DNA of 6,379 nucleotides from Clostridia bacterium (lineage in GTDB: Bacteria; Bacillota_A; Clostridia; Christensenellales; Aristaeellaceae): contig BNUH01000128.1 of the NCBI GenBank assembly GCA_025997215.1, positions 1 through 6,379 on the forward strand, in the 5' to 3' direction. How positions within the stretch are numbered: the first letter of the stretch is position 1; the number at the start of each line of letters is the position of its first letter. This document shows positions 1-6,379 of this stretch, one piece after another. Under the pieces are notes generated by a model. The model ran no database searches, had not been told where the DNA came from, and worked only from the letters and a program-made list of their open reading frames with translations. The position numbers and the translations under genes were made by a program.

Positions 1-180
1 TATTGTGTCAAGCTCATGATGTCCGGCAACGCCAAAGGCCGCTGCTCCTGGATGTGGTTCGATCCCTTCGCGGAGTTTGCCAAAATCACCGCGACCCTTG
101 GTGACGATGGTAAGCTGCACACGAAGCTGACCTATCCCAATGGGAAAGGCGAGTTTGTCAATATTTGGTTGGGGCTGTAA
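1..180 (+). CDS. C-terminal part of an unidentified protein (5' end outside window)
   Basis: The frame is open from base 1 to a TAA at 178-180 and gives the last 59 residues of a protein that begins left of the window. The visible part contains WMWFDPFAEF, then an alternating polar and hydrophobic stretch, and ends in GEFVNIWLGL. This would suit a beta-rich soluble or exported domain, but no family motif is recognisable and I assign no function. It is the only gene on the plus strand. It converges on the Rpn locus, with a long inverted repeat between the two stop codons. The coherent residue composition and the clean stop before the hairpin make it likely to be a real gene end. Confidence 0.55.
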   Translation, partial: YCVKLMMSGNAKGRCSWMWFDPFAEFAKITATLGDDGKLHTKLTYPNGKGEFVNIWLGL

Positions 181-201
181 GGTTCTGTGCATATCACCAT
201 T

Positions 202-240
202 CCTTAGAACTCCCTTGATTTGTCAAGGGAGTTCTAAAGG
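202..240. terminator. Perfect 15-bp inverted repeat between convergent genes, probable bidirectional terminator
   Basis: The arms TTAGAACTCCCTTGA (204-218) and its exact complement (223-237) enclose a 4-base TTTG loop. Two more G-C pairs follow beyond a single bulged A at 238. The hairpin starts 21 bases after the plus-strand stop at 180 and lies 6 bases beyond the minus-strand stop at 246, the usual place for a shared terminator of convergent genes. Neither side has a run of T, so it is not a textbook intrinsic terminator. It may act as a 3'-end-protecting hairpin instead. Confidence 0.55.
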
Positions 241-245
241 GTAGT

Positions 246-476
246 TCATACGTGTTGCTCCCGCAATCGCTTTATTTCGCTTATAGGAAGGTCGGTCAGA
301 TCGGCAATCAGATCATCAGGATCATTGCGTTTTATCAACTTTGTAGCCACTTTTATGGCTCTGCTGATATCGCCCTCAGTCCGGCCTCTTGCCCTGCCTC
401 TTGCCTCGCCTATCTCCAAGCCCTCTTCAAACCGAACTTCCCCGATTTCCTCCACCGTAATATCGGCAAATAACAC
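246..476 (-). CDS. Stand-alone copy of the Rpn C-terminal domain (RpnS-like antitoxin), 76 residues
   Basis: This small gene is a second copy of the last part of the nuclease gene just upstream. The protein starts GTG-LFADITVEEIG, passes through one GEAR and one GRAR unit, and ends ISEIKRLREQHV. Outside the repeat number and the last four residues it is identical in protein to residues 239-326 of the nuclease. It begins 15 bases after the nuclease stop codon and in the same frame. Its own ribosome site GGAGG (485-489) lies 8 bases before the GTG (474-476), so translation is probably coupled. In the Rpn family the separately translated C-terminal domain binds the full-length nuclease and blocks it, so I infer that this copy is an extra antitoxin. 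A decayed duplication is the alternative. The synonymous pattern of differences speaks against decay. Confidence 0.75.
   Translation of the reverse strand: MLFADITVEEIGEVRFEEGLEIGEARGRARGRTEGDISRAIKVATKLIKRNDPDDLIADLTDLPISEIKRLREQHV
388..411 (-). repeat. 12-base GEAR/GRAR repeats in the stand-alone copy (two units)
   Basis: There are two 12-base units on the plus strand, CTTGCCCTGCCT and CTTGCCTCGCCT, encoding GRAR and GEAR on the minus strand. They match the six-unit array in the nuclease gene, with one Glu replaced by Arg. Confidence 0.85.
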
Positions 477-484
477 GCTGCGTA

Positions 485-489
485 CCTCC
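485..489 (-). promoter_or_regulatory. Ribosome binding site of the stand-alone RpnS-like gene
   Basis: GGAGG lies 8 bases upstream of the GTG at 474-476 and 2 bases after the nuclease stop codon at 492-494. The same site, at the same spacing, lies inside the nuclease gene at 779-783. The duplication therefore carried its translation start with it. The GTG and this spacing decide the start of the 76-residue gene. Confidence 0.75.
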
Positions 490-491
490 GT

Positions 492-770
492 TTACGCATA
501 CAGCCCTCTTAAGCGCTTAATCTCGCTAATGGGGAGATCGGTCAGATCGGCTATCAGATCATCAGGATCGTTGCGTTTTATCAACTTTGTAGCCACTTTT
601 ATGGCTCTGCTGATATCGCCTTCAGTCCGGCCCCTTGCCTCACCTCTTGCCTCGCCTCTTGCCTCGCCCCTTGCCTCGCCCCTTGCCTCGCCTCTTGCCT
701 CGCCTATCTCCAAGCCCTCTTCAAACCGAACTTCCCCGATTTCCTCCACCGTAATATCAGCAAATAGCAC
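492..770 (-). CDS. Internal gene for the Rpn C-terminal domain (RpnS-type antitoxin), 92 residues, in frame within the nuclease gene
   Basis: Val239 of the nuclease is encoded by a GTG (768-770) that has a perfect GGAGG (779-783) eight bases upstream. Translation from it gives a 92-residue protein, LFADITVEEIG to KRLRGLYA, carrying all six GEAR repeats. Published work on Rpn proteins shows that their variable C-terminal domains with 4-residue repeats are made separately from internal starts and neutralise the full-length toxin. The match here in position, repeat type and start site is close. Conservation of the same start in the downstream duplicate supports its use. Expression itself is inferred. 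Confidence 0.65.
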   Translation of the reverse strand: MLFADITVEEIGEVRFEEGLEIGEARGEARGEARGEARGEARGEARGRTEGDISRAIKVATKLIKRNDPDDLIADLTDLPISEIKRLRGLYA

Positions 771-1484
771 GCTGCGCACCTCCGTTCCATGTGTCTTTAA
801 GAAGTCTGACATTATATTATGCCCAATGCAGTATTTTATAGCCGTCTCGACGGCTTTCGTTAAGTCTTTCCCTGTAGCTTTTGCCTCATTCACTTTGGCG
901 GTGAATAATGTATAGTCTTGAAGAGATTTACTCTTCGCTAATATCTCCGAATTTCTGCCAGCATTAATATTATAAACTGGAATCACCAATTCCAGCTGTG
1001 TATCCAATTCAGGATCGTCGATGACATCAGCGACTTTCTTGAAAGCATCCGAAAGCCTCAGTTTGGTAACATCCGGTTTCTCTTCTGCTCCGTTATAAAG
1101 GACAAAGCACCGGATCTTATCAATTTCCTGCAGCGTCGACTTGTAAAACGGCTTCGGATCATGATATATTCTCTTCAGAATCTCCACAATATAAAGTAAA
1201 ATTCTGAACGGCATGTTCGGATTCCACGTCGATTGGTGCTCGATCAGAATGATCAGCATGTTATCCAGCACAAAAGACACATCGTTGACCAGCCCATAGA
1301 ACAGCGCGTTGTCGATCGTGTTAACCTCAATAGGCGTATCCGCCGGGTATGCCACATTCGAAAACGCATTGTATATCTCAATCAAGCGTTGATTCGTCTC
1401 CGAAAAATAGGAGGCGAAAACGCTGCTCTTATACTGCCGATTCGCTTTTGAGCGGCCCTTAGACTTCACAACTTTCTTGGACAT
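492..1484 (-). CDS. Rpn-family recombination-promoting nuclease / YhgA-like putative transposase (full-length RpnL), 330 residues
   Basis: This is a PD-(D/E)XK-fold DNA nuclease of the Rpn family, long annotated as a putative transposase. Family members cut DNA, promote recombination and have been shown to be toxic anti-phage proteins. The core is visible as NDVSF (Asp68) followed by LIILIEHQST (Glu82-x-Gln84) and then MPFRILLY, the family hallmark. The N-terminal FASYFSETNQRLIEIYNAF is also family-like. Residues 239-330 form the C-terminal domain, with (GEAR)6 at 261-284 and a closing DLPISEIKRLRGLYA. I chose the ATG at 1484. It has AGGGAGGG nine bases upstream and an extended -10 promoter just before it. 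A longer reading from TTG at 1565 would run through that promoter. The gene looks more AT-rich than argS, which fits transfer. All catalytic residues are present, so it is probably active. Confidence 0.88.
   Translation of the reverse strand: MSKKVVKSKGRSKANRQYKSSVFASYFSETNQRLIEIYNAFSNVAYPADTPIEVNTIDNALFYGLVNDVSFVLDNMLIILIEHQSTWNPNMPFRILLYIVEILKRIYHDPKPFYKSTLQEIDKIRCFVLYNGAEEKPDVTKLRLSDAFKKVADVIDDPELDTQLELVIPVYNINAGRNSEILAKSKSLQDYTLFTAKVNEAKATGKDLTKAVETAIKYCIGHNIMSDFLKTHGTEVRSVLFADITVEEIGEVRFEEGLEIGEARGEARGEARGEARGEARGEARGRTEGDISRAIKVATKLIKRNDPDDLIADLTDLPISEIKRLRGLYA
634..705 (-). repeat. Six tandem 12-base repeats encoding (GEAR)6
   Basis: The plus-strand unit is CTTGCCTCGCCT with small variation, starting at 634, 646, 658, 670, 682 and 694. 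It reads as Gly-Glu-Ala-Arg on the minus strand with a mix of AGA and AGG codons. The unit length is a multiple of three, so gain or loss of units keeps the frame. The protein stretch should form a charged amphipathic helix. In Rpn antitoxin domains such a helix lies at the dimer interface and varies in repeat number among strains. Confidence 0.92.
779..783 (-). promoter_or_regulatory. Internal Shine-Dalgarno site for the RpnS-type product
   Basis: GGAGG inside the nuclease coding sequence (codons for Thr-Glu-Val) is placed 8 bases before the in-frame GTG at 768-770. It is as strong as the site before the full-length ATG and is preserved in the duplicate. Confidence 0.65.
811..816 (-). promoter_or_regulatory. 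Candidate internal -10 element upstream of the internal RpnS start
   Basis: A perfect TATAAT on the minus strand lies about 40 bases upstream of the internal GTG, so a transcript from it would carry a leader of roughly 35 bases including the internal ribosome site. The best -35 at a 17-base spacing, ATAAAA, matches only three of six bases. The element lies in AT-rich codons for Asn-Ile-Met, so it could be chance. Confidence 0.25.
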
Positions 1485-1492
1485 AGCGTCGT

Positions 1493-1500
1493 CCCTCCCT
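1493..1500 (-). promoter_or_regulatory. Ribosome binding site deciding the nuclease start
   Basis: AGGGAGGG lies nine bases upstream of the ATG at 1482-1484. This rules in the ATG over the TTG at 1565, which has no such site. Confidence 0.75.
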
Positions 1501-1509
1501 TCGTTTATT

Positions 1510-1538
1510 AGTATAGCAGAATCGCCCGATCTTATCAA
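1510..1538 (-). promoter_or_regulatory. Sigma-A type promoter of the Rpn locus with extended -10
   Basis: On the minus strand TTGATA (1533-1538) is separated by exactly 17 bases from TATACT (1510-1515). A TGC directly before the -10 makes it an extended -10. Each hexamer matches consensus at five of six positions. Transcription would start near 1503, about 19 bases before the ATG, leaving just room for the ribosome site. No other promoter of this quality is seen near the locus, so both the nuclease and the downstream copy are probably on this transcript. Confidence 0.75.
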
Positions 1539-1597
1539 CCGCACAAATTCGGCGGTAAAACTCAATGATACCTACCAACAAATTTCTCCATATCATC

Positions 1598-1627
1598 GCC
1601 TTTATGGGCACTACAACCCATAAAGGC
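1598..1627 (-). terminator. 11-bp hairpin after the GyrI-like gene, probable terminator
   Basis: The perfect arms GCCTTTATGGG (1598-1608) and CCCATAAAGGC (1617-1627) enclose an 8-base loop. The hairpin starts 19 bases past the stop codon of the GyrI-like gene and lies ahead of the Rpn promoter, separating the two transcription units. It is followed on the minus strand by GATGATATGG rather than a T run, so it is an incomplete intrinsic terminator. Confidence 0.5.
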
Positions 1628-1646
1628 ATGAATCTCAACCCACTCG

Positions 1647-2147
1647 CTACTCTATCTCAATCCCATAATCCAGCACAACGTTCCCATGCTCATCCGGCGT
1701 GGTAAACCTAGGACAATTGTACAGTTCGAACGCCCAGCCGCCATCCTTGCGCGCCATGCCGTGTTCCTTTGCGGCGTTTACGCAGCGTTCGTGGGCGTCC
1801 ATGCCATAGAGTTCGCCCGTTTTTTCGTCGCCGTACAGCCAGCAGATGGCATAGTCGGTCGCGGGGATATCGACATAAGTATAACCTTCAGGCGCTTCGG
1901 TGTCGCTCGGGAAGAACATGCCGATCCAATACTCGAACGGGTCCGCGTCGCGCATCAGTCCTACGTAGGCGTCGCCCGCTTCGGCCAGACCGCCCAGCTT
2001 CTCCAGCGGCTCGAACCAGCCGTTCTGGAAAAATTCGCCCCACTTATGCCCGAACGAACCGTTGTTCAGCCGATCGCCGTCGACATACCTCTTGCCGATG
2101 AATCGGCATTGTGGATAGGAAACCTTCTGGACGTTCGTGATCTTCAT
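1647..2147 (-). CDS. GyrI-like / AraC-type effector-binding domain protein, 166 residues
   Basis: This appears to be a stand-alone small-molecule binding domain of the GyrI-like (AraC effector-binding, BmrR C-terminal) superfamily. Such proteins bind diverse hydrophobic or cationic ligands, and some hydrolyse or sequester toxic compounds. Supporting motifs are FIGKRYV near residue 16, the core strand FEYWIGMFF at 71-79, the hairpin EGYTYVDIPATDYAICWL at 87-104, WAFELYNCPRF at 138-148 with the usual pocket Glu (Glu141), and the terminal strand NVVLDYGIEIE. There is no DNA-binding domain, so it is not itself a regulator of the AraC or MerR type. The ATG at 2147 has GGAGG seven bases upstream (2155-2159). 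It follows argS by 16 bases and is probably co-transcribed with it. The natural ligand cannot be read from the sequence. Confidence 0.8.
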   Translation of the reverse strand: MKITNVQKVSYPQCRFIGKRYVDGDRLNNGSFGHKWGEFFQNGWFEPLEKLGGLAEAGDAYVGLMRDADPFEYWIGMFFPSDTEAPEGYTYVDIPATDYAICWLYGDEKTGELYGMDAHERCVNAAKEHGMARKDGGWAFELYNCPRFTTPDEHGNVVLDYGIEIE

Positions 2148-2163
2148 AAAGAGTCCTCCATTT

Positions 2164-3882
2164 CTACATTTTAATAGGCGCTTGAATGCCTAATAGGTAC
2201 AGTCCCGTTTTCAACGTATCCCTCACTGTCTCGGTGAGGACTACGCGCGCGAGTTGATCGACCCGCTCACCCTCCAGTATGCGGTGTTCGTAATAATAAC
2301 GGTTGTACGCCTGGGCTATCTGGGTGATGTGGCGGGTCAGGATCGACGGCTCGTACTTGTGTGCGGCATCCTCGACGGCTTCGGGGAATCGGGAGAGCAG
2401 CCGCAGCACGGCTTGGGCCTCATCGTTGGAAAGGTCGGCAGCGTTCCAGTCGTTATCCTGCCATACCAACCCCGCGTCCTTAGCCTTCTCCAGCAACGAG
2501 CAGCACCGCGCATGGGTATACTGGACGTATGGGCCCGTCTCGCCGTCGAAGTTTAGCACGCGTTCCCACCGAAAATCCACATCCTTGATGCGGCTGCTGC
2601 TTAGCATCGCGTATACCACCGCGCCCACGCCGATGACGCGCGCCGTGGCATCCTTCTCGGGCAGGTCGGGAGACTTCTCATCGATAAGAGTGCGCGCCTT
2701 TGCGATAGCCGCGTCGAGCACATCCTCCAGGTAGACGATGTGGCCTTCGCGCGTGGCCAGCGGCTGGCCTTCGTAGCTGACCATGCCGTACGACACGTGG
2801 ACGAGATCCTTCGCCCAGGGGTAGCCCATCAGCTCCAGCACCTTAAAGAACTGCCTGAAGTGTAGATCCTGATGGTAAGCCACAACATATAGACATTTGT
2901 CGAAATGGAACGTATTCGCGCGATAAATGGCAGCCGCCAAGTCGCGCGTGGCATACAGCGTCGCGCCGTCGCGTTTGAGTATCAATGCGGGCGGCATGTT
3001 CGAGTCGGTGAGATCCACGATCGACGCGCCGTCGCTGACGGTCAGCAGGCCCTTCTCGCGCAGCTCGTCCACGACGGGCTGCATCTTATCATTGTAGAAT
3101 GATTCACCCGTATAATAATCGAACGTCACGCCCAGCAGGCCGTATATCTTAGCCACGTCGCGCAGCGTCAGCTCTTTGAGCCATTCGAATAGGCCCAACG
3201 CCTCCGGGTCGCCTTGCTCGATCTTCAGGAACCATTCGCGGCCTTCGGCATCCAGCGCCGGATTATCCTCGGCCTCTTTATGGAATCGTACATAAAGATC
3301 GACCAGCGCCTGAACGCCGCCGTTCTCGACGTCCTCTTTCGAGCCCCAATGCTTGAAGGCGCTTAGCATCTTGCCAAACTGCGTACCCCAGTCGCCCAGG
3401 TGATTGATGCCTATAACAGTAAAACCAAGATATTCAAATAAACGTTTCAGCGAGTGGCCGATCATGGTGGTGGACAGATGGCCGATGTGGAAACGCTTGG
3501 CGATGTTGACGGAACTATAATCGATGACGATCGTCTTGCCGCTGCCCTCATCCGTCGCGCCAAACCGTCCGCCGGCTTCGCGGATGGCATCCAGCGTGAA
3601 GCGCGTGAACGCCTCGCGTTCCAACGCGAAGTTGAGGTAACCTCCGGCCACGCTTGCCGAGGCCAATCCATTCGCGGTCCAGCTTGCGGCCAACGCCGAG
3701 GCGATGGCTGGCGGGGCCTTCCTCAACGCCTTCGCGAACCGGAAACAGGGCAGCGCGTAATCCCCCAGCGCGGGGTCGGGCGGGACCTCCAGCATGGCGG
3801 GAATGTCAGCGTCGGCGGGCGGGTCGGCGTCGAACGCGGCCTGGTATGATTGGATGATGGCGGCGGCGAGTTTGGATTTCAT
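2164..3882 (-). CDS. argS: Arginyl-tRNA synthetase, 572 residues
   Basis: This class I aminoacyl-tRNA synthetase attaches arginine to tRNA-Arg in the cytoplasm. The N-terminal tRNA D-loop-binding (Add-1) domain covers about residues 1-110 and contains GDYALPCFRFAK. The catalytic domain carries SSVNIAKRFHIGHLS with HIGH at 132-135, INHLGDWGTQFGK at 159-171, and SYGMVSYEGQPLATREG at 364-380, where the KMSKS loop is replaced as in many ArgS proteins. The anticodon-binding helical domain begins around PYVQYTHAR (451-459) and ends with the family-typical LLGIQAPIKM. Length is normal and the gene is intact. I prefer the ATG at 3882, giving MKSKLAAAI, which matches the usual family N-terminus. ATG 3891 and TTG 3909 are also in frame. 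The only ribosome-like element, AAGAGG (3895-3900), is 12 bases from ATG 3882 and 3 bases from ATG 3891, so the exact start is uncertain. Confidence 0.96.
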   Translation of the reverse strand: MKSKLAAAIIQSYQAAFDADPPADADIPAMLEVPPDPALGDYALPCFRFAKALRKAPPAIASALAASWTANGLASASVAGGYLNFALEREAFTRFTLDAIREAGGRFGATDEGSGKTIVIDYSSVNIAKRFHIGHLSTTMIGHSLKRLFEYLGFTVIGINHLGDWGTQFGKMLSAFKHWGSKEDVENGGVQALVDLYVRFHKEAEDNPALDAEGREWFLKIEQGDPEALGLFEWLKELTLRDVAKIYGLLGVTFDYYTGESFYNDKMQPVVDELREKGLLTVSDGASIVDLTDSNMPPALILKRDGATLYATRDLAAAIYRANTFHFDKCLYVVAYHQDLHFRQFFKVLELMGYPWAKDLVHVSYGMVSYEGQPLATREGHIVYLEDVLDAAIAKARTLIDEKSPDLPEKDATARVIGVGAVVYAMLSSSRIKDVDFRWERVLNFDGETGPYVQYTHARCCSLLEKAKDAGLVWQDNDWNAADLSNDEAQAVLRLLSRFPEAVEDAAHKYEPSILTRHITQIAQAYNRYYYEHRILEGERVDQLARVVLTETVRDTLKTGLYLLGIQAPIKM

Positions 3883-3963
3883 CGAGTGCATGCACCTCTT
3901 AACAGCCAATTAGTGTACTTAGTAAAGTTCGTCAGGTGTTCTCAAATTCCTGCTACCAGTACA

Positions 3964-3992
3964 ACTATAGTTAACTGCCCGTGCTTTGGTAA
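3964..3992 (-). promoter_or_regulatory. Candidate promoter for argS
   Basis: On the minus strand TTACCA (3987-3992) is 17 bases from TATAGT (3964-3969). The -10 matches consensus at five of six positions but the -35 at only four. It overlaps the end of the upstream permease gene, which is compatible with an argS unit starting here. Read-through from the ABC operon is the alternative, since no terminator is visible in the 88 bases between the genes. Confidence 0.28.
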
Positions 3993-4771
3993 TGCTTCAC
4001 ACCCTTATTCCATACAACCAAAGATATTAGCAGAAAACTTATCCCGGCTGGCAGCGCTAGAAAACCCGTCCATAATGGCTGCCCCCAACCGCACGCCGCC
4101 GACGCCGGGTAAAAACTTACCAACAATACAGGCATCAAAAATGTGAACATACTCCATAACCATCGTGGCATGTAGTCAATGGGTACGCGCGTGACCTGAT
4201 AGCTGGCGTTGGTGAGTATGAATATCCAGTCGAGCGCCTTGATCGTGTAGAATGCAATCCCGGCGCATAGTATAAATACTCCGCTGTATAATAATATTCC
4301 ACCAATAACAGATAACCCGATGACCAGCGCGATGAATGGTGTGATAGAACCATTAAGTCTTATTAACAACCATATAGATATACCCAATCCCAGTGACGCG
4401 CGCATCAGCCGATGGATGTGGAATACCGATCCCGCAACCTGGAATGGTATGCCGCGCGGCCGCAGCATCACCCGATCGAAGTCGCCCGACTGCAGCATCT
4501 TCCAGGGAAAATAGTCGAAACCTCGGCAGAAACTCTCCGCCATGCCGTATGACGCCAACGCCAGCGAGTATACCAGCAGGATGCGCTCCCAATTCCACAC
4601 CCCAATCGAACCCATCCGGCTGAACATCAGCAGCGTGGGCAGCGGATCCGACAGACACACTACCAGCACCTGGATGCACATCATCCACCAGCCCTTATAC
4701 TCCAGGCCGGACAGCAGATGCATATGCAGGTATGACAGGTATAGGCCGATATCCTTACGGAGACTTCGCAT
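3971..4771 (-). CDS. ABC-2 type transporter permease (DUF990 / COG3694-like), 266 residues
   Basis: This is one of two membrane subunits of a putative exporter of the COG4586-COG4587-COG3694 type, found mainly in Gram-positive bacteria and cyanobacteria. The substrate is unknown. The diagnostic motif is SGDFDRVMLRPRG (95-107), the cytoplasmic signature of this permease pair. Hydrophobic segments lie around residues 31-52, 64-80, 127-138, 144-176, 204-222 and 234-253, which fits six membrane spans. VPIDYMPRWLW (196-206) matches the conserved loop before the fifth span. The ATG at 4771 has GGGAGG (4780-4785) eight bases upstream, inside the end of the preceding permease gene, which stops 4 bases before this ATG. 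This is tight coupling and the subunits presumably form a heterodimer. The gene is intact and of normal length. Confidence 0.87.
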   Translation of the reverse strand: MRSLRKDIGLYLSYLHMHLLSGLEYKGWWMMCIQVLVVCLSDPLPTLLMFSRMGSIGVWNWERILLVYSLALASYGMAESFCRGFDYFPWKMLQSGDFDRVMLRPRGIPFQVAGSVFHIHRLMRASLGLGISIWLLIRLNGSITPFIALVIGLSVIGGILLYSGVFILCAGIAFYTIKALDWIFILTNASYQVTRVPIDYMPRWLWSMFTFLMPVLLVSFYPASAACGWGQPLWTGFLALPAGISFLLISLVVWNKGVKHYQSTGS

Positions 4772-4775
4772 ATGC

Positions 4776-5621
4776 TCAACCTCCCTGCACGATGATGCTG
4801 CGGAGTTTATGCCGCATGAGTATTCTGCCTAATGTAATAAATATGGTTATCCATATAAGCTGAACCAGAATGGTTATCCACGCCTCGGATGGCGGCGTTA
4901 CCCCTACGTATAATCGCAGCGGCAGCTCGACCAGCCCGGCGAAAGGCTGCAGCGCGAGGAAGCGTTGCAACGCGTCCGGCCACATGACCAGCGGCAGGTA
5001 CGATCCGGACAGTACTCCGCTGATCAGAAACATTATGTAAGTTGGACCTTCACCCCACGTGATCCCCATCCGCACCACGGTCGTCAGCATCGCGAACGCC
5101 GTGCTCAATGCAAATGCCGTCACGAGCGCGCACAGGAAAAGCGCGAATCCCGCCGCCGACGCCGGAGCATGCAACCCAAATGAGCCTGGCATGATCACAC
5201 CCGCGAGCATGGTTATCAGCGCACGCCACCAGATTCGGCCTAAATTGCCCGCGGCAATCTTGAAGAACCAGTGGACGTATAGATCCAGCGGTCTTACCAA
5301 TTCCACACCAATGTCGCCATTGGTAATTTTCGCCAATATTTCCGAATCCACCGACATTGGGATGACCGCCCAGATCATCTGGGTCAGCCAAATATAGGAT
5401 GCCATCTGCTCGAATGACATCGTGGCGTTGTCCCTCATGCCACCATACTTGTAGAATATAGAGTATACCGTCAACTCGATCAGCGCCCAGAATATGCTTA
5501 TGCTCGCGCTGGCCAGCGCCGCCACGCGGTACTGCAGCGACTCCGCCGTGCGCAGCAGGAACAGCGCGCCACAAGCCTTTATCGATCTGAATACAGTAGA
5601 ATTCGCGGCATTACTGGTCAT
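4776..5621 (-). CDS. ABC-2 type transporter permease (DUF990 / COG4587-like), 281 residues
   Basis: This is the partner membrane subunit of the exporter. The hallmark is [15 protein letters not shown] at 101-115, the counterpart of the GDFDRVMLRP motif in the second permease. Hydrophobic stretches around residues 33-57, 74-90, 130-148, 155-183, 194-214 and 248-266 suggest six membrane segments. The C-terminus is short and basic (RHKLRS). The ATG at 5619-5621 lies inside the ATPase gene, with an 11-base overlap in another frame. AAGGAG (5632-5637) is ten bases upstream. The order ATPase, permease, permease with overlapping ends is the standard arrangement of this system. The gene is intact. 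The transported compound cannot be read from the sequence. Confidence 0.87.
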
Positions 5622-6264
5622 TCAGATCCAACTCCTTGTACATGGCCGCCGTGATCTCATCGATATCCTGCCCGGCATACGACGCGAACCGTTCGCGCAC
5701 CGCCGCCAGTTCACCATCAAACAATAACCTTCCGTGTCCTATAACCATTACACGCTTGCACAACGCCTCCACATCATCCATGTCGTGGGTGGTCAGCATG
5801 ATGGTCACGCCCGTCTGACGGTTTTCCTCCTTCAGGAATGCGCGTAAGGCCAGCTTGGACACGGCGTCCAGACCGATCGTCGGTTCATCCAGGAAGAGTA
5901 TGCGCGGACTGTGCAGCAGTGACGCGGCCAATTCGCAGCGCATGCGCTGGCCCAGCGACAGTTGGCGCACGGGGGTTTTGAGCAGACTGCCGATGTCCAG
6001 CGCGTCGGTGAGCGCATTCAAGCGGCGCTCGTACTGTTCGCCGGGTATATCATATATCTTTCTTAATAATCTAAATGAATCCATAACAGGTACATCCCAC
6101 CACAACTGACTGCGCTGGCCGAACACCACGCCGATTTGCTGCACATGCTCGGTCCGGTCAAGCCAAGGCGTTCGCCCCATAATCCGACACGAACCGCCAT
6201 CCGGCGTGAGTATGCCGCTCATCACCTTGACCGCGGTGGATTTGCCAGCGCCGTTCAACCCCAA
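5611..6264 (-). CDS. ABC transporter ATPase (COG4586-like), N-terminus missing and C-terminal region shortened
   Basis: This is the ATP-hydrolysing subunit of the exporter. In the 217 visible residues are Walker [10 protein letters not shown] (2-10), the family-typical [17 protein letters not shown] (44-60) containing the Q-loop Gln50, signature LSLGQ (103-106 with the preceding residue), Walker [14 protein letters not shown] (121-133) and the H-loop His160 in LTTHDMDD. Two things are wrong. The roughly 50 residues normally before Walker A, with the A-loop, are absent: the frame continues only about 14 codons upstream, to a TAG near 6306, through sequence unlike the family. The region after [13 protein letters not shown] passes directly to [14 protein letters not shown], so about 50-60 residues usual in the family appear missing. 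The TTG at 6264 is only the first possible start codon, not a credible one. It is either a disrupted gene or an assembly chimera near the contig end. Confidence 0.82.
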
Positions 6265-6379
6265 GCTCTGGTAAAATGCGCATCTGGTATAGCAAACGGT
6301 CTACACTGTCGCGCGTGAACCGCTTACCATCTTTGCACACCACTACCTGCGCCTTACCATTCCTCAGATCGCTGACCAT
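6265..6379 (-). other. Fragment of an unidentified reading frame abutting the truncated ATPase
   Basis: The minus strand from the right edge reads MVSDLRNGKAQVVVCKDGKR followed by [18 protein letters not shown], in a frame different from the ATPase. It continues out of frame into ATPase sequence before stopping near 6158. The first 38 residues look like real protein but do not resemble the start of an ABC ATPase and I do not recognise the family. The ATG at the very edge may be internal, since the frame could extend beyond the window. I infer a junction at about 6262-6270 joining two unrelated sequences. Confidence 0.35.

Follow-up and report, generated by a model that had tools for sequence, protein, structure and literature searches.

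The window, that is, the whole stretch of DNA analysed (6379 bases), comes from a bacterium, probably a clostridium of the gut, and carries on its minus strand an Rpn-type nuclease gene (492–1484, ATG start, 330 aa), the product of which is the presumed toxin RpnL. An earlier start of this ORF, the TTG codon at 1565, is also possible. The 3′ part of the nuclease gene contains a second gene in the manner of a gene-within-gene, which encodes an RpnS-like antitoxin domain (492–770, minus strand; GTG at 768–770, 92 aa including six 4-residue repeats), and its ribosome-binding site lies inside the nuclease coding sequence (771–785, minus strand) and matches that of the free gene described below. 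The variable 4-residue (GEAR) repeats are encoded by a 12-nt tandem array of 6.3 copies (630–705, minus strand). Past the nuclease stop codon (492–494), a 15-nt spacer with a further ribosome-binding site (477–491, minus strand) leads to a free-standing RpnS-like gene on the same strand (246–476, GTG at 474–476, 76 aa), which has two repeats and the tail EQHV. The initial annotation had reported the antitoxin-like domain twice, from the internal GTG 770 and as the free gene at 246–476, with the same GGAGG-8-GTG start and a different repeat number; coordinates and content proved correct, the common start was seen in the alignment of the copies, and the repeat numbers are two and six.

Upstream of the nuclease ATG, a promoter-like site with 10 of 12 consensus matches was found at 1510–1538 (minus strand), which has to be regarded as weak since five such sites were found against 2.6 expected in shuffles. 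Just 3′ of the free gene, between it and a plus-strand ORF entering from position 1, a 17-bp hairpin (202–239, minus strand; also delimited as 196–245) may form the end of the transcript. The fold of the 181–250 segment reached −29.9 kcal/mol (z −6.8), a value as low as which was obtained in none of 200 shuffles. The hairpin has no T run and is absent from the list of the terminator scan.

The nuclease matched the family model PF04754 with 25 bits (cut-off 21), and 24 of 26 relatives gave a match to the same model (E up to 0.01). The TIGR01784 score was 33.1 bits, below the cut-off of 52.1, and the homologues carry the name Rpn family. Matched by motif position, D68, E82, and Q84 are the counterparts of RpnA D63, E82, and Q84, PD-(D/E)XK residues that were mutated in RpnA (PMC5350276). 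These three columns are kept in 71, 72, and 72 of the 72 aligned ORFs, respectively. The phenotypes of RpnA are abolished by D11A (PMC5350276). The position of D11 is occupied by S20 in the window nuclease, and the column consists of D in 49, A in 9, S in 6, and N in 5 ORFs with a gap in 3. Because of the serine in place of D11, the window nuclease may not be an active toxin, and a sub-group of the Rpn ORFs may be inactive or rely on a different residue. A Foldseek search with the whole nuclease model found nothing within an E limit of 0.001. The PDB sequence search with the nuclease returned a single match, located within the repeat region (E 0.0095), and that with the free copy returned none; the PADLOC and plasmid tblastn searches were likewise without match.

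The internal start of the antitoxin domain was followed through the family. A Shine–Dalgarno match of at least 5 nt was present at the homologous internal site in 71 of the 72 distinct ORFs, the window included, and the common form of the site was GCG GAG GTG preceding ATG. When the synonymous codons were redrawn 1000 times at each gene's own frequencies, the mean was 47.2 ORFs and the maximum 56. The internal start is supported by codon evidence in the family of the nuclease, and the initial reading of the gene as an Rpn-type nuclease with an internal-start antitoxin-like domain is supported. Published cases of such a start comprise E. coli genes and a single gene of C. difficile (PMC10327210), and the codon evidence extends the claim to the relatives of the window nuclease. 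The C-terminal domain fits RpnA-S and its fold, and the number of repeats in its first helix is variable, in the window (six vs. two) as in all pairs compared. RpnA, RpnB, and RpnP2 similarly produce a C-terminal antitoxin with 4-residue repeats in the first helix from an internal start; as far as they are described, their antitoxin is encoded solely within the toxin gene, unlike that of the window.

The homology of the free copy to the nuclease gene starts directly after the nuclease stop codon, at the ribosome-binding site. Both GTG starts are preceded by ACGGAGGTRCGCAGC, in which GGAGG is followed by 8 nt and the GTG, and the start-site reading ACGGAGGTRCGCAGCGTG is common to the free and internal copies. 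Two repeat pairs make up the duplication, 265–423/511–669 (159 nt, 88%) and 370–492/664–786 (123 nt, 90%), and the free copy corresponds to the last 92 codons of the nuclease minus 16 codons, that is, four 4-residue repeats. The 3′-end of the gene is thus duplicated with matching start sites, an intact frame, and almost no amino-acid change in the core. This state would have arisen when the 3′ portion of the nuclease gene was copied in tandem, with a breakpoint very close to the internal ribosome-binding site. As a whole, we favor the explanation that the window holds an Rpn gene-within-gene toxin–antitoxin locus with a second, free RpnS gene, which we hold to be rather probable. The last four residues, all of which differ (EQHV in the free copy, GLYA in the nuclease), count against it. 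The EQHV tail resembles the tails of other relatives, for example LREQYA in P0008, and GLYA is also the tail of the nearest relative, P0001 of Clostridia bacterium AGMMS49992 (90%). The nearest relative with available DNA, L001 (68%), has no free copy. A search of 5.8 billion proteins with the free copy found only itself, which is little informative as just five candidates shared words with it.

The two copies differ at 26 nt, and synonymous and non-synonymous differences were counted between them pairwise. Among core codons 2–72, 16 differ and 15 of these only synonymously, the one exception lying in the repeat; the pN/pS of the pair is 0.09. Random substitution equivalent to these 18 base changes altered 12.2 residues on average and gave one or none in 0 of 20,000 trials, and when an unconstrained copy received only half of the changes, at most one amino-acid change was obtained in 0.025% of the trials. 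The free copy looks strongly constrained at the protein level and appears to be kept by selection, although the recent arrival of a fragment from another full-length allele would be able to leave the same synonymous-only mark. Taken jointly, and judged from the sequence, it is very probable that translation of the free gene takes place and yields a small helical protein of the RpnS type, and that selection maintains the gene. Across the compared pairs, pN/pS ranged from 0.06 to 2.36 (L013), with 0.83 and 0.64 at L080, so the constraint is not uniform across free copies. L013 reverses the pattern of the window pair, with 23 non-synonymous against 3 synonymous changes between the nuclease and its free copy; the excess may partly come from repeat misalignment, and the tail differs too. 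Since differences between alleles would likewise be mostly synonymous, and the contig is short (6379 bases), an assembly artefact or a chimera of two strain alleles had to be considered. The exact identity at the junction, however, is only 9 nt (AACGGAGGT), a brief stretch for the assembler to misjoin on, junctions of this type exist in complete E. coli chromosomes, and the layout is present at 18 other surveyed loci, which makes such an origin extremely improbable.

Relatives of the locus were surveyed for Rpn genes followed on the same strand by a homologue of their own C-terminus. In the family to which the host of L001 belongs, 50 of 300 genomes had a match. The loci examined were 30 from this match table, 40 further places chosen from it, and those from two other searches; many of the match-table rows outside the survey were partial or weak, and six ORFs with <300 nt downstream were left out. 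A copy of the own C-terminus on the same strand within 600 nt downstream was found for 19 of 66 Rpn ORFs, the window included (19 of 67 if L003 is counted). Within the window and its relatives, the nuclease tail was found in the 600 nt upstream in 0 of 65 cases and never on the opposite strand downstream. In the shuffled control, where each tail was compared with the downstream stretch of another locus, 9 and 11 of 66 matched, and all 9 matches of the rerun fell on loci having a free copy of their own.

The comparison of starts and repeats drew on 16 loci with a total of 19 intact free ORFs. This set is without L072, which has no homologous start codon, L045, where only a 22-residue remnant of the free copy was matched, and L048, which gave no comparison row, probably because its ORF runs to the end of the contig without meeting a stop codon. 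GGAGG lies ahead of the start in 13 of the 19 free copies and GAGG in L025 and L017, while no GAGG precedes the free start of L065, L039, and both copies of L080, the starts of the latter being only nearly homologous. At L015, L044, and L080, two successive free copies with different repeat numbers stand behind one nuclease. No free copy was seen at 30 loci from 30 genomes of the spirochaete phylum of L002 (and G002), many genomes of which have at least 15 Rpn matches. The labels "clostridial-type" and "spirochaete" rest on one member each, L001 and L002. Free antitoxin copies behind Rpn toxins are therefore not confined to E. coli but common in the clostridial-type group (19 of 66).

The layout had been thought undescribed in the initial annotation; this does not hold, as second rpnS copies were published downstream of E. 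coli rpnE (ypaA, whose protein product was demonstrated by tagging) and, in certain strains, of rpnC, together with losses of such copies by deletion or fusion (Zhong et al., 2023, PMC10327210). Among the papers listed, no later publication on free rpnS copies was evident from titles and abstract openings. With its intact same-strand downstream copy that has its own start, the window is a locus of the already known rpnE–ypaA layout, and its phylum is probably not that of the published examples. In both, the free C-terminal copy lies directly downstream on the same strand, the homology begins at the ribosome-binding site just past the stop codon, the stop-to-start distance is similar (12 nt in K-12 rpnE–ypaA, 15 nt in the window), and the copies differ in repeat number and tail. 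They are distinguished by the bacterial group, the duplication in the window being independent, by the repeat count of the free copy (one more than the internal one in K-12 ypaA, four fewer in the window), and by the RefSeq label of E. coli RpnE as inactive. The rpnE-type layout is present in complete E. coli chromosomes, and a K-12 junction query was covered to at least 80% in 3,099 of 5,426 E. coli genomes. At rpnC, a downstream small gene with an RpnS-type end and a different repeat make-up (5 pairs) also resembles the window; its spacer of 68 nt is longer, the start region of the free copy is dissimilar to the internal one, and the repeats differ both in motif and in number.

In RefSeq, the free copy at rpnE is labelled either incomplete or a pseudogene, both in K-12 and in all 10 two-copy records (L011 8317–8502, L081–L090). 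These labels, and the 22-residue remainder at L045, are what could be expected if the free copy were a decaying remnant of a duplicated rpn gene. Such a reading is already disfavored and seems to us quite improbable, because 15 of the 16 core changes are synonymous, 19 free ORFs are intact at 16 loci, and the YpaA protein was detected (PMC10327210).

In every pair compared, the two copies were out of step. The free and internal repeat numbers were unequal in all 19 clostridial-type free copies, the gap amounting to 1–8 units, with more repeats in some free copies and fewer in others. They were likewise unequal in 11 of 11 two-copy rpnE loci of E. coli (9 distinct pairs), where the front part was common to both copies and the tail differed each time, and the repeat region of rpnC was unequal in 5 of 5 pairs. 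Altogether, repeat number or length was equal in 0 of 35 pairs (19 + 11 + 5). For rpnE, 30 evenly spread rows were listed out of 5,371 records, and 10 two-copy and 5 single-copy ones were read in addition to K-12; of the remaining rows, 7 equalled K-12 and 8 had a single place. For rpnC, 40 of 5,374 records were listed, 7 fetched, and 5 compared as pairs, the count being without L100, which is frameshifted, and L103, which is interrupted by an IS. Short-read drafts may collapse copies of equal length, to which the E. coli chromosomes are less open. The mismatch was not found stated in the main text of PMC10327210, though it may be visible in its SI.

A surplus or deficit of a single repeat left RpnC-S unable to counteract RpnC-L (PMC10327210), a rule that comes from RpnC only. 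If it were general, none of these free copies would neutralize its neighbor, and given the mismatch the free protein is probably not simply additive on the adjacent nuclease. The tuning of toxin inhibition suggested by the initial annotation is accordingly doubtful, as a one-repeat mismatch was inactive in RpnC and the window pair is off by four. The same applies to a plain second dose, in which the free gene would supply additional antitoxin to inhibit the nuclease encoded upstream of it, without relying on the internal start. Its operon position, its own ribosome-binding site, and a core protein unchanged apart from one repeat residue would suit this role, but with the four-repeat difference in the window and 0 of 35 pairs matching in repeat number or length we consider it rather unlikely.

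The free copy could also be a store for recombination, chiefly a source from which a different repeat number or tail is transferred to the toxin gene when the two copies recombine, or else a by-product of such exchange. The 5′ part of the window copies is almost identical and the differences are concentrated toward the 3′-end, a crowding that suggests exchange between the two. In E. coli, the common front and differing tail in 11 of 11 pairs, the free-type tail carried by 4 of the 5 single-copy strains compared, and the reported losses by deletion or fusion (PMC10327210) point in the same direction. A mere donor, however, would need neither a ribosome-binding site nor a conserved start, yet GGAGG is kept in 13 of 19 free copies, and ypaA is translated (PMC10327210); we regard this role as unlikely.

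Since the copies are mismatched, yet ypaA is made and the window copy looks conserved, an antitoxin for another or earlier allele is favored. That the free protein fits Rpn proteins of other repeat number, for example an earlier state of the locus or a sister-strain allele, and does not simply reinforce the internal antitoxin, appears plausible to us, though short of probable. More tentatively, free rpnS genes in general might be out-of-register antitoxins against toxins with other repeat numbers (earlier states of the locus or sister-strain alleles), or partners in mixed dimers. Sister-strain alleles would arrive by gene transfer and be neutralized by the stranded free copy; alternatively, the free protein and the matched antitoxin would dimerize with each other. 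Two E. coli free copies are equal to the internal copy of single-copy strains or differ from it by 1–2 residues, and for the other 9 of the 11, none of the internal copies compared, from the 5 single-copy and the other two-copy alleles, had the same length. The out-of-register reading is a proposal and not a demonstration, since independent variation of the two copies predicts nearly the same zero count (0.7 matches expected among the 11 rpnE pairs, 0 observed). If it is true, it would hold for the window, the 18 other clostridial-type copies, and the E. coli rpnE and rpnC loci, and an Rpn locus would preserve a modest record of former alleles, comparable to orphan immunity genes. In polymorphic toxin systems such as CDI, orphan immunity genes are immunity copies adjoining a toxin that they may have ceased to fit. 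In contrast to these, the antitoxin of the window shares its sequence with the end of the toxin, and the toxin is not known to be exported. With 0 of 35 pairs in step with their own toxin, the use of the free copies, which was left open in published work, becomes directly testable.

Beyond the rpn genes, the 1647–2147 region encodes a 166-residue protein with a sub-threshold match (22.9 bits, cut-off 27) to Cass2, an integron-associated effector binding protein, and is followed by argS and two ABC-2-type permease genes. At the contig end, an ABC transporter ATPase gene is apparently split (5611–6379): the ORF at 5611–6264 begins about the Walker A motif, and the ORF at 6158–6379 lies in a different frame, which may reflect a frameshift or a sequencing error.
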